From Roseiarcus fermentans (GTDB lineage: Bacteria > Pseudomonadota > Alphaproteobacteria > Rhizobiales > Beijerinckiaceae): 64,000 nt of DNA. The notes beneath the pieces are model-generated. The model saw nothing but the letters and a program-made list of their open reading frames with translations. It was not told the DNA's origin and ran no database searches. Below are positions 1-64,000 of this stretch, in pieces (positions within the stretch are counted from its first letter, which is position 1; each line of letters begins with the position of its first letter). The position numbers and the translations under genes are program-made. The stretch is taken from positions 1-64,000 of the forward strand of contig NZ_QNRK01000027.1 in the NCBI RefSeq assembly GCF_003315135.1. The letters are read 5' to 3'.

Positions 1-116
1 TTGCTCGCAAGGAAGGGCGGCGGGACGACCAGAGGGCGCGACAGCGGCCCAGCGGCCCTGGATCGCTTCGCTTCGCTCGCGATGACGGCGCTGTTCGCTG
101 CCGGCTTGGGAGTTAC
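1..116. repeat. Dispersed repeat family A, copy 1 (left edge)
   Basis: This gene-free left edge resembles two other places in the window (about 38701–38847 and 42350–42495). Shared pieces include a GGGCGGCGGGAYGA core, a run like CAGCGGCCCAGCGG, a GATCGCTT…GCTCGC block followed by GATGACGGCG, and a tail of TTGGGAGTT. This copy lacks the long CCCCGGG stem block present in the other two. The left limit cannot be seen because the window begins inside it. Confidence 0.7.
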
Positions 117-187
117 AAAGTGACAGCATTCGTCACTCAACCGATTGAAATTGCAGCGCCCTTGCCAAGAGCGCCGGTTCGCCCGCC

Positions 188-2146
<1,959 letters not shown>

Positions 2147-2317
2147 GAGGGCCTCCCGAGCGAGTCTGTCTAGCGAAGGCGCGCCGCGATGGCGAGGGCG
2201 GCGCAATCGCGCCTCAATTGTTCCCTATCCGCCCTGTGGTCCAATCGACGGGCGCCGTCGCATCCCTGTCGCCCGGGCGGCGGAGGATCGTCCGACACGA
2301 AAGGAACCAGCCGGACC

Positions 2318-3586
2318 ATGAGTCTGCTGAATAACGCGCGCGCCCTTCTCCGGCGCTTTGGTCTTCGCGGCGCCGACGAGTCTGCGGCGGACGCCGCCGG
2401 CGCGGAAACCGCGGTCGCCGCGCCGATCTCGCCGGCGCCGATCGGGGCTGCGAGCGCCGCGACGGAAGGCGGGCCGAGCCTTTCCGGGCGGCCGGCGGCG
2501 GACGGCCCTGCCGTCAAAGCGACGCAGACCCGCGTCGCGAAGGCCGCTCCGCAAGCCATTCCGCCCGACGGCCTCCCGGGCGCGGCGCAAGCGCCCGCGC
2601 CGGCGCGATTGGCCGCGTCCGTCTCCAGAGCGCTCTCCGCCCGGCGCCCGGCGCCGTGGCCGCCGGAACAGCTGTCGCTCGCGCTCCAGGGCGGCGGGTC
2701 GTTCGGCGCGTTCGCCTGGGGCGTGCTCGACCGTCTGCTCGAGGAGCCGGGGATCGCGTTCGACTCCGTCAGCGGCTCGAGCGCCGGCGCCGTCAACGCG
2801 GTCCTGCTGGCGTCGGGCATGATCGAGGGGGGACGAGCGGGCGCGCGCGCCCGCCTGTCGCGTTTCTGGCGACGCGCCAGCCAGGCGGCCGCGCTGGCGC
2901 CGGCGGCGTCATCGCCGCTGACGGCGGGTCTCGAACTGATCACGCGGCTGATGTCGCCCTATCAGTTCAACCCGTTCAACGTGAATCCGCTGCGCGAGGC
3001 GCTGGAAGCGGAGGTCGACTTCGAGCGCCTGCGGGAACGCTCCCGGATCAAGCTCCTGCTCGGCGCGACCCGCGTCCGCGACGGAAGCCTGCGCATCCTG
3101 ACCAACGAAGACCTGACGGTCGACGCGGTGCTGGCCTCCGCCTGCCTGCCGCTCCTGCATCATGCGATCGAACTCGACGGCGAAGCCTACTGGGACGGAG
3201 GCTACGCGGCCAATCCGCCGCTCATTCCCCTCGTGCGCGCCTCCGAAGCCGAGCACGTCCTGATCGTCCAGGTCACCCCGAACCTGACCGATCGGCTGCC
3301 CCGGACGACGAGCGAGATCGCCGCGCGGATCGAGCAGATCCAGTTCAACGCCACGCTGAACAGCGAGCTCGAGGCGCTCGAGTACGGCAAGATCATCGGA
3401 GCGGCGGACAAGCTGCGCAAGCTCAGGATCGGCCGGATCTCGGCGGACGACCACTTCGTGCGGTTCGGCGCGGAAAGCGCCGCCAATCTGCGCTGGGAAT
3501 TTCTCGCGCGGCTTTTTCTGGGCGGACGCGCCGCCGCCGGGCTGTGGCTCAACCAGGGCCTTCCGGCGTTGCGGCGCAGGGCGTGA
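2318..3586 (+). CDS. Patatin-like phospholipase
   Basis: This 422-residue protein belongs to the bacterial patatin family of Ser-Asp dyad lipid acyl hydrolases. The oxyanion-hole motif GGGSFGAFAWG begins near residue 125, the nucleophile elbow GSSAG follows with Ser near 155, and a DGGYAANPP motif supplies the catalytic Asp. The first roughly 115 residues are a low-complexity Ala/Pro-rich stretch with no recognisable domain and no clear signal peptide. The ATG at 2318 is preferred over upstream in-frame starts because AAAGGAACC precedes it. The substrate is unknown; the family acts on phospholipids or stored polyester. It stands alone and diverges from the carboxylase subunit gene on its left. 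Confidence 0.88.
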   Translation: MSLLNNARALLRRFGLRGADESAADAAGAETAVAAPISPAPIGAASAATEGGPSLSGRPAADGPAVKATQTRVAKAAPQAIPPDGLPGAAQAPAPARLAASVSRALSARRPAPWPPEQLSLALQGGGSFGAFAWGVLDRLLEEPGIAFDSVSGSSAGAVNAVLLASGMIEGGRAGARARLSRFWRRASQAAALAPAASSPLTAGLELITRLMSPYQFNPFNVNPLREALEAEVDFERLRERSRIKLLLGATRVRDGSLRILTNEDLTVDAVLASACLPLLHHAIELDGEAYWDGGYAANPPLIPLVRASEAEHVLIVQVTPNLTDRLPRTTSEIAARIEQIQFNATLNSELEALEYGKIIGAADKLRKLRIGRISADDHFVRFGAESAANLRWEFLARLFLGGRAAAGLWLNQGLPALRRRA

Positions 3587-3686
3587 GCGGGCGCCCGACC
3601 CCTCCGACGACGACGGCGTTGCGGCGAAAGCCCACTGGGATAGAGTGGCGGCGGCGCGGGCAAGCGCCGGAATAGAGGTTCACACC

Positions 3687-4172
3687 ATGACAACATCCCG
3701 TCTCGCGACCCTGACGGCCGTTCTGGCGCTGCTCGCGGCGGCGCCGGCTTCGGCGCAAAAGACTGCGACGCAGATCGGCAAGCTGTCCTGCGACGTATCG
3801 GCCGGGGTCGGTTTCATCGTGGAGCAGAAGCAGACGATGCGCTGTCTGTTCACCCCGCTCGACGGCGCCCCGCCGGAGCCCTACCTCGGGCGCATCGACG
3901 AGTTCGGCATCGCCCTCGGCGCGGTCGGCCAGGGACATCTGATATGGGGCGTGGTCGCCCCGGCGGCCGGCATCCCGCACGGCGCCCTCTCGGGCACCTA
4001 CGTCGGCGTCGGCGCCGAGGCCACAGCCGGCGCGGGACTGGGCGCCAACGTGCTCGTCGGCGGAACCGGGCGCGCGTTCTCTCTGCAGCCGCTCTCCGTC
4101 GAAGGCCAGGTCGGGCTCAACATCGCCGGCGGCGTCACCACTGTGACCCTGCTTTCGCCGCCCGCCAACTGA
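3687..4172 (+). CDS. DUF992 family secreted protein
   Basis: This 161-residue protein has a clear Sec signal peptide (hydrophobic stretch ending near APASAQ). The mature part matches the DUF992 family of small periplasmic proteins found mostly in Hyphomicrobiales: an early Cys pair (KLSCDV … MRCLF), a YLGRIDEFGI segment, then glycine/alanine-rich beta-type repeats ending in LQPLSVEGQVGLNIA. No enzymatic motif is visible and the function of the family is unknown. The start at 3687 follows AGAGG. The gene stands alone after the patatin gene. Confidence 0.8.
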   Translation: MTTSRLATLTAVLALLAAAPASAQKTATQIGKLSCDVSAGVGFIVEQKQTMRCLFTPLDGAPPEPYLGRIDEFGIALGAVGQGHLIWGVVAPAAGIPHGALSGTYVGVGAEATAGAGLGANVLVGGTGRAFSLQPLSVEGQVGLNIAGGVTTVTLLSPPAN

Positions 4173-4336
4173 CGCAAGGGCGGGTCCAAGGCGCGGGGCG
4201 GCGCGTGCCGCTCCGCCGGATGATCCCGTCTTGTCGATCCGATCGAAAGCGGGCAAGGGTTGGTCGCGCTGCGGCGCGACATCGGTCGCGGCGGTTCGAG
4301 GCGGAACCGCCGCATTCGCGCCAACGGAGGGGGCTC

Positions 4337-4591
4337 ATGGGCGGCAAGGACGATCCCCGCCGCGGCGCCGCGGACGAGAGCGACCTCGAAGCCGAGGCCG
4401 AAGACGGGCTGGGCCGCCTCGGAGGGGTGGCGACCGCGCTGTACAAAGGCCTGCGCGACATCCTGTCCAACAATCCGGAACTGGCCAAGTCCGCCGAGGA
4501 TCTGCGCCGCTCGATCCGGAAGAGCCCGCTCGCCGCCATCGGGGCCGCATTCGTCGCGGGCCTGCTGCTCGCGCTGCTCACGCGCGGCTGA
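4337..4591 (+). CDS. Small ElaB/DUF883-like membrane-anchored protein
   Basis: This 84-residue protein has an acidic N-terminal third (EAEAEDG), a central amphipathic helix around NNPELAKSAEDLRRSIRKSP, and one C-terminal transmembrane segment (AAIGAAFVAGLLLALLTRG). The layout is that of the ElaB/YqjD/DUF883 group of inner-membrane stress proteins, but the resemblance is to architecture more than to exact sequence. GGAGGGGG lies just upstream of the ATG. The stop is three bases before the next gene, so the two are very likely cotranscribed. Confidence 0.7.
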   Translation: MGGKDDPRRGAADESDLEAEAEDGLGRLGGVATALYKGLRDILSNNPELAKSAEDLRRSIRKSPLAAIGAAFVAGLLLALLTRG

Positions 4592-4594
4592 TCG

Positions 4595-4999
4595 ATGATG
4601 ATCGAGACCGTGATCGCCTTCATCAGAGAGCAGGCGTCCGCGTCGCTGCGCCGCGCCGCCGGTCCGGCGGCCTTGGCGCTGATCGCCGCGCTGTTCGTTG
4701 TCTTCGCCGTTGCGGGATTGTTCGCCGCGCTGTTCTTCTGGCTCGAGCCCGCGCATGGCGCCGTCGTCGCCGCCCTCCTCTGTGCGGTCGCCGCGATGGG
4801 GATCGCGCTCGTCTGCGCCCTGCCGATCGTATTCAGGCCGCGCCGGCCTCCCCCTCAGCCGACGGAAGGGGCGCTGCCCCAGATCCTCATGCTGCTGACC
4901 AAGGCCTCGTCGAGCCTGACGCCGCGGCAGATGATCGTGACGGCCGCGGTCGTCGGATTTGCTTTGTTCCTTTCGGCGCGCGGCGCCGCCAGAAAATGA
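4595..4999 (+). CDS. Holin-X-like small membrane protein
   Basis: This 134-residue protein has two long hydrophobic segments forming a hairpin (about residues 25–50 and 55–80), a Pro-rich loop (RPRRPPPQPTEG), and a short hydrophobic C-terminal segment. This resembles the phage_holin_3_6/Holin-X families that in proteobacteria usually follow a DUF883-like gene, as here. The name reflects topology only; there is no evidence for a phage or lysis role. It begins three bases after the preceding gene. Confidence 0.6.
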   Translation: MMIETVIAFIREQASASLRRAAGPAALALIAALFVVFAVAGLFAALFFWLEPAHGAVVAALLCAVAAMGIALVCALPIVFRPRRPPPQPTEGALPQILMLLTKASSSLTPRQMIVTAAVVGFALFLSARGAARK

Positions 5000-5036
5000 G
5001 CGCGTCGATCGCCTCCGCGCGAGCGGCGACGTTCGA

Positions 5037-6083
5037 TCATTCGACGAAATAATCTTCGTCGATCTTCTTCACCTCGTAAGTGTCCTTCACTCTGACGCCG
5101 ACCTGGTGCCTGATCATCAGCCCGGCGAGCGCGGATCCGTCGATCAGCACAACCCGCTTGGAGACGCGCGCGATGAAGTCGTAAGCGGTCGAGGGGAAGT
5201 AGGACGTGGTGACGAACACGCCCTTGGTCGCCCGATGGCCCTCGAGCCCGCCGACGAAATCGCGCACCTCACGCAGCGGAACGCCCCGCTCCGGATCGAA
5301 CCTCTTGGCCTGGACGTAGACGACGTCGAGGCCGAGCGCGTCCTGATTGATCACGCCGTCGACGCCGCCGTCTCCGACCCGTCCGATGGCGCGGCATGTC
5401 TCCAGCCGACCGCCGCCGTAGCCCATCTTGACCAGGAGATCGATGATCATCCGTTCGAAAAACGACGGCGACAGCGAGTGCACCCGGTTGACGATCTGGT
5501 GTGTGAGGTCGAAATTCAGGAGTTCGAAGCTGGAGGCGATCGACTCCTCTGGATTTTCGGATGGCGTAGCCACGGGACCGCGGCTGTCCGTCCGGTTTTG
5601 CGTGCGCCAGGCGACGAACTCCGGGTATTTTTCCAGCGCGCCGAGCGCGATCTCGTCCACGCTTTCGGCGAGCAGCATCCGACCGCGTTCGGTGATGCGA
5701 AAGTAGCCGCGACGCGGCATTTCGACGAGGCAGGCCTTCGCCAGATAGGAGCGCGCCCAGTTCAGTCGGTTCGCGAACACGGTCTGATTTCCGCTGGGCA
5801 GCAGCCGCGCCCGTTCTGCAGCCGGGATTCGTAAGGATTTCGCAACCTCGTCCTCGAGCGTGGCGACGCTGATCTCCTCGTACCGGCGCCCGAGCGTGCG
5901 CAGGACCGGCAGCATCAACTGCTGGAAACTCGGCAGCCGCGTCCCCTGCGCCCGGTCGGGGTCGGACGCTACATGCGGAACACTCCGAACCGGGTCGACT
6001 CGGCCGGCGCGTTGAGCGTCGCCGAGAACGCCAGCGAAAGAACCCGGCGGGTCTCCTGCGGGGTCACGATCCCATCGTCCCAC
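5037..6083 (-). CDS. mrr: Mrr-type restriction endonuclease
   Basis: The protein aligns well with E. coli Mrr. An N-terminal winged-helix region begins [16 protein letters not shown]. The C-terminal PD-(D/E)XK nuclease domain contains [20 protein letters not shown], then [12 protein letters not shown] and VVYVQAKR, with Asp 242 and the Q-A-K near 258–260 as likely catalytic residues. Mrr enzymes cut DNA carrying foreign methylation and need no partner methylase; none is seen nearby. The start is doubtful. The listed ATG at 6083 lies inside the 3' end of the carboxylase gene, and roughly the first 47 residues look like out-of-frame carboxylase sequence. The next in-frame ATG (5915) would cut into the winged-helix domain. 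GC looks somewhat lower than in the neighbours. Confidence 0.85.
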
Positions 6084-7578
6084 AGACGCGCCGTCGCATT
6101 AGTAGGGCGAGCCCTCCGTCTCGTATTTGGCTCGGATCGGCGCCTTGAAACTCTCCTCCTGCTCCGTCGTCCATTTCCGCCCCTCCGCCTCCATGGATTC
6201 CCTGCGCAGCGTCGCCAGAACGCTCGCCGCCTGCTCGCCCCCCATCACGCTGATGCGCGCATTCGGCCATGCAAACAGGAACCTTGGCCCGTACGCGCGC
6301 CCGGCCATCCCGTAATTGCCCGCCCCGAACGATCCGCCGAAGATCAGGGTGATCTTGGGGACGTTGGCGCAGGCGACGGCGGTGACGAGTTTCGCCCCGT
6401 CCTTGGCGATGCCGCCGGCCTCGTAACGCGCTCCGACCATGAATCCAGAAATGTTTTGCAAAAAAAGCAGCGGCACGCCGCGCTGGGCGCAAAGCTCGAT
6501 GAAATGCGTCCCCTTGAGCGCGCTGTCGGAGAACAGCACCCCGTTGTTGGCCAGAATGCCGATCAGCATTCCCGAAAGCCTGGCGAAGCCGGCGATCAGC
6601 GTCGCGCCATATCTCGGCTTGAAGGCGTCGAACTCCGACCCGTCGACGATCCGGGCGATGATCTCGTGGGCGTCGACCTGTTTGCGCAGATCGAGCGGGG
6701 CGATCCGCAACAGGTCCTCGGCCGGATAGAGCGGCTCGACCGGCTTCGCCCAACTCGACGGCCCGCTTCGGCGCGCGGTTGAGGTTTCCCACCGCCCGCC
6801 GCGCGAGCGCCAGGGCGTGCGCGTCGTCGCGGGCGAGCGTGTCGGCCACGCCCGATACCCGGGTGTGAAGATCGCCGCCCCCGAGGTCCTCGGCGCTGAC
6901 CGTCTCTCCTGTCGCCGCCTTCACCAGCGGCGGACCGCCGAGGAAGATCGTGCCCTGCTTCTCGACGATGATGGTTTCGTCCGACATCGCCGGCACATAG
7001 GCGCCGCCGGCGGTGCACGAGCCCATCACGACGGCGATCTGGGCGATCCCCGCCGCCGACATGCGGGCCTGGTTGAAGAAGATCCGGCCGAAGTGCTCGC
7101 GGTCCGGGAACACGTCCGCCTGATGCGGCAGGTTCGCCCCCCCCGAATCCACCAGGTAAACGCAGGGGAGATGGTTTTCCGCCGCCACCTCTTGCGCCCG
7201 AAGGTGCTTCTTGACGGTCATCGGGTAATAGGCGCCGCCCTTGATGGTCGGGTCGTTGGCGATGATCATCGTCTCGCGGCCGTGGATGAGGCCGACGCCC
7301 GTCAGCAGGCCGGCGCCGTGAACGTCGCCCTCGTACATGCCGAACGCCGCGAGCGAGCCGATCTCGAGAAACGGCGATCCGGAATCGACCAGCCGCGCCA
7401 CGCGTTCGCGGGCGAGCAGCTTTCCCCGTCCGACGTGGCGTTCGCGCGCTTTCGCCGACCCGCCCTCGGCGGCGGCGCTCCGCCGCGCCTGCAAATCATC
7501 GATCAGGCTTCGCCAGCCGGAGACGTTGGCCTCGTCTTCGTCGGTCGCGGGACCGAGCGTGCTCTTCAACCGTGTCAT
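5969..7578 (-). pseudogene. mccB: Carboxyltransferase subunit of methylcrotonyl-type carboxylase, broken by two +1 frameshifts
   Basis: The reading frame changes twice but all pieces together give a complete beta subunit of about 535 residues. The N-terminal part (7578 to about 6750) carries [35 protein letters not shown] and [11 protein letters not shown]. The middle (to 6099) carries [20 protein letters not shown] and [19 protein letters not shown]. The last piece gives [17 protein letters not shown] and ends in GVFRM, typical of 3-methylcrotonyl-CoA carboxylase beta. An extra G in the GTTGGGCG run near 6746 and an extra A near 6099 (CTACTAATGCG) explain both shifts. As read, the product stops early and would be inactive. 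Either this is a recent pseudogene or both are homopolymer sequencing errors. The biotin subunit at 188–2146 looks intact. Confidence 0.85.
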
Positions 7579-7849
7579 GGGGCCCGCTTTCCCGGGTCGA
7601 GTTTCATGTGTCCCGCTCCAACGCGAAGATTACAGCGTCATCTTGAGACCTATTAGACCCGGACCTGTTGCTAATCAGCTAAACTTCCGTTTCGAAAGGG
7701 ATAATTTGACCCAACGGAATTTCCAGATTCGACATCCGCCGGCAAAGGAGGAGGCGCATTGATCTTGGTCTCCGGCCGGAACGGCGCAGGCGCGACCACG
7801 CCCTCCTCGAGGCGCCCTTCCGAGGCCAGCGTCCGAGGCGCCTTCGAAC

Positions 7850-8503
7850 TCAGTAGGCTTCGTATTTCTCGATGCGCCACGGCTCCGCCTCGGCGTCGGC
7901 GATCCAGGCCTTCCATGCGGGCAGCGCCATGATCGCCTCCATGTAATCCCTTGTCGCCGGTTCGACCGGGACGGCATAGGCGTGGAGGCGGTTGACCACC
8001 GGCGCGAACATCGCGTCGGCCGCAGAGAAGCGACCGTACAGGAACGGCCCCGCCTTGCCGAACGTCTCGCGCGCCTCCGCCCAGGCCGCCTCGATCCGGG
8101 CGACGTCGCCCCGGGCCGCGTCGCTGAGCGCGACAGCCTTCGGCGAACGGCGGAAGTTGCACGGGGCTTCCGAGCGCAGCGCCCCGAAGCCGGCGTGCAT
8201 CTCGCTCGCGAGCGAGCGGGCGTGGGCGCGCGCGGCCTTGCCCTTGGGCCAGATCGGCTTCTCCGGATGGAGTTCGGCGACGTACTCGACGATCGCGAGC
8301 GACTCCCAGACCGCGATCCTGCCGTCGTGCAGCGACGGGCACTTGCCGGTCGGAGCGTATTTCAGCATCTCCGCCCGTGTGCCGGGCTCGGCCATCGGAA
8401 TGACGACCTCCTCGAACGGGATCTTGAAGTGGGCGAGCAGGATCCACGGCCTCAGCGACCACGAAGAATAGGCCTTGTTGGCGACGACGAGCTTGAGCGG
8501 CAT
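7850..8503 (-). CDS. Glutathione S-transferase family protein
   Basis: This 217-residue protein has the two-domain glutathione S-transferase layout. The thioredoxin-like N-terminal half begins KLVVANKAYSSWSLRPWIL, where the Ser pair is the usual site of glutathione activation, and includes GKCPSLHDG and the ES motif in VWESLAIVEYVAE that binds the glutathione gamma-glutamyl group. The C-terminal half is helical (AAWAEARETFGKAGPFLYG, FSAADAMFAPVV). The likely role is conjugation or peroxide detoxification in the cytosol; the substrate cannot be told. The ATG at 8503 is chosen because it sits just before the conserved fold. Confidence 0.9.
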   Translation of the reverse strand: MPLKLVVANKAYSSWSLRPWILLAHFKIPFEEVVIPMAEPGTRAEMLKYAPTGKCPSLHDGRIAVWESLAIVEYVAELHPEKPIWPKGKAARAHARSLASEMHAGFGALRSEAPCNFRRSPKAVALSDAARGDVARIEAAWAEARETFGKAGPFLYGRFSAADAMFAPVVNRLHAYAVPVEPATRDYMEAIMALPAWKAWIADAEAEPWRIEKYEAY

Positions 8504-8633
8504 GGACGAATACCCCCGGCGCTGGCGAGCGCCAAGCAATCGACGCGCGCCCGAAGCGAGTCAAGCGCGCGGCGGGCATTGACGGCGCGGGCGCGACGAT
8601 CCAAACAGCGCTTCCCTTCGGGAGCCCTCGACC

Positions 8634-9821
8634 TTGTCCTCTCCGTCCGTCGCCCTCGTCGTCGTCGCGGCCGGCCGCGGCTCGCGGCTCGGCGCCGACC
8701 TGCCCAAGCAGTATCTTCCCTGCGCCGGAAAGCCGCTCATCGCCCACACGCTCGAGGCGCTCATCGCCGCCCGGGCCTGGTCGGCGGCGACGGTGGTGAT
8801 CCACCCAGACGACCACGCGCTCTACGAGGCCGCGCTGTCGCGCCTTCCCGAGGCCGCCCGGAGGGCGCTTGCGCCGCCGACGCCGGGCGGCGCGACCCGG
8901 CAAGCGAGCGTCCGCGCCGGGCTCGAGGCGGTCGCCGCGGCGCTGCCCGACATCGTCCTGATTCACGACGCGGCCCGCCCCTTTCCCACGCCGGCGCTCG
9001 TCGGGCGCGCCGTCGCCGCTGCCGAGGCGCACGGCGCCGCCGCCCCCGGAGTGAAACTCGCCGACACCGTCAAGCAGGTCGACGCCGTCGGCCGCGTGCT
9101 CGGAACGCCGCCGCGCGCGGCGCTCAGAGCGGTGCAGACGCCGCAGGCCTTCCGCTTTCCGCTCATCCTCGCGGCGCATCGGCGCGCGGCCGCAGAGCAA
9201 GTCGGCGACCTCACCGACGACGTCTCGGTCGCCGAATGGGCGGGAGAACAGGCCTTCCTGTTCGAGGGCGACCCGGATAACTTCAAGGTGACGACCATGC
9301 CGGACTTCACCGCCGCGGAAATGCGGCTCATGCGCGGCGCGAGCGAGACCCGCGTCGGACAGGGCTTCGACGTCCACGCCTTCGCCGAAGGCGACGCCGT
9401 CTGGCTCTGCGGCGTGCGCGTGCCACATACCCACGCGCTCGCCGGACACTCGGACGCGGACGTCGCGCTGCACGCTCTGGCCGACGCCATCTACGGAGCG
9501 CTGGCCGAGGGCGACATCGGCGCGCATTTCCCACCCTCGGACCCGCAGTGGAAGGGCGCGCCGTCGCACGTCTTCCTCGCCCACGCCGCGGAGCGCGTGC
9601 GGGCGCGGGGCGGCGCCATCGTCCACCTCGACGCGACCCTCGTGTGCGAAGCGCCCAAGGTCGGCCCGCACCGGGAGGCGATGCGCGCCCGGGTGGCCGA
9701 GATCGCCGGCCTCGACGCCGGACGGGTGTCGGTCAAGGCGACCACCACCGAGCGGCTCGGCTTTGCCGGTCGCCGCGAGGGGATCGCCTGTCTCGCGACC
9801 TCGACCCTCCGCCTGCCGTGA
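8634..9821 (+). CDS. ispDF: Bifunctional IspD/IspF isoprenoid enzyme
   Basis: This 395-residue fusion joins two steps of the non-mevalonate isoprenoid pathway. The N-terminal cytidylyltransferase half (IspD) has VVVAAGRGSRLGADLPKQYL, the nucleotide-binding loop, and LIHDAARPF. The C-terminal half (IspF, 2-C-methyl-D-erythritol 2,4-cyclodiphosphate synthase) begins near residue 235 with VGQGFDVHAF and has the zinc-site and active-site motifs AGHSDADVALHA and GDIGAHFPPSD, and near the end KATTTERLGF. Fusion of the two genes is standard in alphaproteobacteria. The TTG start at 8634 has GGAG about nine bases upstream. It is a housekeeping gene with no operon partner here. Confidence 0.95.
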   Translation: MSSPSVALVVVAAGRGSRLGADLPKQYLPCAGKPLIAHTLEALIAARAWSAATVVIHPDDHALYEAALSRLPEAARRALAPPTPGGATRQASVRAGLEAVAAALPDIVLIHDAARPFPTPALVGRAVAAAEAHGAAAPGVKLADTVKQVDAVGRVLGTPPRAALRAVQTPQAFRFPLILAAHRRAAAEQVGDLTDDVSVAEWAGEQAFLFEGDPDNFKVTTMPDFTAAEMRLMRGASETRVGQGFDVHAFAEGDAVWLCGVRVPHTHALAGHSDADVALHALADAIYGALAEGDIGAHFPPSDPQWKGAPSHVFLAHAAERVRARGGAIVHLDATLVCEAPKVGPHREAMRARVAEIAGLDAGRVSVKATTTERLGFAGRREGIACLATSTLRLP

Positions 9822-10114
9822 CAGCAGGGGCGGCCGCTCGCGGTTTCCGAGTCCATTTTCAGCGATTCCAGCGGCTTCCGACGCCTTTTCCGGGCGAGGC
9901 GGCGCGGCCGGCAATGTGCGACGACAGCAATCGAGATTGTCCTCCCGATAGATTGTATAGTTAAAACAGACACTTATATATGTTTCTTTGATATTAAGAT
10001 GAGCTTAAGCCGGATGAACCACCCGTCTCATTGCGCATTCGCCATTTTGCGGCGCGGAAGCGCGTTCAAGCCGGCCGCATCGCCGGGATCGTCGTTCGCC
10101 GCCGCCGCGCCGCC
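9822..10114. other. Gap between convergent genes containing a very AT-rich island
   Basis: Two genes end towards each other here. The stretch 9940–10005 is strikingly AT-rich for this genome: only 8 of the 40 bases from 9961 to 10000 are G or C. It includes TTATATATG and short AAACA/TGTTT arms around it. No convincing gene is present; a possible 84-codon frame runs antisense into the exporter gene and is not supported. Confidence 0.6.
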
Positions 10115-11674
10115 TCAATCACCAGCCGCCGCATGGGCGGGCGTCGTCCGCGCCCGGGGACCGGCGGGGGCGGCCTTCGGCACATGGAACATCAGGATCA
10201 GCGGCAGGCCGATCAGCGAGACATACGCCATGATCAGGAAATTGTTGGCGTAGGCGATCGCCGCAGCCTGCTGGGTCACCAGTCCGTCGAGCACGGCCAG
10301 TCCGCGGCCGTTCGTCAACGACAACGTTCCCGCCCCCTCAGCCAGCTTCATCGCGTCGCTGAAGGGGGTCACGCGCTCGGCAAGCTGGCTATGAAACACG
10401 GCGGTATTGTTGACGAGGCTCGCGATCATCAGCGAGATGCCGGCCGACGAGCCGACGTTGCGGATCAGCGTCCACATCGCTGCGCCATAGGTGCGATACT
10501 CTGCCGGCAGCGTCGCGTAGCCCAACGTCTGCAGGGGCACGAAGACGAGCCCGAGCCCGACGCCCTGCGTTACGCTGTTGACGATGACCATCGGGCCCGG
10601 CGTGTCGGCGGTCCAGCCGGACATCCGCCACAGCGAGTAGATGGCGATCGACCAGCCGACGAACATCAGCGCCCGCCCGTCGACGCCCCGGTTCAGCAGG
10701 CGGCCAACCACCATCATCGAGCACAGCGTGCCGATTCCGCGCGTGCCCAGCATCTCGCCGCTGGTCAACACCGGATATCCCTGCAGGGTCTGGAGGAAGG
10801 GTGTCAGCAGCGCCATCGTGGCGAGCAGGATCATTCCGTTGAGGAACATCATCGCGTTGGCGAGGGCGAAGTTGCGGTCGCGAAACATCTGCAGCGGGAT
10901 GAACGGCCGGTCCGTCGTCGCCGCGTCGGCGAAGAAGTAATAGAAGCCGACGACCGACAGGATCGCCTCGATCACGATCTCGCCGGCGTCGAACCAGCCG
11001 AGGTCCTGCCCCCGGTCGAGCATCATCTGGAGGGCGCCGATGCCGAGCGACAGGCTCAGGAAGCCCAGCCAGTTGAACGGCGCGCGCCGGGTCGGCGTCT
11101 CGCGCATCAGGAGCGCGATGCCGACGGCGGTCAGCACGCCGAACGGCAGGTTGACGTAAAAGACCCATCGCCACGAGTAGGAATCGGTGAGCCAGCCGCC
11201 GAGCGTCGGGCCCATGATCGGCCCGAGCATCACGCCCATGCCGAAGGTCGCCATCGCCGACCCGCGCTTTTCGGCCGGATAGATGTCGAGCATCACGGCT
11301 TGCGCGAGCGGCACGAGGCCGGCGCCGAACACCCCCTGAAGCAGCCGGAAGCCGACCATCTGCTCGATCGACTGGGCGAGCCCGCACAGCATCGAGGCCA
11401 ATGTGAAGCCGGCCGCGCAGGCGACGAACAGCCGCTTGCGGCCGAACCGGGTCGCGGCCCACCCGATCGGTCCGGTCATGATGGCGGAAGCGACGATATA
11501 CGACGTCAGCACCCAGTTGATCTGGTCCTGCGTCGTCGACAGCGATCCCTGCATGTAGGGCAGCGCGACGTTGGCGATCGTCGTGTCGAGCGCCTGCATC
11601 ACCACGGCCAGCATCACGCACACCGTCAGAGCCGTGCGCCGCAGGGGCGTGTAGTCGCCGAACGAGTCGGTCAT
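10115..11674 (-). CDS. DHA2-family multidrug efflux MFS permease (EmrB-like)
   Basis: This protein of about 519 residues has the 14-transmembrane-helix layout of the DHA2 branch of the major facilitator superfamily. Motif C-like and family signatures include MQALDTTIANVALPYMQGSL in helix 1, WVLTSYIVASAI, the loop RFGRKRLF after helix 2, and GVMLGPIMGPTLGGWL with YSWRWVFYVNLPFG. It would export hydrophobic compounds using the proton gradient. EmrB proteins normally pair with a periplasmic adaptor (EmrA), but none is next to it, so the partner must lie elsewhere. The start is taken at 11674; an upstream in-frame ATG (11713) is also possible, and neither has a clear Shine–Dalgarno. Confidence 0.88.
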   Translation of the reverse strand: MTDSFGDYTPLRRTALTVCVMLAVVMQALDTTIANVALPYMQGSLSTTQDQINWVLTSYIVASAIMTGPIGWAATRFGRKRLFVACAAGFTLASMLCGLAQSIEQMVGFRLLQGVFGAGLVPLAQAVMLDIYPAEKRGSAMATFGMGVMLGPIMGPTLGGWLTDSYSWRWVFYVNLPFGVLTAVGIALLMRETPTRRAPFNWLGFLSLSLGIGALQMMLDRGQDLGWFDAGEIVIEAILSVVGFYYFFADAATTDRPFIPLQMFRDRNFALANAMMFLNGMILLATMALLTPFLQTLQGYPVLTSGEMLGTRGIGTLCSMMVVGRLLNRGVDGRALMFVGWSIAIYSLWRMSGWTADTPGPMVIVNSVTQGVGLGLVFVPLQTLGYATLPAEYRTYGAAMWTLIRNVGSSAGISLMIASLVNNTAVFHSQLAERVTPFSDAMKLAEGAGTLSLTNGRGLAVLDGLVTQQAAAIAYANNFLIMAYVSLIGLPLILMFHVPKAAPAGPRARTTPAHAAAGD

Positions 11675-12128
11675 CGGGTCGCGGGCGCGAGGCCCAGCCC
11701 GCATGCGAGACATTCTCGCGGGGGACGCATGGACCCGTGTCTACCGCGGACCTTCCGACGGCGTCGACCGGCGTATTGTCGCGGACTCCGGCAGGCCGGC
11801 GGCGTGGATTTGCGTTGGGTGGTCCGGCACGGTTCTGGTTGCCTTTCCGCTGCGTTGCGCAGCGACGCGCGCGCCTTCCGCGTCTGACGGCAGCGGTCGC
11901 CGCGGCTCTCCCGGCGCCTGCCGACGGCCTTGCGCTCGATCGGCTCGCGTCTATACTGACATGCCAGCTCTCTGTCAGGCATCGAGGCGGCGAGCGCGCC
12001 CGTCAGCAGCGGGATGCGCGGGCCGTTTTCAACCCCGCCGAATACGCGTCCGCTGATTGTTAGTCTCGGCCTGCGTGCGCGTTCCGGCGGGGCTTTCGCG
12101 AACACAAAAGACTTCTGGGAGGAAGACC
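11675..12128. other. Divergent gene-free region before the sugar transport operon
   Basis: This region separates the leftward exporter from the rightward sugar importer and must hold both promoters. I see no clear promoter boxes, operator palindrome or small gene. The only distinct signal is GGGAGGAAG at 12116–12124, the ribosome binding site of the binding-protein gene. Confidence 0.5.
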
Positions 12129-13262
12129 ATGCAACTTGTTCGCCGTCTGGGAATCTGCGCCCTCGCCGGGTCGGCCTTGGCCATTTGTGCGCTGAGCGCC
12201 CGCGCCGCGGGACCGGAGGTGGTCGCGGGGCCTTCGGCCGATCCGAAGTGCTTCGTGCCATGGGCGGACAGCACCAAGTTCTTCAAGTTCCCGGCGAAGG
12301 CCGGCCCCTATCGGGTCGCGCTGGCGAACGGTTACATCGCCAACACCTGGCGCATCCAGATGATCCAGACGGCGAAGGCCTACGCCGCCCAGCCCGACGT
12401 CGCGGCCAGGCTGAAGGAATTCAAGGTCGTTTCGACCGGCGAAGACGTCGCCGCGCAGATCGCGGCGGTCAACAATTTCATCGATTCCGGCTACGACGCG
12501 ATCGTCGTCGACGCCCAGAATCCGGAGGCGTTCAAGCCGGTCGTGCGCCGCGCCAGGCAGGCGGGCGTCGTGCTGGTCGCCTTCGACAACATCCTCGACA
12601 CGGAGGAGGCGATCAACGTCGACGTCGATCAGAAGGGCCTCGGCGTCTATTGGGCCAAGTGGCTCGTCGACACCATCCCGAACGGCGGCAAGATCCTGGA
12701 AATCCGGGGGGTGGCCGGCACGTCCGTCGATCGCGACCGACACGACGGCATCCATGAGACGCTGGATAAGAGCGGCAAGAAGTGGGACGTCATCGAGGTG
12801 TACGGCAAATGGGACGACCCGACCGCGCAGAAAGTGACCGCCGACGCGATCGCGGTGCAAAAGCATTTCGACGGCTTCACCGCACAGGGCGGCGACACCG
12901 GCGCCGTTCAGGCGATGATCGACGCCAGGCAGCCGTTCGTGCCGTTCGGCGGCGAGACGGAAAACGGCTTCCGCAAGTTCTGCGCGAAATACGGCGCGGA
13001 CGGGCTCAAATGCGCCTCCGGCGGCACCGGGCCGGCCCAGGTCGCGGTCGCCATCAAGACGGCGCTCGCCGCGCTCGAGGGGCAGGTCGTGCCGCAATCG
13101 GTCAAGCTGCCGCTGGCGACCGCCGAATATCCGAACTTCAAGGACGGGGTGAATTTTTATTCGAACCTCTCCGACAATTTCTTCGTCGGCAATTCCTTCC
13201 CGACCTGCGGGATCAATTTCAACGCGGCCGAAATCATGGGCCAGTCGAAGGAGAACAAGTAG
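12129..13262 (+). CDS. Sugar ABC transporter periplasmic substrate-binding protein (RbsB/XylF-like)
   Basis: This 377-residue protein has a signal peptide (AGSALAICALSARAA) and a periplasmic-binding-protein type 1 fold. YRVALANGYIANTWRIQMI begins the first lobe, AAQIAAVNNFIDSGYDAIVV and VAFDNILD follow, and the second lobe starts KILEIRGVAGTSVDRDR. It should capture a sugar or polyol for the ABC system encoded by the next three genes. It has a longer segment before the first lobe (CFVPWADSTKFFKFP) and is longer than ribose-binding proteins (about 290 residues), so ribose is not assured. The ATG at 12129 is supported by a strong Shine–Dalgarno. Confidence 0.88.
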   Translation: MQLVRRLGICALAGSALAICALSARAAGPEVVAGPSADPKCFVPWADSTKFFKFPAKAGPYRVALANGYIANTWRIQMIQTAKAYAAQPDVAARLKEFKVVSTGEDVAAQIAAVNNFIDSGYDAIVVDAQNPEAFKPVVRRARQAGVVLVAFDNILDTEEAINVDVDQKGLGVYWAKWLVDTIPNGGKILEIRGVAGTSVDRDRHDGIHETLDKSGKKWDVIEVYGKWDDPTAQKVTADAIAVQKHFDGFTAQGGDTGAVQAMIDARQPFVPFGGETENGFRKFCAKYGADGLKCASGGTGPAQVAVAIKTALAALEGQVVPQSVKLPLATAEYPNFKDGVNFYSNLSDNFFVGNSFPTCGINFNAAEIMGQSKENK

Positions 13263-13317
13263 CGCGGCCGGCGTCGCCGATGCGGGCGCCTGTCCCTCCC
13301 ACACGGGGATCAAGGCC

Positions 13318-14867
<1,550 letters not shown>

Positions 14868-14871
<4 letters not shown>

Positions 14872-15848
14872 GCGACTGGCGCTACGCCCTGGCGCAGAAC
14901 CGCGCGACCCTGATATCGGTCGCCTTCTTCGTCGCGATGTTCGCGATCTATGCGAGCAACCATCCGGCCGGGTTCAGCGCGAACGTGGTCGAGACCGCCG
15001 CCAACAAGGGCGTGCTGCTGGCGCTGGTGGCGATGGCGCAAACCTTCGTCGTCATCACCGCCGGCATCGATCTGTCGGTCGGCTCGGTGTTCGTGCTGTC
15101 CAACTGCCTCGCCTCGGCGATCGTCGTCGGCTCGGCCGGGCATGCCGCCCTCGGCGTCCTCGGCGTCATCGCGACCGGCGCCGCCTGCGGCGCGGTCAAC
15201 GGGCTGATCGTCATCGTCGGGCGGCTGCAGCCGATCGTGACGACGATCGCGACCGGCGCGATCTTCTACGGGCTCGCGCTGCTCCTCAGGCCCACGCCCG
15301 GAGGCGACGTCTACGAACCGCTGGCCGATGCGCTGACCGGCCGGGTGTTCACCGTCGTGCCCGCGAGCCTGGTCGCGCTCGCCGCGGTGGCGCTGGCGGT
15401 CTGGATCCCGTATTCCCGTTCCGCCCTCGGCCGCGCGGCCTACGCGGTCGGGTCGTCGGAGGCCGCCGCCTTCATGTCTGGCTTGCCGGTCGCTTCGGCC
15501 AAGGCGTCGGCCTATGTCCTCTCGGGGCTGACCGCTTCGTTGGCCGGCCTGTTTCTGACCTTCGTGACCTATTCGGGCGAGGCGTCGGCCCAGACCGGCG
15601 GATCGTACACGCTCTATTCGATCGCCGCGGTCGTGCTCGGCGGCGTCTCGCTCTACGGCGGTTCGGGGAGCGCGATCGGAGCGATCTTCGGCGCGCTGAT
15701 GTTCCGCACGATCGGCGACCTCCTGTTCGTGTTCAATCTCGACCCGCTGTGGCAGCCGCTGTTTCAGGGCGTGGTCCTGCTCGTGGCGGTGTCCCTGGGC
15801 GCGGCCCGCCTGTTTCGGGTGCGCAACCGTCTGGAGCTGTTTTCGTGA
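14868..15848 (+). CDS. Sugar ABC transporter permease (RbsC-like), first
   Basis: This 326-residue integral membrane protein has the BPD_transp_2 fold used by CUT2 importers. AQTFVVITAGIDLSVGSVF is the conserved permease motif near residue 60–75, and VLGGVSLYGGSGSAIGAIFG is the typical near-C-terminal loop that meets the ATPase. About eight to ten hydrophobic segments are visible. It overlaps the ATPase gene by four bases and its stop overlaps the GTG of the next gene, a tightly coupled operon. Together with the second, non-identical permease it probably forms a heterodimeric channel. Confidence 0.92.
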
Positions 15849-16822
15849 CCACCCAAGCGCGATCCCGGCGCGGCGGGGCCCTTTCTTCGCGCCTCGACCG
15901 GCCGGTCGTCGTCGCGTTCGCCTGCATTGTCGCGCTACTGCTGCTCGGCTCGCTCTATTCGCGCAGCTTCCTGTCGCCGGACTATCTGTTGCAGCAGCTC
16001 AAGGTCGCCTCGTTCCTGGGCGTCATCGCCACCGGCGCGCTGATCGTGATCCTGCTCGGACAGATCGATCTCTCGGTGCCCTGGCTCGTCGCGGTCGGCG
16101 GCATGATGGCCACCGCCGCGACCGCCTGGGGGCCGATCGGCGCGTGGCTCGCGATTCCCTTCGGCGTGGCCTGCGGCGTCGCCCTCGGCCTCGTCAACGG
16201 GTTCGGCGTCGCCTACCTGCGCATTCCCTCGATGATCGTCACGCTCGCCGTCAATGCAGTGGCTCAGGGGCTGATGGTCGTCCATACCGGCGGCTTCTCG
16301 CCGCAAGACTCGTCCTCGCCGGCGATGCGCGCCCTGGCCACAGGCAGCCTCGCCTTTGGCCTGCCGAACGCGGTGATCGTCTGGATCGGGATCGGAGCCT
16401 GCGCCGTCTTCGTCCTGAACCGGACCACCTTCGGTCGGTCGGTGTACGGCATCGGCAACCGCGAGCGCGCGGCCTACCTCTCGGGGGTCGACACCCAGCG
16501 CATCGTCCTCCTCGCCTTCGCGCTCGCGGGCGGACTTTCGGCCTTCGGCGGCGTCCTCCTCGCCGGCTACGCGAGCAAGGCGGCGCAGGGGATGGGCGAC
16601 GCCTATCTTCTGCCGGCCATCGCTTCCGTCGTGCTCGGCGGCGCTTCGATCATGGGCGGACGGGGAAGCTATCTCGGCACAGTCGCCGGAGTCGTCCTGA
16701 TCACGCTTCTCCAGTCCATCCTGTCGGTGGTGCAGATGCCCGACGCCGGCCGGCAGGTGATCTACGGCGCCGTCATCATCGGCATGCTGCTGCTTTACGG
16801 GCGGGAGGGCGCCGCGCGCTGA
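15845..16822 (+). CDS. Sugar ABC transporter permease (RbsC-like), second
   Basis: This 325-residue permease has the same fold as its upstream neighbour but clearly different sequence. It contains GALIVILLGQIDLSVPWLVAV in place of the standard AGIDLSVG motif and ends with VVLGGASIMGGRGSYLGTVAG. The GTG start at 15845 overlaps the preceding stop (GTGA) and gives a protein of normal permease length. It is the last gene of the four-gene importer. No sugar kinase, isomerase or regulator sits beside the operon, so the substrate cannot be deduced from context. Confidence 0.9.
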   Translation: MTTQARSRRGGALSSRLDRPVVVAFACIVALLLLGSLYSRSFLSPDYLLQQLKVASFLGVIATGALIVILLGQIDLSVPWLVAVGGMMATAATAWGPIGAWLAIPFGVACGVALGLVNGFGVAYLRIPSMIVTLAVNAVAQGLMVVHTGGFSPQDSSSPAMRALATGSLAFGLPNAVIVWIGIGACAVFVLNRTTFGRSVYGIGNRERAAYLSGVDTQRIVLLAFALAGGLSAFGGVLLAGYASKAAQGMGDAYLLPAIASVVLGGASIMGGRGSYLGTVAGVVLITLLQSILSVVQMPDAGRQVIYGAVIIGMLLLYGREGAAR

Positions 16823-17203
16823 GCCCAGCGCATGCGACTCCCGCGGCGCGAGGCCATCCTCGCGTGCGGTCGCCAAGCCCGTCGAGCCGCGACGATCCCC
16901 GTCGACGTGGCTCCCAAGGGCGCCGCGCCGGCGACGTCGAGTCGGGCGAAGCCTCGGGCGCCGTCGTTACGGGCTCGACCCCGTGGATCGTCGCGCTTGG
17001 CGCGCGATGACGCCTGTCGGCGGGCCCCGACGCCCGCCGACACAGCCGGGATTCACGTTTCGCTAAGCATGCCGGCAGGTTTTCACGCGCGCTGCGCCCC
17101 TCGGCGGATCAAACCGCGCCCGTCCCCCCTTTTGACCTCGGGAACAGTCTGCTTCATAAGCCGGTCGGGCGCGTTGGTTCGGGTGGCAGGATAAAGGGTT
17201 CGT
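16823..17203. other. Gene-free region with a strong hairpin
   Basis: No supported gene is present between the permease and tamA. The one clear structure is a perfect 11-bp stem at 17015–17025 pairing with 17032–17042 (TGTCGGCGGGC with a six-base loop). It lacks a following T run, so it may stabilise the upstream transcript or act as a weak terminator for the sugar operon. The rest shows nothing I can name. Confidence 0.5.
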
Positions 17204-19201
17204 GTGAGGAACCGGGGTTCGCAAGATCGGCCGGCCCGCCCGAGGCTGGCGCTGATGGCGACGCTCGCGGCGTTCGGCGCGCTGTGCGTCGCCCCCGAGG
17301 GCGCGAACGCCTTCGACTTCTTCGGCCTGTTCGGATCGGAATCCCCGCCTCCGGTGTCGAACACGGCGGTGTCGTACACGGTGACGATCGACGTCGCGGG
17401 CGGCGACGGCGCGATCAAGAGCGCGGCGTCGGCCGCCTCCTCGCTCGTCACGCTGCGCAAGGACCCTCCCCCCGACGGCGACGCGCTGGCGCGCCGGGCG
17501 ACCAACGATTTCGGCCCGATCATCGACGCCCTCTGGGGGCTCGGCTATTACAACGCCGCCGTCACGATCGCGATCGGCGACGCTGCGATGACCGTCGTCT
17601 CGCCCAACCTCGCCGGCTTCGCCCGCGCCGCCGACAGCTTCCGCGGCCGAGCGGTCGCTCCGGTCACGATCAGGATCGATCCCGGTCCGATGTTCCGCCT
17701 CGCCTCGATCCGCATCGTCAACGGCGCCGGCGAGGATCTGGCTGCCAGCGGAGCGCTGCCCGACCGCGTCGTCGGCCTCAAGCCGGGCGATCCGGCGGCG
17801 GCCGACGGGCTGCGCGCCGCCGAGGCGCGGATCGTCGATTATTTCCGCAACCAGGGCCGGCCGCTGGCGAAGGTCCTGGGAATCGCGCCCGTCGTCAACC
17901 ATGCGACCGACACGATGGACGTCACGTTCCTGACCGCCCCGGGGCCGGTCGCGCCGTTCGGCGATGCGACGCTGGTGGGGCCGAAGGACTTTCCCCAGTC
18001 CGTCGCCCGCTCGTATCTCTACATCGAGCCGGGCGACCCCTATTCGCCCAAGGCGATCGCCGACGCGCGCAACGGCCTTCGGGAGATTCCGGCGGTCGGC
18101 GGCGTGCGGATCATCGAGAGCAAGACGCTCGACGCCGCCGGCCGCCTGCCCTACCAGGTCGACATCGACGACCGCCTGCCCTACGCCGCCGGCGCCTCGG
18201 CCAAATACTCGTCGCTGAACGGGCCGGCCGGGCAGGTCTATTGGGAGGACCGGAACGTGTTCGGCGGCGGCGAGCGGCTGCGCCTCCAGGCGGAGATGTT
18301 CTACGCCCCGCCGTGGTATATGACCTCGACCAGCGTCAAGAGCCTGTCGATCAACGATCTCGGCGGGCGCATCTCGGCGAGTTTCCTCAAGCCCGCCCTG
18401 TGGGGCAGCCGCAACGATTTCCTGCTCGACGCGCTCGGCGAGAAGGTGAGCACAAGCGGCGTGGGCTTCGTCGGCTATCAGGCCGAGGACGCCGACGTGA
18501 CGGCGGCGCTGCGCCACCGGTTCAGCCAGTCCACCTGGATTCAGGCCGGGGTCGAGGGCCAGACCGGCGTCGCGACCGATTCGCTCGGACGGGTGAATTA
18601 CACCCTCGTCGGGGTCCCTTTGTCCGCCAATTACGACACCACCGACAGCAAGCTCGACCCGACGACCGGCGTGCGGCTCAATGCGACGATCGCCGGCTAT
18701 CCCGAATTTTTGGGTTCGACCCTCAATCTCGGACAGTTCAAGGCGCGCGCATCGGCCTATTATTCGGTCGATCCCGACCAGCGGTTCGTGCTCGCGGGGC
18801 GGATCGGGCTCGGCGCCGAGGTCGGCCCGGCGCTGGGCGATATTCCCGCCAACTGGCGCTTCTACGCCGGCGGCGGCGGGTCGGTGCGCGGCTACGCATA
18901 CGACAGCCTGGGACCGCGCAACATCTGGGGCGTGACCGGCGGGCGCAGCCTGTTCGAGGCGTCGGCGGAAGTGCGGATCAAGATCACCGACACGATCGGG
19001 ATCGTGCCGTTCTTCGACGCCGGCAACGCATTCACCACGCCCTTCCCGAACTTCAGCATGCCGCTCTACACCGCCGCCGGGCTGGGACTGCGCTACTACA
19101 CCGCGATCGGCCCGATCCGCCTCGACGTCGCCCATCCCTTCCTGCCCGCCCCCGGCAGCGGCCCGGTGGCGGTCTACGTCAGCATCGGGCAGGCCTTCTG
19201 A
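17204..19201 (+). CDS. tamA: Translocation and assembly module outer-membrane protein TamA
   Basis: This 665-residue protein has a signal peptide ending near EGANA and the Omp85 layout. Three POTRA-type segments occupy roughly the first half (VSYTVTIDV; GPMFRLASIRIVNGAGEDL; FPQSVARSYLYIEPGDPYS), and a 16-strand barrel domain fills the second half with GGSVRGYAYDSLGPRN, the conserved substrate-lid motif (V-R-G-Y), and a terminal beta strand ending in IGQAF. TamA works with the inner-membrane-anchored TamB encoded next to insert autotransporters and other outer-membrane proteins or move lipids. The start codon is GTG. A large inverted repeat separates it from tamB. Confidence 0.93.
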   Translation: MRNRGSQDRPARPRLALMATLAAFGALCVAPEGANAFDFFGLFGSESPPPVSNTAVSYTVTIDVAGGDGAIKSAASAASSLVTLRKDPPPDGDALARRATNDFGPIIDALWGLGYYNAAVTIAIGDAAMTVVSPNLAGFARAADSFRGRAVAPVTIRIDPGPMFRLASIRIVNGAGEDLAASGALPDRVVGLKPGDPAAADGLRAAEARIVDYFRNQGRPLAKVLGIAPVVNHATDTMDVTFLTAPGPVAPFGDATLVGPKDFPQSVARSYLYIEPGDPYSPKAIADARNGLREIPAVGGVRIIESKTLDAAGRLPYQVDIDDRLPYAAGASAKYSSLNGPAGQVYWEDRNVFGGGERLRLQAEMFYAPPWYMTSTSVKSLSINDLGGRISASFLKPALWGSRNDFLLDALGEKVSTSGVGFVGYQAEDADVTAALRHRFSQSTWIQAGVEGQTGVATDSLGRVNYTLVGVPLSANYDTTDSKLDPTTGVRLNATIAGYPEFLGSTLNLGQFKARASAYYSVDPDQRFVLAGRIGLGAEVGPALGDIPANWRFYAGGGGSVRGYAYDSLGPRNIWGVTGGRSLFEASAEVRIKITDTIGIVPFFDAGNAFTTPFPNFSMPLYTAAGLGLRYYTAIGPIRLDVAHPFLPAPGSGPVAVYVSIGQAF

Positions 19202-19526
19202 TGGCTCGAGATCGCGAAATTCAAGCGCTCGACACCTTCCCCGGCAAAGCCGGGGAAGGTGGCGCGAAGCGCCGGATGGGGTGTGGAAAGCAGGATGCCG
19301 TCGTTGACGGCTTCGCGGCGACGGTCATGCGGCGCGACTCACGGCAGACTATCGCCATCGTTGTTCCTGCTCGCCTCACGCCGGAGGACGGCAAGCGCGG
19401 ACGGGTCCGCCATTGGCGGCAACGTCCGTGCAAACGGACCGAGATCTGTGCGGCGGCCCACACCCCATCCGGCGCTTCGCGCCACCTTCCCCGGCGAAGC
19501 CGGGGAAGGAAGCCCGGGACGCGCCC
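19202..19526. repeat. Inverted repeat pair (family B) between tamA and tamB
   Basis: Two arms of about 52 bases, at 19233–19286 and 19458–19509, are almost perfect reverse complements. Each contains the nested palindrome CCTTCCCCGG…CCGGGGAAGG followed by a GGCGCGAAGCGCC hairpin and GGATGGGGTGTGG. They face inward around about 170 bases with no gene. The right arm ends 17 bases before the tamB ATG, so the tamB upstream region derives largely from the repeat. The design is REPIN-like: two inverted palindromic units around a short spacer. Confidence 0.85.
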
Positions 19527-22500
19527 ATGACCCCGTTCGTTCGCGCCCTCCTCGCCCTCGTCCTCCTCCTCGCCGCCCCGGCGCGCGCGGACGAGGCGGA
19601 CAAGGGCGTGCTCGCCAACCTGATCTCGCGAGCGCTGTCCTCGCCGTCGCTGACCGTCTCGGTCGGCGCGGTCCAGGGCGTGCTGTCGTCCGACTCGACG
19701 ATCAGCGACATCGTTCTGTCCGACCGCGACGGCCCCTGGCTCAAGATCGACAAGGCGCGGCTGATCTGGAGCCGGCTGGCGCTGCTCAGCCGCCGCCTCG
19801 AGGTCGACCGGCTCACCATCGACCACATGCAGGTGCTGCGCCGCCCCCTGCCCTCCGACACGCCGCCCCCGCCGCAAACCGGCGCGCCGCAGCCGATCTT
19901 GCCGGAACTGCCGGTCAAGGTGGTCGTCAAGGACTTCGCGATCGACGAGCTTTCGCTCGGCGAGCCGGTGGCGGGCGTCGCCGCGCGGCTCGCGATCGAC
20001 GGCAAGGCGACGCTCGGGCCGCCTTCCGAGGGGCTCGATCTCAGCCTCCACGCCCGCCGTCTCGACGCCGGCGGCGAAATGAAGACGCTGCTGACCTATG
20101 TCCCCTCGACCGACCGCCTGACGGTCAGCGTCAATTCGGCCGAGCCCGCGGGCGGCATTTTCGCCCATCTGGCCAATCTCCCCGGCCTGCCGCCGGCGAA
20201 GTTCAGCTTCGAGGGCGCGGGTCCGCTCGACAATTTCGACGCCAAGCTCGACTTCGCGGCCGGCGGCGACGTCTGGGCGCGCGGCGACGTGACCGTCGCG
20301 CGGCAGGGCGCGGCGCGAAAGCTGACCCTCGAGCTCGCGGCCCAGCTCGCCGGGATGACGCCGCCGGTCGTCCGGCCGGTGTTCGCCGGCCAGACGACGC
20401 TCGAGGGCGACGTCCTGTTCAACGACGATTCCAGCATCGCGACGCCCGGCCTCCATCTCGTTTCGTCCAACGCCCGGCTCGACATCGAAGGAACCCGCAG
20501 GGCCGACGGCGCCCTCGACATCAGAGTTCACGCCGGCGCGATCCCGGGCTCGTCCGAGATCGGCAAGCTCGACCTCAACGCCACGATCGCGGGACCGGCC
20601 TCCTCCCCCTCGATCGACGGCCGATTCGACGCCGGCGCCATCCGCGTCGCGGAAGGGACGCTCGAGCGCGTGACCGCCGCCTTCGACGCGCATCCGAGCG
20701 GCGCGCTGACCGAGACCGCCACGCGCATCCTGTTTTCCGTCCAGGGCGACGTGAAGGGCCTGGTCCCCGCCGACAAGGCGCTCGCTGACGCGCTCGGGCG
20801 CGATTTCGCGCTCACTGCGCGCGGATCGGCCGGCGTGGGCGGCGAGATCGCCTTCGACACCCTCGACCTCGTCGCGCCGAAGTTCGAGGCGCAATATTCC
20901 GGCCTCGCATCGTCGCAAAAAATGCACGGCAAGCTGAAAGCGACCATCGAGGACCTCGGCCGCTTCTCTGGCCTCGTCGGCGGGCGGTTGGCCGGCGAGG
21001 CGCGCCTCGCCGCCGATCTCGACGGCGCGCCGGGCTACGGCCTCGTCACCGCCACGCTCGACGCGCGGGCGACCAGGCTCGTCACCCCCTATTCCGCGCT
21101 GGACAAGGTCCTCGGCGGCCAGCTCGCGGTGACCGGCGTCGCGCGCACGACGCCCGGCGGCGGCTTCGGCTTCTCCAATCTCGAAGCCGCCGGCCGCAAC
21201 GGTTCGGCCGTCCTGGACGGCGACGTCCGGAAGGGCAAGGCGGATCTCACCGCCACGGTGGACATCCCGCAGGCCAGGGCGCTCGATCCCCGGGTCGACG
21301 CCAAGGCCGCGCTGGTCGCCCGCCTGACCGGCTCGCTCGATGATCTCGGCGCGGAGCTGAAGGCCCAACTCGGGGTCGGGCGGCTGCTCGACCGCAAGAC
21401 CACCGGCGTTACGCTCACCGCCAGCGCCAGCCACCTCCTGGGCCTCCTCGAAGCCAAGGCCTCGCTCGCCGGCGACGTGGACGGACAGCCGCTGCAGGGC
21501 TCGGGCCATGTGGTGAAGCGCGCGGACGGCGGCTGGTCGGTCGACGACCTCGGCTTGAGCCTCGCCTCGGCGCGCCTCGCCGGCGACGTCAACATCGGCG
21601 GCGACCGGCTGGCCAACGGCGAATTGACCTTCGAGGCCAAAAATCTCGATGATCTCTCGCCCATCTTGCTGATGAAGCTCGGCGGCGGCCTCAAGGCCCG
21701 GATCACAGCCACCGTCGCCGACGGCCGGCAGGCGATCGCGATCGTCGCGGACAGCAAGGCCATGAGCGTCGGCGACAACCGGCTCGAAGGCCTCGCGGTC
21801 GACATGACGGTCGCCGACGTCTGGGCCGGGCGCGGCGTCGCGGGCTCCGCCAAACTCTTGCGCGCCCAATTCGCGGGAGAGTCGGTCGCCGACCTCCGCA
21901 TCGGGGCGAAGGCGGCGGGGGACGCGAGCGACCTCGACGTCGCCGGCGTCGTCCGCGGCCTCGTCGTCAAGGCGCGCGGGCGGCTCACGGGCGGCGCGCC
22001 GATCCGCCTCGACCTCGCCGCGCTGTCGGCGGAGGGGCATGGGCGGCGGATCGCGCTCGCCGGCCCGGCGCAGATCGCTTACGGCGCGGGCGGCCTCGAC
22101 ATCCGCGATTTCGCGCTGGCGGTGGACTCCGGCCGCATCGCGGTCAACGGCCGCGTCGGCGACACGCTCGATCTCCGGGCGACCGCCGCCGCGGTCCCGC
22201 TCGCCGCGCTCGATCTCGTGTCGCCCGGCCTCGGCCTCTCCGGCGCCGCCGACGGCGAGGCGACGATCCGGGGGACGCGCGACAGCCCCGCCGGCGACTG
22301 GCGCGTCCACGTGCGGCAGGTCAGCGCGGCGCAGATCCGCGCCGCCGGACTGCCGGCGCTCGACCTCACGGGGTCCGGGCGGCTCGGCCAGGGGCGCACC
22401 AGCGTGGACGTGACCGCGAGCGCGGGCGCGGCCAATTCGGTCCGCGTCACCGGCTCGGCGCCGCTCGCGGCCGACGGCGCGCTCGACCTCCGGATCGACG

Positions 22501-23774
22501 GCCGGCTCGACGCCGGCCTCGCCAACGTCGTCCTGTCGACCAGCGGACGGAGCGTCGGCGGCGCCGTGACGACGGCGCTCAGCGTGCGCGGGACGATCGC
22601 CAAACCGAACCTCACGGGAACGGTCACGCTCGCCAACGGCGCGGTGCGCGACGACCAGACCGGCTTCAAGCTCACCGCCGTCAGCGCGCGGCTGACCGCC
22701 AGCGGCGACACGATCCGGATCGACAGCCTGACCGGGACGACGGCGAACGGCGGCACGATCGGCGCGAGCGGCCAAGTGAAGGTCGATCCGGCCGCCGGCT
22801 TCCCCGGAACGATTCACGTCGTCGGCCATCGCGCCGCGCTGGTCGACAACGCCATCGTCGCGGCGACCGCCGACCTGACCCTCGAGATCGCCGGCCGGCT
22901 GGCGCAGTCGCCGACGATTTCCGGGCGGATCGCGATCCTGTCGATGGACATCAACGTGCCCGGAAGCCTCGGCGGCGCGTCGGCGCCGATTCCCGGCACC
23001 AAGCACCTCAATCCGACGCCGACGGCCCGCGCCCTGCTCGCGCGCGCCGCCAAGGCCAGCGCGCCGGGAAACGGCCCCGCCTTCGACGCCACGCTCGCCG
23101 TCACCGTCTCCGCCCCGAACCGCGTCTTCCTGCGCGGCCGGGGACTCAACGCCGAGTTCGGCGGCGACCTGCATGTCGCCGGCGCCGCGCGCAACCCGCA
23201 GATCACCGGCGGCTTCGACCTCTTGCGCGGAACGCTGGCCCTGGTCGGCCAGCAACTCACCTTCACCCGCGGCAAGGTCACCTTCCACGGCGGCGTCATT
23301 CCGGATGTCGACCTGGTCGCCGAGACGAGCGCCGCGGACGTCACCGCGCGCATCGAGGTGAGCGGGCCGGCGAACCAGCCGGCCTTCACGATCACCTCGA
23401 CGCCCAGCCTGCCCCAGGACGAGATTCTCGCCCGAATCCTGTTTCAGAAGCCGTCGGGCAGCCTGTCGGCGTTCCAGGCGCTGGAGCTCGCCAACGCGGC
23501 CGCCACGCTCTCCGGTCGCGGCGACATGCTCGATCCGCTGCGCAGGTCGCTGGGCCTCACCAATCTCGGCGTCGGAACCGGCTCGGGCGGGCTCCTCGGC
23601 CTCGGCCGGGCGATCAACGACCGGATCAGCGTCGATGTGACGACCGGGGTCACGCCGCAGCAGAACGGCGTCAACGTCAACCTCGACCTGACCCGCCACA
23701 TCCGCCTGCAGGCCGGCGTCGACGCGTCCGGCGGCACCGACGTCGGCGTCGGGGCGGGCTGGGAGTGGAAGTAG
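19527..23774 (+). CDS. tamB: Translocation and assembly module protein TamB
   Basis: This 1415-residue protein is a TamB/YtfN-type AsmA-like bridge protein. It starts with a hydrophobic signal anchor (FVRALLALVLLLAAPARA), then AsmA-like beta-rich segments (VLANLISRALSSPSLTVSV; VEVDRLTIDHMQV-like start), then a very long run of repeating beta strands. The last 300 residues form the TamB (DUF490) domain with FDLLRGTLALVGQQLTFTRGKV, PSLPQDEILARILFQ and a terminal GVGAGWEWK. It should span the periplasm and bind TamA at the outer membrane. The ATG at 19527 begins directly at the signal anchor. Codon use is uniformly very GC-rich. Confidence 0.93.
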   Translation: MTPFVRALLALVLLLAAPARADEADKGVLANLISRALSSPSLTVSVGAVQGVLSSDSTISDIVLSDRDGPWLKIDKARLIWSRLALLSRRLEVDRLTIDHMQVLRRPLPSDTPPPPQTGAPQPILPELPVKVVVKDFAIDELSLGEPVAGVAARLAIDGKATLGPPSEGLDLSLHARRLDAGGEMKTLLTYVPSTDRLTVSVNSAEPAGGIFAHLANLPGLPPAKFSFEGAGPLDNFDAKLDFAAGGDVWARGDVTVARQGAARKLTLELAAQLAGMTPPVVRPVFAGQTTLEGDVLFNDDSSIATPGLHLVSSNARLDIEGTRRADGALDIRVHAGAIPGSSEIGKLDLNATIAGPASSPSIDGRFDAGAIRVAEGTLERVTAAFDAHPSGALTETATRILFSVQGDVKGLVPADKALADALGRDFALTARGSAGVGGEIAFDTLDLVAPKFEAQYSGLASSQKMHGKLKATIEDLGRFSGLVGGRLAGEARLAADLDGAPGYGLVTATLDARATRLVTPYSALDKVLGGQLAVTGVARTTPGGGFGFSNLEAAGRNGSAVLDGDVRKGKADLTATVDIPQARALDPRVDAKAALVARLTGSLDDLGAELKAQLGVGRLLDRKTTGVTLTASASHLLGLLEAKASLAGDVDGQPLQGSGHVVKRADGGWSVDDLGLSLASARLAGDVNIGGDRLANGELTFEAKNLDDLSPILLMKLGGGLKARITATVADGRQAIAIVADSKAMSVGDNRLEGLAVDMTVADVWAGRGVAGSAKLLRAQFAGESVADLRIGAKAAGDASDLDVAGVVRGLVVKARGRLTGGAPIRLDLAALSAEGHGRRIALAGPAQIAYGAGGLDIRDFALAVDSGRIAVNGRVGDTLDLRATAAAVPLAALDLVSPGLGLSGAADGEATIRGTRDSPAGDWRVHVRQVSAAQIRAAGLPALDLTGSGRLGQGRTSVDVTASAGAANSVRVTGSAPLAADGALDLRIDGRLDAGLANVVLSTSGRSVGGAVTTALSVRGTIAKPNLTGTVTLANGAVRDDQTGFKLTAVSARLTASGDTIRIDSLTGTTANGGTIGASGQVKVDPAAGFPGTIHVVGHRAALVDNAIVAATADLTLEIAGRLAQSPTISGRIAILSMDINVPGSLGGASAPIPGTKHLNPTPTARALLARAAKASAPGNGPAFDATLAVTVSAPNRVFLRGRGLNAEFGGDLHVAGAARNPQITGGFDLLRGTLALVGQQLTFTRGKVTFHGGVIPDVDLVAETSAADVTARIEVSGPANQPAFTITSTPSLPQDEILARILFQKPSGSLSAFQALELANAAATLSGRGDMLDPLRRSLGLTNLGVGTGSGGLLGLGRAINDRISVDVTTGVTPQQNGVNVNLDLTRHIRLQAGVDASGGTDVGVGAGWEWK

Positions 23775-23783
23775 CGGCGCCCG

Positions 23784-24554
23784 TCAGGGCGTCGGCGAAG
23801 ACGCCAGCGCCGCGATCACGTGATCGATGCTGTCGGGCGATATGCGGAAATGGCCATCGTAAGGCTGACTGAATTCGAGGATCAGGAAGATCGCGCTCGC
23901 CACCGAGAGGGCGCCGACGAACTCGACAGCCACCGAGAGAACGCTGAGGGTCGCGGTCGCGCCGAGGCAACAGAAGACCAGGCCCGCCCACAGGATCACA
24001 CTGTTGATGAGCCCGTGCGGCACCGGATTGCGCAGCTGGCGCCCCATCAGGAGAATGGTCATGACGACGGACGCGGCAAGGCTCCGGGCCTGATCGAACA
24101 ACGCCCTCTCCTCGTCCGTCGCCGCCTTCGTGGCGGCGAAGAAGGCGTCCATGCGGCTGAGTTCGGCCCGTCCGATCTGATAGGGGACCGGCGGCCCGGC
24201 GCCGTCATGCTCCCAGAAGCGCTTGCGCATGGCGATCAGTTGTTCGCGCTGGAGCGCGCGGGCGCGCACCCCATCCGCTCCCAGCCGGTCGAGCAGGACG
24301 TCGAGCTGCAGCACCTGCCCGATTAGCGTCATCATTTCGGAATTCTGTTGGGCGTAAACGCCATAACCCGTCCAGATCAAGAGGCCGAGGACCAGCGCAA
24401 GCAGGGCCGTCACGAGCCCCTGCACGGTGGTGATCACGCTCTTCGCCTCAGACAGGTGATGCGCCGGCAGCAGTTCCTGCAGAAAATGCCCGGCCACGGC
24501 GCCGACGAATATGACGCAAGCGGCAATCATGACGCGGTGCGTGCTGGTGTGCAT
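23784..24554 (-). CDS. DUF4239-like (bestrophin-like) membrane protein, copy 1
   Basis: This 256-residue membrane protein has four hydrophobic segments in two pairs: near residues 8–25 and 45–65 (VLGLLIWTGYGVYAQQNSEM), and near 165–230 with FVGALSVASAIFLILEFSQPYDGHFRIS. The closing motif (F-L-I-x-E-x-x-x-P-Y-x-G-x-x-x-I/V-S) is typical of the DUF4239 family. The region between the pairs is helical and charged. It is paralogous to the gene at 32675–33469. The function of the family is unknown; a channel role is only suggested by distant bestrophin resemblance. The ATG at 24554 is chosen because the sequence upstream is a decayed gene copy. Confidence 0.75.
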   Translation of the reverse strand: MHTSTHRVMIAACVIFVGAVAGHFLQELLPAHHLSEAKSVITTVQGLVTALLALVLGLLIWTGYGVYAQQNSEMMTLIGQVLQLDVLLDRLGADGVRARALQREQLIAMRKRFWEHDGAGPPVPYQIGRAELSRMDAFFAATKAATDEERALFDQARSLAASVVMTILLMGRQLRNPVPHGLINSVILWAGLVFCCLGATATLSVLSVAVEFVGALSVASAIFLILEFSQPYDGHFRISPDSIDHVIAALASSPTP

Positions 24555-24612
24555 GGGATCTCCCGACGCGGGACTTTTGCGAATCGGCAAAACCATAGCG
24601 TTTGTCGCCGAG

Positions 24613-24872
24613 GCGCGCGACGGTCCGCCCGTCAGGCTTCCGCCGAATCCAGCACCACGAAGCCTGCGCCCGAGCGCGTCGTCGAATCGGCCGGCTTGTC
24701 GGTCGTCACCACCGTCAGGCCGAACTTCAGCCGCTGGCGGATCGCCTCGCGCAACCGCCGGGTCGGCCTTCAGCCGCCGGATCGTCGAGGCGTTATCGGC
24801 GCCGGCCGCCAGCCCGGTCGGCGAGCGCGCGGGGCGCCGGGTGGACACGCCGTTGCGGAGTTGTTCGGAGGA
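24613..24872 (-). pseudogene. Decayed, internally deleted copy of the adjacent L,D-transpeptidase gene
   Basis: This stretch is a direct repeat of the L,D-transpeptidase gene at 25353–26339, in the same orientation. The first 190 bases match the gene's 3' end nearly base for base, including a few bases beyond the stop codon (24613 pairs with 25334). The match then jumps about 680 bases to the gene's 5' part near 26190 (GGCCCGGTCGGCGAG) and fades near 24872. A GCCGGCC microhomology lies at the jump. An extra A (GCGCAACCGCC against GCGCACCGCC) shifts the frame. It cannot make an enzyme. Confidence 0.85.
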
Positions 24873-24961
24873 ATATCTCCCAGAGACGATCTCATGGGCA
24901 AATCACGGGAAAAGCGCCAGAGCGTGGGATTGATGGGGCTTTGCAGGATTAGAGTGCTCGA

Positions 24962-25333
24962 ATGAACAAATTTGCGAAACATACAGTTCCAGAGTTGCTT
25001 GAGCAGTTTCGGAACGCCTGCCTGGCGCAGTATGACACGTATCTGACTGAGAATGTCAGCAAACGCAACAAGTTGTTCGATTTCCTACTCGCGGTGACGC
25101 GCGAACTGAAGCGCCGCGGCGTCGAGGAGCGGCGGTCGCTGCTGACTTTGTTCGCCGACAAGAACCCTCAGGTCCGGTTTCAAGCGGCGAGCTTCGTCTA
25201 TGCCGTTGCGCCGGTCGAGGCGAAGGCTTGCCTGGAGGCGATCGCCGCCGCCGGTTTGCCTGATCAATCCTTGTCCGCGGGGATGACTCTGAGTGGGCTG
25301 GAAGAGGACCCGACCTGCTTGGACTGGATTTAA
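24962..25333 (+). CDS. DUF2019 family protein
   Basis: This 123-residue soluble protein resembles DUF2019: an N-terminal helix with VPELLEQFRNACLAQYD, then ADKNPQVRFQAASFVYAVAPVEA, a HEAT-like helical pair, and an end like SAGMTLSGLEEDP. DUF2019 proteins are small, often linked to polymorphic-toxin immunity contexts, but no toxin is visible here. The gene is clearly poorer in GC than its surroundings (29 of 60 bases at 25021–25080), a sign of transfer. Its stop codon (25331–25333) touches the first base of the duplicated transpeptidase 3' end, so the gene lies exactly between the complete gene and its decayed copy. Confidence 0.75.
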   Translation: MNKFAKHTVPELLEQFRNACLAQYDTYLTENVSKRNKLFDFLLAVTRELKRRGVEERRSLLTLFADKNPQVRFQAASFVYAVAPVEAKACLEAIAAAGLPDQSLSAGMTLSGLEEDPTCLDWI

Positions 25334-25352
25334 GCGCGGGACGGTCTGCCCC

Positions 25353-26339
25353 TCAGGCTTCCGCCGAATCCAGCACCACGAAGCCCGCGCCCGAGCGCGT
25401 CGTCGAATCGGCCGGCTTGTCGGTCGTCACCACCGTCAGGCCGAACTTCAGCCGCTGGCGGATCGCCTCGCGCACCGCCGGGTCGGCCTTGAGCCGCCGG
25501 ATCGTCGAGGCGTTGTCGGCCCCGGCCATTCTGGTGAGGCGCTCGATCTCGGCGGCGTTCCAGCGCAGTTCGCCGCTGCGGTCGTCGACGCCCGAAAGCG
25601 TGAACACCCGCTCGCCGAGCGGCTTGCCCGGATCGGCGATCTCGACCGAGCCGCGCGCGACCACCGCGCCGTTGTCGAACACGGTGATCGAACGGTCGGC
25701 GCCCGAGACGACGACGCTCGGCGAACGCGGCGCGGCCTCGTGCCCTTCCGAATATTCGGCCTGCTTGATCGAGGCGTCGACGGCGTTGAACTCGCGCGCG
25801 GCGTATTCGCCGAGCACCATGCCGGGATGGACCACCTCCTCCGGCTGCGAGGCGTCGTCGGCGATCACGACGGTCATGCCGAGCCGGGTGATGTCGAACA
25901 ATCGCGCCGAAAAGTCCTTGGGCAGGCGCACGCAGCCGTGCGAGGCCGGATAGCCCGGCAATTGCCCGGCGTGCAGCGCGATTCCCGACCAGGTGAGCCG
26001 GTTCATGTTGGGCATCGGCGCGTTGTTGTAGGTCGAGGAGCGGTGATTCCGGTCCTTTTGCAGGATCTTGAACACGCCGGTCGGGGTGCGGTGGCCGGGC
26101 TTGCCGGTCGAGCAGGTGGAGACGGCGATCTGCACGCCGTTGCGGTAGACGTAGACGCGCTGGTCGGGCAGCGAGACAATGATCAGCGCCGGCCCGGTCG
26201 GCGAGCGCTCCGGGCGCCAGGTGAACTCGCCGTTGCGGAGCTGATCGGCGGAGGCGTCGACGAGTTGGGCGAGGGCCGGCCCGAGACGGAGGATCGAGGC
26301 GGCGGCGAGGGCGGCGCGGCCGAACTGACGGCGATTCAT
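25353..26339 (-). CDS. L,D-transpeptidase (YkuD domain)
   Basis: This 328-residue protein has a Tat/Sec-like N-terminus (MNRRQFGRAALAAASIL) and one YkuD catalytic domain, residues about 50–160. The active-site block has His near 123 (ALHAG) and SHGCVRLP with the nucleophile Cys at 136. Such enzymes crosslink peptidoglycan by 3–3 bonds or attach proteins to it in the periplasm. The C-terminal half (FTLSGVDDRSGELRWNAAE, then a basic tail) matches no domain I recognise. The start follows GGGGAG. Its 3' end is duplicated at 24613–24872. Confidence 0.9.
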   Translation of the reverse strand: MNRRQFGRAALAAASILRLGPALAQLVDASADQLRNGEFTWRPERSPTGPALIIVSLPDQRVYVYRNGVQIAVSTCSTGKPGHRTPTGVFKILQKDRNHRSSTYNNAPMPNMNRLTWSGIALHAGQLPGYPASHGCVRLPKDFSARLFDITRLGMTVVIADDASQPEEVVHPGMVLGEYAAREFNAVDASIKQAEYSEGHEAAPRSPSVVVSGADRSITVFDNGAVVARGSVEIADPGKPLGERVFTLSGVDDRSGELRWNAAEIERLTRMAGADNASTIRRLKADPAVREAIRQRLKFGLTVVTTDKPADSTTRSGAGFVVLDSAEA

Positions 26340-26462
26340 TCGGAAGCGGCTCCCCAGCGCTCAGGCGTTCGATTCGATAGCGCGATTGATCGCGGTCGCG
26401 CAATCTCCTATAGGCAAAGGGCCTATCGAAGCCTCGGTCGTTTGGGATTTGAAGGAGCGCTC

Positions 26463-26792
26463 GTGGCGGAGCAACACGAAAATCTCGTCCTAGAGCATCT
26501 GCGCGGCCTGCGCAGGGACATCGACGATATCAAGCAGACACTCAGGACGGACATGGCGACCAAGTCCGATCTCCATTCCCTGCGGGCCGACGTCGCCTCC
26601 GACTTGTTGACGATACAAGCCGAAATGGCGCGGATGCAAAAGGACACCCGCGAGCAGATCGTCGGCCTTCGCCGGGCGGTGGTCGAGTATCATTCCGCTG
26701 TCGTGGGACACGGGATCATCATCAGCGAACTCGAGGAGCGGGTTCGCCGGCTGGAACAGCATCTCAATCTGCCGTCGCTGGAGCGCCACTGA
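26463..26792 (+). CDS. Small coiled-coil protein
   Basis: This 109-residue protein is almost entirely helical, with heptad-like spacing and many charged residues: LVLEHLRGLRRDIDDIKQTL, MATKSDLHSLRADVASDLL, then ISELEERVRRLEQHL at the end. No membrane segment or catalytic motif is visible. Similar short proteins are common in Hyphomicrobiales and are unassigned. The GTG start at 26463 follows AAGGAG at a good distance. It sits between the L,D-transpeptidase and the decayed lpxK copy and diverges from the former. Confidence 0.7.
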   Translation: MAEQHENLVLEHLRGLRRDIDDIKQTLRTDMATKSDLHSLRADVASDLLTIQAEMARMQKDTREQIVGLRRAVVEYHSAVVGHGIIISELEERVRRLEQHLNLPSLERH

Positions 26793-26820
26793 ATGCTGTT
26801 GGTCCGTCCGCGGAGCAGCG

Positions 26821-27131
26821 TCCAGCCGAACCCCCGCCGCAGTATCTCTCCCTCACCCGCGCCGACCCCTCGAACCACAGCGTCACCGGCAGCGTCGCGA
26901 CGGCGCGGGCATTAGCGCCGAGCCGGACGCGGTCCTTTCGGTGGCGACCAGAATCGCCCGGCGCCGCGCCGCCTCCTCGATCAGCGCCTCGACCTCGTGC
27001 GGCCGGAACGGGTGGTCGGGGAAGTCGTGGCGGGCGACGCCGGCGACAGCGACCACCTCGCGCCCGATCAGCGCGGCGGCCACCGCGACCGTGTCCGGCT
27101 CGCGGCGAACACCGGCCGGTCGGGCGCGCGC
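26821..27131 (-). pseudogene. Decayed copy of the lpxK 3' end
   Basis: This is a direct repeat of the 3' end of lpxK (27770 onward), in the same orientation; 26821 pairs with about 27769. Read on the minus strand it still shows AALIGREVVAVAGVA joined to RHDFPDHPFRPHEVEALIEE. A 57-base segment has been lost between two GCGGGCGA repeats, one His codon of PDHHPF is missing, and a later frameshift turns TTEKDRVRLG into unrelated residues. The copy fades near 27131, just before the brnA stop codon. Confidence 0.85.
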
Positions 27132-27138
27132 CCGTTCG

Positions 27139-27438
27139 CTATCTTCCCGCCTTCGCCGGCGCCGGGCGCGCCTTCGCGGACGCTTCCGCCTTCGGCCCGA
27201 ACCCCTCGCGAAGCACCTTCTCGACGCGGGCGTTGTAGCCCGGCCCGCTCGCCCGGATGCGTTCCACAAGCTCGGCGCTCAACCGGAAGCCGACGCGCAC
27301 CTTCGGCGCCTCGGACTTCGGCCGGCCGCGCCGAACCGGCGTCGCGGCGAGCTTCGCCTGATACTCCGGGGTCGACAGGTCCGGGGCGTCCTCCGGGTCA
27401 ATCCAGTCGGCTGCCGTAGAGGGCTTGTTCCCGGTCAT
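27139..27438 (-). CDS. brnA: BrnA-family antitoxin
   Basis: This 99-residue protein has the BrnA layout: an acidic N-terminal region (WIDPEDAPDL) and a ribbon-helix-helix-like C-terminal part with RRGRPKSEAPKVRVGFRLSAELVERIRASG, followed by GYNARVEKVLREGF. The Lys/Arg-Pro-rich tail is variable. BrnA binds and neutralises the BrnT ribonuclease and represses the operon promoter. The gene follows brnT, the usual order. It sits between the decayed lpxK copy and the intact lpxK. The frame is intact. Confidence 0.85.
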   Translation of the reverse strand: MTGNKPSTAADWIDPEDAPDLSTPEYQAKLAATPVRRGRPKSEAPKVRVGFRLSAELVERIRASGPGYNARVEKVLREGFGPKAEASAKARPAPAKAGR

Positions 27439-27447
27439 TGGCCTTCC

Positions 27448-27675
27448 TCAGGCTGATGATGCGGCGAGCCGCGCCGCGCCGCGCGGGGTCCAGACGCTCA
27501 CGACCATGCGCCTGTCGAGGCGGCCGATCGTGATGAAGCGCGGCTCGCCATAGTCTTTCCGCGCGTCAGCGACGGTCAGCGTCGCGCCGGCGAAAATTTC
27601 GGCCGCCCGCGCCCTATCGAGACCCCGGCGGTCGAGAGTCGTCTGGCGCTTGTCGAGGTCGAATTCGATCTTCAC
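27448..27675 (-). pseudogene. brnT: BrnT-family toxin, frameshifted near its C-terminus
   Basis: The first 68 residues match BrnT ribonuclease toxins: MKIEFDLDKRQTTLDRRGL, RAAEIFAGATLTVADAR, YGEPRFITIGRLDRRMVVSV, WTPRG. After RGAAR the frame is lost and the protein ends LAASSA at residue 75. The next frame reads RIISLRKANDREQALY and would stop at 27398, overlapping the brnA start, as in normal brnTA operons; the restored product would be about 91 residues. The cause is a net gain of two bases (or five) around CGGCTCGCC at 27460–27480. As read, the toxin lacks its conserved RIIS…RKAN end and is probably inactive. Confidence 0.8.
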
Positions 27676-27769
27676 GATTTATTGTGGCGACAATAACGCC
27701 GATCGGCAAGCCTCGGTTCGGCTGAGAAGCGGCGCCCGAGCCTTACCGCTGCCTGTCGCTTCGCGACGT

Positions 27770-28750
27770 TCAGCCGAACAGCCGCCGCAGCATCTCCCTC
27801 ACCCGCGCCGACTCCTCGAACCGCAGCGTCACCGGCAGCGTCGCAACGGCGCGGGCGTAGGCGCCGAGCCGGACGCGGTCCTTTTCGGTGGTGACCAGAA
27901 TCGCCCGGCGCCGCGCCGCTTCCTCGATCAGCGCCTCGACCTCGTGCGGCCGGAACGGGTGGTGGTCGGGGAAGTCGTGGCGGGCGACGATTTGCGCGCC
28001 GACCCGCCTCAGCGTGGCGTAGAACTTGTCCGGGCGGGCGATGCCGGCGAAGGCGACCACCTCGCGCCCGATCAGCGCGGCGGCCGAAACCGCGTCCGGC
28101 TCGAGGCTCGCGGAGAACACCGGCCGACCGGGCGCGGCCGCCTCGGCGCCGCGCCGGGCGGCGACATCGCCGCCGATGACGACGAGGGCGCCGACCAGCG
28201 GCGCCTGCGCCACGAGCGGCGCGCGCAGCGGTCCCGCCGGAAGGCACAAGCCGTTGCCGAACCCCTGCGGGCCGTCGACCACCGCGATGGCGAGGTCTTT
28301 GGCGAGCGCCGGATTCTGCAGGCCGTCGTCGAGCACCAGGACCTCGGCGCCCGCCTCGACCGCGAGCGTCGCGCTGCGGAGGCGGTCGGGTCCGACCCAG
28401 CAGGGGGCGATCTGCGCCAGCAGCAGCGGCTCGTCGCCGACGATCGCCGCGGTGTGGAGGATGGGATCGACCCGCACGGGCTCGGCGCGGCGGGCGCCGC
28501 CGTAGCCGCGCGACAAAAACGCGACGCGCCGGCCGTCGGCCATCAGCATGCGCGCCAGCGCCATCGCGGTCGGCGTCTTGCCGGCGCCGCCGGCGACGAA
28601 ATTGCCGACGCAGACCACCGGCGCGCCGACCGTCGCGCCGCGCTTGCGCATGCGGCGCGCCGTCACCGCTCCGTAGATCATTCCGGCGGGCTGCAGAAGG
28701 CGAGCGAACGCCGTCGGCTTCCGGGCCGCCCAGAAGCCGGGCGCCCTCAC
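27770..28750 (-). CDS. lpxK: Tetraacyldisaccharide 4'-kinase LpxK
   Basis: This 326-residue enzyme phosphorylates the 4' position of the lipid A precursor on the cytoplasmic side of the inner membrane. The N-terminal region has PAGMIYGAVTARRMR and the Walker A-like VGNFVAGGAGKTPTAMALARML. Later motifs are FLSRGYGG, VLDDGLQNPALAKDLAI and RHDFPDHHPFRPHEVEALIEEA. The GTG at 28750 overlaps the waaA stop (GTGA), so the genes are translationally coupled. A decayed copy of its 3' end lies at 26821–27131, with brnTA between. Confidence 0.94.
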   Translation of the reverse strand: MRAPGFWAARKPTAFARLLQPAGMIYGAVTARRMRKRGATVGAPVVCVGNFVAGGAGKTPTAMALARMLMADGRRVAFLSRGYGGARRAEPVRVDPILHTAAIVGDEPLLLAQIAPCWVGPDRLRSATLAVEAGAEVLVLDDGLQNPALAKDLAIAVVDGPQGFGNGLCLPAGPLRAPLVAQAPLVGALVVIGGDVAARRGAEAAAPGRPVFSASLEPDAVSAAALIGREVVAFAGIARPDKFYATLRRVGAQIVARHDFPDHHPFRPHEVEALIEEAARRRAILVTTEKDRVRLGAYARAVATLPVTLRFEESARVREMLRRLFG

Positions 28751-30030
28751 GGGCGCGCCCCCCCGCCGGGAAGAATCGGCGCCAGGGCCTTCATCGAGCG
28801 CTCGACCGCCCCGGACCTGCGCTCGACGGTGTCGCCCGCGGCCCGCGCCATGGCCCTGAGACGGGCGCCGTCGGCGAACAGCCCGATCAGCGCCTCGCCC
28901 AGGCGTTCGGGCTCGACCACCTCGAGCGCGCCGCCGGAGGCGTCGAGCGCGGCGTAGACGTCGGCGAAGTTGCCGACCATCGGCCCGTGCAGGATGGCGG
29001 AGGCGAGCCGCGCCGGCTCGATCGGATTCTGCCCGCCGCCGCCCGAGAAGGACTTGCCGACGAACACGATTCCGGCGAGTCGGTAGAACAGGCCGAGTTC
29101 GCCGATCGTGTCGCAGACGTACACCGCCGTCCCGGGTCCCGGCCGCTCGCCGCGCGACCTGAGGGCGCACGGCAGCCCCTCGGCCTCGATCTCCCGCCGG
29201 ATCGATTCGCCGCGATCGGGATGCCGCGGCGCGATCAGCGTGAGGGCGTCGGGGAACACCCGGGCCAGCCGCTTGTGGGCGCGCGCGGCGATCAGTTCCT
29301 CCCCGGCGTGGGTGGAGGCTGCGATCCAGATCTGCCGCCCTGACGCCAGGCCCGAGAGCTCGGCGAGTTCGCGACGGTCGGCCGGCAGCGCGGGCGCGTC
29401 GTATTTGATGTCGCCGGCGATCTGGACGCGCGGCGCGCCGAGCGCGACCAGGCGCTCGCCGTCGGCCTCGCTGCGGGCGAGGCAGAGGTCGAAGCGGCCG
29501 AGCAGCGCTCGAATCGTCCGCGGCGCCTTGCGCCAGCGTGCAAACGAGCGTTCGCTGATGCGTCCGTTGACGAGCGCGAGCGGCAGGTCGGCGCGCTTCG
29601 TCTCGAGGATCATGTTCGGCCACAGCTCGGACTCGGCGACGAGCGCCGCGTCCGGTCGCCAATGGCGGAGGAAGCGCCGAACGTAGAGCGGGACGTCGAG
29701 CGGCGCATACTGGTGAATAGCCCCCGCCGGCAGGCGCTGCGCGAGCAGCGCCGCGGACGTCACCGTGCCGGTGGTCACGAGCGCAGTCGCGCCGGCGCGC
29801 GCGATTCGTTCGACGAAGGGCAGCAGCGAGACGGCCTCGCCGACGCTCGCCCCGTGCAACCAGACGACCCGTCCCGCGGGGCGCGGGAGGCCAGCGACCC
29901 CGCGCCGCTCGCCGATGCGATTCCCGTCCTCCTTGCCGCGGCGACGCCGCCACGCCAGAAACAGACCGGCGAACGGCGTCGCGAGCGCCGTCAGGGCCCG
30001 ATAGGCGTGCAGCGAAAGGGGCGCCCTCAT
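28747..30030 (-). CDS. waaA: 3-deoxy-D-manno-octulosonic acid transferase WaaA (KdtA)
   Basis: This 427-residue glycosyltransferase adds Kdo to lipid IV-A. An N-terminal hydrophobic anchor (YRALTALATPFAGLFLAWRRR) is followed by VVWLHGASVGEAVSLLPF, ALVTTGTVTSAALLAQRLP, HQYAPLDVP and AALVAESELWPNMI, all classic KdtA motifs. The second domain has IAASTHAGEEL, APRHPDRGE and FVGKSFSGGGGQNPIEPARL. It starts with an ATG that overlaps the stop of the upstream acyltransferase gene, and it ends overlapping lpxK. The block is a conserved lipid A biosynthesis operon of Hyphomicrobiales. Confidence 0.95.
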   Translation of the reverse strand: MRAPLSLHAYRALTALATPFAGLFLAWRRRRGKEDGNRIGERRGVAGLPRPAGRVVWLHGASVGEAVSLLPFVERIARAGATALVTTGTVTSAALLAQRLPAGAIHQYAPLDVPLYVRRFLRHWRPDAALVAESELWPNMILETKRADLPLALVNGRISERSFARWRKAPRTIRALLGRFDLCLARSEADGERLVALGAPRVQIAGDIKYDAPALPADRRELAELSGLASGRQIWIAASTHAGEELIAARAHKRLARVFPDALTLIAPRHPDRGESIRREIEAEGLPCALRSRGERPGPGTAVYVCDTIGELGLFYRLAGIVFVGKSFSGGGGQNPIEPARLASAILHGPMVGNFADVYAALDASGGALEVVEPERLGEALIGLFADGARLRAMARAAGDTVERRSGAVERSMKALAPILPGGGARP

Positions 30031-30743
30031 ACCGTTCTCAGGTGAGCGCCGGGATCCTTGGCGCCGACCAACGCATAGGCCCGGGCGTGGACCTCGTCGA
30101 GGCCCTGCTGCACGGCGAGGCGCGCCGCCTCCATCGCGGCGTCGTCGGCGTCGGGCGGCACGACGATCGCCTCGCCGGCCACCACGACCGCCCGGCTGAA
30201 CGGCAGGCCGAGCGAGGCGCGGTCCCAGGTGTCGAACTGGAGCCGCCGGCTCGTCACCGACGCAGTCGGAACGATCGGCCGGCCGGACAGTTTCGCCAGC
30301 GCCACGATCCCGAGGCCGCAGACGCGGGCGCGCTTGGGTACGTCGGCGGTCAGCGCCACCGAGGCGCCGGACTGAAGCTGGCGCAGCAGCTCGCGCATCG
30401 CCGGGACGCCGCCCTTGTAGTAGGCGCGGTCGGCCGGGCCGCCCGAGCCGCGCACCGGCGTCACGCCCAGATGCTCGAGCGCGACCGCCTGGGCGCCCGC
30501 GTCCTCGTGACGTGAAATGAGAGCCGCCATCCGGTCGATCGCCGGCGGCCAGGCGAACGTCATCATCAGATGCTGGCCGTGCCACATCGCGCAAATGACC
30601 GGCGTCCGCCCCGCGACCGCATCGTCGAGGCGCTCGGGAACGGTGGTGAAACGGCTGGTGACCTGAACGAGACGCAAATATTTCGCCAGCAGGAAGCCGA
30701 CGGCTTCCTGCCAGAACGGCGACCGGCCAATTCGTCTTGCCAT
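30027..30743 (-). CDS. DUF374 lysophospholipid acyltransferase-like protein
   Basis: This 238-residue protein is a DUF374/LPLAT member. It has CAMWHGQHLMMTFAW, with the H-x-Q/H-x4 type acyltransferase motif, LISRHEDAGAQAVALEHLGV, PVRGSGGP and a VALTADVPKRARVCGLGIVALAKLSGRPIVP region. These sit in the waaA operon in Hyphomicrobiales and probably add or remodel an acyl group on lipid A or a phospholipid; the exact substrate is not known. Its stop overlaps the waaA start (ATGA). The ATG at 30743 gives the normal family length. Confidence 0.88.
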   Translation of the reverse strand: MARRIGRSPFWQEAVGFLLAKYLRLVQVTSRFTTVPERLDDAVAGRTPVICAMWHGQHLMMTFAWPPAIDRMAALISRHEDAGAQAVALEHLGVTPVRGSGGPADRAYYKGGVPAMRELLRQLQSGASVALTADVPKRARVCGLGIVALAKLSGRPIVPTASVTSRRLQFDTWDRASLGLPFSRAVVVAGEAIVVPPDADDAAMEAARLAVQQGLDEVHARAYALVGAKDPGAHLRTV

Positions 30744-30750
30744 GGAGCGC

Positions 30751-31023
30751 TCAGGCGGTCCTTGTCGGCGGCGCGAGGTCCGGCTCGATCAGGCGGTGCA
30801 GGTGGACCACGTAGTAGCGGGTCTGGGCGCTGTCGACGGTCTGCTGCGCCTTGGCCCGCCAAGCCCTCTCGGCGCTGGCGTAGTCGGGAAACAGACCGAC
30901 GATGTCGAGCTTGGACACGTCGCGGAACTCATGGGTTTCGAGGGACTTCAGCTCGCCGCCGAAAACAAGGTGCAGGAGTTGCGGCTTCTCCGCAGTCGGA
31001 GGCGCCGATGTCGGTTTTGTCAT
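30751..31023 (-). CDS. DUF4170 family protein
   Basis: This 90-residue protein matches DUF4170, a small cytosolic family of alphaproteobacteria: LLHLVFGGELKSLETHEFRD, IVGLFPDYASAERAWRAKAQ and YYVVHLHRLIEP. No catalytic motif is visible. It always travels with the cysQ-like and waaA genes, as here, and so probably supports envelope biogenesis, but no function is established. Seven bases separate it from the DUF374 gene. Confidence 0.88.
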   Translation of the reverse strand: MTKPTSAPPTAEKPQLLHLVFGGELKSLETHEFRDVSKLDIVGLFPDYASAERAWRAKAQQTVDSAQTRYYVVHLHRLIEPDLAPPTRTA

Positions 31024-31125
31024 GGGTCCGTTGCCCTCGGGCTGAAGCGCGGGAAATTGCGTCGCGCGGCTTTGCCTCCGCGCGCGGCAAAAGGCAAGCC
31101 GCGCGATCGGCGCGGCGCCTGCGCC

Positions 31126-32010
31126 TTACGCCGCGGCCGCGAGGCCGAACGCCTCAAGCAAGAGCGGCGCCAGATCGTCCGCCACTCCGAGCAAGGCGTC
31201 GCGCCGGATGCGCTCGCGGTTGTATTGCAGCCGCTCGCCGGAGGCCTCGACCAGCCGCCCGCCCGCCTCCTCGAGCACGAGATCGGCGGCGGCGATGTCC
31301 CAATCGTGCGAATTCTCCCGCGACACGGCGAAGTCGAGCGCGCCGCTCGCCGCCATGCACATCCGGTAGGCGAGCGACGGCACGAACGGCGCGATGTCGA
31401 GCCGCGCGCCGAGCGTGGCGGCCATCGCAGCGAGGAACGGCTTCGGGCCTGCGACCCGGTAGCCCGCACGCTCGCCGCGCGCGGCGAGCGCGAGGGCTTC
31501 GCCGTTCAGCCGGGCGCCCATCCCGCGCGCGGCCGAATAGGTTTCCGCGAGCGCCGGGGCGTGCACGACGCCCGCGATCGGCCGGCCGTCCACGATCAGC
31601 GCGAGCGAAACCGTCCAGCGCGGATCGCCGTCGACGAACGCGCGCGTGCCGTCGATCGGGTCGACGACGATCAGCCGACGGCGGCCGAGGCGGGCTGTGG
31701 TGTCGGCCGTCTCCTCGGACAGCCAGCCGGCGTCGGGAAAGGCGGCGCCGAGACGGCGCTTGAGAAAGGCGTCGGCGGCCAGATCGGCCTCGGTCACCGG
31801 CGAGCCGCCCTCCTTCGCCTGGACCGCCGCCGACGTCTTGCGGCCGGGACGAAACCACGCGAGCGCCCCCTCGCCCGCTTCGCGCGCGGCTGCGATGAGG
31901 AGATCGCGCGCGGCCAGCGCGTCCCGATCGGGGTCGAGGCTCAAGGGGCGGGTCCATTCAGGTGCGGGATGCTCGCGGCAGCCTTTATCGGTCCGCGTCA
32001 CGGCGCGCAA
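31126..32010 (-). CDS. cysQ: 3'(2'),5'-bisphosphate nucleotidase CysQ-like (inositol monophosphatase family)
   Basis: This protein of about 270–294 residues is a member of the inositol monophosphatase superfamily. The metal-binding motifs are SPVTEADLAAD, the E-E pair in WLSEETADT, VVDPIDGTRAFVDGD (the D-P-I-D-G-T core), and the C-terminal HDWDIAAADLVLEEAGGRL. It probably degrades 3'-phosphoadenosine 5'-phosphate, although inositol phosphate or histidinol phosphate substrates cannot be ruled out. The start is uncertain: no ATG precedes the domain, and TTG at 32010, GTG at 32001 and TTG at 31944 are possible without a clear Shine–Dalgarno. It heads the lipid A operon. Confidence 0.88.
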   Translation of the reverse strand: MRAVTRTDKGCREHPAPEWTRPLSLDPDRDALAARDLLIAAAREAGEGALAWFRPGRKTSAAVQAKEGGSPVTEADLAADAFLKRRLGAAFPDAGWLSEETADTTARLGRRRLIVVDPIDGTRAFVDGDPRWTVSLALIVDGRPIAGVVHAPALAETYSAARGMGARLNGEALALAARGERAGYRVAGPKPFLAAMAATLGARLDIAPFVPSLAYRMCMAASGALDFAVSRENSHDWDIAAADLVLEEAGGRLVEASGERLQYNRERIRRDALLGVADDLAPLLLEAFGLAAAA

Positions 32011-32062
32011 TCGGACTGAAGCCGCGATCGCCGATCGGCCGGCGATCTCCTCCCCGGCCCGG

Positions 32063-32560
32063 CTATCCCCGCGCCTTCCAGTAGTCCGCCTGCAGCGCCG
32101 CCGCCTCGTCCTCGAGCAGGGGTCCGACGACCTCGGTCGCGCGCTGCCCGGCCGCGAACACGACCGCGCACGGCAGGTCGAGGGTCGGATTCTCCTCGTG
32201 CGCGCCGGTGGCGGCTTTCAGCGCGGTCTCGGTCTGGCCGTAGACGACGCGGCCGATGCCGGCCCAGTAGATCGCGCCGGCGCACATCGCGCACGGCTCG
32301 GCCGAGGTGTAGAGCGTGCAGCGCCTGAGGAACGCGAGATCGTAGGCGCGCGTCGCGCGCGAGGCGAGCAGGCGCTCGGCATGGGCGGTGCGGTCGCGCC
32401 CCTCGCTGGTGAATCCGTTGCCCTGCTCCATCAGCAGATTGCCGTCGCCATCGGCCAGAACCGAGCCGAACGGGTGATCGCCCGATTCGCGGGCGCGGCG
32501 CGCGACGTCGAACGCCTTGCGCAGCAGCGCCTCGTCGGTGTCTCGGACGTTCGCCGCCAT
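32063..32560 (-). CDS. Nucleoside/purine deaminase (cytidine deaminase-like fold)
   Basis: This 165-residue zinc enzyme has the deaminase pair of motifs: THAE-type H-A-E in RTAHAERLLASR (catalytic Glu) and PCAMC in TSAEPCAMCAGAIYW (zinc Cys pair). The length and the LRKAFDVARRARESGDHPFGSVL start fit guanine/cytosine deaminases more than tRNA adenosine deaminase. The ATG at 32560 is preceded by GGAGG. It lies 1.2 kb from a BMP-type nucleoside/nucleobase importer, so a role in purine salvage or breakdown is likely. Confidence 0.88.
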   Translation of the reverse strand: MAANVRDTDEALLRKAFDVARRARESGDHPFGSVLADGDGNLLMEQGNGFTSEGRDRTAHAERLLASRATRAYDLAFLRRCTLYTSAEPCAMCAGAIYWAGIGRVVYGQTETALKAATGAHEENPTLDLPCAVVFAAGQRATEVVGPLLEDEAAALQADYWKARG

Positions 32561-32674
32561 GCCGGCCTCCATCGGTCGTTCGGGATCGGATCCGCCGGGA
32601 CCGAAAGGCGCATCCCTCCGGTCGGCGCGAAGGAGAAGGAAGCGACGCCGCCTCGATGTCAACGCGTTTCGCGA

Positions 32675-33469
32675 CTACCGGCTGACCCCGACCGCGCCCT
32701 GCCCCTGCCCGACATATCCGAGCACCTGCTGAAGCGGAACCGGCGAGACGCGGAAGGCGCCCGAATACGGCGCGCTCAGGTCGACGATCAGGGCGGCGAC
32801 GCTCCCCACCGCGAAGGCGCCGACGCCGAGGGCGACCAGCGAACTCCCTGCCAACCGCGACTTGAGTCCGAAACCCAGGAACAACGTGGCCGCCCAGGCC
32901 ATGACGGCGAAGACCAGGGGATAGGGCACCGGGTTCGACAGCGCAAACGCCATCGACAGCCTCGCCTGCGCGATCGACTCGACCGTCTGCTGCGCGGCCG
33001 CCAGCGCCGCGCGCTCGCCGTCCGTCGCGGGCGTCAGCGAATCGAGATAGGCCTGCCGCCGCTTCAGGTTGGCGAGCGCCGCGGAAAAGCTGTTCGCCGC
33101 GAATTGCCGGTCGCTCAGCCCGGCGCCCCAGATCTCGTCGATCGTCCTGGCGAGGTCCTGCCGGAGCAGCGCCCGTCCGGCGTCGGCGCCGCGCCCGTAA
33201 TCGATCAAAGCCAGATCGAGCTGAAGAACCTTGGCGGCGAGGGTCTCGATCGCGACGTTCTGGCCGGAATAGACGCCATAGGCCGTCCAGACCAGCAGGC
33301 CGAGCACCAAGGCGGACAGAAGGGACAGGAGCCCGGCGACCGCCCCGATCATGTCGGCCGCGGGTCCCGTCGTCAGCCGCTCGGGCAGGACGCGCTGCAA
33401 CACGAGGCCAACCAGCCCGCTGACGAAGATCGCCGCGGCGACCGCGAGTCCGAGTTTCCACCCATCCAT
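32675..33469 (-). CDS. DUF4239-like (bestrophin-like) membrane protein, copy 2
   Basis: This 264-residue membrane protein is a paralogue of the gene at 23784–24554. Shared features are the two N-terminal hydrophobic segments with VLGLLVWTAYGVYSGQN, the helical middle, and the closing block ALIVDLSAPYSGAFRVSPVPL. The middle (LALIDYGRGADAGRALLRQ) differs clearly from copy 1. Four transmembrane segments are predicted by eye. The start is taken at the ATG next to GGGTG (33469). It has no obvious partner and its function is unknown. Confidence 0.75.
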   Translation of the reverse strand: MDGWKLGLAVAAAIFVSGLVGLVLQRVLPERLTTGPAADMIGAVAGLLSLLSALVLGLLVWTAYGVYSGQNVAIETLAAKVLQLDLALIDYGRGADAGRALLRQDLARTIDEIWGAGLSDRQFAANSFSAALANLKRRQAYLDSLTPATDGERAALAAAQQTVESIAQARLSMAFALSNPVPYPLVFAVMAWAATLFLGFGLKSRLAGSSLVALGVGAFAVGSVAALIVDLSAPYSGAFRVSPVPLQQVLGYVGQGQGAVGVSR

Positions 33470-33786
33470 CACCCGTACGCCCCCTGACAGCCCTCGACCC
33501 GGCCCGCGCCGCCGCCTCGTAACGCGCATTCCGGCGCGGCGCACCAAATACGAAGACCCTTCCGCCCGCAATCGCCAGGCGCGCTCGGGGGCGCCGACAA
33601 ATTCATCTCAATCGCCGTATTGTTGTGCAGTCATCCGTCAAATTGCCGGCCACGAAGTCTACCGCCAATTCATTTGACACCGTCCGCCGCCAAGATAGGG
33701 TCCGAAACGACACGAAGCGCAGGGGAAGCATCGGCGCCGATCTTGCGACGGGCGGCGTACGAAGGCCGGAAACGAGGGATGGCGAG
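33470..33786. other. Gene-free region upstream of the BMP-type transporter
   Basis: This divergent region must hold the promoter of the nucleoside/nucleobase importer. A perfect TTGACA occurs at 33674–33679, but no matching -10 box lies at the right distance (AAGATA is only 12 bases away), so I do not call a promoter. Sequence from 33600 to 33700 is less GC-rich than its surroundings. No riboswitch fold was recognised. Confidence 0.4.
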
Positions 33787-35349
33787 GTGAAGGTTGGGGC
33801 TCCCCCGCGGCTGGAGTTGGTTGGCGTCAGCAAGTCGTTCCCTGGCGTGCGCGCCAACGACAGCGTCAATCTGAGGGTCAAACCCGGCGAGATCCACGCG
33901 CTGCTCGGCGAGAACGGCGCCGGGAAGTCGACCCTCGTCAAGATGATCTACGGCATTCTGGCGCCGGACGAGGGCCAGATCGTGTTCGACGGCGCGCCGA
34001 CGCGCATCTCCAATCCGCGCGCCGCCCGGCGCCTCGGCATCGGCATGGTGTTCCAGCATTTTTCGCTGTTCGAGGCGATGACCGTGCTCGAGAACATCGC
34101 GCTCGGCCTCGATGCGCGCCTTTCGCAGCGCGATCTGCTCGCCGAGTTCCACCGGGTGCTCGACGCCTACCGGCTGAAGCTCGATCCGCGCCGGATCGTG
34201 TCGACGCTCAGCGTCGGCGAACGCCAGCGCATCGAGATCGTGCGGGCGCTGCTGCTCAACCCGCGCCTCCTGATCATGGACGAGCCGACGTCGGTGCTGA
34301 CGCCGCAGGAGGTCGAGCAATTGTTCGAGACGCTGCGCCGGCTCGCGGCCAGCGGCTGCTCCATTCTTTACATTTCCCACAAGCTGCACGAGATCGTCGC
34401 GCTCTGCGACACCGCCACGATCCTGCGCGGCGGCAAGGTGGTCGGGACCGCCGACCCCAAGCGCGAGAACCCGCGCTCGATGGCCGAGATGATGATCGGC
34501 GCCAGCCTGAAGGAGATCGCCAAGCCGGCCGAGCGGTCATTCGGGCCGCCGAAGCTCGAGACGCTGGACCTCAGCCTGCCGAAGCCGACCGAGTTCGGGG
34601 TGGCGCTGAAGGGGGTGACGCTGTGCGTCCGCGCGGGCGAGATCTTCGGGGTCGCGGGGGTGGCCGGCAACGGGCAGAACGAACTCCTGTCGGCGCTGAG
34701 CGGCGAGACGCCGTCGGCCGCCGAGTCGGTGATCCTGCTGGGCGAGGGGGTCGGCCGGCTCAGCGTCACCGAGCGCCGGGAACTGGGCCTGTGCGCGGTT
34801 CCCGAGGAGCGCAACGGCCACGCCGCCGTCGGCGAGTTCTCCCTCACCGACAACGCTTCGCTGACCGGGCGAAACCGCATGGACTTCGTCAGCTTCGGCC
34901 TGATCAATTCGGGTAAGGCCACCAGCTACGCGGCCGAGGTGATCGGCGCCTTCACCGTCAAGGCCACGGGCCCGGGCGCGCTGGCGGGTTCGCTCTCCGG
35001 CGGCAACCTGCAGAAATTCATCATGGGCCGGGAGATCCTGCAGCAGCCCGCGGCGCTGGTCGTCTGCCAGCCGACCTGGGGGGTCGACGCGGGCGCGGCG
35101 GCGGCCATCCATCAGGCGATCGTCGATCTCGCGGCGCGCGGCTCGGCGGTGCTGGTCATCTCCCAGGACCTCGACGAACTTCTGACGCTGAGCGACACGA
35201 TCGCGGTCATCAACCTCGGCGCGCTGTCGAAACCGATGACCGTCGGCGAGGTGTCGATCGAGGAGATCGGCCTGCTCATGGGCGGCGTGCACGGCGATCC
35301 GGCGGGAACGGCGCAGATGACGGAGCAGTTGCATGCGCATCCGGCTTGA
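33787..35349 (+). CDS. BMP-family (nucleoside/nucleobase) ABC transporter ATP-binding protein, double ABC domain
   Basis: This 520-residue protein has two fused ATPase domains. Domain 1: GENGAGKSTLVKMIYG, then VGERQRIEIVRALL and LLIMDEPTSVLTPQE. Domain 2: GVAGVAGNGQNELLSALSG, then SLSGGNLQKFIMGREIL. The weakened Walker B in the second domain (LVVCQPTWGVD) is usual for this family (YufO-like). It powers the two permeases that follow. The GTG at 33787 is used because it starts three codons before the first conserved strand; the frame is open further upstream to 33625. It overlaps the next gene by 17 bases. Confidence 0.92.
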   Translation: MKVGAPPRLELVGVSKSFPGVRANDSVNLRVKPGEIHALLGENGAGKSTLVKMIYGILAPDEGQIVFDGAPTRISNPRAARRLGIGMVFQHFSLFEAMTVLENIALGLDARLSQRDLLAEFHRVLDAYRLKLDPRRIVSTLSVGERQRIEIVRALLLNPRLLIMDEPTSVLTPQEVEQLFETLRRLAASGCSILYISHKLHEIVALCDTATILRGGKVVGTADPKRENPRSMAEMMIGASLKEIAKPAERSFGPPKLETLDLSLPKPTEFGVALKGVTLCVRAGEIFGVAGVAGNGQNELLSALSGETPSAAESVILLGEGVGRLSVTERRELGLCAVPEERNGHAAVGEFSLTDNASLTGRNRMDFVSFGLINSGKATSYAAEVIGAFTVKATGPGALAGSLSGGNLQKFIMGREILQQPAALVVCQPTWGVDAGAAAAIHQAIVDLAARGSAVLVISQDLDELLTLSDTIAVINLGALSKPMTVGEVSIEEIGLLMGGVHGDPAGTAQMTEQLHAHPA

Positions 35350-36430
35350 GAAGCGGCTGACGCCGAGCCGCTTCATGCTGGTGGCGACGCCCGTGGCCTC
35401 GGTGCTGCTGACGATGGCGCTCGGCGCCGTGATCTTCGAACTGCTCGGCTTCGACGGGCCCGACGCCATCTATCAGACCTTCATCACCCCGATCGTCGCG
35501 CCCTACAAGTGGGTCGACGTGCTGACCAAGGCCGCGCCGCTGATCATCATCGCGCTCGGGCTGTCGCTCGGCAACCAGGCCAAGATCTGGAACATCGGCG
35601 CCGAAGGCCAGTACGTCATCGGCGCCCTCGCCGGCGCCGGCGTCGCCTTCGCCATGCCGCAGGCCGCGCCGGGCTTCGTCGCCGTCCCGGCGATGATCGT
35701 GGCGGGGATTATCGGCGGCATGGCCTGGGCGGCGATCCCGGCGCTGCTCAAGACGCGCTTCCGCGTCTCGGAGGTCCTGTCGACCCTGATGCTGGTCTAC
35801 GTCGCGATGCAGGTGCTGAACTACCTGATCGGCGGGCCGTGGAAGGACCCGAACGGCCACAACTTCCCCCAGACGCCGCCGTTCAGCGCCACGCAGTCGC
35901 TGCCCAACGTCATTCCCGGCACGGTCGTGCCGCCGGGCTTCGTCGTCGCGATCGCGCTCACGCTGGTGTTCTGGGTGCTCGCGAGCCGGTCGGTGTACGG
36001 GTTTTCGGTGCGCACCGTCGGCGCCGCCCCGAGCGCCGCGCGCTACGGCGGCTTCGACGCCGCCCGCACCGTGTGGTCGACGCTGATGATCAGCGGCGGG
36101 ATGGCCGGGCTCGCCGGAATCCTCGAGGCGATGAGCCAACTCGGCCAGATCAACCTCGGCTTTCCATCGGGCTACGGCTTTACCGCGATCATCGTGTCGT
36201 TCCTCGGCCGCTTGCACCCGGTCGGGGTGTTCCTGGCTGGGCTGATCCTGGCGGTGACCTACGTCGGCGGCCAGGTGGCGCAGACCGCGGTGCACGTGCC
36301 CGAGGCGACCGCCGGCATTTTCCAGGCGACCATGCTGTTCCTCATTCTGGCGAGCGACATTCTGGTCCGCTACCGCCTGCGCCTCGTCCGCGCCGCGCCG
36401 CGAGCGGCAACCGCCGGAGCCCCCGCGTGA
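35333..36430 (+). CDS. BMP-family ABC transporter permease, first
   Basis: This 365-residue membrane protein has the BPD_transp_2 fold in the YufP-like branch. The block LIIIALGLSLGNQAKIWNIGAEGQ and the sequence TRFRVSEVLSTLMLVYVAMQ are typical, as is GYGFTAIIVSFLGRLHPVGV near the end. About nine hydrophobic segments are visible. The gene overlaps the ATPase and, by four bases, the next permease. Together they import nucleosides or purine bases. Confidence 0.92.
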   Translation: MRIRLEKRLTPSRFMLVATPVASVLLTMALGAVIFELLGFDGPDAIYQTFITPIVAPYKWVDVLTKAAPLIIIALGLSLGNQAKIWNIGAEGQYVIGALAGAGVAFAMPQAAPGFVAVPAMIVAGIIGGMAWAAIPALLKTRFRVSEVLSTLMLVYVAMQVLNYLIGGPWKDPNGHNFPQTPPFSATQSLPNVIPGTVVPPGFVVAIALTLVFWVLASRSVYGFSVRTVGAAPSAARYGGFDAARTVWSTLMISGGMAGLAGILEAMSQLGQINLGFPSGYGFTAIIVSFLGRLHPVGVFLAGLILAVTYVGGQVAQTAVHVPEATAGIFQATMLFLILASDILVRYRLRLVRAAPRAATAGAPA

Positions 36431-37368
36431 ACATCGGTTTCATCATCGACGCGCTGGTCACCATCATCGGCGTCACCACCCCGATCCTGCTCGCCGCCAC
36501 CGGCGAACTCGTGGTCGAGAAGAGCGGCGTGCTCAACCTCGGCGTCGAGGGGATGATGCTGATCGGCGCGGTGACCGGGTTCGCGGTCACCCTGAATTTC
36601 GGCGATTCCTTGGGGGACTGGGCGCCTTGGGTGGGAATCGGCGCCGCGGCGCTCGCCGGCGCCGCCTCGTCCATGCTGTTCGCCTTTCTGGTTCTCTCGC
36701 TCGGCTCGAATCAGGTCGCCACCGGGCTCGCGCTGGCGATCTTCGGCATCGGCCTGTCGTCGCTCATCGGCGCGAGCTACGTCGGCACAGTGATCGCGCC
36801 GTTCAACCAGGTGTTCCCCGACTGGCTGGCGGAAGACCCGATCGGGCGGGTGGCGTTCGGCCACAGCCCGCTCGTCTATTTCGCGCTGATCATGGTCGTC
36901 GCGGTCGGGTATTTTCTCAACCGCACCCGCGCCGGGCTCATCCTGCGTGCGGTCGGCGAGAACGATATCTCGGCCCATTCGATCGGCTATCCGGTGGTTG
37001 CGATCCGCTATGCGGCGGTGGCCTTCGGCGGGGCGATGGCGGGCGTCGGCGGCTCGTATTTCTCGATGGTGATCACGCCGATGTGGGCGGAGCAGATGAC
37101 GGCGGGGCGCGGCTGGATCGCGCTCGCTTTGGTCGTGTTCTCGAGCTGGCGCGCCGGGCGGCTGCTGGTCGGCGCCTATTTCTTCGGAATCCTGATGACC
37201 CTCGAGCTCTACGCCAAGGCTTCGGGCTTCTCGTTCCTGCCGTCGCAATTCTGGGCCGCCATGCCCTACATCATGGCGATCGTCGTTCTCGCCGTCATGT
37301 CGGCGCGCGACGTGGCCGGAAGCGAGGCCCCGGCCTGCCTCGGGCGGCCGTTCATGCCCAACAGTTGA
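36427..37368 (+). CDS. BMP-family ABC transporter permease, second
   Basis: This 313-residue permease (YufQ-like) has TPILLAATGELVVEKSGVLNLGVEGMMLIGA, then SLGSNQVATGLALAIFGIGLSSL, then FVRAVGEN-type RAVGENDISAHSIGYPV. These fit the second membrane subunit of nucleoside ABC importers. The GTG start overlaps the preceding stop (GTGA). The last residues (ACLGRPFMPNS) are variable. It is followed 29 bases later by the binding-protein gene. Confidence 0.92.
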   Translation: MNIGFIIDALVTIIGVTTPILLAATGELVVEKSGVLNLGVEGMMLIGAVTGFAVTLNFGDSLGDWAPWVGIGAAALAGAASSMLFAFLVLSLGSNQVATGLALAIFGIGLSSLIGASYVGTVIAPFNQVFPDWLAEDPIGRVAFGHSPLVYFALIMVVAVGYFLNRTRAGLILRAVGENDISAHSIGYPVVAIRYAAVAFGGAMAGVGGSYFSMVITPMWAEQMTAGRGWIALALVVFSSWRAGRLLVGAYFFGILMTLELYAKASGFSFLPSQFWAAMPYIMAIVVLAVMSARDVAGSEAPACLGRPFMPNS

Positions 37369-37397
37369 ATGCCATGTCCCGAATCAAGGAGAACGAC

Positions 37398-38477
37398 ATG
37401 AGTCTGGTGACACGACGCAATTTCGTGAAATCGGCCGCGGCGGCCGGCCTCGCGATGCCGGCGCTCGGCGGGAGGGCCCTCGCCGCCGAGCCGCTGAAGA
37501 TCGCCTTCATCTATCTCGGCCCGATCGGCGACTTCGGCTGGACCTGGGCGCACAACAAGGGCCGCCTCGCTGTCGAAGAGGCGCTCAAGGGCAAGGTCAA
37601 GACCACCTACGTCGAGAACGTGAAGGAGGACGCGAGCGCGATTCCGATCCTGAAGGACCTCGCGCAGCAGGGCAATAAGCTGATCTTCACCACCTCCTAC
37701 GGCTACATGGACCAGACGGTCGAGGTCGCCAAGCAGTTCCCTGACGTCAAGTTCGAGCACGCCACCGGCTACAAGACCCTGCCCAACCTCGGCGTCTACA
37801 ATTCGCGCTTCTATCAGGGCCGGGCGGTCGAGGGCACGATCGCCGGCCACATGTCGAAGTCGGGCGTGATCGGCTATCTCGGCTCCTACAAGGTGCCCGA
37901 GGTGGTGATGGGCGTGAATTCCTTCACCCTCGCCGCGCAGGCGGTGAACCCGAAGATCACCACCAAGCTGGTGATGATCGACTCCTGGTTCGACCCGGCG
38001 AAGGAGGCCGCCGCCGTCCAGACGCTGATCAACCTGGGCTGCGACGTGATCGCGCAGCACACCGACAGCCCGGCCGGCCTTCAGGTATGCGAGCAGCGCA
38101 AGGCGTGGTGCTTCGGCCAGGGCGCCGACATGCACAAGTTCGCCCCCAAGACCCAGCTCACCGCGATCGAGGACATCTGGGGGCCCTACTACATCTCGCG
38201 CGCCAAGGCGGTGCTCGACGGGACCTGGAAGTCGGAAGACACGTGGTGGGGCATGAAGGAAGGCACCGTCGTCATGTCGCCCTTCGCGCCGTTCATGCCC
38301 GCCGACGTCAAGGCCGCGGCCGAGAAGATCATCGCCAGCACCAAGGACGGCAGCTTCGACGTCTTCACCGGCGAGATCAGGGACCAGTCCGGCGCGGTCA
38401 AGGTCGCCAAGGGCGAACGCATGCCCGACAAGGACCTCGCCGTGATGGACTGGTACGTCCAGGGCGTCCAGAGCTGA
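37398..38477 (+). CDS. BMP-family periplasmic substrate-binding protein
   Basis: This 359-residue protein has a Tat-like signal (TRRNFVKSAAAAGLAMPALGG) and then the Bmp domain: LKIAFIYLGPIGDFGWTWAHNKG, TYVENVKED, KLIFTTSYGYMD, FPDVKFEHATGYK and GYLGSYKVPEVVMGVNSF. It would bind a nucleoside or nucleobase in the periplasm; the lack of a lipobox Cys means it is not a lipoprotein here. The ATG at 37398 follows AAGGAG. A clear terminator follows the stop codon, so this is the last gene of the operon. Confidence 0.93.
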   Translation: MSLVTRRNFVKSAAAAGLAMPALGGRALAAEPLKIAFIYLGPIGDFGWTWAHNKGRLAVEEALKGKVKTTYVENVKEDASAIPILKDLAQQGNKLIFTTSYGYMDQTVEVAKQFPDVKFEHATGYKTLPNLGVYNSRFYQGRAVEGTIAGHMSKSGVIGYLGSYKVPEVVMGVNSFTLAAQAVNPKITTKLVMIDSWFDPAKEAAAVQTLINLGCDVIAQHTDSPAGLQVCEQRKAWCFGQGADMHKFAPKTQLTAIEDIWGPYYISRAKAVLDGTWKSEDTWWGMKEGTVVMSPFAPFMPADVKAAAEKIIASTKDGSFDVFTGEIRDQSGAVKVAKGERMPDKDLAVMDWYVQGVQS

Positions 38478-38509
38478 CGAATCGCGCGCCGCGCGCACAG
38501 ACCTGAACC

Positions 38510-38538
38510 ACGGGAGAGGCGCGACCCTCTCCCGTTTT
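38510..38538 (+). terminator. Rho-independent terminator of the BMP transporter operon
   Basis: A perfect 10-bp stem, ACGGGAGAGG at 38510–38519 pairing with CCTCTCCCGT at 38526–38535, closes a six-base loop and is followed directly by a T run. It lies 33 bases after the stop of the binding-protein gene and fits an intrinsic terminator in the + direction. Confidence 0.9.
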
Positions 38539-38617
38539 CCGTCGCGGGCGCACCAGGCGAGAAGGGCGTTCAGGCCGAATCCCGAAGGGTTGGCGCGGAC
38601 AGCCGAAACGCAGGCAA

Positions 38618-38847
38618 GGCAACTCCCAACCCCGTCTTTGCGAGGAGCAACCCCCGGGTCGAAGAGCCCGGGGGGACGAAGCAACCCATGCCGCCGGTTT
38701 GCTCCGTCTTCTGCTCGCGACGAAGGGCGGCGGGACGATCAGAGGGCGCAACAGCGGCCCAGCGGCCCTGGATCGCTTCCCCCCGGGCTCTTCGACCCGG
38801 GGGTCGCTCGCGATGACGGCGTTCTTCACCCCGCCTTGGGAGTTGCC
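38618..38847. repeat. Dispersed repeat family A, copy 2 (full, with outer inverted arms)
   Basis: Outer arms GGCAACTCCCAA (38618–38629) and TTGGGAGTTGCC (38836–38847) are perfect inverses. Inside each lies a long palindromic block with GGGTCGAAGAGCCCGG (left) and CCGGGCTCTTCGACCC (right), then GGCGGCGGGA and CAGCGGCCCAGCGGCCC in the centre. No gene is present. The right half reappears at 1–116 and 42350–42495, so this is a mobile or amplified palindromic repeat and the best-preserved copy of the family. Confidence 0.85.
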
Positions 38848-38860
38848 AGGCAAGTCATAA

Positions 38861-40723
38861 TCAGAGGCAAGGGAAGCGCGCATCGCCTGCGGCTCGCCAG
38901 CGCGTCATGCATGCGCTTCGTTCCGGAAGGGCGAGGGGGATGAACCACTGGGCCTGCTGGCCGGCAATCAACTGGCCCTGATTGATCCAGGTCCCGGGCG
39001 CTGGAACCACCGTCTCGTATCGAACCGCATCTGCGCCGGCGTCCGCGGTCAGCGTCGGCGTCGAAACGACCGGCTCCGGTCCATAGATCGCCGCGGCCGT
39101 GTGATCGCGATCGCGCCGTCCCCCGCTGACGATCCACACCTGATTCTGCTGGGCGGCGGCGTAAGGGAAGAAATCTGCGCGGCCGGTCGGCGGGTCGGCG
39201 ACTGCGTAGAGCTTGGCGTCGACCTCGACCTTGAGCGGCGCCGGCGCGCCGGCTGGAGCGGCCAGAATATCCGTCCGCATTGCGGCATAAAGGGCGCCGA
39301 GTTCCGGAACCGCAAGCTCGTCGGCGGACGCGAGGCCGATCCGACCGAGCGGCGTGGGAATGACGGCGATCGCATCGCCGGGCGAGGCCCAGCCGGCGCG
39401 GCCGGCGTCGGGGTGGGTGGCGCGATAGCGCCCGAGAACGGCGCCGTCCGGCCCGGTCAGCACCACCGTATGGTAGACGCGCTCGCCGTCACGCTCCGGA
39501 TAACTCCCAACGAGGTAGCCCTTGCCCCGGCGGGCGGCCTCCGACAGCGCCCGCTCGAACGCCCCGCCGCGGCGTTCGGCCCGGGCCAGGATCTCGTCGG
39601 CGCCGAGCCCCGACGGCAGGCCGGAAAGCTCCGGCAGAACGGTGAGCGCGCCTTCGGCCGGAGAGACCGCCGCCAGCAGCGACGGTCCCTCCGGCCATTG
39701 AACGGCGGCCAGCGACACGCTGCGCCGTACGACGGTCGCGTTGCCGTCGACGGGGCTGCGGTGCAATGCGAGCAACGGCGAATAGAGCCCGGGGCGCCGC
39801 AAGGCGAGCCGCGCGTCGCGCACGGCGTCCGCGTCCGACGGCGTGACGGTCGCGGTGAAAATACCATGCAGCCCCGGCGCCAGATCCTCCGGCGGCACGA
39901 CCGGGGCCTGGGTCAGTTTGCGCCCTTCCGGCGACCATATGCTCGAGCCGCCGTTGTAATAAAGCTTTCCGCCAGTGATCGGATTGGTTTCGATCCCGCT
40001 GCGCGTGGCGGCGACGACCCAGACGCCGTTCTCGGCGCTCATGGACTGCGCGTTGGCCACGGTCGAATGATTGCCGGTCGCCTCTGCGGCTGGCGTTCCC
40101 GGCATGACCCGGTCCGACACGGAATGCCACCCGATGATCTCGGCGCCGCGCAGGGCCGCCAGACGCGGATATTGCCAATAGGTGTCGTCGTAACAGATGA
40201 CCAGTCCGATACGGCCGATCGGCGTGTCGAACACTTCGACGCCGGTATTTCCCGGAGAAAAAACAATCTGGTCCTGCGGGTTGAGGCCGATCTTGCGGTA
40301 CTTGCCGACGACGCCTTCGGGGCCGAGCAGGACGGCGGCGTTATAGGCCAGACCGGTTTCGACGTCCCGCTCGGCGATCCCCACGCTCATGTACATGCCG
40401 GTCCGCGCGAGAATCGGCTGAAGCGCCGCAGTCGTCTTGCCCGGGATCGTGTCGAGGTAGGGCGCAATCTGCGCCGGATCGCTGAACAGATATCCGCTGA
40501 CCGCCGTCTCGGGAAAGACGGCGTAGTTCACGCCCTCTTCGGCCGCCTGCTCGGCGGCTTGCGCAAGGCGGGCGATGTTGCCGTCGAGGTCGCCCCAGGC
40601 TGGGACGAAGTCCACGGCCGCGACCTTGATTGGATGGGAACCCGGATTCGACGCCGCGTCGGGCGCTCCTGTCCAGGCCAAGAAGCATAGCGCGACGCCG
40701 AGTATTCGGTATGTCCAACGCAT
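38861..40723 (-). CDS. Secreted tandem nitrilase-superfamily protein; second domain degenerate
   Basis: This 620-residue protein has a signal peptide (ILGVALCFLAWTGAPDAAS) and two carbon–nitrogen hydrolase domains. Domain 1 keeps the whole catalytic triad: Glu 72 in FPETAVSG, Lys 144 in KYRKIGL and Cys 177 in VICYDD. Domain 2 (from about residue 345) has LPELSG with Glu, but the lysine position reads YRATHP and the cysteine position reads LASADE, so it has lost two triad residues. The first domain probably hydrolyses an amide or nitrile in the periplasm; the second may be structural. The ATG at 40723 begins at the signal peptide. It diverges from nothing close and shares no operon. Confidence 0.85.
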   Translation of the reverse strand: MRWTYRILGVALCFLAWTGAPDAASNPGSHPIKVAAVDFVPAWGDLDGNIARLAQAAEQAAEEGVNYAVFPETAVSGYLFSDPAQIAPYLDTIPGKTTAALQPILARTGMYMSVGIAERDVETGLAYNAAVLLGPEGVVGKYRKIGLNPQDQIVFSPGNTGVEVFDTPIGRIGLVICYDDTYWQYPRLAALRGAEIIGWHSVSDRVMPGTPAAEATGNHSTVANAQSMSAENGVWVVAATRSGIETNPITGGKLYYNGGSSIWSPEGRKLTQAPVVPPEDLAPGLHGIFTATVTPSDADAVRDARLALRRPGLYSPLLALHRSPVDGNATVVRRSVSLAAVQWPEGPSLLAAVSPAEGALTVLPELSGLPSGLGADEILARAERRGGAFERALSEAARRGKGYLVGSYPERDGERVYHTVVLTGPDGAVLGRYRATHPDAGRAGWASPGDAIAVIPTPLGRIGLASADELAVPELGALYAAMRTDILAAPAGAPAPLKVEVDAKLYAVADPPTGRADFFPYAAAQQNQVWIVSGGRRDRDHTAAAIYGPEPVVSTPTLTADAGADAVRYETVVPAPGTWINQGQLIAGQQAQWFIPLALPERSACMTRWRAAGDARFPCL

Positions 40724-40843
40724 GGGCGACCTCGGGAATGCGCACCCGCATCGCGACCGGGTTGCGGCGGAGTGTCGCAGCATTCTCCGCCTGCCGGCGT
40801 CCGTCAACGGCTTTGACCGGGGAGGCTCGCGGGGCGCGCACCC

Positions 40844-42115
40844 TCAGAACGTCGATGCGTCGGTCCAGTCCGGGTCGTTCGCTTCCGCCCGCGAAGCGCT
40901 GCGACGATGCAGCACGTCCTTGGCGATCCGCTTGTCGCGGACATTGCGCATGATGATGTAGGGCCTGAGAATCGGGTTGAAGAGCCGGTAACGGCGCCGG
41001 GCGCCCTCCCCCGCCCGATGAAGGATCTGACCCGTCCCGGGCTCGCTGAGATCCTTGAGGACGCGGGCGGAGGTCAGCGGCGCGACATCGCGATCCCGAA
41101 TCGCCGAGAGCGGCGCCCCGACGGCGCCGGCGACGAAATACCGTTGTTCGTCGACGTCCGCGAGCGCGCAGGCGAGCAGAACGTCGCGGTGGAGGGCGGG
41201 GTTGCGCGCGCGGCGAACTGCGTCGTCGTAGAGCGACTTGACCGACTGCTGCCACTGGTCGAGCGCGCGGATCATGCCGGCTTCCACATGCTCCGCGCAG
41301 ACGATCATGCTGCGCGCCCCGAGCGCGGCGCGCGCGCTGTAGATCGACAGGAGATGGGTGATGTAGGGCGCGCCCTGCGAGTACTGGACCAGGTCCTCGC
41401 AGGCCTCGAACTCGATCTCCATCGCCAGCCGTTCGAAGCCGCTCATCACGATGCCGCGGATCTCGCCGTCGGACATCGCCGGCATGTGCACCTGAATCAG
41501 CGCCCGCTCGATCGACTGATGCTCCCGGATCAGTTCGTCGACCGAGTCGGCGACCCCGATCAGCAGCACCGTCGCATTGACCGCGTGATCGGACAGCGCC
41601 TTGATCGTGTCGGCCATGGCGGTGATCGCGTCGGGGCGCCGGATCCGGTCGAACTCGTCGAAGATCACGATCAGCGCCGCCGTCGCCGCTATGCCCTGCA
41701 GCGTCCGGCGGACGCCGTCGGGCGTATCCGAATTGAGAGCGTAGTCCTGGGGCGGCGCGGTCAGCGGATTGCGCAATCCGCCGAAACCGATGTCGGGCCG
41801 GCGCTTCGCGGCCTCGATGTCCTTGAACGCCTTCGCCCAGAGCGACGAATAGGTGTCCGAGATGTCGCAGTTGGTGCGCGAGACGACGAAGGCCTGCCGC
41901 CTCGCCAGAAAAGCGGTGATCATGTTGGAGAGCGAGGTCTTTCCCGTTCCGCGCTCGCCGTAGAGAATCGCGTGGCAGCCGCGCTGCGACACCGCCTCGA
42001 CGATCTTGAGAACCTGATCCTTGCGGCCGGAGAACAGCTCCCGCTCGTTGATCGGCGCGCCGGGGGTGAACACCGCGCCGGTCTGAAACATGAGCGCGTC
42101 GAAATCCTGATCCAT
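40844..42115 (-). CDS. AAA ATPase with ORC/Cdc6-like core and C-terminal winged helix
   Basis: This 423-residue ATPase has Walker A GERGTGKTS (residues 53–61) and Walker B LIVIFDEFD (Asp 153, Glu 154). A sensor region follows (VLLIGVADSVDELI), then the C-terminal half with SGFERLAMEIEFEACEDLV and an Arg-rich tail. The N-terminal start FTPGAPINERELFSGRKDQV resembles the ORC1/Cdc6-type AAA module seen in archaea and in orphan bacterial genes. No partner gene (nuclease, phosphatase, DNA-binding) is adjacent, and no function is established. It could be a defence or DNA-repair ATPase. Confidence 0.75.
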   Translation of the reverse strand: MDQDFDALMFQTGAVFTPGAPINERELFSGRKDQVLKIVEAVSQRGCHAILYGERGTGKTSLSNMITAFLARRQAFVVSRTNCDISDTYSSLWAKAFKDIEAAKRRPDIGFGGLRNPLTAPPQDYALNSDTPDGVRRTLQGIAATAALIVIFDEFDRIRRPDAITAMADTIKALSDHAVNATVLLIGVADSVDELIREHQSIERALIQVHMPAMSDGEIRGIVMSGFERLAMEIEFEACEDLVQYSQGAPYITHLLSIYSARAALGARSMIVCAEHVEAGMIRALDQWQQSVKSLYDDAVRRARNPALHRDVLLACALADVDEQRYFVAGAVGAPLSAIRDRDVAPLTSARVLKDLSEPGTGQILHRAGEGARRRYRLFNPILRPYIIMRNVRDKRIAKDVLHRRSASRAEANDPDWTDASTF

Positions 42116-42349
42116 CGCAGACCCGGCTCAGCAATCATGCGTTTATAGGCGACATTCGACCACTTGAATGCCGTGCGCAGCGAGAAGATGCCCGTCGCCG
42201 CGACTTCGGTCAAATCGCGGGGCGCGAAGTGATTCGTAGTTCACAACGCTAACAGAAAGATCGCGACCTTTCCAGGCGAGACTTCCGGACGGAATGCGTG
42301 TTCGTCACGTGCGCTGTTCTCCCCGGACCGCGTCCTGCGGTAAGAATGG

Positions 42350-42495
42350 CTCCGTCTTCTGCCGCAACGAAGGGCGGCGGGATGATCAGAGGCCGCAACA
42401 GCAGCCCAGCGGACCTGGGTCGCTTCCCCCCGGGCTCTTCGACCCGGGGGTCGCTCGCGCTGACGGCGCTCTTGGCTGCCGGCTCGGGCGCTACA
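42350..42495. repeat. Dispersed repeat family A, copy 3
   Basis: This copy repeats the right half of the family: GGGCGGCGGGATGATCAGAG, CAGCAGCCCAGCGGACC, CCCCGGGCTCTTCGACCC and GCTCGCGCTGACGGCGCT. It lacks the outer arms seen in copy 2. Several base differences (GCTGACGG for GATGACGG) show it is an older or diverged copy. It occupies most of the gap before rpmI together with the leader hairpins. No gene was found in the gap from 42116 to 42738. Confidence 0.7.
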
Positions 42496-42631
42496 ACGCG
42501 CCTGACGGACCCCGCCAAGGCCTTGAACTTGATGGACTCCGGCCCGAAGATCTGGTGCGGTCGGCGGGGCGGAAGGGGACGGAAGCTTTGTCTTGCGCCG
42601 CGCGCCCCTTTCGCGTATGTCCCGGACCCTC

Positions 42632-42701
42632 AGAACCGCCCGGCCGGGCTGCCGTGGCGGTTCTTTTCGCTCGTTCCGACGCGACGGAGCTCATTGCTCC
42701 G
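42632..42701 (+). promoter_or_regulatory. Leader hairpins upstream of rpmI–rplT (probable attenuator)
   Basis: A nine-base stem, AGAACCGCC (42632–42640) pairing with GGCGGTTCT (42656–42664), is followed by TTT, the form of an intrinsic terminator. A second smaller hairpin, CGGAGC/GCTCCG (42685–42701), follows, and the rpmI ATG comes at 42739. Because the first stem would stop transcription before rpmI, it could serve as an attenuator; ribosomal protein operons of this kind are often controlled by L20 or L35-linked leaders, but I cannot identify the known L20 leader fold. It could also simply end an upstream transcript. Confidence 0.55.
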
Positions 42702-42738
42702 CTTATTTCCAACAGGGCGTCAAGCCCGGGAGAGCCAA

Positions 42739-42939
42739 ATGCCCAAGTTGAAGACGAAATCAGGCGCGAAGAAGCGCTTCAAGATTACCGGGACCGGCAA
42801 GGTCGTCTACGCCCAGTCGCAGAAGCGGCACGGCATGATCAAGCGCACGCCCAAGCAGATCCGCAATCTGCGCGGCACGGCGGTCATGTTCAAGACCGAC
42901 GGCGACAACATCAAGAAGTACTTCCTGCCGAACGGCTGA
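42739..42939 (+). CDS. rpmI: 50S ribosomal protein L35 (bL35)
   Basis: This 66-residue basic protein is bL35: [37 protein letters not shown], ending [10 protein letters not shown]. It binds 23S rRNA in the large subunit. The ATG is preceded by GGGAGAG. It is followed at 22 bases by rplT. infC, the gene that usually precedes rpmI, is absent here; the next gene upstream is the leftward AAA ATPase. Confidence 0.97.
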
Positions 42940-42961
42940 CCCTTTTCCCGGAGTTTTACGC

Positions 42962-43327
42962 ATGTCACGCGTCAAGAGGGGCGTAACGTCCCACGCCAAG
43001 CACAAGAAGATTCTGAAGCAGGCCAAGGGCTTCTTCGGCCGCCGCAAGAACACGATCCGCGCCGCCAAGGCCGCGGTCGACAAGTCGATGATGTACGCCT
43101 ACCGCGACCGCAAGAACCGCAAGCGCGAATTCCGCGCGCTGTGGATCCAGCGGATCAACGCAGCGGTGCGCGAGCACGGCCTGACCTACAGCCGGTTCAT
43201 CTCGGCGCTGTTGACGGCAGGGATCGAGGTCGACCGGAAAGTCCTGTCCGAACTCGCCATCTCCGAGCCCGCGGCCTTCGCCGCGATCGTCGAGCAGGCG
43301 AAGGGCCATCTGCCCAAGGCGGCCTGA
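42962..43327 (+). CDS. rplT: 50S ribosomal protein L20 (bL20)
   Basis: This 121-residue protein is bL20: [79 protein letters not shown]. It organises 23S rRNA early in assembly and commonly represses its own operon through the leader. The motifs and length match the family fully. A strong hairpin follows its stop and comes before pheS. Confidence 0.97.
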
Positions 43328-43351
43328 AACCGGCGCCGTTCCGAGCATCGT

Positions 43352-43398
43352 CCGCCGCCGCCATGCCTTTGAAAGCGTGCGGCGGCGGTTTCCGTTTT
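43352..43398 (+). terminator. Terminator/attenuator between rplT and pheS
   Basis: A ten-base perfect stem, CCGCCGCCGC (43352–43361) with GCGGCGGCGG (43379–43388), closes a loop with a smaller pairing inside it, and is followed by TTTCCGTTTT. It should end at least part of the rpmI–rplT transcript. The pheS start codon is 17 bases later, so read-through or a local promoter is needed for pheS. Confidence 0.75.
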
Positions 43399-43414
43399 CG
43401 ACCGAGTTTTTTCG

Positions 43415-44497
43415 ATGACCGACCTCGCCGCCCTGAAAGACGAAACGCTCGCTGCCGTCTCCGGCGCGCCGGACGAAGCGGCGCTCGAAGCCGTCCGCGT
43501 CGCCGCGCTCGGCAAGAAGGGCGCGATCTCGGCGTTGCTCGCCACCCTCGGCAAGCTCTCGCCTGACGAGCGCAAGACCCGCGGCGCCGAGATCAACGCC
43601 CTGAAGGACTCGGTGGTCGAGGCGCTGGCCGGCCGCCGCGCCGTCCTGAAGCAGGCCGCGCTCGCGGCCCGGCTCGCGCGCGAGGCGCTCGACATGACGC
43701 TGCCGACGCCGGCGCCCGGCGTCGAGACCGGGCGCATCCATCCGATCAGCCAGGTGACGGAGGAGATCGTCGCGATCTTCGCCGACCTCGGGTTCTCGGT
43801 CGCGGAAGGGCCCGACATCGAGAGCGACGACTTCAACTTCACCCGGCTCAACTTCCCGCCCGGCCATCCCGCGCGCGAGATGCACGACACGTTCTTCCTC
43901 CAGCCGGACGCGACCGGCGAGCGCAAGCTGCTTCGCACCCACACGAGCCCGGTGCAGGTGCGCACGATGCTAGCCCAGAAGCCGCCGATCCGCGTCATCT
44001 GCCCCGGGCGCACCTATCGGACCGACTTCGACCAGACCCACACGCCGATGTTTCACCAGGTCGAGGGGCTGGTGATCGACCAGAGCGCGACGCTCGCCAA
44101 CCTGAAGTGGGTGCTCGAGGAATTCTGCAAGGCGTTTTTCGAGGTCCCGAAGGTCGGCATGCGCTTCCGTCCGAGCTTCTTCCCCTTCACCTCGCCGTCG
44201 ATGGAGGTCGACATCCAGTGCCGCCGCTCGGCCGGCGAGATCCGCTTCGGCGAGGGCGAGGACTGGCTCGAGATCCTCGGCTGCGGCATGGTCCACCCGA
44301 ACGTGCTGACCAACTGCGGGATCGATCCCGAGCTCTACCAGGGCTTCGCCTGGGGCATGGGCATCGACCGCGTCGCCATGCTCAAGTACGGCATGCCGGA
44401 CCTGCGCGACCTGTTCGACGCCGACCTGCGCTGGATCAACCACTATGGCTTCAAGCCGCTCGACATGCCGACGCTGGCGGGCGGCCTGAGCGGCTGA
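43415..44497 (+). CDS. pheS: Phenylalanyl-tRNA synthetase alpha subunit
   Basis: This 360-residue protein is the alpha subunit of class II phenylalanyl-tRNA synthetase. An N-terminal coiled-coil region is followed by class II motifs: motif 1 around [19 protein letters not shown], motif 2 with [16 protein letters not shown] and [20 protein letters not shown], motif 3 with [19 protein letters not shown]. It pairs with the beta subunit at 45392–47794 to form the tetramer. Unusually, two other genes lie between pheS and pheT. Confidence 0.97.
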
Positions 44498-44567
44498 CGG
44501 TTGGCGGCGAGGGGTGCAGCGGCGCGCGCCTCGTGGTAAATTGGCGGACCAGTTCGGCGGGCGAAGG

Positions 44568-44876
44568 ATGTCCCAGGCACAGAGAGACCAAGCGGCCGAA
44601 GCCGCCGCGAAATCGGCGGTCGTCCGCCTCTTCGGGAAGAACGCCATCGATCGCATCGAAGTGTTTCCGGCCGAGGATCATACCGGCGAACAGAGTCTGT
44701 CCGTTACGATCTACCTCCGGGACTACAAGGCTTATGTATCGGGCGCCCGTCTCCTCGACACGATCGTCGCGGTCTCGGATGCGCTGAGAAATATCGACGA
44801 CCTTCGCTTCCCTTACGTGACCTTCCTCGCGCCTGGTTATGAGCACGCCGAGGACGATGAGCGGCCTGCCGCCTAA
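44568..44876 (+). CDS. Unrecognised protein, probable partner of the HEPN protein
   Basis: This 102-residue protein has no motif I recognise. It starts with an Ala-rich helix (SQAQRDQAAEAAAKSA) and then a mixed alpha/beta core (AIDRIEVFPAEDHTGEQSL, VTIYLRDYKAYVSGARLLDT, IVAVSDALRNIDDLRFPY). It is acidic, like many antitoxins. It overlaps the HEPN gene by 20 bases, so the two are coupled. The pair sits in the pheST operon and has lower GC than pheS and pheT, so they arrived as a unit. No minimal nucleotidyltransferase motif is present, so it is not a standard MNT partner. Confidence 0.7.
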   Translation: MSQAQRDQAAEAAAKSAVVRLFGKNAIDRIEVFPAEDHTGEQSLSVTIYLRDYKAYVSGARLLDTIVAVSDALRNIDDLRFPYVTFLAPGYEHAEDDERPAA

Positions 44877-45384
44877 CCCAAGATCCTCCATGTGGCCTCT
44901 CGTCCGGCATCAGCTCGACAACGCTCGTTTGCTTGCTACCGTCGACAAGGGACGCCCGAGATCGGCTTCCTTGCGTCGCGCCGTGTCAACCGCCTATTAC
45001 GCTGTATTTCAAGCGCTCTGCAGAACGTGCGCCGACAGTCTGGTCGGATGGCGTCGGCCTTGGGAGATCGTCACACCCATCTTCCGAGCGCCAGACCACA
45101 ACAGAACCTTGCAGGCCTTCCTGCAAGGCCCGTCGGCGACCAATCCGGACATGCAACGCCTGGGGTCGGCTTTCAAAGAACTGCTGGCGGCGCGGGAATG
45201 GGCGGACTATAGCCCGGAACCACGCCCGCAGTTTGAACAGGGCAAGAGAAGCTCGCCCTTCACCCGCGAGGAAACCCTCGCGCTGATCGAGGTCGCCGAG
45301 GCCGCTGTTGCAATCCTCGACCGGCTCGACGATGACGCGCGACTCAAGCTCGCCGTGCGCCTCGTCGCCAGAACCAGGAAATGA
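44857..45384 (+). CDS. HEPN-domain protein (UPF0332-like)
   Basis: This 175-residue protein resembles UPF0332/HEPN proteins: [21 protein letters not shown] (the conserved A-Y-Y-A-x-F segment) and [17 protein letters not shown] (the R-x-x-A-D-Y segment). HEPN proteins are often ribonucleases of toxin–antitoxin and defence systems. The classic R-x4–6-H catalytic motif is not obvious here, so nuclease activity is uncertain. The ATG at 44857 follows GAGGA and overlaps the preceding gene. The stop lies seven bases before the pheT ATG. GC is lower than in the neighbours (35 of 60 at 44881–44940). Confidence 0.75.
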
Positions 45385-45391
45385 CATCTCC

Positions 45392-47794
45392 ATGAAATTC
45401 ACCCTCTCCTGGCTCGAGGACCACCTCGACACGCAAGCCTCGCTCGCCGAGATCGTCGACGCGCTGACCCGGGTCGGCCTCGAGGTCGAGGGCGTCGAGG
45501 ACCCGGGCGCGATCTACGCCGGCTTCGTCGTCGGCGCCGTGATCGAGGCGAAGCCGCATCCGAACGCCGACCGGCTGCGGGTCTGCGTCGTCGACGCCGG
45601 CGCCGGGCCGGTGCAGGTCGTGTGCGGCGCGCCGAACGCGCGGGCCGGCATGAAGAGCGTGTTCTCGCCGGTCGGAACCTATATCCCGGGCAAGAAGATC
45701 ACCCTGGCCAAGGGTGTGATCCGAGGCGTCGAGTCGCACGGCATGCTGTGCTCGGCCGCCGAACTCGAGCTCAGCAACGACCACGACGGGATTATGGAGC
45801 TGCCGGACGACGCGCCGGTCGGCGTTCCTTACGCGCGCTTCGCCGGGCTCGACGATCCGGTGATCGACGTCGCATTGACCCCGAACCGGCCCGACGCCAC
45901 CGGCGTCGCCGGCATCGCGCGCGATCTCGCCGCGGCCGGTCTCGGTACGCTGAGAACGCCCGGTCCCGAGACCTTCGCCGGCGCGTTCGACTGCCCGACC
46001 GCGGTGCGGCTCGACTTCGCCCCCGCCGACGCGCATCTCTGCCCGGCTTTCGCGCTGAGACTCGTGCGCGGCGTCGCCAACGGGCCATCGCCGGAGTGGA
46101 TGCAGAAGCGCCTGCGCGCCATCGGCCTTCGGCCGATCAGCGCGCTCGTCGACATCACCAACTACGTGACCTTCGACCGCGGCCGCCCGCTGCACGTGTT
46201 CGACCTCGCCAAGATCCGCGGCGACCTGACCGTGCGGCGCGCGCGAGCGGGCGAGAGCGTTCTCGCCCTCGACGGCAAGACCTACGCGCTCGACGAGAGC
46301 ACGGTGATCATCGCCGACGCGGACGGCGTCGAGTCGATCGCCGGCGTCATGGGCGGCGAGCACTCCGGCTGCGACGAGAGCACGCGCGACGTCCTGATCG
46401 AGAGCGCGCTGTGGGACCCGACCAACATCGCCCAGACCGGGCGCAAGCTCGGCATCGTGACCGACGCGCGCTACCGCTTCGAGCGCGGCGTCGATCCCGA
46501 CTTCTGCGTTCCAGGCCTCGATCTCGCGACCGGGCTCGTGCTCTCGATCTGCGGCGGCGAGCCGTCGCGCATGATCGTCGCCGGCGACCCGACGGCGCCG
46601 CGGCGGACGATCGACTTCCCCTACAGCGAGGTGAAACGGCTGATCGGGGTCGACATCCCGCGCGCCGAGGGCGAGGCGATCCTCGCCCGGCTCGGCTTCG
46701 GCGTCGAGGACGGCCGGGTCCGCGTCCCGTCGTGGCGCCCCGACGTTCAGGTCAAGGCCGACGTGGTCGAGCAGATCATCCGGATCGCGGGCCTCGACCG
46801 GGCGCCGCCCGCCCCCCTGCCCCGCCTCGACGAGGGCGTCGCGGCGCCGGTGCTGACGCTGCTGCAGAAGCGCACGCGCCTCGCCAAGCGCACGCTCGCC
46901 TCGCTGTCGCTGCGCGAGGCCGTCACCTGGTCGTTCATAGCGAAGCGGGCGGCCGAGCTGTTCGGCGGCGGTCAGCCGGCGCTGGCGCTCGCCAACCCGA
47001 TCGCCGCCGACCTCTCCGACATGCGCCCGAGCCTCGTCCCCGGCCTCGTCGCCGCCGCGGAACGCAACGCCCGGCGGGCGCTGACCGACGTGGCCCTGTT
47101 CGAGGTCGGGCAGATCTTCCTCGGGCCGGGCGACACGGACCAGCGGACGGCGGCCGCCGCCGTGCGCCGCGGTCTCGCCAAAGCCGGCGGCGAAGGCCGG
47201 CAATGGCGCGGCGGCGGGGCGGTCGACGCCTTCGACGCCAAGGCGGACGCGATGGCGCTCCTCGCCGCCCTCGGCGTCGCCGGCGCGGTCCAGGTCGTCC
47301 CCGGCGGCCCCGCCTTCCTGCATCCGGGCCGGTCCGCGACGCTGCAGTTCGGGCCCAAGACCGTCGTCGGCTGGTTCGGCGAGCTCCACCCGAGCGTGTG
47401 CGAGGCGCTGGATGCGGAGGGGCCGATCGTGGCGTTCGAACTCGTGCTCGACGCCGTCCCGGCGCCCAAGGCGAGGCCGACCAAGGCCAGGCCCAGGCTC
47501 GAACGGTCCGACTTCATGGCGGTCGAGCGCGACCTCGCCTTCGTCGTCGACGAAAGCGTGCGCGCCGGCGACCTTCTCAAGGCGGCGCAGGCCGCCGAGC
47601 GCGCGCTCGTCGCGGATGTCGGCGTGTTCGACGTCTACCAGGGCAAGGGGCTGCCGGAAGGCAAGAAGTCGATCGCGATCGCGGTCACCCTGCAGCCGCG
47701 GGAGCGCACCCTGACGGACACGGAGATCGAGGCCGCGGTCGCGCGGATCGTGGCCGAAGTGTCGAGGCGGACCGGCGCGACGCTGCGAGCCTGA
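45392..47794 (+). CDS. pheT: Phenylalanyl-tRNA synthetase beta subunit
   Basis: This 800-residue protein has the full beta-subunit order: [12 protein letters not shown], the EMAP-type tRNA-binding domain ([24 protein letters not shown]), B3/B4 editing-site region ([20 protein letters not shown]), B5 ([18 protein letters not shown]), the class II-like core with REAVTWSF, and the C-terminal ferredoxin-fold anticodon-binding domain ([12 protein letters not shown] … [11 protein letters not shown]). It completes Phe-tRNA synthetase. The ATG at 45392 is chosen as the first residue of the conserved start; AGGA lies upstream, within the HEPN gene's last codons. Confidence 0.96.
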
Positions 47795-47798
47795 ACCG

Positions 47799-48080
47799 AT
47801 GCGCGCCGCGGTCGCGTTCCTCGCGCTCTGGGCATGCCTGACGGGCCCGGCGCGCGCCGACGACGACCCGGCCTGCGCCAAATTCGAGGAGCCGCTCGCC
47901 TACAACGCCTGTCTCGCCAGTCGGGGGCCGAAGGCGAACGCCGTCGGCAAGGCCAGCGGGGCGCCGGTGCGCGCCCGCGCGGACCCGGAGGCCGAAGCGC
48001 CGGCGATGGCGAAGAAGCCGTCCCGTTCCCAGACCGTCCGGCGGCGCGGACGCGTCCACATGGAGTTCTTTCTGCGCTGA
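47799..48080 (+). CDS. Small secreted hypothetical protein
   Basis: This 93-residue protein has a signal peptide (VAFLALWACLTGPARA) and a short mature part with two Cys (PACAKFEEPLAYNACLASRGP), then an Ala/Pro-rich linker and a basic end with RGRVHMEFFLR. Similar small periplasmic proteins follow pheT in other Hyphomicrobiales. The two Cys could form a disulphide. It begins four bases after pheT and is likely cotranscribed. The function is unknown. Confidence 0.7.
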   Translation: MRAAVAFLALWACLTGPARADDDPACAKFEEPLAYNACLASRGPKANAVGKASGAPVRARADPEAEAPAMAKKPSRSQTVRRRGRVHMEFFLR

Positions 48081-48265
48081 AGGCTCGAGGGGCGCGGCGC
48101 CGCAAAGCCCGCGGAAAGCCGGGCGCCGCGCCCCGATCCCCGCGCAAGTGGGAGGGCCTCCGCGGGGGCGACCGGCGGGCCGATGTGGCGGTCCGACAGC
48201 CGTTCTTCGTGCGACCGATCCCCGCCGCACGCACCGCCACCATAGCCGAGCGGTTGCGCGGCGGC

Positions 48266-48281
48266 TGTGAGCGGCGTCACA
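48266..48281. promoter_or_regulatory. CRP-type operator 1 (perfect palindrome)
   Basis: TGTGAGCGGCGTCACA is a perfect TGTGA-N6-TCACA site, the consensus for E. coli-type CRP. It lies 227 bases before the Crp-family start codon at 48493, in the gene-free gap 48081–48492. A second perfect site begins 34 bases downstream. Confidence 0.8.
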
Positions 48282-48299
48282 CGAAAGCGATGCGCCGAG

Positions 48300-48315
48300 T
48301 GTGATCTTCGTCACA
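48300..48315. promoter_or_regulatory. CRP-type operator 2 (perfect palindrome)
   Basis: TGTGATCTTCGTCACA is a second perfect TGTGA-N6-TCACA site, 34 bases from the first, about three helix turns. A further 20-base dyad (GACGCGCGG…CCGCGCGTC, 48359–48378) lies downstream, and an AT-rich TATTTATT at 48426–48433 may belong to the promoter. The arrangement suggests autoregulation of the Crp-family gene that follows. Confidence 0.8.
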
Positions 48316-48492
48316 GCGGGACGCGAGCGCGCGCGATAACGGTCGGTTACGGGAAAACGACGCGCGGGACCGCGCGTCGCTCGATGGATCATCCTTTCGC
48401 ACCGCGCTAGCGGAGCGAAAACAGGTATTTATTCCCGCTTGACGATTGGCCGGGCCTCGTCCACGGTCGCCGGACAAGTTCGAGCGGAGTCG

Positions 48493-49182
48493 ATGTCGGT
48501 CCCCAGCACGCTGGCGGCGCACCGCTATTTTCGATCGTTCGACGCCGAGACCTGCAAGGGTCTCGATCGGCAGTGCATCTGGCTGCGAACGACGGCGGGA
48601 GCCTGGATTCTCGACCAGTCGGCGACCGACCGCGACGTCTTCTTCATCCTGTCGGGCCAGTTGCGCGCCGTCTACAACAACGCCCGCCAGGACCTGATCT
48701 TCAACGACATGAACGCCGGCTCGATTTTCGGCGAGATGGCGGCGATCGACGGCGCCCCGCGGGCCGCCAGCGTGTTCGCCATCGTCGATTCGCTGGTCGC
48801 GAAGATGCCGGCCAACCTGTTCGTCGAGACGATGTTCAACAACCGCCCGCTGTGCGAGGCCGTGGTCAAGACGCTGATCCAGCGCCTGCGCGCCATGTCG
48901 AGCCGGGTGAGCGAGCTCGGCGCGCTCAACGTGCGTTGCCGGGTTCATGCCGAACTGCTGCGTCTCGCCCGGCGCGATCGCGACGACCCGCGACGCGCCA
49001 TCATCGTGACGCCGCCGAATCAGTCCGAACTCGCAGCGCGCATCAACACGAGGCGCGAAACCGTGTCGCGCGAGATCAACGCGATGGAGCGCAACGGCCT
49101 GATCGAGCGCCGCCGCGGCGCGATCGTGATCACCGACGTTCTCAAGCTCAGCGCGGAGCTGCAGCAGGCGAGCAGCGGCTGA
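48493..49182 (+). CDS. Crp/Fnr-family transcriptional regulator
   Basis: This 229-residue regulator has an N-terminal cyclic-nucleotide-binding-type beta roll (DVFFILSGQLRAVYNN; GSIFGEMAAIDGAPRAASVFA, matching the family's G-E-x-A loop, including the R-A-A-S that contacts the phosphate in cAMP-binding members), a long dimer helix, and a winged helix-turn-helix with PNQSELAARINTRRETVSRE. The recognition helix R-E-T-V-S-R (residues 188–193) has the same Arg, Glu and Arg positions as E. coli CRP, which read TGTGA. Two perfect TGTGA-N6-TCACA sites lie upstream, so it probably binds its own promoter. There is no Fnr-type N-terminal Cys cluster. The ATG at 48493 follows GGAG. Confidence 0.9.
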   Translation: MSVPSTLAAHRYFRSFDAETCKGLDRQCIWLRTTAGAWILDQSATDRDVFFILSGQLRAVYNNARQDLIFNDMNAGSIFGEMAAIDGAPRAASVFAIVDSLVAKMPANLFVETMFNNRPLCEAVVKTLIQRLRAMSSRVSELGALNVRCRVHAELLRLARRDRDDPRRAIIVTPPNQSELAARINTRRETVSREINAMERNGLIERRRGAIVITDVLKLSAELQQASSG

Positions 49183-49252
49183 GTCGAACCGCCGGCGTGG
49201 CCGTCGTTGCGACTACGCCCGCGTTTTCAAGGTTTTGGACCCCGGAATTGAT

Positions 49253-49434
49253 ACTCCCAAGCCGGCGCCGCCCTCTCCCTTGGGGAGAGGGACAGCCGGG
49301 CGAAGCCCGGCAGGGTGAGGGCTCGGAACGCCGACAGTCGGCCTGGCGCACCCTCACCTGGCCGCTTCGCGGCCTGTCCTCTCCCTGAGGGAGAGGGATT
49401 GCCCACTGCCTCACCCCGGCTTTGGAGTTACTGG
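49253..49434. repeat. Inverted repeat pair (family C)
   Basis: Two arms face each other: the left (49271–49321) has CCCTCTCCCTTGGGGAGAGG, then CCGGGCGAAGCCCGG and AGGGTGAGGG; the right (49350–49397) has the inverse CCCTCACCTGG, GCCGCTTCGCGGC and CCTCTCCCTGAGGGAGAGG. Short outer pairs (CCAAGCCGG and CCGGCTTTGG) bracket them. The central 25 bases are not repeated. This is the common Hyphomicrobiales REP-type design and holds no gene. It fills most of the gap 49183–49636. Confidence 0.8.
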
Positions 49435-49636
49435 AATTGAACCCAGTGACAAGAACTGACGCGCGTGCGGGAGGTCCCGCCGCCCGGCTGGCCCCCAAAC
49501 GTATTGACGGGCGCATGTGCGCGATGCGAGGGCGGGTCGCGATCTCGGGGCCGCAGCGCGCGTAGAGACCGGCTCCGGGTCGCGACGTTTCAGCGCCGGA
49601 GCCGCGATCGTCCGGCCTCTCTTGGAGGAAAGAGCC

Positions 49637-50164
49637 ATGAGCGATCTCGTTTTCATCGTGTTCGACAGCGAAGCCAAAGCCGAAGAAGTCCGCAACAAGG
49701 TCCTCGACCTGCAGAAGGACTACCTGATTGAACTCGAGGACGCCGTGATCGCAATCCGCGGCGAAAACGGCCGCATCAAGCTCAACCAGATCATGCACCC
49801 GACCACATTCGGCGCCGTGTCCGGCGCGTTCTGGGGCATGCTGATCGGCTGGGTCTTCTTCATGCCGCTGATCGGAGCGGCGCTCGGCGCCGCGGGCGGC
49901 GCGCTCGGCGGCGCCATGACCGACGTCGGCATCAACGACAATCAGATGCGGGAAGACGCCCGCAAGGCGATGACGCCGGGCAAGGCCGGGCTGTTCCTGC
50001 TGATCCGCAAGATGACGACCGACAAGGTGCTCGACGATCTCAAGGGCGAGGGCGGAACGGTGATCAGCACCTCGTTCGATCACGCCAAGGAGGAAGCGCT
50101 CAAGGCGGCGCTCGCCGCCCACGTTCCGGCGCCGGCGACCGACGCGCCGCCCGCCGCTTCCTGA
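49637..50164 (+). CDS. DUF1269 family protein
   Basis: This 175-residue protein is DUF1269: SDLVFIVFDSEAKAEEVRNK, then EDAVIAIRGENGRIKLNQ, a hydrophobic glycine-rich double segment (GAFWGMLIGWVFFMPLIG; GAALGAAGGALGGAMTDVG), then RKAMTPGKAGLFLLIRKM. The central segment looks like a membrane hairpin or a transmembrane zipper. The family is membrane-associated and of unknown function, often stress-linked. GGAGGAAA precedes the ATG. It stands alone before the proton ATPase. Confidence 0.88.
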   Translation: MSDLVFIVFDSEAKAEEVRNKVLDLQKDYLIELEDAVIAIRGENGRIKLNQIMHPTTFGAVSGAFWGMLIGWVFFMPLIGAALGAAGGALGGAMTDVGINDNQMREDARKAMTPGKAGLFLLIRKMTTDKVLDDLKGEGGTVISTSFDHAKEEALKAALAAHVPAPATDAPPAAS

Positions 50165-50512
50165 ACGCCCGTCCTTTCCCCGCGCGCGGCTGCCTGCCGG
50201 GGAGTCGTCAGCCGCGCGGGGCTCGGGCCAGACCCCCGCCCGCACCGGCGCGATCGGGAAAGCCGGCCGGCGCCGAGCGCGCCCCTCGCCGAACTGCGTC
50301 GCCACGAAGGGGGACGAGGCGCCGAAAGGCGCCTGAGCCCGCGGCGTATCGACGCAGAATCCTCGGGGAGGCTGGCGTTAGCGCCCGACATGGGCGCCAA
50401 GTCCCGTGTTGCCCCGCAATCCCTGTCGGGTCGCCAGGAATCGGCGGCGCCCCGTCGACTCGCCATGGGTCGACGCGTGGATCTGGCCAATGTTTCTTCC
50501 GGGTGCGGTTCC
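50165..50512. other. Gene-free region before the proton ATPase
   Basis: No gene is supported. The ATPase frame stays open upstream to an ATG at 50390, so the true start could lie earlier than the one chosen. I see no promoter boxes or operator palindrome. Confidence 0.4.
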
Positions 50513-53128
50513 ATGTCCGAAACGGCTGTCCAACCGGGCCATGACGACGGACTCTCCGCCGGCTCGAGCTCAAGCGCGACGACGATGAACGGCGACGCCG
50601 GCGCCGGCAAGCCGAAGCGGCTCGACGCCGCCGCGATCGCCGCCAGATTCGCCGAGCTGAAGAGCTCGGCGAAGGGCCTGACCTCGGACGAGGCCAGGGC
50701 CCGGCTCGCCAAGGATGGCCCGAACGCCATCGTCGCCCGGGAGGAGCCGCTCTGGCGCAAGGCGGTCGCGTATTTCTGGGGTCCGATCCCATGGATGATC
50801 GAGGCCGCGGCGCTGATTTCGCTCGCTCGGCAAGACTGGCCCGACTTCATCGTCGTGACCGGCCTCCTCGTCTACAACGCCGCCGTCGGCTTCTGGCAGG
50901 ACGCCAAGGCCGCCTCGGCGCTCGCCGCCCTCAAGAAGGGCCTCGCCCTGACGTCGCGCGCGCTGCGCGACGGCGCGTGGCGGACGATCGACGCCGCCGA
51001 CCTCGTCATGGGCGACGTGGTCGACGTCACCGCCGGAAAGATCGTCCCCGCCGACCTCGTGCTGACCGGCGGCGCGTATCTGTCGATCGACCAGGCGGCG
51101 CTGACCGGCGAATCCCTGCCGGTCAGCAAGGCGATCGGCGACTCCGCCTATTCCGGCTCGATCGCCAAGCAAGGCGACATGCAGGGCCTCGTCACCGAGA
51201 TCGGCGACAACACCTTCTTCGGCCGCACGGCCGGGCTCGTCGCCTCGGCGGGCGCGCAGTCGCATTCGCAGAAGGCGGTGGTGCAGATCGGCGACTTCCT
51301 GATCCTGCTCGCGGCGGCGCTCGCGGTCGTCCTGGTCGGCACGCAGGTCTACCGCACCATGGTCGTTCCCGGCCACTGGAGCTTGGACCAGGCCGGGCAG
51401 ATCGCGCAGTTCGTGCTGGTGCTCCTCGTCGCCTCGGTGCCGGTGGCGCTGCCGGCGGTCATGTCGGTCACGCTCGCGCTCGGCGCGCTGGCGCTCTCGA
51501 AGCAAAAGGCGATCGTGTCGCGACTGTCGGCGATCGACGAGCTCGCCGGCGTCGACGTGCTGTGCAGCGACAAGACCGGCACGCTGACCCAGAACAAGCT
51601 GACGCTGTCGACGCCCATCCCGTTCGGGGGCGTGCATCCGGAGGAGATCGTCGACGGCGCGGCGCTCGCGACCAAGGCCGACAGCGACGACGCGATCGAT
51701 CAGGCGGTCATGAAGGCGATCTCCGACCCGCAGGCGCTCGCCCGGTGGAAGCAGACGAATCTCGCGCCGTTCGATCCGGTCAACAAGCGCACGATGACGA
51801 CCGTGACCGACCCGCAGGGCAAGACCTGGCGGTTCGCCAAGGGGGCGCCGCAAGCGATCTCGGCCTTGTGCAAGCTCGATCCGGCGACGGAGACGACATA
51901 CGACGACAAGGTCGACGAGCTGGCGAAGCACGGGTTCCGCGCGCTCGGCGTCGCAAGATCGGAGGACAACGGCAAGACCTGGACGCTGCTGGGCATCCTG
52001 TCCCTGCTCGACCCGCCGCGGCCCGACGCCGCCTCGACCATCGCCCAAACCCGGAAGCTCGGCCTCGCGGTCAAGATGGTCACCGGCGACGACGTCGCCA
52101 TCGGCAGTGAAATCGCGCGGGAGCTCGGACTGGGCGCGCGCCTCCTGGTCGCGAGCGACGTGTTCCCGAAGGGCGCGGACCCGAACCGGATCTCGCTCGA
52201 CGCGGCGCACGCGGTCGAACGCGCCGACGGATTCGCGCGCGTCTTTCCCGAGCACAAGTACGAGATCGTCAAGAGCCTGCAGGAGACCGGCCACATCGTC
52301 GCCATGACCGGCGACGGCGTGAACGACGCGCCGGCGCTCAAGCAGGCCGACTGCGGCATCGCGGTCAGCGGCGCGACCGACGCCGCACGCAGCGCGGCCG
52401 CCCTGATCCTGACCGCGCCCGGGCTCTCGACCATCGTCAACGCAATCGTCGAGGCGCGAAAAATCTTCGAGCGCATCACGAGCTACGTCTACTACCGGAT
52501 CGCGATGACCATCGCGATCATGCTGACGGTCGTGCTGTCGAGCGTGCTCTTCGCCATCCAGCCGCTGACCGCGATCATGATCGTCGCGCTCGCCCTGCTC
52601 GACGACATCCCGATCATGACCATCGCCTACGACAACGTGCGCACGGCCGAAGCTCCGGTGCGCTGGAACATGCATCGCATCCTGGTGTTCTCCGGCGTCA
52701 TGGGCCTCATGGCGACGGCGCAGAGTTTCGGCCTCGTGCTGCTCGGGCTCGAGTGGATGAACGACCAGGCCCTGACGGCGTGGCGGCCGATCGACCCCAG
52801 CCATCTCCAGACGATGCTGTTCCTGCAACTCGCCGCGGGCGGCCACATGCTGCTGTTCGTCGTGCGCGCGCGGGGCTCGATGTTCGCTCCGCCCTGGCCG
52901 TCGGCGCCGCTGTTCCTCGCCATCGTCGCGACCCAGGTCGTGGCGGTGCTGATGTGCGCCTACGGCGTCCTCGTCCCGGCCTTGCCGTGGGCGCTGATCG
53001 GGGTGGCGTGGGCCTATGTGATCGGCTGGACGATCGTCACCGACGTGGTGAAGCTCATCTTCAACCGGACCGACGCCGGGCGCGAGCGGGTCGGGCCGCT
53101 GGCCGCCCATACGGCCTCGCTTCGCTGA
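50513..53128 (+). CDS. Plasma-membrane proton-efflux P-type ATPase (P3A)
   Basis: This 871-residue pump has all P-type ATPase landmarks: TGES actuator motif near residue 198, the phosphorylated Asp 353 in CSDKTGTLT, KGAPQAI nucleotide site, and GDGVNDAPALKQAD near residue 600. The P3A branch is shown by the direct link to H+ pumps: WGPIPWMIEAAALISLA in the first helices and LLDDIPIMTIAYDNV in helix 6, where an Asp equivalent to the plant proton-binding residue sits. It would extrude protons with ATP, which supports acid or stress tolerance. The ATG at 50513 is chosen; alternative upstream starts exist. Confidence 0.94.
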   Translation: MSETAVQPGHDDGLSAGSSSSATTMNGDAGAGKPKRLDAAAIAARFAELKSSAKGLTSDEARARLAKDGPNAIVAREEPLWRKAVAYFWGPIPWMIEAAALISLARQDWPDFIVVTGLLVYNAAVGFWQDAKAASALAALKKGLALTSRALRDGAWRTIDAADLVMGDVVDVTAGKIVPADLVLTGGAYLSIDQAALTGESLPVSKAIGDSAYSGSIAKQGDMQGLVTEIGDNTFFGRTAGLVASAGAQSHSQKAVVQIGDFLILLAAALAVVLVGTQVYRTMVVPGHWSLDQAGQIAQFVLVLLVASVPVALPAVMSVTLALGALALSKQKAIVSRLSAIDELAGVDVLCSDKTGTLTQNKLTLSTPIPFGGVHPEEIVDGAALATKADSDDAIDQAVMKAISDPQALARWKQTNLAPFDPVNKRTMTTVTDPQGKTWRFAKGAPQAISALCKLDPATETTYDDKVDELAKHGFRALGVARSEDNGKTWTLLGILSLLDPPRPDAASTIAQTRKLGLAVKMVTGDDVAIGSEIARELGLGARLLVASDVFPKGADPNRISLDAAHAVERADGFARVFPEHKYEIVKSLQETGHIVAMTGDGVNDAPALKQADCGIAVSGATDAARSAAALILTAPGLSTIVNAIVEARKIFERITSYVYYRIAMTIAIMLTVVLSSVLFAIQPLTAIMIVALALLDDIPIMTIAYDNVRTAEAPVRWNMHRILVFSGVMGLMATAQSFGLVLLGLEWMNDQALTAWRPIDPSHLQTMLFLQLAAGGHMLLFVVRARGSMFAPPWPSAPLFLAIVATQVVAVLMCAYGVLVPALPWALIGVAWAYVIGWTIVTDVVKLIFNRTDAGRERVGPLAAHTASLR

Positions 53129-53149
53129 CCGCGCCGTCCGCCGGCGCGC

Positions 53150-54814
53150 TCACCCCGCGACGGTCACGGGCTGAAGAAGCGGGGCCTTCCGCCGGCTTTC
53201 CCGGTTGCGCTTGGGCGCGATCAGGAACTCCGCGTTCGGCGGCGCCTTCAGGAACTTGTGCGCCTCCGCCTCGACCATCTGGTCGGCCTTGGTGACGCGC
53301 GCGCGCAGGTGCTTCAGTTCGAGGATCGACTGGATGAGGAACGTCTCGACGATGCGGCCGACGTCGCCCGCGTCCACGAACACGTTCCAGGCGAAGGCGC
53401 CGTCGCGCCTCCGCTCTTGGCCGATCTCCTGCATGATGGCGAGAAACGGCGCCCGGTCCTCCCGCTCGACCCGGTATTCGACCGTGACCAGCACCGGGCC
53501 CTGGTCGTCGTCGACCGCGAGGACAAAGGCGCGGTCGCGCCAGTGCAGCGACGGCGTCAGGTCCTGCCCGGCGGCGGTCTGCAGCTTCCGTGTCCAGGTC
53601 GCCGCCATTCCGATCAGGGTCCCGGCCGCCGCGACATAGAGGGTCGTGGGCAAGCCCCAGACGCTCGCGACCTTGCCCCAGACGGCGCTGCCGATCGTCA
53701 TCGCGCCGAAATAGGCGGTGAGCAAAATCGCCATGCCGCGCCCGCGCACCCAGTCCGGAAGCGCCACCTGCGCCGACACGAACAGGGTCGTCATCATCAG
53801 GGTCCAGCACGCGCCGGCGAGGAAACTGACGGCGAGCGCGGGAGCGAGCGTCTCAGCCGCCCCGTACACGACCAGCGCAGCGATCGTGCCGACCGTCGCG
53901 AGCCGCGCCAGCCAGTCGGGGCCGAGCCGGTCCTTCAGCCACCCGAGGCCGAGCGAGGCGACGATCGACCCGAGCCCGATCATGCCGAGGAGCGCCCCGT
54001 AGACCGCGGGCCCGTTGTGCATCTGGCTGCGGGCGACCAGCGGCAGCAGCGCCCAGTAGGCGCTGCCGAACAGGAAGAAGGCGACGGCCCGCAGAAGCGT
54101 CGCGTCCATGTCGCGGTTGTGCCGGACGTAGCGCAGGCCGGTGCGGACGGCGCTGGAGAAACGCTCCGCGGGCAGCGTCTCGCGCACCCTGCGCGGCGCC
54201 CGCCACCACACCACCGCCGCCACGACCGCCAGATTGCCGATGCAATAGAACCAGAACGGCACGTCGATGCTCAAGGCCGCGATGGCGAACCCGCCGAGCG
54301 CCGGCCCGATCGCGCGGGCGACGCTGTAGCTCGCGTTGTTGATCGCGATGGCGCTGTCCAGATCCTCCTTGCCCACGAGCTTGGGCGTGACCAGTTGCCA
54401 CACCGGCGCGGCGATCGCGCCCCCGATCCCGAGCGCGAACGTGGTCAAGAGCAGGTTCACCGGGGTCGCGAGCTTTGCGCTGACGAGACCGGCGAACACG
54501 ATCGAGATCGCGAGCACGGCGACCTGCGCCGCGAGCAACAGGCGGCGCGCGTCGACGATGTCGGCGAGCGCCCCCGCCGGCACGGTCAGCAGGAACATCG
54601 GCGCCATGGTCGCCACCTGCACCGCCGACACCATCATCGGGTCCGGGTTGAGGCTGGTCATGAGCCAGCTCATCGAGGTGTCGAACATCGCGATGCCGAC
54701 GTTGAAGAGCGCGCTCGCGGCGAGGATGACGGAGAAGGCGAGGTTGCCGAACACGCCCCAGCGCGACCGCTCGCGCGGCGACCCCTCGGCTGCGGCGGTG
54801 GAGGGACTGGTCAA
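53150..54814 (-). CDS. MFS_3-family exporter with C-terminal monooxygenase-like domain
   Basis: This 554-residue protein has 12 transmembrane segments of the MFS_3 (Transmembrane secretion effector, PF05977) type: FDTSMSWLMTSLNPDPMMVSAVQ, MFLLTVPAGALADIVDARRLLL, and then a C-terminal cytosolic extension (GPVLVTVEYRVEREDRAPFL … RRRDGAFAWNVFVDAGD) that resembles an antibiotic-biosynthesis-monooxygenase fold. Family members include siderophore and peptide exporters. The TTG at 54814 has GGAG seven bases upstream and gives a length like that of its paralogue at 58482–60122; an ATG further upstream (54934) is possible. Confidence 0.87.
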   Translation of the reverse strand: MTSPSTAAAEGSPRERSRWGVFGNLAFSVILAASALFNVGIAMFDTSMSWLMTSLNPDPMMVSAVQVATMAPMFLLTVPAGALADIVDARRLLLAAQVAVLAISIVFAGLVSAKLATPVNLLLTTFALGIGGAIAAPVWQLVTPKLVGKEDLDSAIAINNASYSVARAIGPALGGFAIAALSIDVPFWFYCIGNLAVVAAVVWWRAPRRVRETLPAERFSSAVRTGLRYVRHNRDMDATLLRAVAFFLFGSAYWALLPLVARSQMHNGPAVYGALLGMIGLGSIVASLGLGWLKDRLGPDWLARLATVGTIAALVVYGAAETLAPALAVSFLAGACWTLMMTTLFVSAQVALPDWVRGRGMAILLTAYFGAMTIGSAVWGKVASVWGLPTTLYVAAAGTLIGMAATWTRKLQTAAGQDLTPSLHWRDRAFVLAVDDDQGPVLVTVEYRVEREDRAPFLAIMQEIGQERRRDGAFAWNVFVDAGDVGRIVETFLIQSILELKHLRARVTKADQMVEAEAHKFLKAPPNAEFLIAPKRNRESRRKAPLLQPVTVAG

Positions 54815-55013
54815 TCGGGCGCTCCGCGAGTGGGCCGCAGGTCGCCGGAGCGGCGGCCGGACTGGCAGATGGCAAGGCGGGAAAGCAAATTCAAGGCGGT
54901 TCGGTTGCGAACCGCCGGAGAGGACGACGCTCATGCGTGCGGCGACGGGAGGAGCCGCGTCCGGCTATGGCCGTCGCGTTCGGCGGGCGCGCCGAACGGC
55001 CCTGCGGATATCT

Positions 55014-55358
55014 CTACGTTCCCTCGGCAGCCGCAGGGCGATATTTATGCTTCGCATGTCGTGCGGAATCATCGCTTCGCGACGGTGCAGCGGGCGGTCC
55101 CGAGGCAGTCTGACACTTCTCCTCCAGGACTTTGGTTTCCTTCGCGCCACGCAAGGTCACGGTGTTCACGGTGTCCGTCCCGACCAGAAGCGGTCCGACG
55201 TTTTCCCACGACCCGTCGGCATTGCGCTTCCACTCTGCACAACTGAGAGTCAGCGACTTGCCATGAACCTGGACGGACTCTTGCTTGGCGTCTTCGTCCG
55301 CTACCGCGGCGCCCTGCGCCGCGATAAAGGCGAAGGATAGCGCTAGAATTCTAAGCAT
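55014..55358 (-). CDS. Small secreted hypothetical protein
   Basis: This 114-residue protein has a signal peptide (ILALSFAFIAAQGAAVA) and a mature domain with two Cys (LSCAEWKRNADGSWENVG and KVLEEKCQTA), likely a disulphide pair. The pattern W-x-R-N-x-D-G-S-W resembles a small beta-rich secreted family in Hyphomicrobiales, but I cannot name it. The tail is basic and disordered. The ATG at 55358 follows GAGGAAAC. Confidence 0.7.
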   Translation of the reverse strand: MLRILALSFAFIAAQGAAVADEDAKQESVQVHGKSLTLSCAEWKRNADGSWENVGPLLVGTDTVNTVTLRGAKETKVLEEKCQTASGPPAAPSRSDDSARHAKHKYRPAAAEGT

Positions 55359-55521
55359 TGTGGTTTCCTCGGGGCCAATCAATCAGCTCAGCCGCCGCAT
55401 CGAAGCAGCGGACGCCGCTGGAGTCGAGGCCTGCGCCAATCGCCTGCGCGCCGCCGCACAGGGCGAGATCGATTGGCGCCTCCGAGGTTGCGATGGTTGT
55501 CGCCGGCTTGGCCCGCTGTCG

Positions 55522-56457
55522 CTATCGCATGGGAGCAATCACCAGCTTTCCCTTCGGCAAGCCCGTCCGCTCGAGTTCGACCATCGCCGGGATCGCCTCG
55601 GACAGCTGCACGATGCGGCCGATCGCCGGGACGAGCTTGCCCTGCTCGGCCGCGTCGGCGACGCCGGCAAGCGATTGCAGCGTCGGATCGCCGAACACCA
55701 GGTGATGTCGCGACGGGAGCAGGCTGCCGATCATCTTGGCGACCGTGGGGACGATGTGCAGCGACAGGCCGCCGCGTTTCAGCATCGCGCCGCATTGGCT
55801 CAGCGACAGCGCGCCCGCCGTATCGAAGACCACGTCGAAGCGACGTCGGAAGGAAGCGACGTCGAAGGCGCGATAATCGACCACTTCGCCGACGCCCAGC
55901 GCCAGGGCTTCCGCGCGCCCGGACGCGCTGCAACTGCCGACGACCTCGGCGCCGCGCATGCGCGCAATCTGCACCGCCGACCGTCCGACCCCGCCCAGAC
56001 ATCCCGTGACCAAGACCGACTGGCCAGGACTCAGGCTCGCCTTCGCCGCCAGCGCGTTCCAGGCCGTCAGGCCCACGATGGTCAAGGCGGCCGCCTGTTC
56101 GAACGAGACGGACGGCGGCTTGCGCCAAACGTTCTTTTCGTCCGCCACGACGCATTCGGCGAACGCGCCGGCTTGACGGATGGAGGTGACGCCGAAGACG
56201 TGGTCGCCCACCTTGATCCGCTCCGCGCCCGGCCCGACGGCGTCGACCACGCCGGCGAAATCGTGGCCCAGGCCGCGCGGAAACCGGAAACCGGACAGCG
56301 CCTTCAACTCGCCCCGGCGAATCTTCCAATCCATCGGGTTCAAAGACGCAGCCCTGACCTGAACGCGAACTTGGCCACGCCCGGGCTCCGGCCGCTTCGC
56401 CTCGTCCAGCCGCAGTTCCTCCGGACCGCCGTATCGGAAATATTGAACGCGCTTCAT
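55522..56457 (-). CDS. NAD(P)-dependent quinone oxidoreductase/alcohol dehydrogenase-like protein (MDR family)
   Basis: This 311-residue protein is a medium-chain dehydrogenase/reductase: an N-terminal GroES-like part (VRVQVRAASLNPMDWKIRRG; LGHDFAGVVDAVG) and a Rossmann part with VLVTGCLGGVGRSAVQIARMRGAEVVG. It lacks the structural zinc Cys cluster and the catalytic Cys, so it belongs with the zinc-free quinone reductases. It would reduce a quinone or enal with NAD(P)H. The ATG at 56457 follows AGGGGA. The ferredoxin, DUF1330 and AraC genes lie on its right. Confidence 0.88.
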   Translation of the reverse strand: MKRVQYFRYGGPEELRLDEAKRPEPGRGQVRVQVRAASLNPMDWKIRRGELKALSGFRFPRGLGHDFAGVVDAVGPGAERIKVGDHVFGVTSIRQAGAFAECVVADEKNVWRKPPSVSFEQAAALTIVGLTAWNALAAKASLSPGQSVLVTGCLGGVGRSAVQIARMRGAEVVGSCSASGRAEALALGVGEVVDYRAFDVASFRRRFDVVFDTAGALSLSQCGAMLKRGGLSLHIVPTVAKMIGSLLPSRHHLVFGDPTLQSLAGVADAAEQGKLVPAIGRIVQLSEAIPAMVELERTGLPKGKLVIAPMR

Positions 56458-56570
56458 AAGCAATCCCCTCGATCCGCTTTGCACTGACATGGCCAGGTTT
56501 CAATCAAGCCGACCGATCCAGATCGTCTGTGCGAGGTCATCGCAAAGAAATGCTCGCCATGGTCGTACGC

Positions 56571-56861
56571 TCATGGTTTTGCTTTGACGAGTTTGATGGC
56601 GTGCTCAGGGCATGCCTGGACGCACAACCCGCACGCTCGGCAGCGAGCGGCGTTCGGCGTATAGGAAACCTTTCCGCCGTGGACCCGATTCTTGATCTTC
56701 GACAGGAATCCGAGATTTGCGTAGTCGGATCGCTCAATCTTTCGAATTTCGAACACCTGGTAAGGGCATACCTGCGCGCATGGGCCTTTGGCTTCGCAGC
56801 GAGAGAAATCGACGACCGGCGCAAATGCGCCCTCGGGATGTTTGCAGTTTTCATCGCTCAC
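56571..56861 (-). CDS. Ferredoxin-family 4Fe-4S protein
   Basis: This 96-residue protein has two iron–sulphur motifs: a standard C-x2-C-x2-C-x3-C-P (CRACGLCVQACPEHAI) near the C-terminus, and an altered one near the start, C-E-A-K-G-P-C-A-Q-V-C-P, with one Cys fewer and changed spacing. The first centre may be a 3Fe-4S cluster or lack an Fe. It would pass electrons to an oxidoreductase; the neighbours suggest redox or stress function. The GTG at 56861 is chosen because GGAG lies upstream and a long non-homologous start is avoided. Confidence 0.8.
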   Translation of the reverse strand: MSDENCKHPEGAFAPVVDFSRCEAKGPCAQVCPYQVFEIRKIERSDYANLGFLSKIKNRVHGGKVSYTPNAARCRACGLCVQACPEHAIKLVKAKP

Positions 56862-56952
56862 GATATCGCTCCAACGAACGCGGCCCTGTGCGCATGACGG
56901 CTCGAGATCATTCTCCGCGTCCCGCGCATGGATCTTCGATTTTATGTCCGCG

Positions 56953-57261
56953 TCAGGCGCCCGGGCCGGCGACGGTCGGAACAATCGCCACCCTCATCTC
57001 GGCGCTCGCGAGGCGAATTGCATTGAGGGGTTGGTAGGCTTCGCTGGCCAGCCAGGCGCGGAAAGCGCCTTCGGAGGTCCAACGTTGGATCAAGAGGGGA
57101 GCAAAACCAGGCTCTCCATCGACGGGAATTGCGCCTTGTCCGACCACCGCTCCCCCCAAGGGGCCAATCAGCTTGCTCGCGCGCTGGGCGTAGGCTCGCA
57201 GGCCCTCCGGATCCCGGACGGAGACAACTTCAACGACGACGAACACCGGGGTCTCTTGCAT
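56953..57261 (-). CDS. DUF1330 family protein
   Basis: This 102-residue protein has the DUF1330 dimeric alpha/beta-barrel fold: VFVVVEVVSVRDPEGLRAYAQ, then the loop VGQGAIPVDGEPGFAPLLIQRW and FRAWLASEAYQPLNAIRLASA. Members are small cytosolic proteins often beside regulators or oxidoreductases; no catalytic residue is certain. The ATG at 57261 follows GAAGAAC. It is divergent from the AraC-type gene, 119 bases away. Confidence 0.85.
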   Translation of the reverse strand: MQETPVFVVVEVVSVRDPEGLRAYAQRASKLIGPLGGAVVGQGAIPVDGEPGFAPLLIQRWTSEGAFRAWLASEAYQPLNAIRLASAEMRVAIVPTVAGPGA

Positions 57262-57333
57262 GGTTCTTCTCCGAAGGCGCCCCGACACGTGCGGCCGTTT
57301 GGCTCCAGGGAGAGAGGTAGGCGATTGCCCCCA

Positions 57334-57375
57334 GACGATCTATACCTTAGCGTCCATAGTTTCTCGGAGATCGTC
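57334..57375. promoter_or_regulatory. Inverted repeat in the DUF1330–AraC intergenic region
   Basis: GACGATCT (57334–57341) and AGATCGTC (57368–57375) are exact inverses separated by 26 bases, between two divergent genes. The right half ends five bases before the AraC-type start codon, so occupation could also block its translation. It could be the operator of the AraC regulator, but AraC sites are normally direct repeats, so this is a weak call. Confidence 0.35.
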
Positions 57376-57380
57376 CAAAG

Positions 57381-58295
57381 ATGGATCCGCTGTCCGAAGT
57401 CATTTCGTACCAGGAGCTGCGCAACTATCGGGTCGGCGGCTTCGAGGCGGGCGGCGACTGGTCGATCCGCTTCGATCCCTTCGAGGGCGTCAAATGCTAC
57501 GCGGTGACCTCGGGCGCGTGTTGGCTGGCGGTGGAGGAGTTTGGCGAGCCGGTGCTTTTCACGCAAGGCGACTGTCTCCTGTTGCCCCACGGCTCGGCGT
57601 TTCGAGTCGCGAGCGATCCGGCCCTGCCGCCCGAGGATTGGAAGCGCCACTTTCTCGGCGCCCGCGAAGGCTCGCTGGTCAAACTGAACGACGGCGGCGA
57701 GGTCACGGTGCTGGGCGGCCATTTTCAGCTCGCCGGAGCGCAGGCGGACATGCTGCTCGGCATGCTGCCGCCGATCGTCCATCTGCGCAGCGACACGGAT
57801 CGCGCGACGTTGCGCTGGGCCTTCGACCGGATGCGGCAAGAGCTGCTCGACCCCAGGCCGGGCGGCTTCCTGATCGTCCAGCAGCTCACCACCATGATCT
57901 TCATTCAGGCGCTCCGCCTGCACCTCGACGAGAGCACGGGCGTCGGCTGGCTGTTCGCGCTCTCCGACAAGCATGTCGGAGCGGCGATCGCGGCGATGCA
58001 TCGCCAGCCGGCGCGGCGCTGGACGGTGGCGGCGCTGGCCGACGAAGTCGGCATGTCACGATCCGGTTTCGCGGCCCGGTTCGGGCAGCTGGTCGGCGAC
58101 GGACCGATCGAATATCTCACGCGCTGGCGGATGCTGCTCGCCGGACGCAGCCTGAAGCGCGGCGAGCCCATCGGCGCCGTCGCCCGCTCGCTCGGGTACG
58201 AATCGGAAAGCGCGTTCAGCACCGCCTACAAGCGCGTGACGGGCAGCCCGCCTCGCCGTCACGCGCGCCTGGCGGCGGTCGCGGCGGCAGGCTGA
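57381..58295 (+). CDS. AraC-family transcriptional regulator
   Basis: This 304-residue regulator has an N-terminal cupin-like sensing domain (Cupin_6: FDPFEGVKCYAVTSGACWLAV, TQGDCLLLPHGSAFR) and a C-terminal double helix-turn-helix. The second has WTVAALADEVGMSRSGFAARFGQLVGDGPIEYL and GEPIGAVARSLGYESESAFSTAYKRVTGSPPRRHAR, the full AraC signature. It is divergent from the DUF1330–ferredoxin–oxidoreductase run and could control it, and it precedes an exporter. The ATG is at 57381. Confidence 0.92.
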   Translation: MDPLSEVISYQELRNYRVGGFEAGGDWSIRFDPFEGVKCYAVTSGACWLAVEEFGEPVLFTQGDCLLLPHGSAFRVASDPALPPEDWKRHFLGAREGSLVKLNDGGEVTVLGGHFQLAGAQADMLLGMLPPIVHLRSDTDRATLRWAFDRMRQELLDPRPGGFLIVQQLTTMIFIQALRLHLDESTGVGWLFALSDKHVGAAIAAMHRQPARRWTVAALADEVGMSRSGFAARFGQLVGDGPIEYLTRWRMLLAGRSLKRGEPIGAVARSLGYESESAFSTAYKRVTGSPPRRHARLAAVAAAG

Positions 58296-58481
58296 GCCTC
58301 GGACCCCGCCCGATCGCCGCAAAAACCGCGGCGACGATGGCGCGCGCCGCGCCGACGACGCCGCCGGCCGAACGCCGCGCGAGCGGGTTTCGCGAGCAGT
58401 CCGTCGGAGCATAGCCGCAGAGCCGGCGTTTTCGGTCTCGACCACTGGACGGGCGGGAGGCGGAGGGGCAGAAAGCGCGAC

Positions 58482-60122
58482 ATGGAGACGCCTGTTCTCG
58501 ATCAGCCGGCCGCCGCGCGAAGGGCGTGGCTCGGCGCCTTCGCGCACCCGGCCTTCGCGGTCGTCTGGCTCGCGAGCGCGATCGCCCTCGTCGGCATCTC
58601 GATGGTCGACACCGCGTCGGGGTGGCTGATGACCACCCTCGACCTCAATCCCGGCGACGTCTCGCTGGTCCACGCGGCGGCCACCCTGCCGATGTTCCTG
58701 TTCACTCTGCCCGCGGGCGCGCTCGCCGACATCGTCGACCCGAGGCGGCTGATCCTCGTGATCTCGTGCGGCGTCGTCGTGCTGGTGGCGGCGTTCGCGA
58801 GTCTGGTCTCGCTCGACCTCGCCGCTCCGCTGTCGCTGCTGTTGACGACGTTCCTGCTCAGCGCGGCGTGGTCGGTCAATTCGCCGGCCTGGCTCGCGAT
58901 CCTGCCTTCGCTGGTGCCGAAGGCCGACCTCACCGGAGCGGTCGCGGCCAACGGCGTCGCCTACAATCTCAGCCGGACGATCGGCCCGACGCTCGGCGGG
59001 TTCGTCATCGTGCATTACGGCCTGTCGGCGCCGTACTGGATGTTCGCGGCGACCAATGTCGTCGTGGTCGCGGCGCTCATGTGGGAGCGCACGCCGCCGA
59101 AGGAGACCAAGACCCTGCCGGGGGAGCGCCTGACCGGAGCGGTGCGCACCGGACTCCGGCACGCGGCCAACAACCCCCTGTTCCGTGCGACGCTGGCGCG
59201 GACGCTCGCGGTCTATCCGTTCGCCGCCGCCTACTGGGGCTTGTTGCCGCTGATCGCGCGCGCCTCGGGCCAGGGCGCGCAGCATTACGGCCTGCTGCTC
59301 AGCGCGGTCAGCGCCGGCGCGCTCGCGAGCTCGTTCGCCCAGCGATCCGTCCGGCGGCGCGTCGATCTCGACTGGGCGGTCGCGCTCGGATCGATCGGCA
59401 CGGCGATCGCGCTGGCGCTGTTCGGCGTGACCCGCTCGTTCGCCGTCCAGCTCGGCGCCGGCTTCTTCGGCGGCGCGGCCTGGGTGATGGTGCTGACGAG
59501 CCTCTACGTCTCGGCCCAGAACGTGCTGCCGCAATGGGTGCGCGGCCGGGGCCTGGCGATCTTCCTCACCGTGATCTTCGGCTCGGTCGCCCTGTGCAGC
59601 GCGGCCTGGGGACAGGCGGCGGCCCGCATCGGCGTCGACAACGCGCTTCTCCTGGCCGCGATCGGCGCGCTCCTCGGCATCCCCGCGACCTGGGGCTGGA
59701 AGCTCCAGGGCTCCGAGGCGATCGATCTCACGCCGTCCCTGCACTACCGGCTTCCGCAGGCGGCGGAGGAGATGTCCGACGACCGGGGCCCTATTCTGGT
59801 GAAGGTCGCCTACCGGATCGACGCCAAGGACCGCGACCGCTTCCTGCGCTCGATCGACGACCTCGGCGAGCAGCGCCGCCGCGACGGCGCGTTCGCCTGG
59901 GGCGTGTTCGAGGACATGGCGGAAATCGGCCGCTTCGAGGAAGCCTACTTGATCGAATCGTGGCTCGAGCTCATGCATTTCCGCGAGCGGATCACCAACG
60001 AGGACCGCGCGGTCGAGGACGAAATCCGGGACATGCTGACGCAACCGCCGCAGATCGAATTCCTCGTCGCCGCCGAGCCGGGGCGGCGCCGTCCCGCTCC
60101 CGACGCGCCGACCGGAGCGTGA
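58482..60122 (+). CDS. MFS_3-family exporter with C-terminal monooxygenase-like domain, paralogue
   Basis: This 546-residue protein closely parallels the exporter at 53150–54814. Shared segments include WLMTTLDLNPGDVSLVHAA, MFLFTLPAGALADIVDPRRLIL, ALGPTLGGF-like TIGPTLGGFVIV, PQWVRGRGLAIFLT and a C-terminal domain with GPILVKVAYRIDAKDRDRF and RRRDGAFAWGVFED. The two lie 3.7 kb apart on opposite strands. The ATG at 58482 is preceded by GCGCGAC. Four bases separate it from an NAD(P)H oxidoreductase gene, so the two are likely cotranscribed. Confidence 0.88.
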   Translation: METPVLDQPAAARRAWLGAFAHPAFAVVWLASAIALVGISMVDTASGWLMTTLDLNPGDVSLVHAAATLPMFLFTLPAGALADIVDPRRLILVISCGVVVLVAAFASLVSLDLAAPLSLLLTTFLLSAAWSVNSPAWLAILPSLVPKADLTGAVAANGVAYNLSRTIGPTLGGFVIVHYGLSAPYWMFAATNVVVVAALMWERTPPKETKTLPGERLTGAVRTGLRHAANNPLFRATLARTLAVYPFAAAYWGLLPLIARASGQGAQHYGLLLSAVSAGALASSFAQRSVRRRVDLDWAVALGSIGTAIALALFGVTRSFAVQLGAGFFGGAAWVMVLTSLYVSAQNVLPQWVRGRGLAIFLTVIFGSVALCSAAWGQAAARIGVDNALLLAAIGALLGIPATWGWKLQGSEAIDLTPSLHYRLPQAAEEMSDDRGPILVKVAYRIDAKDRDRFLRSIDDLGEQRRRDGAFAWGVFEDMAEIGRFEEAYLIESWLELMHFRERITNEDRAVEDEIRDMLTQPPQIEFLVAAEPGRRRPAPDAPTGA

Positions 60123-60126
60123 CGGC

Positions 60127-60711
60127 TTGCGCGTTCTCGTCGTCCACGCCCACCCGCTCGCGACCAGCTTCCTCTCCGCGGTCCACGTCCGACTCGTCGC
60201 GGCGCTGCGAGCCGGCGGGCACGCGGTCGACGACCTCGACCTCTATGCCGAGCGCTTCGATCCCGTCCTGTCGCCCGAGCAGATGCGGGTCTACGTCGAC
60301 ACCGAGAAGAACACGCGCGAGGTCGAGCCCTATGTCGCGCGGCTGCGCGCCGCCGAGGCGCTGGTTCTGGTGTTTCCGGTGTGGTTCGACGGCCTGCCGG
60401 CGATCCTGCAGGGGTACTTCCAGAGGGTGTTCCTGCCGGGGGTGGCGACCGTGATCGACGAGCGCGGCCTGTTTCATCGCAATCTCCAGAACCTGAAGCG
60501 ACTGGCGGCCGTATGCGCCTATGGGGAAAGCCGAACCGACGTGGCGCAAAAACTCGACCCGCCGCGCCGCTTCGTGCGCGACAACATCGGCGTCCTGATC
60601 GATCCCGACGGTCGGTTCGACTATCATCCGCTCTACAACATGAACTTCTCCGCCCCGGCGCGGCGGCAGGCCTTTATGCGCTCGGTGGAGCGGGCGTTTT
60701 CGGCCTGGTGA
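60127..60711 (+). CDS. NAD(P)H dehydrogenase (quinone), flavodoxin-like fold
   Basis: This 194-residue protein has the flavodoxin_2 fold: VLVVHAHPLATSFLSAVHV at the start (FMN/FAD phosphate loop), LVLVFPVWFDGLPAILQGYF in the centre (the V-F-P-x-W-x-x-x-P-A motif of this family), then LIDERGLFHRNLQNLKRLA. It would reduce a quinone or azo compound with NAD(P)H. The TTG at 60127 is used because the ATPase-like phosphate-loop start follows immediately. It ends overlapping, tail to tail, the leftward gene at 60674–61294. Confidence 0.85.
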   Translation: MRVLVVHAHPLATSFLSAVHVRLVAALRAGGHAVDDLDLYAERFDPVLSPEQMRVYVDTEKNTREVEPYVARLRAAEALVLVFPVWFDGLPAILQGYFQRVFLPGVATVIDERGLFHRNLQNLKRLAAVCAYGESRTDVAQKLDPPRRFVRDNIGVLIDPDGRFDYHPLYNMNFSAPARRQAFMRSVERAFSAW

Positions 60712-61294
60712 GGCGCGCCGCTCCTGCAGCGGCCTGTGGCCCCTCCTTGATGAGACGCAGCATCGTCTCGGCGTCGACGGGATCAGGACCCGAGTAGCGT
60801 GCGCACAGGACCTTCTTGGTCTCGTCCGTCGCGCTCGGAAGCGTGACCTCTCCGACCACGGACACTTTCGCGGAGGGCGGCATGTCGGCGATCGCGGAAA
60901 CGGCTCCCATCGTCTCAACAGCTCGTATGATTTTTCTCTGCTCACGAGACACATCGAGATCCGTCAAGAGCGTTGACATCGGTTTCGTCTTCACGCCCTC
61001 GACGCAGTAGGCGCCTCTTTTTGTTCTCTTGTATTCATGAATGCACAGGTTGGCGAAGGCGCAATTTTGCCGGGACGGGCTTTTCAGACACCTTTCCGAC
61101 ATGCACAAGGGAACTCTTTTCGTGCTGTCTTCGGCAATCAACTTATTTTGATCGATAAAAATCGACGGCGCCACCTCATAGATCGACTGAACGAACTTAT
61201 GGATCGATCGAGAGGAGACATCAGGCATCGGCAAGAAAGCGATGGCGAGCAACACTCCGAGCATCATCAGCGAAACGAAGCGCCGCGGTCGCAC
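60674..61294 (-). CDS. Unrecognised secreted or membrane-anchored protein
   Basis: This 206-residue protein has a hydrophobic N-terminal segment (FVSLMMLGVLLAIAFLP) that is a signal peptide or anchor. The mature part has several Cys (CMSERCLKSPSRQNCAFANLC and later YCVEG, LCARYS), so disulphides are likely. No domain is recognised. Lower GC than its surroundings suggests a different origin. The GTG at 61294 follows GAAAGA. It overlaps the flavodoxin gene by 38 bases at their 3' ends. Confidence 0.6.
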   Translation of the reverse strand: MRPRRFVSLMMLGVLLAIAFLPMPDVSSRSIHKFVQSIYEVAPSIFIDQNKLIAEDSTKRVPLCMSERCLKSPSRQNCAFANLCIHEYKRTKRGAYCVEGVKTKPMSTLLTDLDVSREQRKIIRAVETMGAVSAIADMPPSAKVSVVGEVTLPSATDETKKVLCARYSGPDPVDAETMLRLIKEGPQAAAGAARLTRPKTPAPPSA

Positions 61295-61443
61295 GGGATC
61301 TTTCTCTTTCGAAGTCGAGGTCTAACGTTGTAAACTTGTAACATACGGCGAGCCTGACGTCGAATCCAAAATGGAAAATGAGGTCTCATGGCGGCAGGCA
61401 GGCCGACGTGACGGCGATCTCGCTGCCAGGATCGAGGGCAGCG

Positions 61444-61503
61444 GGCCCCCTCCACCGCGCTGACGCGCGGGCCCCCTCCCCCGCTTCGCAGGGGAGGAAA
61501 TCG
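61444..61503. repeat. Repeat family D, unit 1 (forward)
   Basis: This GC-rich unit contains CCCCCTCCACCGCGCTGACG, then GCCCCCTCCCCCGCTTCGCAGGGGAGG. It is a direct copy of the unit at 62052–62107 and the inverse of that at 61624–61678. No gene is present here. The 120 bases between units 1 and 2 hold two copies of ATCGCTGAC (61524–61532 and 61549–61557). Confidence 0.85.
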
Positions 61504-61623
61504 CCGTTGTACGATCCGGTTAGATCGCTGACGGATTGGACCGGATGTATCGCTGACAGGTCTATTGGACGGCAAGGAGGGCCTTGCCGCTCGCCGGGTT
61601 CATGCTACGATTGCGGCGCGGAC

Positions 61624-61678
61624 TTTCCTCCCCTGCGAAGCGGGGGAGGGGGACCACGCGAAGCGTGGTGGAGGGGGC
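61624..61678. repeat. Repeat family D, unit 2 (inverted), left bracket of the DUF559 gene
   Basis: TTTCCTCCCCTGCGAAGCGGGGGAGG followed by a small hairpin (ACCACGCGAAGCGTGGT) and GGAGGGGGC. It is the reverse complement of the unit at 62052–62107 with few changes, mainly in the inner hairpin. Its GGAGG lies 12 bases before the DUF559 ATG, so the repeat supplies the likely ribosome binding site. Confidence 0.85.
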
Positions 61679-61686
61679 AAGCGGCG

Positions 61687-62070
61687 ATGAGAGCGCCTTC
61701 GAGCACCGTCGCAGCGGCAAAGACGCTTCGGCGAAACCTGTCTGTTCCGGAGGCGATGCTTTGGAGCCGTGTCCGGACGAGATCGCCCGAATTCCCTGCA
61801 TTTCGACGACAGCACCCCGTTGGGCTTTACGTTCTGGACTTCTACTGCGCCAAGGCGAAGCTCGCCATCGAGATCGATGGCCGCGCGCACGAAGCGCAAG
61901 ATCGCCCCGAGCGCGACGCACGCCGAGACGCATGGCTGCGAGCGGTGGGAATCGAGGTGCTGCGCATCCCCGCTCGCGACGTCCTGACCAATCCCGACAA
62001 AGCTGCGGACGGACTCTTCCGGCTGGCCTTGTCGATGATCGAGGGCGGCAGGCCCCCTCCACCGCGCTGA
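61687..62070 (+). CDS. DUF559 family endonuclease-like protein
   Basis: This 127-residue protein is DUF559 with a Vsr/PD-(D/E)XK-like fold: AKTLRRNLSVPEAMLWSRVR (Glu 22), FRRQHPVGLYVLDFYCAKAKLAIEIDG (Asp 51, Glu 62) and VLRIPARDVL. The spacing fits a small nuclease core and no other domain. The last residues GGRPPPPR and the stop codon are encoded by the right-hand repeat; the likely Shine–Dalgarno is in the left-hand repeat. Such genes occur in Hyphomicrobiales beside short palindromic repeats. It could be the mobilising enzyme of that repeat, which is inference. Confidence 0.85.
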   Translation: MRAPSSTVAAAKTLRRNLSVPEAMLWSRVRTRSPEFPAFRRQHPVGLYVLDFYCAKAKLAIEIDGRAHEAQDRPERDARRDAWLRAVGIEVLRIPARDVLTNPDKAADGLFRLALSMIEGGRPPPPR

Positions 62071-62107
62071 CGCGCGGTCCCCCTCCCCCGCTTCGCAGGG
62101 GAGGAAA
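62052..62107. repeat. Repeat family D, unit 3 (forward), right bracket of the DUF559 gene
   Basis: GCCCCCTCCACCGCGCTGAC, then GCGGTCCCCCTCCCCCGCTTC and GCAGGGGAGGAAA. It is a direct copy of unit 1 and the inverse of unit 2. The DUF559 stop codon (TGA at 62068–62070) lies inside it. The whole bracketed unit, 61624–62107, is 484 bases long. Confidence 0.85.
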
Positions 62108-62136
62108 TCCCCCCGCCCGGCCGATGACGAACGTCG

Positions 62137-64000
62137 TCACGGCGGCGCGTCGGCCGCCTCGACCGCGACGTCGGCCGTCGCGTCCCGCGCCGCTGCATCG
62201 AAGCCCGCGCTGACCGTGTAGACGCCGCCGGCGATCCGCCAGCGCCGCGCGCCCTCGTCGAAGGTCGCGATCAGCCGTGGATCGACGGCGATCGTCGCGC
62301 GCTTCGTCTCGCCGGGCGCGAGGTCGAGCCGGGCCCAGCCCGCGAGCCTCAGTCCGACGCCGCTGTCCTCCGGGCCGGCGACATAGAGCTGCGCAACCGC
62401 GGCCCCCGCCCTGGCCCCGGCGTTGGTCACCGCGAGCTCCGCAGTGACGCTCGATCCGTCGGCGTGGGCCGCGAGCGCGCCGAGGCGGAAGGTGGTGTAC
62501 GACAATCCGAAGCCGAACGGAAACAGCGGGCGCTCGCCGCGGCGCGCGAAGCTCCGGTATCCGGTCGAGGCGCCTTCGTCGTAGCGGGCGACGATCGGGG
62601 CGCCGTCGGGGACCCGGCCTTCCGGCGGGACGAGCTCGATTTTCCGACGCGGCAATTGCGCCTCGCTCGCCGGAAACGTCACCGGCAGGCGGCCCGACGG
62701 ATCGATCGCGCCGGTCAGGATGTCGGCGATCGCCTCGCCGCCGGCCTGGCCGGGATACCAGGCCTCGAGCACGGCCGCCGTCCGGTCGAGCCAGGGCATG
62801 AGCACGGGGCCGCCGGTCTCCAGCACCACGACGGTCTTCGGATTGGCCTCGGCGATCCGCCCGATCAGGCGGTCCTGTCGGGACGGCAGCGCGAGATCGG
62901 CGACATCCGCGCCTTCGGTCATGTACTGGTCCGCGAACACGACGACGGCGTCGGCGCGGGCGGCCTTGCGCGCGGCGCGGTCGGCGTCGAGGCCGTCGTC
63001 GAAGTCGACCGCGGCCGACGGCAAGCGACGGCGCAGCGCCGCGAGCGGCGAGGACGGCATGAACACCATTGCGCGATTCGTCCCCTCGGGCTGTTTCAGC
63101 GCGATCCCCCCGGAGGGGACGACCTGCGAGGAGCCGCCGCCCGACGGCACGCCCCGGTCGGCGTGCGCCCCGACCACGAGCACGCGGCGCAGGGTCGGCG
63201 CGAGCGGCAGCAGGCCGTCGTTGCGCAGCAGGACCGCGCCCTCGTCGGCGATCCTGCGCGCCGTCGTGGCTGCGACCCCCGACGCGAGCGGAGCGGCGAG
63301 ATTCGCATCCGCGAGCCCGCAGGCGAACATGGTCGTCAGGATGCGCCGCGCCATGTCGTCGAGACGGGACTGCGGCACCCGCCCTTCCGCGACGGCGTCG
63401 CCGAGGACGGCGTAGAACGGCCGAGTGTCGGCCTGCTCGGCCGATTCCTGATCGAGCCCGGCGATCGCCGGGCGTTCGGTCGAATGGACGGCGCCCCAGT
63501 CGGACAGGACGAAGCCGCGGTAGCCCCAGTCGCCTTTGAGCACCTCGCCGAGCAGCCACGGATTTTCGCACGCGTGCGCGCCCTCGACGCGGTTGTAGGC
63601 GCACATGACCGCGCCGGGACGGCCGCGCTCGATCGCGATCTCGAACGCCAGCAGATCCGATTCCCGCGCCGCGGCCTTGTCGATCCGCACGTCGAGGCGG
63701 CCCCGGTCGGTCTCCTGGTCGTTGAGGGCGAAATGCTTCGTGGTCGAGACGACGCCGCGGCTCTGGACGCCGGCGATCACCGCGCCGGCCATGAGCCCGG
63801 TGAGCCACGGGTCCTCGGAAAAATACTCGAAAGTGCGCCCGCCGCGCGGGTCGCGAATCAGGTTGGCCGCGCCGCCGAGCAGGACGTTGAAGCCTCTCGC
63901 CCGCGCCTCGGCGCCGACCGCCTCGCCCTGCCCGCGCGCCAGCGCCAGATCCCACGTCGCCGCCAGCGCGACGTTCGAGGGCATCGCGGTCGCCGTGTCG
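62137..64000 (-). CDS. Glycoside hydrolase family 3 (beta-glucosidase-like), 5' end beyond the window
   Basis: At least 621 residues are visible and the frame continues past 64000. The GH3 N-terminal domain has KHFALNDQETDRGRLDVR and FVLSDWGAVHSTE with the catalytic nucleophile Asp in SDWG; the (beta/alpha)6 sandwich domain has LLRNDGLLPLAP and VVLETGGPVLMPWLDR; a C-terminal fibronectin-III-like domain follows (FPFGFGLSYTTFRLGAL, then VTNAGARAGAAVAQLYV, LAPGETKRATIAV). It would hydrolyse beta-glucosides or similar sugars, perhaps outside the cytosol, but the start and any signal peptide cannot be seen. Confidence 0.93.
   Translation of the reverse strand, partial: DTATAMPSNVALAATWDLALARGQGEAVGAEARARGFNVLLGGAANLIRDPRGGRTFEYFSEDPWLTGLMAGAVIAGVQSRGVVSTTKHFALNDQETDRGRLDVRIDKAAARESDLLAFEIAIERGRPGAVMCAYNRVEGAHACENPWLLGEVLKGDWGYRGFVLSDWGAVHSTERPAIAGLDQESAEQADTRPFYAVLGDAVAEGRVPQSRLDDMARRILTTMFACGLADANLAAPLASGVAATTARRIADEGAVLLRNDGLLPLAPTLRRVLVVGAHADRGVPSGGGSSQVVPSGGIALKQPEGTNRAMVFMPSSPLAALRRRLPSAAVDFDDGLDADRAARKAARADAVVVFADQYMTEGADVADLALPSRQDRLIGRIAEANPKTVVVLETGGPVLMPWLDRTAAVLEAWYPGQAGGEAIADILTGAIDPSGRLPVTFPASEAQLPRRKIELVPPEGRVPDGAPIVARYDEGASTGYRSFARRGERPLFPFGFGLSYTTFRLGALAAHADGSSVTAELAVTNAGARAGAAVAQLYVAGPEDSGVGLRLAGWARLDLAPGETKRATIAVDPRLIATFDEGARRWRIAGGVYTVSAGFDAAARDATADVAVEAADAPP

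What the first reader, a model, noticed from the sequence alone, without database searches (positions are those of the whole stretch)
24613..27770. Two parallel 3'-end duplications, each with a small accessory gene set inserted between
Seen directly: at the L,D-transpeptidase the order is decayed 3' copy, DUF2019 gene, intact gene. At lpxK it is decayed 3' copy, brnA, brnT, intact gene. Both copies are direct repeats, both have lost internal blocks between short repeats (GCCGGCC; GCGGGCGA), and in both an accessory gene's stop abuts the duplicated part. Inference: the cassettes arrived by a mechanism that rebuilds the 3' end of a host gene, as integrative elements do at tRNA genes, and two such events in 3.2 kb make chance unlikely.
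Basis: partly seen in the sequence, partly recalled or inferred. Interest (0 to 1): 0.8.

Follow-up and report, generated by a model that had tools for sequence, protein, structure and literature searches.

The report
Toxin-immunity cassettes flanked by gene-end copies
Two small toxin-related gene cassettes sit beside ordinary bacterial genes, each boxed in by a decayed copy of that gene's tail, and the same scar recurs elsewhere in this genome, in its relatives and in phage-like contigs, which suggests that such cassettes are added by recombination that leaves the neighbouring gene working.

Summary
A YkuD L,D-transpeptidase gene and lpxK each have a direct, decayed copy across an inserted cassette. 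A same-genus genome (G004) has one lpxK and no brnTA there: the empty site. Both cassettes are toxin-linked: brnTA is a type II toxin-antitoxin pair with a truncated brnT; DUF2019 follows the tail of an HHxVE-type toxin (clear in 7 of 8 units of this genome). The same scar occurs here at uvrA, ureB and carbonic anhydrase/SDR, at uvrA in G003, in G008 and G039, and in 9 of 12 viral contigs holding phrog_13692. At the ureB-ureC gap, G004 carries in tandem two cassettes found singly in other species. I favour a donor fragment (gene end plus cassette) that closed on itself and entered by one crossover, a route whose published duplications (109-950 bp) match ours. Insertion with long target duplication, known for restriction-modification genes, is the main rival. 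No recombinase or shared junction motif was found, so the integrative-element analogy is only partly supported. Against toxin specificity: enrichment here is moderate, some non-toxin genes are bracketed too, and BrnT in viral contigs shows no scar (0 of 14).

The parts
24613..24872 (-). decayed copy of the L,D-transpeptidase gene: 3' part plus a 66-bp piece from near its 5' end, internal block of about 660 bp lost
24863..24965 (+). 3' tail of an HHxVE-type toxin gene; its truncated end coincides with the end of the transpeptidase copy
   Evidence: homology to C14 starts at 24863; translated tail and relatives
24962..25333 (+). DUF2019 gene, proposed immunity gene
   Evidence: PF09450, E 2.8e-20; model matches PDB 2i9c
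25334..26252 (-). segment of the intact locus that was duplicated (about 919 bp)
25353..26339 (-). intact L,D-transpeptidase (YkuD)
26463..26792 (+). 109-aa ORF, the ancestral neighbour of lpxK in G004 too
26819..27128 (-). decayed copy of the lpxK 3' end, lying next to the ancestral neighbour
27139..27438 (-). brnA antitoxin gene
   Evidence: PF14384
27448..27675 (-). brnT toxin gene, C-terminally truncated (matches 63 of 77 profile positions)
   Evidence: G004 relative has 90 aa
27767..28136 (-). segment of the intact lpxK locus that was duplicated (370 bp)
27770..28750 (-). intact lpxK (start codon not fixed)
   Evidence: PF02606, E 1.4e-90

Best explanation
Both duplications are scars of adding a toxin-linked cassette next to a gene. 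DNA from an occupied allele, carrying part of the gene up to its end plus the adjoining cassette, closes on itself at an illegitimate joint and integrates by one homologous crossover inside the gene part. The product is: complete gene, cassette, then a truncated end of the gene joined to the old neighbour. The gene stays whole, so the event is tolerated, and the redundant piece decays. Shown: anatomy, the empty lpxK site, recurrence, and tandem carriage at ureB-ureC in G004 of two cassettes found singly in other species. Inferred: the circular intermediate, the donor alleles, and that DUF2019 is an immunity protein.
For: G004 shows the empty lpxK site, and the decayed copy keeps the ancestral flank. 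The toxin tail and the transpeptidase copy break at the same place, 24863-24872. At ureB-ureC this genome reads ureAB, VapBC, ureC start, ureB end, ureC; a closed fragment (ureB end, VapBC, ureC start) crossing over in ureB gives that order, simple target duplication around VapBC does not. G004 reads ureAB, pair 1, ureC start, pair 2, ureC; pair 1 is nearest G003's pair (PIN 74%, antitoxin 62%), pair 2 nearest the antitoxins of G001 (89%) and G008 (82%). Similar scars: uvrA here and twice at uvrA in G003, ureB, G008 and G039, viral contigs. In E. coli, incoming DNA with homology to the lacZ end gave duplications of 109-950 bp (14 clones sequenced), ascribed to recircularisation and single crossover (PMC3240628, passages and section 12).
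Against: No donor allele with DUF2019 beside the transpeptidase, or brnTA beside lpxK without a scar, was found in the genomes compared. The codon-position test does not separate the models (23, 23, 44 at positions 1, 2, 3). Copies are nearest to each other, so any donor must be very close. BrnT in viral contigs: 0 of 14 with a scar. Some non-toxin genes are bracketed.
Confidence: 0.5

Rival explanations
1. Insertion with long target duplication: at a break with widely spaced nicks, or at a restarted fork, the cassette is captured and the target segment is filled in on both sides. No donor allele of the same locus is needed.
For: Described for restriction-modification genes (passages in PMC3874152, PMC3031569, PMC1643837). 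The window loci, uvrA and L396 fit target-cassette-target. The two copies belong to the same lineage. A Ku gene is present here (C17).
Against: The ureB-ureC order here and the two different pairs stacked in G004 do not fit. No Ku match was found in G002, G004 and G005, and G004 has a scar.
Confidence: 0.3
2. Ordinary tandem duplication of the gene, with the cassette already beside it or inserted later by chance, followed by decay.
For: Tandem amplification occurs: two DUF2019 units of about 599 bp at 87.6% and three SDR copies at C14.
Against: At lpxK G004 has neither cassette nor copy; the copies end at the cassette edges, and the same arrangement recurs at unrelated genes.
Confidence: 0.1
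3. Small integrative elements with site-specific integration that rebuild the 3' end of the target gene, as at tRNA genes.
For: The final layout, complete gene then cassette then displaced 3' end, is the same.
Against: No recombinase recognised in the cassettes, no fixed core, no shared junction motif of 7-8 bases, unrelated target genes, scars at 5' ends as well.
Confidence: 0.05

Closest known systems
Insertion with long target duplication of restriction-modification genes (Nobusato 2000; Furuta 2010: texts not held, known here only through passages of other papers)
   Same: Toxin/antidote-like genes inserted with long, variable direct duplication of the target
   Different: Here BrnT, PIN and toxin-DUF2019 cassettes, in alpha-proteobacteria and phage-like contigs; the ureB-ureC locus points to stacking of alleles
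Single-crossover entry of recircularised incoming DNA, and homology-facilitated illegitimate recombination (PMC3240628, passages and one section read)
   Same: Partial duplication of a gene end of 109-950 bp next to the foreign piece; one homologous and one illegitimate joint
   Different: There a laboratory plasmid in E. coli; here inferred from natural scars
Effector-immunity arrays of Vibrio type VI secretion clusters (PMC5361080, passages read) and orphan Rhs/CDI tips (cited there)
   Same: Successive additions leave older immunity genes and 3' ends of older effectors behind
   Different: There the anchor is the secretion cluster or the toxin gene; here also housekeeping genes and phage structural genes
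BrnT/BrnA toxin-antitoxin (PF04365, PF14384)
   Same: Both genes present in the usual order
   Different: The window brnT lacks the C-terminal part of the family profile

Membership tests
Insertion with long target duplication | Long direct duplication of the target on both sides of the insert | tested here: met
   370 and about 919 bp
Insertion with long target duplication | Related genome with a single target copy and no insert | tested here: met
   lpxK in G004; for the transpeptidase G004 has one copy but another downstream neighbour, so only partly
Insertion with long target duplication | Insert lies exactly between the two target copies | tested here: inconclusive
   met at lpxK, transpeptidase and uvrA; not met at ureB-ureC
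Single-crossover entry of a closed donor fragment | Complete gene, cassette, truncated gene end, ancestral flank, in this order | tested here: met
Single-crossover entry of a closed donor fragment | Existence of a clean gene-cassette donor allele | tested here: inconclusive
   present at ureB-ureC in five genomes; not found for lpxK or transpeptidase
Single-crossover entry of a closed donor fragment | RecA-dependent crossover and circular intermediate | not testable with these tools
   needs bench work
Integrative element rebuilding a gene 3' end | Integrase or recombinase gene in the element | tested here: not met
   cassette ORFs examined
Integrative element rebuilding a gene 3' end | Fixed core sequence shared by insertions | tested here: not met
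   seven junctions: nothing at 7-8 bases; a 6-mer reached 15 of 200 shuffles
BrnT/BrnA type II toxin-antitoxin | BrnT and BrnA family domains in adjacent genes | tested here: met
   both over the curated cut-off
BrnT/BrnA type II toxin-antitoxin | Full-length toxin | tested here: not met
   63 of 77 profile positions
Polymorphic toxin-immunity module (DUF2019) | Conserved pairing of toxin and small downstream gene | tested here: met
   7 of 8 units here clearly; 13 of 19 viral contigs
Polymorphic toxin-immunity module (DUF2019) | Small protein protects against the toxin | not testable with these tools
   needs expression test

The most novel reading that the evidence does not exclude
Toxin-DUF2019 modules, and at times BrnT and PIN pairs, are mobile without any recombinase: each travels as a fragment with the end of whatever gene it adjoins and adds itself there by one crossover, so that it can colonise gene ends without harm and leaves stacked gene-end copies as a record of past additions. 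DUF2019 would be an immunity family against an undescribed, phage-linked HHxVE nuclease-like toxin.
Probability: 0.3. Interest if true: 0.68.

Novelty: new variant of a known kind. Interest (0 to 1): 0.5.

Why it matters
It offers a visible, countable scar of how toxin-antitoxin and immunity genes enter genomes without a transposase, and a reason why gene ends are favoured: the neighbour survives. Scars can be counted and dated in any genome. It also gives DUF2019, a family of unknown function with a solved structure (2i9c), a testable role.

Tried and rejected
Chance repeats: rejected; the window repeats are long, direct and found at one locus only in the 1.18 Mb held, and a control family (GNAT, 30 of 36 loci tested) had none.

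Toxin-specific association: only moderate. Own toxin/immunity loci with a scar: 5 of 50 (BrnT 2 of 9 loci, PIN 1 of 30 tested of 36 matches, ParE 0 of 6, DUF2019 2 of 5 with the repetitive C9 cluster left out) against 4 of 435 random windows, p = 0.0009; without the two window loci 3 of 48, p = 0.024; also without C14 2 of 47, p = 0.11; against GNAT 0 of 30, p = 0.088. The random count began as 12 of 436; by inspection I dropped L148, L150, L151, L153, two windows of L160 and L181 as repeat proteins, repeat arrays or dispersed repeats, and the C14 window, leaving L152, L155, L169, L170. Among toxin loci I likewise dropped L282 and L324 (54 and 85 hits), L283 (79 bp at 75%), L255 (38 bp), L270 (25 bp). 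At C8 a weak 72% repeat (101 bp) flanks the DUF2019 pair; it was not counted. In the genus, 30 BrnT loci gave 3 hits; in L205 the repeat overlaps BrnT's own end, so 2 remain. BrnT in viral contigs: 0 of 14, control 0 of 198.

Non-toxin brackets: an enoyl-CoA-hydratase-like 3' end around an adhesin-like ORF (L152), a LysR-like 5' end around an SDR (L155), an acyltransferase piece around a lipase-like ORF (L169), and a secreted-protein-like ORF between two uvrA ends in G003; these gene names are by eye. So I do not claim that addiction keeps the repeats; the window brnT is truncated anyway.

Codon-position test: inconclusive. Toxin fold: only about residues 120-233 are confident and there is no PDB match at E 0.001. 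One DUF2019 protein against plasmids and one toxin against phage records: no match. A single-protein DUF2019 scan of viral contigs found none, the alignment scan 19.
Full report
WHAT IS THERE. The window is contig C27 of a 6.79-Mb genome in 90 contigs. Its genus-mate G004 appears to be the MAG titled 'uncultured Rhizobiales bacterium' (CAIZGR01; same contig number and length). On the left lie a decayed transpeptidase copy (24613-24872), a toxin tail (24863-24965), the DUF2019 gene (24962-25333) and the intact YkuD gene (25353-26339). On the right lie a decayed lpxK 3' copy (26819-27128), brnA, brnT and intact lpxK (27770 to about 28750). The copies are direct, diverged by 4-14%, and so are not an assembly doubling. 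The duplicated segments span about 919 bp and 370 bp; with the cassettes (about 461 and 638 bp) the repeat units are about 1380 and 1008 bp, the spacings of the outer repeat pairs.

EMPTY SITE. In G004 the order is transpeptidase, the 109-aa ORF, one lpxK, with no brnTA and no second lpxK end. The alignment shows that the decayed copy, not the intact gene, keeps the ancestral flank. A close brnTA lies elsewhere in G004 (C326, 83%) without flanking repeats, so the cassette has different addresses. For the transpeptidase, G004 has one copy but a different downstream neighbour (an argG-like ORF by eye), so that empty site is less complete.

WHAT THE CASSETTES ARE. brnTA is a type II toxin-antitoxin pair; the window's brnT covers 63 of 77 profile positions while G004's relative has 90 residues, so this toxin is probably inactive. 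Of eight DUF2019 units in this genome (C27, C14 twice, C8 twice, C13 twice, C1; five longer DUF2019-like ORFs at C9 left out), seven are clearly preceded by a toxin or its tail; at the second C8 unit only a stub of a few residues can be seen. C1 and the first C8 unit have the HHIVE motif; the C14 first and C13 first tails contain a stop. Eleven viral toxin sequences from nine contigs share invariant HH.VE, N, H and N positions, which by recall resemble an HNH-type nuclease. The three toxins had no Pfam hit over the cut-off (one weak HTH-type hit, E 0.017), and that of L396 none at 0.001. The model of the window's DUF2019 protein is confident (pLDDT 93.9) and matches PDB 2i9c from Rhodopseudomonas palustris (TM 0.89). 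One paper of the library holds the word DUF2019 (listing only). I infer that DUF2019 is the immunity partner.

RECURRENCE IN THE GENUS. The uvrA 3' end is duplicated here (224 bp, 94.6%) around BrnT plus an HTH protein. Eight relatives (G001, G002, G004, G006-G010) showed one uvrA end in the stretch held; their second matches are internal to the gene. G003 has three uvrA ends: after the gene come a nucleotidyltransferase-like ORF (antitoxin-like by eye), a 148-bp uvrA end at 82%, a secreted-protein-like ORF, a 106-bp uvrA end at 73%, and then a PIN-like ORF. The ureB 3' end is duplicated here (166 bp, 76.5%) near a PIN plus MazE-like pair. At C14 two DUF2019 units lie between a carbonic anhydrase gene and its decayed copy, and an SDR 3' end is repeated too; G004 has carbonic anhydrase close to the neighbouring exonuclease-like gene. 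That locus is compound and I do not claim its exact history. In G008 a hydrolase 3' end (82 bp, 79.5%) brackets BrnT plus HTH. In G039, another family, the 3' end of a prohead protease gene (288 bp, 91%) brackets toxin plus DUF2019. DUF2019 is rare in the order: 9 of 297 genomes.

RECURRENCE IN VIRAL CONTIGS. Nineteen IMG/VR contigs hold DUF2019 relatives. Thirteen of 19 have the HH-motif toxin within 700 bp upstream, and 13 of 19 have direct repeats on the two sides; of these, L400's is 37-38 bp, L407 repeats a DUF2019 gene and L399 a toxin N-terminus. A stricter test gave 11 of 19 against 27 of 148 control positions in the same contigs, inverted 0 of 19. Of 12 contigs with phrog_13692 (named; unknown function), nine carry 3'-end-only copies starting at various residues; L411 and L412 look like one virus twice, L404 shows only end pieces in the stretch held, and L397, L399 and L402 show none. 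In L396 about 530 bp spanning the end of a 116-aa gene and the start of a tape-measure-like gene (phrog_2854, E 1.7e-5) are duplicated around toxin plus DUF2019, so that each gene is whole in one copy.

THE TELLING LOCUS. Between ureB and ureC G002, G010 and G009 have gaps of 81, 118 and 208 bp. G001, G003, G006, G007 and G008 have gaps of 797-858 bp with a VapBC-like pair or similarity to one and no scar. This genome reads ureAB, VapBC, a 51-bp ureC start, a 160-bp ureB end, ureC. G004 reads ureAB, pair 1, a ureC start, pair 2, ureC. Pair 1 is nearest G003's (PIN 74%, antitoxin 62%); the pair 2 antitoxin is nearest those of G001 (89%) and G008 (82%). So G004 carries in tandem two cassettes that other species carry singly at the same site. 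A closed fragment of ureB end, VapBC and ureC start crossing over in ureB gives the layout here; simple target duplication around VapBC would put the ureC piece before it.

MECHANISM. In E. coli, incoming DNA with homology to the lacZ end gave mostly (56 of 60 clones by PCR) duplications, 109-950 bp in 14 sequenced clones, ascribed to recircularisation and single crossover; true homology-facilitated illegitimate recombination was rare (PMC3240628). A process akin to the latter was proposed for effector-immunity arrays in Vibrio (PMC5361080, passages). The window fits: toxin tail and transpeptidase copy break at the same place, and complete gene, cassette, truncated copy and old flank lie in the predicted order. 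Both copies are nearest to each other (uvrA by a small margin, the transpeptidase with one outgroup), so donor and recipient would be close kin. Insertion with long target duplication, described for restriction-modification genes (passages), explains most single loci equally well and is the main rival.

LIMITS. The toxin association inside this genome is moderate (counts and dropped rows in Tried and rejected). Some non-toxin genes are bracketed. BrnT in viral contigs shows no scar. Searches for toxin-antitoxin with target duplication, with flanking repeats, and for BrnT with insertion and pseudogene listed no paper whose title or abstract start describes this for toxin-antitoxin genes; only an open-access library was searched.

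Noticed in passing
G000:C9:45803-49503 (L153): Five tandem ORFs of 292-335 aa with DUF2019-like matches and 85-99% internal repeats: a recent amplification of a longer DUF2019 family.
   Followed up: no
window 38701-38826 and 42349-42473: A 126-bp dispersed repeat with 41 matches in the 1.18 Mb held; related short repeats make up many local direct repeats of this genome.
   Followed up: partly
window 26463-26792; L169 13994-14347 (C4): A coiled-coil-like 109-aa ORF without a Pfam hit beside lpxK has a look-alike of 117 aa in C4.
   Followed up: no
G000:C35:66212-70180 (L264, L265, L283): Three PIN genes within 4 kb, with ORFs that look like pieces of a tyrosine recombinase and a 79-bp repeat at 75% around one pair.
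   Followed up: no
L360-L368 and L371, between ureB and ureC: The ureB-ureC gap is a hot spot: a VapBC-like pair or its likeness in seven of ten genomes compared, two different pairs in tandem in G004.
   Followed up: yes
L429 (G003:C16) 1-3235: The end of uvrA appears three times with a different ORF between successive copies, so the uvrA end is a repeated target in this genus.
   Followed up: partly
L398, L401, L403, L406, L410, L414: The toxin-DUF2019 cassettes sit just after a gene of phrog_13692, a phage family of unknown function, which suggests that the toxin is linked to phage particles or phage-derived elements.
   Followed up: partly
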